A stretch of 10,470 nucleotides of DNA from an uncultured Steroidobacter sp. (lineage in GTDB: Bacteria; Pseudomonadota; Gammaproteobacteria; Steroidobacterales; Steroidobacteraceae), in the NCBI GenBank assembly GCA_946478975.1, contig CAMLEO010000258.1, forward strand, positions 1 through 10,470. The letters are read 5' to 3'. Positions 1 through 10,470 of this stretch are shown here, piece by piece. Made by a program: the position numbers and the translations under genes. Under the pieces are notes generated by a model, which was not told the DNA's origin, did no database searches, and worked only from the letters and a program-made list of their open reading frames with translations. Within the stretch, counting starts at the first letter, position 1, and each line of letters begins with the position of its first letter.

Positions 1-2124
1 GAGTTCGCGTTCAATGACGGCTTGTTCTCCGGCTACGATGTAGATTAACACACCTACGACACAGCCACCTGGAACTATGAAATCGGCGACGACGGCTTCG
101 CCCGCACCGATCCGACGCTGGCTCATCCGCGCTGTGTTTATAACCTGATGAAGCAGCACTACTCGCGCTACACGCCAGAAATGGTCGAGCGCGTGTGCGG
201 CACGCCGAAAGCGAAATTCCAGCAGATCTGCGAAATGATCGGCTCGACTGCCTCGCCTACGCGCGCCATGACAGTGATGTACGCGCTGGGCTGGACGCAG
301 CACACCGTCGGCTCGCAGATGATTCGCTGTGGAGCGATGATGCAGCTGCTGTTAGGAAACATCGGCGTTTCCGGCGGCGGCATGAATGCGCTGCGCGGTC
401 ATTCCAACATCCAGGGCCTGACCGATCTCGGCCTGCTGTCGGATCTGCTGCCCGGTTACCTGACGCTGCCCAAAGAAAAGGAACAGGAATACGAGCAGTA
501 CGTCGCCACCCGCTCGTTCAAACCGCTGCGGCCGAACCAGCTGAGCTACTGGCAGAACTTCTCGAAGTTCTTTGTCAGCCTGCAAAAGGCCTGGTGGGGC
601 GATGCCGCCACGGCTGAGAACAAGTGGGCGTTCGACTACCTGCCGAAGATCGACAAGCTGTACGACATGCTGCAGGTCTTCGACCTGATGGATCAGGGCA
701 AGATCAACGGCTATCTCGCGCAGGGCTTCAATCCGCTCGCTGCCGCGCCCAACAAGGCGAAGATGACGGCGGCGCTGTCGAAGCTGAAATTCCTGGTGAT
801 CATGGACCCGCTGGTCACGGAAACATCCGAGTTCTGGCGCAACTACGGCGCGCACCACGACGTCGACTCCAGCAAGATACAAACCGAAGTCATCCGGCTG
901 CCGACCACGTGTTTCGCCGAGGAAGACGGCGTGCTGGTCAATTCCGGCCGCTGGTTGCAATGGCATTGGAAAGGTGCCGAGCCGCCCGGCGAAGCGCGCT
1001 CGGATATCGACATCATGTCCGGGATATTCACGCGGCTGCGCGCGTTGTATCAAACCGAAGGCGGCGCATTCCCGGATCCGATCCTGAAGTTGTCGTGGCC
1101 GTATGCGAATCCGAAGGCGCCGACGCCCGAGGAGCTCGCGAAGGAATATTCCGGCAAGGCGCTCGCCGATGTCGCGGATCCGAAAGATGCCACCAAGGTG
1201 CTTCGCAAGAGCGGCGAGCAACTCGCCGCCTTCAGCGAACTGCGTGATGACGGCAGCACTGCAAGCGGCTGCTGGATCTTCTGCGGCTCGTGGGGGCCGA
1301 CCGGCAACCTGATGGCGCGCCGAGACAACTCGGATCCCACCGGCATCGGCCAGACATTGAACTGGGGTTGGTCGTGGCCCGCGAACCGACGCATTCTATA
1401 TAACCGCGCCTCGTGCGATCCGAGCGGCAAGCCGTTCAATCCGCAACGCACGCTGGTCAAATGGAATGGCAAACAATGGGTCGGCGCGGACACGCCGGAC
1501 TTCAAACTGGATGAGGATCCCGCCGGCGGCATGGGGCCGTTCATCATGAATGCCGAAGGCGTCGCACGTTTCTTCGGGCGCGCCTACATGGCGGAAGGTC
1601 CGTTCCCCGAGCATTACGAGCCGTTCGAATCGCCGCTGGGCTACAACCCGCTCAGTCGCAACGAGCCGCGGGCGGTGAGCAACCCAGCAGCGCGCATCTT
1701 CAAAGCAGACCGCGAAGCGCTCGGCACCGCCAAGGACTTCCCGCACGTGGCGACGACGTATCGGTTGACGGAACATTTCCATTACTGGACCAAGCACGTT
1801 CGTTTGAATGCGATCACGCAGCCCGAGCAGTTCGTCGAGATCGGCGAAGCACTGGCGAAGGATTTGGGCGTCGCAGCCGGCGATCGCGTCCGCGTCAGCT
1901 CGAACCGCGGTCACATCGAAGCGGTCGCAGTTGTGACCAAACGAATCCGTGCGCTGAACATCGATGGCAAGACCGTGCACACCGTCGGCATTCCCATTCA
2001 CTGGGGATTCACCGGCCTCGCCAAGCCCGGCTATATCGCGAACACGCTGACGCCGTTCGTCGGCGACGGCAACTCGCAGACGCCGGAATTCAAGGCGTTC
2101 CTGGTGAAGGTCGAGAAGGTCTAG
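1..2124 (+). CDS. fdnG: Formate dehydrogenase-N/O, alpha (catalytic) subunit, C-terminal part; 5' end outside window, interrupted by an in-frame TAA
   Basis: This is the molybdenum (bis-MGD) subunit that oxidises formate to CO2 and passes electrons to the iron-sulfur beta subunit, on the periplasmic face in known family members. The frame is coding from base 1 and aligns by eye with E. coli FdoG/FdnG from about residue 310 to the end (about 1016 residues in E. coli). Recognisable blocks include GLFSGYD near base 20, RYTPEMVERVCGTPK, ALGWTQHTVG, NALRGHSNIQGLTDLGLL, DPLVTETSEFW, CFAEEDG, NSGRWLQWHWKG and MAEGPFPEHYEP. The C-terminal molybdopterin-dinucleotide-binding domain runs from about 1750 to 2110 and includes RLTEHFHYWTKH and GIPIHWGF. 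The Sec/UGA site and twin-arginine signal would lie upstream. A TAA at 46-48 breaks the frame. The first ATG after it is at 148, without a visible ribosome binding site, so the downstream stretch is not a natural stand-alone gene. The stop at 2122-2124 overlaps the Shine-Dalgarno sequence of the beta gene. Family assignment is very secure; whether the gene is intact is not. Confidence 0.93.
46..48 (+). other. In-frame TAA stop inside the fdnG reading frame
   Basis: Frame 1 reads E-F-A-F-N-D-G-L-F-S-G-Y-D-V-D-stop-H-T-Y-D-T-A-T-W-N-Y. E. coli FdoG has the equivalent motif GYNAEKRSYD, so the stop sits where a lysine is expected and the next residue is His instead of Arg. TAA cannot be decoded as selenocysteine. 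The sequence supports either a point nonsense change (AAA to TAA) or a local base-call or assembly error. Homology resumes at once in the same frame, so this is not a frameshift. Confidence 0.85.
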
Positions 2125-2127
2125 GAG
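2123..2127 (+). promoter_or_regulatory. Ribosome binding site of fdnH
   Basis: AGGAG lies 6 nt before the ATG at 2134 and overlaps the fdnG stop codon (2122-2124). This fixes the beta-subunit start and implies that ribosomes finishing fdnG are well placed to start fdnH. Confidence 0.8.
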
Positions 2128-2133
2128 AGAGCC

Positions 2134-3060
2134 ATGTCGTTGCAATCACTCGACGTTGTACGGCGCTCCGCGACCACCACCCAGCCACCGAACGTGCGGC
2201 AGCCATCGTCGGGCGGCCAGGTCGCAAAGCTCATCGACACGACCAAATGCATCGGCTGCAAGGCGTGCCAGGTTGCGTGCATGGAATGGAACGACCTGCG
2301 CGATGAAGTCGGGACCAACGTCGGCGCGTATCAGAATCCGCACGATCTCACCGACCAATCGTGGACGCTGATGCGCTTCACCGAATATGAGAATCCCGCC
2401 AAAGGCGGCGATCTGGAATGGCTGATTCGCAAGGACGGCTGCATGCATTGCGCCGATCCCGGCTGTCTCAAAGCCTGCCCTGCTCCGGGCGCCATCGTGC
2501 AGTACGCGAATGGCATCGTCGATTTCCAGGAAGAAAACTGCATCGGCTGCGGCTATTGCATCGCCGGCTGCCCGTTCAACGTCCCGCGCATCTCCAAGCG
2601 AGACAGCAAAGCATACAAATGCACGTTGTGCTCGGATCGCGTGTCGGTGGGGCTCGAACCGGCCTGCATCAAGTCGTGCCCGACGGGCGCATTGGTGTGG
2701 GGAACGAAAGAGGACATGCAGCAGCACGCCGCCGAACGTATCGAAGATTTGAAATCGCGCGGCTTCGACAACGCCGGGCTGTACGATCCGGCAGGCGTTG
2801 GCGGCACACATGTGATGTATGTGCTTCATCACGCCGACCAGCCGGACTTGTACAGCGGCTTGCCGGTCGATCCGCAGATCAGCCCGATGGTGGGATTGTG
2901 GAAAGGCGTGACCAAGCCGCTCGCGCTCGCTGGCATCGCGCTGACGGCGCTGGCGGGGTTCTTCCATTTCATCCGTGTCGGCCGCAACGAAACTCACGAC
3001 GAAGATGAGCTGGCCGCGGCCCAGGAGATCGCCAAGAAGGGCGAGGAGCGTGCGCCATGA
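2134..3060 (+). CDS. fdnH: Formate dehydrogenase-N/O, beta (iron-sulfur) subunit
   Basis: This 308-residue electron-transfer subunit carries electrons from the alpha subunit to the membrane cytochrome b. All sixteen cysteines expected for four [4Fe-4S] clusters are present: C39/C42/C45/C49 ([11 protein letters not shown]), C103/C106/C111/C115 ([13 protein letters not shown]), C136/C139/C142/C146 ([11 protein letters not shown]) and C163/C166/C178/C182 (CTLC and ACIKSC). A single hydrophobic helix at about residues 262-283 (core [15 protein letters not shown]) matches the C-terminal membrane anchor of E. coli FdnH/FdoH, and a charged tail follows. Length is close to the E. coli proteins (about 294-300 residues). 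The ATG at 2134 has a strong ribosome binding site. The stop overlaps the gamma-subunit start (ATGA at 3057-3060), which indicates translational coupling. The symbol fdoH or fdxH would serve equally; sequence alone does not separate the N and O isoenzymes. Confidence 0.96.
3043..3048 (+). promoter_or_regulatory. Ribosome binding site of fdnI
   Basis: GAGGAG sits 8 nt upstream of the ATG at 3057, inside the last codons of fdnH. It supports the start that gives the 4-bp ATGA overlap. Confidence 0.7.
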
Positions 3061-3722
3061 ACGACACCACCAGCGACCCGCGCCTGCACATCATCGAGCG
3101 CTACACCGCGAACGAGCGCACGAATCATTGGATCGTCGCGATCACGTTCGTGCTGACCGCGCTGTCGGGATTGTCGATGTTTCATCCCGCGCTGTTCTGG
3201 TTGAGCTCACTGTTCGGCGGCGGCACCTGGACTCGCATCCTGCACCCGTTCCTGGGATTGGTGATGGTCTTCGCATTCGCGGTGCTCGCCGCGACGATGT
3301 GGCGGTTCAACAAAATGCAGCCGCGCGATTGGCAATGGCTGCGCCAGTCGCGGGACGTGGTGAACAATCGCGAAGAGCGCCTCCCAGATGTCGGCCGTTA
3401 CAATGCCGGCCAGAAGCTGATGTTTGCTGTGCTCGTGGTCTGCGCCGTCGTCATGCTGCTGACGGGCATCGTCATCTGGCGCGAGTTCTTTTCGGTGTAT
3501 TTCTCGACTGGCGTCGTTCGCTTCGGCGCCCTCTTGCATGCGCTGTTCGCGTTCCTGTTGATCTGCGCCATCATCATCCACATCTACGCCGCGTTCTGGG
3601 TGAGAGGATCGGTTCGTGCCATGACTCGCGGCACCGTCACGCCCGGCTGGGCTTGGAAACATCATCGCACCTGGTTCCGGGACAAAATCCATGCAACGCA
3701 TCCTCGAACCCGGCCAGATTGA
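3057..3722 (+). CDS. fdnI: Formate dehydrogenase-N/O, gamma subunit (cytochrome b556)
   Basis: This 221-residue integral membrane cytochrome anchors the complex and passes electrons to the quinone pool. Four hydrophobic segments are visible, at about residues 25-48, 64-82, 120-141 and 157-181. The four haem-ligand histidines of E. coli FdnI (H18, H57, H155, H169) correspond to H24 (ERTNHW), H63 (RILHPFLG), H161 and H175 here, each offset by exactly 6 residues, so both haem b sites appear intact. The C-terminal region with [22 protein letters not shown] matches the family's cytoplasmic tail. The start overlaps the fdnH stop (ATGA). The 3' end overlaps the fdhE start by 32 bp in another frame. 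Length matches E. coli FdnI (217 residues). Confidence 0.95.
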
Positions 3723-4623
3723 GTCGTTCGCGCAAGGGGGCATTCCCCGGCTGCGACTGCCCGAGAGGGAGCGCGTTTTCTCGGCACGCGCCGCCCGCCT
3801 TCGACAACAGAGCGAGCCCGACGCGATCGGCCACGCGATTGGCGATTACCTGCGATTGATGGCGCATATTGCCGATGCTCAGCAAGCGGCACTAACAAAC
3901 ATCGACGCGAAGCTACCCTCGGCCGAGCAGATCGCCAGTGCTCGCGAGTTCCGCATGCCAGTCATCGCCGCAAACGGATGGCCGCGCGAAGAGCTTTGGC
4001 GCCAGGCATTGATGTCACTTTGCGATTCCGTCGCCGCTCGTCCAGACACTGTCGACGCAGCGCGTGCCGTATGCGATCGATTACGCACGCTCGAACCGGA
4101 ACAACTGGAGTTGCAGGCTGACGCGTTGTTGGCGGCGGAGACGGACGCCGTCGACTTTGCCTCGGCGCCTTTCATCATGGCCGCGTTGCAAGTGTATTGG
4201 CTCGACCTCGCCAGTCGCCTGCCCATCGATGATGTGCACGAGCTCGATGTGCCCGGCGTGTGCCCGATCTGCGGCACGCTCCCCGTCGCAAGCATCGTGC
4301 GCGCCGATCCGAAATCGCAAGGATTCCGGTATCTCCACTGCGCACTGTGCGCCACCGAATGGCACATGGTCCGCGTGAAATGCAGCCACTGCTACACGAC
4401 GCAGGGCATCACCTATCAATCCATCGAAGACGGGCCGCCCGGCATTCGCGCCGAGTGCTGCGACACCTGCCATACCTACCGCAAGATTCTGTATCAAGAA
4501 CAAGACGGCAATATCGAGCCGGTGGCCGACGACCTCGCCAGCCTGCCGCTCGATCTGCTGCTGAGCGAAGCCGGCTATCGCCGTGCCAGCGCCAATCCGT
4601 TTCTGTTGAGCGCCGCGACGTGA
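3691..4623 (+). CDS. fdhE: FdhE, formate dehydrogenase accessory protein
   Basis: FdhE is a cytoplasmic rubredoxin-like iron protein needed to obtain active respiratory formate dehydrogenase; it acts on the enzyme's catalytic subunit rather than being part of the complex. The product has 310 residues (E. coli 309). The cysteine pairs are C191/C194 (CPICGTLP), C217/C220 ([16 protein letters not shown]), C231/C234 (CSHC) and C257/C260 (CDTC), with an extra C256. The helical N-terminal half contains [15 protein letters not shown], and the end contains [19 protein letters not shown] and NPFLL, all family hallmarks. The ATG at 3691 lies 32 bp inside fdnI; its upstream ribosome binding site is weak (GGGAC), so expression probably depends on fdnI translation. 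No internal damage is seen. Confidence 0.95.
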
Positions 4624-4681
4624 TTGCCTTGAGGGGCCGCGGGCGCTCAGAATCCACCCGTTGGTTGCAACGGGACGCGCT

Positions 4682-6109
4682 GTGGCAGCACCACTCGCTG
4701 AGATGTCGCGTGCGAGCGCGGCAGACATACCTTCCCTCGATCGCCTGCTGAATCGGCCGGCGCTGGCAGCGCTGTTGGCGCGACACGGGCGCACGCAAGT
4801 CACGACGATCCTGCGCACACATTTACAAGACCTGCGCACTCGGGCCGTGGCAGGGAGTTTGGAGCCGATCGCGTTGAGCGACGAGGCCATCGCGGCGAGC
4901 GTCGAAACGAAGTTGGCCGATATTTCACAGCCGCACCTGCGCCCGGTATTCAACCTGACCGGGACCGTGCTCCACACGAATCTCGGTCGTGCCTTGTTAC
5001 CCGACGCTGCCGTGAGAGCCATTGCACAGGCGCTGACCGCTCCGGTGAATCTGGAGTTCGATCTCGAATCGGGCAAGCGCGGCGACCGCGACGATGTGGT
5101 CGAAGAAATATTGCGCGAGCTGACGGGAGCTGAAGCAGCCACTGTCGTAAATAACAATGCCGCCGCGGTGCTGTTGTTGCTGAGCGCCCTCGCCGGCCGA
5201 CGTGAAGTCGTGATTTCACGCGGTGAGCTGATCGAAATCGGCGGCGCGTTCCGGATGCCCGACATCATGCGCCAGGCCGGCGCCAAACTCATCGAGGTGG
5301 GCACGACCAATCGAACGCACCTAGCCGACTATGCACAAGCCATCGGTCCGCGCACGGCGTTGCTCATGAAAGTGCACACGAGCAACTACGCCATCACCGG
5401 CTTTACGGCGAATGTTTCTACCGAGGATCTTTCCGCTCTCGCTCGCGAACATTCGATTCCAGTCGTGGTGGATCTCGGCAGTGGATCGCTGGTCGACCTC
5501 ACACAGTGGCAGCTGCCCAAAGAACCTACGGTTCGCGAGACGATCGCGGCGGGCGCCGATCTCGTCACCTTTAGCGGCGACAAATTACTCGGTGGCCCAC
5601 AGGCTGGCATCCTCGCCGGCCGTGCGGATCTGATCGCGACGCTCAAGAAACATCCGCTCAAGCGCGCCCTGCGAGTCGGCAAGCTGACGATCGCCGCGCT
5701 CGAAACAGTCTTATCGTTGTACCGGTCGCCCGAGTTCTTGACGGAACGCCTGACGACGTTGCGCCTGCTCACTCGACGCGCCGAAGCCATGCAGGCGCAA
5801 GCGATGCGCTTGCAGCCGATCGTTCAACGCGCCGTAGGCGAAGCCTATGAAGTCGCGGCGGCAGCGATGTCCAGCCAGATCGGCAGCGGCGCGCTGCCCG
5901 TCGATCAACTGCCAAGTTACGGGCTCGCGACCCGAGCAATCAAAGGCAAGCACGGCAGCCTGGACCGGTTGGAAGCAGCGTTGCGCGCGCTGCCTCGGCC
6001 CGTCATCGGGCGCATTGCCGACAAAACATTGTGGCTCGACCTGCGCTGTCTCGAACCATCCGATGAGGCTCCGTTCGTCGATCAGCTGCAGGCGTTGAGA
6101 CCGTCATGA
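4682..6109 (+). CDS. selA: L-seryl-tRNA(Sec) selenium transferase SelA
   Basis: SelA is the pyridoxal-phosphate enzyme that converts Ser-tRNA-Sec to Sec-tRNA-Sec using selenophosphate from SelD. In E. coli it is a homodecamer. Family blocks seen are PSLDRLL at the N-terminus, [93 protein letters not shown] with the PLP lysine codon at 5582-5584, LPVDQLPS and [19 protein letters not shown]. The start is uncertain. GTG at 4682 has a GGGA 6 nt upstream (475 residues). ATG at 4703 has no clear ribosome binding site but gives 468 residues and puts the PLP lysine at position 294, against K295 in E. coli. TTG at 4661 is least likely. The stop overlaps the selB start (ATGA). Confidence 0.95.
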
Positions 6110-8076
6110 TCGTCGGCACCGCCGGGCACATCGACCATGGCAAGACGACGCTGGTGCGCGCATTGACCGGCGTCGACACGGATCGGCTGAAAGAAGAAAA
6201 AGAACGCGGCATCTCGATCGAACTCGGTTACGCCTACACGCAATTGACCAACGGCGAAGCGCTGGGTTTCGTCGATGTGCCCGGCCACGAGCGGCTGGTT
6301 CACACGATGGTGGCCGGTGCATGCGGTATCGACTTCGCGCTGCTGGTCGTCGCCGCTGATGACGGCGTGATGCCGCAGACTCGCGAGCACCTCGCGATCC
6401 TGGAACTGCTCGGCATCTCACGAAGCGCCGTCGCGCTCACGAAGATTGACCGCGTGGATCGCGAGCGCCTCGGCGAGGTCGAGCGGGAAATCAAACAACT
6501 GCTGGCACCCACTCCATTGCGAGACGCACCGTTATTCTTGATCAACGCCACGATGGCTAACGATCCGGGCACAGCCGCACTTCGCCAGCATCTGCACGAG
6601 ACCGCCGTGCAAACGTCAAAGCGTCACGACGACGGTCTTTTCCGATTGGCCGTGGATCGCGTCTTCACGCTCCCAGGTCACGGCACCATCGTCGCCGGCA
6701 CAGTGTTCTCCGGACGAATTCACGTCGGCGACACCGTGCTGGCAATGCCTCGCAATCTTTTCGTGCGGGTACGCAGTATCCATGCACAGAACCGCGCCAA
6801 CGAACTCGGCTGCGCCGGGCAACGCTGCGCCCTCAATCTCGCCGGCGTAGAGAAATGCGCGATCTCGCGCGGTGACTGGCTCGGCGATCCGCGAGCATTG
6901 GTTTCGACTCGGCGCGTAGATGTGCGATTGTCTTTGTTAGAACGCAGCGGCCTGCGACTTGCCACGTGGTCGCCGGTTCACGTGCATATCGGCACGGCGC
7001 ATTGCCCGGCTCACCTGGTGTTGCTCGAGTCGGAGCATCTTGCGGCCGGGGAATCGGCCCGCGTGCAGCTCGTGTTCGACACAGCGACGTGTGCGCTTCC
7101 CGGCGATCGTTTCATCGTTCGCGACGCGCAGGCTGCACATACGATTGGCGGCGGCGTGGTCCTGGATTCGTCGGCTCCCTCGCGCAGGCGGCGCTCGCAA
7201 GAGCGGCTGCGTTATCTCGACGCCCTTGAACGCATGCTTGCGGGCGAAGGACTGCATCCGCTGTTGGCTCATGCGCCGCATGGCGTGAGCATGACGGACA
7301 TCGAACGTCTCACCGGTCGTGCCGCCACGCACGTTACTATTCCGCCCAACACCGTTGTGAGAGGCACGAGCCACGAACAGTTCGCGATTCGCACCTCAAC
7401 GTGGAATTCGCTGCGTGAACAAACATTGAGCGCGCTCCGGGAGTTTCATGCCGAATTTACCGATGACCCCGGCCCGGATTCCGGTCGGCTGCGGCGCATG
7501 GCGCTGCCCGAACTGCCCGAGCCGCTGTGGCAAGCACTGGTGGACGAGCTCACCCAGGAACGTTTGCTGGTTCGCAATGGCCCGTGGCTGCAGCTGCCCG
7601 GCCACGTGAGCACACTTTCCGAAACCGATCAGGATCTCGCACAGCAGTTGCAATCACTCATCCAGCGCGGTCATCCTGAGCCGCCTTGGGTGCGGGAGCT
7701 GGCAGCAGCGGTTCAGCAGCCCGAGGAGCGCGTGCGACAGGTGCTGCGGAAGCAAGTTGCACGAGGCGCCGTCTGCCAGATCGTGCATGATTTGTTTTAC
7801 GACAGCGATCGGGTCGGCACGCTCGCGGATATCATCGCCGCGCTGGCGCGAGAACACGGCGGCGTGAACGCAGCTCGTTATCGCGATGCCATCGGGCTCG
7901 GTCGTAAGCGGACGATTCAGATCCTGGAATATTTCGACCGCGTCGGTTACACCCGGCGCGTTCACGATACGCATGTGTTACGCAAGCACAGCGGCTGGAT
8001 GACAGGGAAGGTACACGCACCCGGCGGTGCGGCTGGGCTTCAAACCCAGCAGGGGGCGTCAGACGCTTCCGGGTAG
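6106..8076 (+). CDS. selB: Selenocysteine-specific elongation factor SelB, 3' end overlapping selC
   Basis: SelB is the GTPase that replaces EF-Tu for selenocysteine: it binds Sec-tRNA-Sec and, through C-terminal winged-helix domains, the SECIS hairpin of selenoprotein mRNAs. The G domain is complete: G1 GHIDHGKTT (residues 7-15), switch I region [15 protein letters not shown] (30-44), G3 DVPGH (57-61) and G4 TKID (112-115). EF-Tu-like beta-barrel domains follow ([32 protein letters not shown]). The winged helices end with [23 protein letters not shown]. At 656 residues it exceeds E. coli SelB (614). The family fold appears to end near residue 627; the remainder includes 23 residues (634-656) whose codons are the tRNA-Sec gene, and the TAG at 8074-8076 lies in the tRNA T stem. 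The native C-terminus is therefore doubtful. The start forms an ATGA overlap with selA; its ribosome binding site is weak. Confidence 0.95.
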
Positions 8077-8101
8077 GTTCGACTCCTGCTGCCTTCCGCC
8101 A
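8006..8101 (+). tRNA. selC: Selenocysteine tRNA (anticodon UCA)
   Basis: This 96-nt gene folds into the bacterial tRNA-Sec form. The acceptor stem has 8 bp (8006-8013 with 8090-8097, one U-G pair). The D stem has 6 bp with a 4-nt loop (8016-8021 with 8026-8031, loop CGGC). The anticodon stem is 8033-8037 with 8045-8049, with an extra flanking G8032-C8050 pair and anticodon TCA at 8040-8042. The long variable arm has 8 bp (8052-8059 with 8063-8070, two G-U pairs). The T stem is 8073-8077 with 8085-8089, with loop TTCGACT. The discriminator is G8098 and the CCA is encoded at 8099-8101. The 8+5 acceptor/T arrangement and 6-bp D stem separate it from tRNA-Ser. Its first 71 nt overlap the selB frame on the same strand, and selD begins 18 nt downstream, so it is probably transcribed within the operon; I see no separate promoter. 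Confidence 0.96.
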
Positions 8102-8105
8102 CTTT

Positions 8106-8113
8106 GAGAGGGA
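8106..8113 (+). promoter_or_regulatory. Ribosome binding site of selD
   Basis: GAGAGGGA lies 6 nt upstream of the ATG at 8120 and only 4 nt after the encoded CCA end of tRNA-Sec. It decides the selD start. If the tRNA 3' end is cut at 8101/8102, selD mRNA would have an 18-nt leader that still keeps this site. Confidence 0.75.
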
Positions 8114-8119
8114 CCATCG

Positions 8120-9178
8120 ATGGCCAGCACCCCGCGACTCACTTCGCTGTCGCACGGCGGCGGCTGCGGTTGCAAGATCGCGCCCGGCGTCCTTGCCACG
8201 TTGATCGAGCGCTCCGCGTCGACCACGCCGTTCGCGCAACTGCTGGTCGGAGCGGAAACCTCGGACGATGCTGCCGTCTATGCTTTGAACGACGAGCAGG
8301 CCGTCATCGCGACCACCGACTTCTTCATGCCCATCATCGACGATCCGTTCGACTTCGGACGCATCGCCGCCACCAATGCATTGAGCGATGTTTATGCGAT
8401 GGGCGGCATGCCGCTGTTTGCACTCGCCATTCTCGGGATGCCCATCAACGTCCTGCCCGTTGCAGTGATTCGTGAAATCCTGCGCGGCGGGGAGTCCATC
8501 TGCACTCAGGCAGGCATTCCGGTCGCCGGCGGCCACAGCATCGATTCGGTCGAGCCGATCTATGGCCTCGCCGCGATCGGCGTCGTTCACCCACGCCATT
8601 TAAAGCGCAATTCGACAGCACGCGCGACCGACGTGTTGGTTCTAGGCAAACCTGTCGGCGTGGGCATTTATTCCGCCGCGCTCAAGAAAGAGCGACTGAG
8701 CGAAGCCGACTATCGCACGATGATCGACACCACCACACGCTTGAATATTCCCGGCGCGCACCTGGCACATCTGCCTGGCGTGCATGCAATGACCGATGTG
8801 ACTGGCTTCGGTGTGCTCGGGCACCTGCTCGAGATGTGCCGCGGCGCTGGATTGAGCGCTCGCGTGAAGATGTCACAAATACCATTGCTGGAAAATGCGT
8901 TCGCGCTCGCGGAAGCCGGTTGTGTGACGGGCGCCTCGGGACGCAACTGGTCATCGTACGGCGCTCACGTGCAACTGGATCCACGAATGGGAAACGTTGC
9001 GCGAGCCCTGCTGTGCGATCCGCAAACCTCCGGCGGCCTGCTGGTAGCTTGCGATGACGCAGCGGTGCCCAGCGTTATTGAAATCTTTCAACGCTTCGGT
9101 TTCGAGCACGCGGGAACCATCGGTCACATGAGCGCATCTACGAATGGCGACTCCGCCACTGTGATGGTCGAGCCATGA
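8120..9178 (+). CDS. selD: Selenide, water dikinase SelD (selenophosphate synthetase)
   Basis: SelD makes monoselenophosphate from selenide and ATP. This is the selenium donor for SelA and, where present, for 2-selenouridine in tRNAs. The product has 352 residues (E. coli 347) and is colinear with it. It has the catalytic loop SHGGGCGCK with C16 and K19 matching E. coli C17 and K20, so this is the cysteine form, not a selenoprotein. Other blocks are DDAAVY, TTDFFMPIIDDPFDFGRIAA, NALSDVYAMGG, AGGHSID, AMTDVTGFGVLGHL and LLCDPQTSGGLL, the ATP/Mg2+ and dimer-fold motifs of the family. The start has a strong ribosome binding site just after the tRNA-Sec CCA end. The stop overlaps the next start (ATGA at 9175-9178). 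Confidence 0.97.
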   Translation: MASTPRLTSLSHGGGCGCKIAPGVLATLIERSASTTPFAQLLVGAETSDDAAVYALNDEQAVIATTDFFMPIIDDPFDFGRIAATNALSDVYAMGGMPLFALAILGMPINVLPVAVIREILRGGESICTQAGIPVAGGHSIDSVEPIYGLAAIGVVHPRHLKRNSTARATDVLVLGKPVGVGIYSAALKKERLSEADYRTMIDTTTRLNIPGAHLAHLPGVHAMTDVTGFGVLGHLLEMCRGAGLSARVKMSQIPLLENAFALAEAGCVTGASGRNWSSYGAHVQLDPRMGNVARALLCDPQTSGGLLVACDDAAVPSVIEIFQRFGFEHAGTIGHMSASTNGDSATVMVEP

Positions 9179-10236
9179 AAACCCACCTCGGTGTCATCGC
9201 CCTTGCGGCGATTGTAGGGACCGCTCTGATGTCGACTCGTGATTCCAAAGGTGCGAACGACGAGCCGCCCGCAACGGGCGAGCAGGCTGCGCGTTCGTTG
9301 CTGCAATCCCTGCCAGCAAACAAACGAGCACAGGCGCAGCTCCCGTTCGAATCCGACGAGCGCACCAATTGGAACTACGTGCCGATGAAACGCACCGGCG
9401 TCACGTTGGGCGACCTGGATGCGAATCAAAAGACATCGGTCGATGCGCTGCTTGGCTCGGCATTGAGCCCGCAGGGCCTGGCGACGGCCAAGGGCATCAT
9501 TCAACACGAGCTGGTACTGCGCGAGATCGAAGGCAACCCGCAGCGTCGCGATCCAGACCTTTATTACACCGTCGTGTTCGGCGAGCCCGGTCCGCGCGTG
9601 CCGTGGGCCTGGCGCTTCGAAGGTCATCATCTTTCGGTGAATGCCACCAATGTCGAAGGTCACGACCAGATTGTTGCTCCGTTGTTCATGGGCTCGAACC
9701 CGGCCCGCATGCAATCGGGACCGAAAGCCGGCCTGCGCCTGCTCGCCGCCGAGGAAGACCTGGCGCGTACGCTGATGCAAATGTTTCCTGGCGAGCGACG
9801 AACTCGCGCCATGCTCTCCGACGATGCGTTCTCCGACATCGTGACACGCAACGATCCCAAAGTGCGCTCGCTCGAAATGGAAGGACTCGCCGCCGGCGAC
9901 ATGACTCAGCCCGAGCAGGCGCAATTGCGAAAGCTATTGCAGGTCTATGTCAATCGGCTGACCGAAGCTGCCGCCCGCGACCAGCTGAATCGCATCGAGC
10001 ACGCCGGCTTCGACAAACTTCATTTCGGCTGGGCCGGCAGCACTGAGCCGGGCAAGCCGCACTACTACCGGCTGCACGGCCCGACAGTCCTGATCGAGTA
10101 CGACAACACCCAAAACAACGCCAATCACATCCACACCGTCTGGCGCGACCTGGAACGTGACTTCGGCGGCGACCTGCTCCGCTCACACTACGAACATCAC
10201 CGTCGCGACGGCACGAAGGAACACGAGCATCCGTGA
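9175..10236 (+). CDS. DUF3500 family protein with N-terminal export signal, function unknown
   Basis: The 353-residue product starts with MKTHLGVIALAAIVGTALM, a short basic start plus a hydrophobic stretch that fits a signal peptide or anchor, although no clear AXA cleavage site is visible. The rest looks soluble. I place it in DUF3500 (PF12006) from memory of its conserved blocks: FEGHHLSVNATNVEG around residues 148-162, MGSNPARMQSGPKAGLRLL, a following EEDLAR, and HTVWRDLERDFGGDLLRSHY at 320-339. Several conserved histidines (H151, H152, H318, H320, H338) could bind a metal, but this is inference. The tail is His-rich (H341, H342, H350, H352). No function is known to me for the family. The start overlaps the selD stop by 4 bp, so translation is probably coupled to selD. 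It contains no internal UGA or other sign of being a selenoprotein. Confidence 0.87.
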   Translation: MKTHLGVIALAAIVGTALMSTRDSKGANDEPPATGEQAARSLLQSLPANKRAQAQLPFESDERTNWNYVPMKRTGVTLGDLDANQKTSVDALLGSALSPQGLATAKGIIQHELVLREIEGNPQRRDPDLYYTVVFGEPGPRVPWAWRFEGHHLSVNATNVEGHDQIVAPLFMGSNPARMQSGPKAGLRLLAAEEDLARTLMQMFPGERRTRAMLSDDAFSDIVTRNDPKVRSLEMEGLAAGDMTQPEQAQLRKLLQVYVNRLTEAAARDQLNRIEHAGFDKLHFGWAGSTEPGKPHYYRLHGPTVLIEYDNTQNNANHIHTVWRDLERDFGGDLLRSHYEHHRRDGTKEHEHP

Positions 10237-10349
10237 TGCACTGCCCTGGTCACTGACGTAGCTGACAATTAGAAACGTCCGGGTGACGGCGGGTTTATCA
10301 CTTCTGTGTCGATTGCCTTTACGAAACGCAGTCGCGCTAAAAACCCGTG

Positions 10350-10378
10350 TTGACTCGGCAATCCCGATTTCCTATGTT
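10350..10378 (+). promoter_or_regulatory. Putative sigma-70 promoter for the gene at the right edge
   Basis: TTGACT (10350-10355) and TATGTT (10373-10378) are separated by an optimal 17 nt. Transcription would begin near 10385, giving an untranslated leader of about 64 nt before the GTG at 10449. It lies in the spacer after the DUF3500 gene (10237-10448), where I find no other gene and no convincing hairpin plus T-tract terminator. A 7-bp inverted repeat (CGGGTTT at 10290-10296, AAACCCG at 10341-10347) ends just upstream of the -35 box. Confidence 0.5.
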
Positions 10379-10434
10379 CCCGCCGACCCCGCCGCCACAA
10401 CAACAATCTCGCGCGGACGCCGCATCGAAACAAT

Positions 10435-10441
10435 AGAGGGA
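10435..10441 (+). promoter_or_regulatory. Ribosome binding site of the gene at the right edge
   Basis: AGAGGGA lies 7 nt upstream of the GTG at 10449. It is the main evidence that a coding region begins there. Confidence 0.5.
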
Positions 10442-10448
10442 GCGAGCT

Positions 10449-10470
10449 GTGAAATCACCGGACAGGATCG
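10449..10470 (+). CDS. Start of an unidentified gene, cut by the window end
   Basis: GTG followed by six open codons (reads M-K-S-P-D-R-I with GTG as Met) is preceded at good spacing by AGAGGGA and, further up, by a promoter candidate. This suggests a new transcription unit starting after the formate dehydrogenase/selenocysteine operon. Seven codons are too few to name a product. Confidence 0.4.

Follow-up and report, generated by a model that had tools for sequence, protein, structure and literature searches.

How can the gene of an elongation factor end inside the gene of the only tRNA that the factor serves, and what follows for the expression of both? The question is raised by a 10,470-nucleotide stretch of DNA (hereafter, the window), in which the reading frame of selB, encoding the selenocysteine-specific elongation factor, continues into selC, the gene of tRNA-Sec.

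Gene organization of the window

The genes identified in the window lie on the plus strand, in the order fdoG-fdoH-fdoI-fdhE-selA-selB-selC-selD-DUF3500. A formate dehydrogenase set stands 5' of the sel genes. It starts with a partial fdoG (1-2124), assigned to the alpha subunit by the open reading frame list, Pfam, structure alignment and family models, and continues with fdoH (2134-3060), fdoI (3057-3722) and fdhE (3691-4623). An in-frame TAA interrupts fdoG at 46-48, with good homology on either side of it, and the part after it can be aligned with 1kqf_A beginning at residue 332. This TAA is distinct from the selenocysteine UGA of fdoG, which presumably lies further upstream, beyond the window. 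As it is only 45 nt from the window edge, the TAA may be an edge error, or it may be a real nonsense codon.

The putative start of selA (4661-6109; Pfam and TIGR00474, 607.1 bits) follows fdhE, and the selA stop shares 4 nt with the selB start. selB (6106-8076) encodes 656 amino acids, contains the Pfam SelB domains and matches TIGR00475 with 451.8 bits, against a curated cut-off of 242.25. On the other side of selC, selD, encoding selenide water dikinase (8120-9178; NF002098, 543.9 bits), starts 18 nt past the tRNA end, with a Shine-Dalgarno-like GAGAGGG just upstream. Directly 3' of selD, a DUF3500 protein is encoded (9175-10236; Pfam PF12006, E 2e-89), for which no NCBIfam match was obtained.

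selC is the one tRNA gene that ARAGORN finds in the window (8006-8101, anticodon TCA, CCA encoded). Rfam agrees, as model RF01852 matches 8006-8097 above its gathering score (69.2 bits, E 7.8e-13). The cloverleaf is part of the fold predicted for 7970-8119, the energy of which is only mildly better than that of shuffled sequences (z -1.86; 8 of 200 shuffles at least as good). The selB frame has no stop from 6106 up to the TAG at 8074-8076, which corresponds to tRNA nt 69-71. The two genes therefore overlap on the same strand over 71 nt (8006-8076), read in SelB as a C-terminal tail. Since the 5' strand of the T stem (8073-8077, GTAGG) pairs with 8085-8089 (CCTGC), the selB stop is inside this stem. 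A first, sequence-only reading of the locus had described a complete tRNA-Sec, a selB frame open until 71 nt into it, a stop within the T stem and a TGA at 8000-8002 in a shifted frame, and all of these stand.

Where SelB itself ends can also be placed. By both the TIGR00475 model and alignment with E. coli SelB (5lzb), the conserved protein ends at residue 626 (nt 7983), and a linker (7984-8005) leads from there to the first tRNA base. Residues 627-656 are thus an extension, of which residues 634-656 are read from the tRNA. In codon 634 one base precedes the tRNA and is followed by the GG of the tRNA, so the tRNA is read in an N-GG frame. Read in frame 0, the selC of the window would stop at TGA 8105-8107.

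The tRNA-encoded tail in SelB homologs

A search of about 5.8 billion proteins gave 7999 scored candidates, of which the best 120 were listed. Forty-three of these 120 homologs, with identities down to 65%, carry the tRNA-Sec tail in the frame of the window, in a list that leans toward tail-bearing proteins because the query included the tail. Forty of the 43 stop in the T stem and three (P0009, P0011 and P0061) at nt 45-47. Close relatives in which selB stops before selC, which the sequence-only reading had named as evidence against its account, are absent among the top 13 by score (79-89% identical, all tailed) and present immediately below, where the next seven (P0014-P0020; P0014 80% and P0015 78% identical) are tail-free.

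With a query that excludes the tail (P0070 residues 1-625), 15 of the 120 proteins listed were tailed. All 15 were already known, and none of the 64 proteins new to this list had the tail. A third search, aimed at the tail itself (P0003 residues 617-656), returned 39 proteins, nine of them new and all nine tailed. In total, the tail is present in 53 of 194 proteins, the window included and nine coming from the tail-aimed search, and absent from 141. Among the 53, the stop falls in the T stem in 50 and at nt 45-47 in three, the tRNAs of the relatives being deduced from the protein tails, whose ends correspond to nt 71 or 47. The residue read at the first two tRNA bases is W in 30, R in 17 and G in 6, that is, in all 53, since an N-GG codon allows just these. 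Because 43 of the 120 proteins in the first list, drawn from several sources, end in tRNA-Sec in the same frame, the overlap is not an error; protein comparison confirms that the arrangement is real and common to many relatives.

The nearest named species to the SelB of the window belong to Steroidobacteraceae. Four SelB proteins of Steroidobacter and Peristeroidobacter (P0016, P0025, P0031 and P0035) are 73-75% identical to it, and all four are tail-free. The locus is placed in this family by the similarity of its SelB, and transfer of sel genes from one lineage to another is possible. A separate group of SelB proteins of about 659 amino acids (P0083, P0096, P0116 and similar) has an Ala/Pro/Ser-rich C-terminal extension of about 25 residues, in which no match to a translated tRNA-Sec was found.

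Gain and loss of the overlap

On a SelB tree of 198 rows, which excludes the partial P0185 (515 aa), parsimony requires 15 changes of the overlap state, at least 10 of them forced by well-supported branches. Two other trees gave 12 changes (10 forced) and 11 changes (9 forced), all three trees having been built by quick methods without bootstraps. The state is clustered on the tree, as none of 500 shuffles was as low. Parsimony counts changes only, and these may represent one gain followed by many losses, or many gains. In either case, the state has switched at least 10 times between related proteins, which indicates that the overlap is dispensable and favours tolerance over requirement.

selB-selC junctions in other genomes

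At the DNA level, we compared 46 distinct junctions besides the window, each with a tRNA-Sec on the same strand no more than 600 nt downstream of selB; four duplicate loci (L083, L097-L099) and 15 loci lacking such a tRNA-Sec were dropped from the count. At 44 of the 46, selB stops before the tRNA, 0-339 nt ahead. In L081 (3427-3430) the selB TGA is followed immediately by the first base of selC. In L105 (3454-3456) the last base of the selB TAG is the first base of selC; this one-base overlap is an intermediate between separate and overlapping genes. In L014 (4960-5091), from Paramesorhizobium deserti, selB is open through all of selC and stops at TGA 5089-5091, starting 34 nt past the last base of the tRNA, as in the published nested type. 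Overlap is thus rare in this DNA sample of 46 junctions and frequent in the SelB group of the window.

Relatives of the window were also sought in other collections. Among the at least 80 loci from a genome-contig scan, none is titled Steroidobacteraceae, although some titles give only a class or phylum. Genome draws across the class, which overlapped largely in content, and two draws at order level contained no SelB more than 63% identical to the query. With the DUF3500 protein as a marker, none of 369 genomes matched at E 1e-60, and a viral scan gave no relative. In plasmid DNA, the best 20 of 121 matches are limited to the query's selD portion and cover 25-27% of its length.

Some tRNAs in these sets have unusual anticodon loops. 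The loop of selC in L104 is CCTCAAA, which puts C at position 33, where U is near-universal in tRNAs. In L097, the last base of the loop is C instead of A, and the tail of P0006 (GLQPQ) points to an identical substitution in its tRNA.

Reading frame and stop codons within selC

The linker from the SelB core to the tRNA has eight different lengths, spanning 10 to 28 codons when measured from a conserved TRR motif. Parsimony needs 10 changes of its length among overlap-bearing rows, all by whole codons, a constancy partly built into the definition of the group. The proper yardstick is the occurrence of tails in other frames, and motif searches among the 141 proteins without this tail found none in the other two selC frames; a tail in another frame that is cut early, at nt 20 (where 3 of 49 selC genes have a stop in one of these frames), would escape such searches. 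All 141 tail-free proteins have at most 41 residues after TRR.

Of the three selC frames, that of the window offers a stop most often. It holds one in 15 of 49 other distinct selC genes (eight at nt 45, five at nt 69 and two elsewhere), and the other two frames do so in 8 and 6 of 49, counted with the window excluded and with starts set to G1, as ARAGORN gave some genes an extra 5' base. Before this setting, and with the window included, the counts were 6, 9 and 15 of 50. In relatives such as L003 and L100, selB stops earlier, yet selC has an unused TAG at nt 69; hence the stop in the T stem may predate its use by selB.

The constancy of the frame argues that, in this group, an overlap is tolerated only in the frame in which the tRNA brings a stop, or that this frame is favoured. 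Such strict keeping of the frame could mean positive selection instead of tolerance. Tolerance alone leaves the absence of frame 0 here unexplained, because the frame-0 stop, TGA 8105-8107, would also give a short tail.

Proposed consequences for SelB and tRNA-Sec expression

The locus is a conserved partial overlap of the type that Mukai reported. We think it probable that SelB takes its stop from the tRNA, that the overlap is mostly tolerated, and that SelB and tRNA-Sec synthesis compete in time. As selB has no stop of its own before the tRNA, the UAG in the T stem would end translation (at nt 45-47 in three relatives). The tRNA would act as a back-up terminator in this frame, adding about 23 residues, presumably harmless, and for this reason the overlap would be mostly tolerated. 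We expect selC to be made, at least partly, from a transcript shared with selB. On such a transcript, a cut by RNase P at 8005/8006 would leave a selB mRNA without a stop, and ribosomes reaching the UAG would cover, and briefly unfold, the tRNA. Removal of the selB stop had been predicted by the sequence-only reading, and the anatomy of the overlap supports it, provided that both genes are on one transcript and RNase P cleaves it. The further prediction, that one RNA yields either SelB or tRNA and not both, appears too strict. Several SelB molecules could be made per RNA before cleavage and, because several ribosomes can finish SelB before the cut, timing and not strict exclusion would decide the outcome. 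Non-stop mRNAs are rescued by trans-translation, as would be expected for selB mRNA after cleavage. After 3' processing, selD would retain a short leader with its Shine-Dalgarno-like GAGAGGG.

Signals in the DNA bear on whether the transcript is shared. A scan of 7700-8300 found no terminator-like site and no sigma-70-like promoter, although a single consensus was scanned, which is insensitive in GC-rich DNA. Synonymous-site conservation is not raised at the 3' end of selB (0.516 for residues 597-626, versus 0.502 overall, in 21 SelB genes, 20 of which are from relatives without the T-stem overlap).

A selected balance between SelB and its tRNA, as suggested by Mukai in 2021 and by the sequence-only reading, is possible: folding and processing of tRNA-Sec would destroy selB mRNA and so keep SelB proportional to its only tRNA. 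Excess SelB could sequester Sec-tRNA, as argued in PMC8124441. The tight operon lacking a promoter-like site before selC, the frame kept across 10 parsimony changes of linker length, and the fully nested overlap in another lineage (L014, Paramesorhizobium) point the same way. However, the gains and losses on the tree suggest a dispensable trait, and most of the proteins compared (141 of 194) have no tail, so we consider that selection for such a switch is rather unlikely.

It is also doubtful, in our view, that selC has its own promoter within selB, from which most tRNA-Sec would be made separately, leaving the overlap accidental and of no consequence. Some bacterial selC genes are indeed transcribed alone, the overlap state flips readily on the tree, and the low sensitivity of the promoter scan leaves room for such a site. 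Against it stand the empty promoter scan and the unraised conservation of the selB 3' end, the latter measured almost wholly on genes that lack the T-stem overlap.

A more elaborate version, to which we give little credence, would make the T-stem stop a folding-gated terminator, with termination, tRNA folding, RNase P and the selD start all competing on one RNA. SelB, which has this tRNA as its ligand, might even bind to the tRNA part of the mRNA that encodes it. If this were true, the strict frame would reflect selection for a tRNA-buried stop, and the locus would be a variant of the 2021 model in which the stop itself is under structural control. That the tail has a function in SelB is very improbable. 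Its sequence is conserved among the overlap-bearing relatives, but the constraint on the tRNA sequence accounts for this; moreover, P0009, P0011 and P0061 stop at nt 45-47, and the 141 tail-free proteins do without it. The chance that a one-base sequencing or assembly error deleted a stop before selC is practically nil: the out-of-frame TGA at 8000-8002, from which the sequence-only reading drew this alternative, and another odd stop near the window edge (fdoG TAA 46-48) would fit it, but the tailed homologs from several sources exclude it.

Comparison with known selB-selC overlaps

Overlaps of selB and selC were described by Mukai in 2021 (PMC8124441): selC nested in selB in Alphaproteobacteria, a partial overlap with the stop at nt 46-48 in Dyella and Luteibacter, a case in Nitrospirae, and a reverse overlap in Shewanella and Ferrimonas. 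The same paper proposed, for those lineages, that tRNA processing gives a non-stop selB mRNA, and two reviews (PMC9312934, PMC13188914) repeat the proposal. The literature covered, mostly titles and the beginnings of abstracts with few subscription papers, contained no experimental test of the overlap and no report of it in Steroidobacteraceae.

The window shares the basic features of these overlaps, as selB runs into a same-strand selC and the extension translated from the tRNA recurs (53 of 194 proteins). As in the Alphaproteobacterial nested type, selB continues into selC and the tail is translated tRNA, and the same hypothesis, of tRNA processing set against SelB expression, applies. In that type, however, the whole tRNA is read in frame 0, beginning with GGA (Gly), and selB stops downstream of it, often at the following start codon, whereas the window has the N-GG frame and a stop inside the T stem. 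With Dyella and Luteibacter it shares the class Gammaproteobacteria, a selB stop within selC and near relatives that stop before selC; it differs in the position of the stop (nt 69-71), the frame and the family. The stops at nt 45-47 in P0009, P0011 and P0061, deduced from their tails, are also in another frame than those at nt 46-48. Ordinary adjacent selB-selC pairs have the same gene order, but in those pairs a separate selB stop precedes the tRNA by 0-339 nt. Finally, selD would keep a leader after processing here, in contrast to the leaderless downstream ORFs of the published model (PMC8124441).

In summary, the kind of overlap and the idea that RNase P creates a non-stop mRNA have been known since 2021 from other lineages (PMC8124441). 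What is new is a further lineage, another frame and another stop position, together with evidence that the overlap recurs. Overlap between a tRNA gene and that of its own elongation factor also occurs outside the lineages published so far: one gammaproteobacterial SelB group shows it repeatedly, in a single frame as far as seen and with a stop supplied by the tRNA. With natural near-twins at hand, some having the overlap and others not, the regulation model of 2021 can be tested directly.
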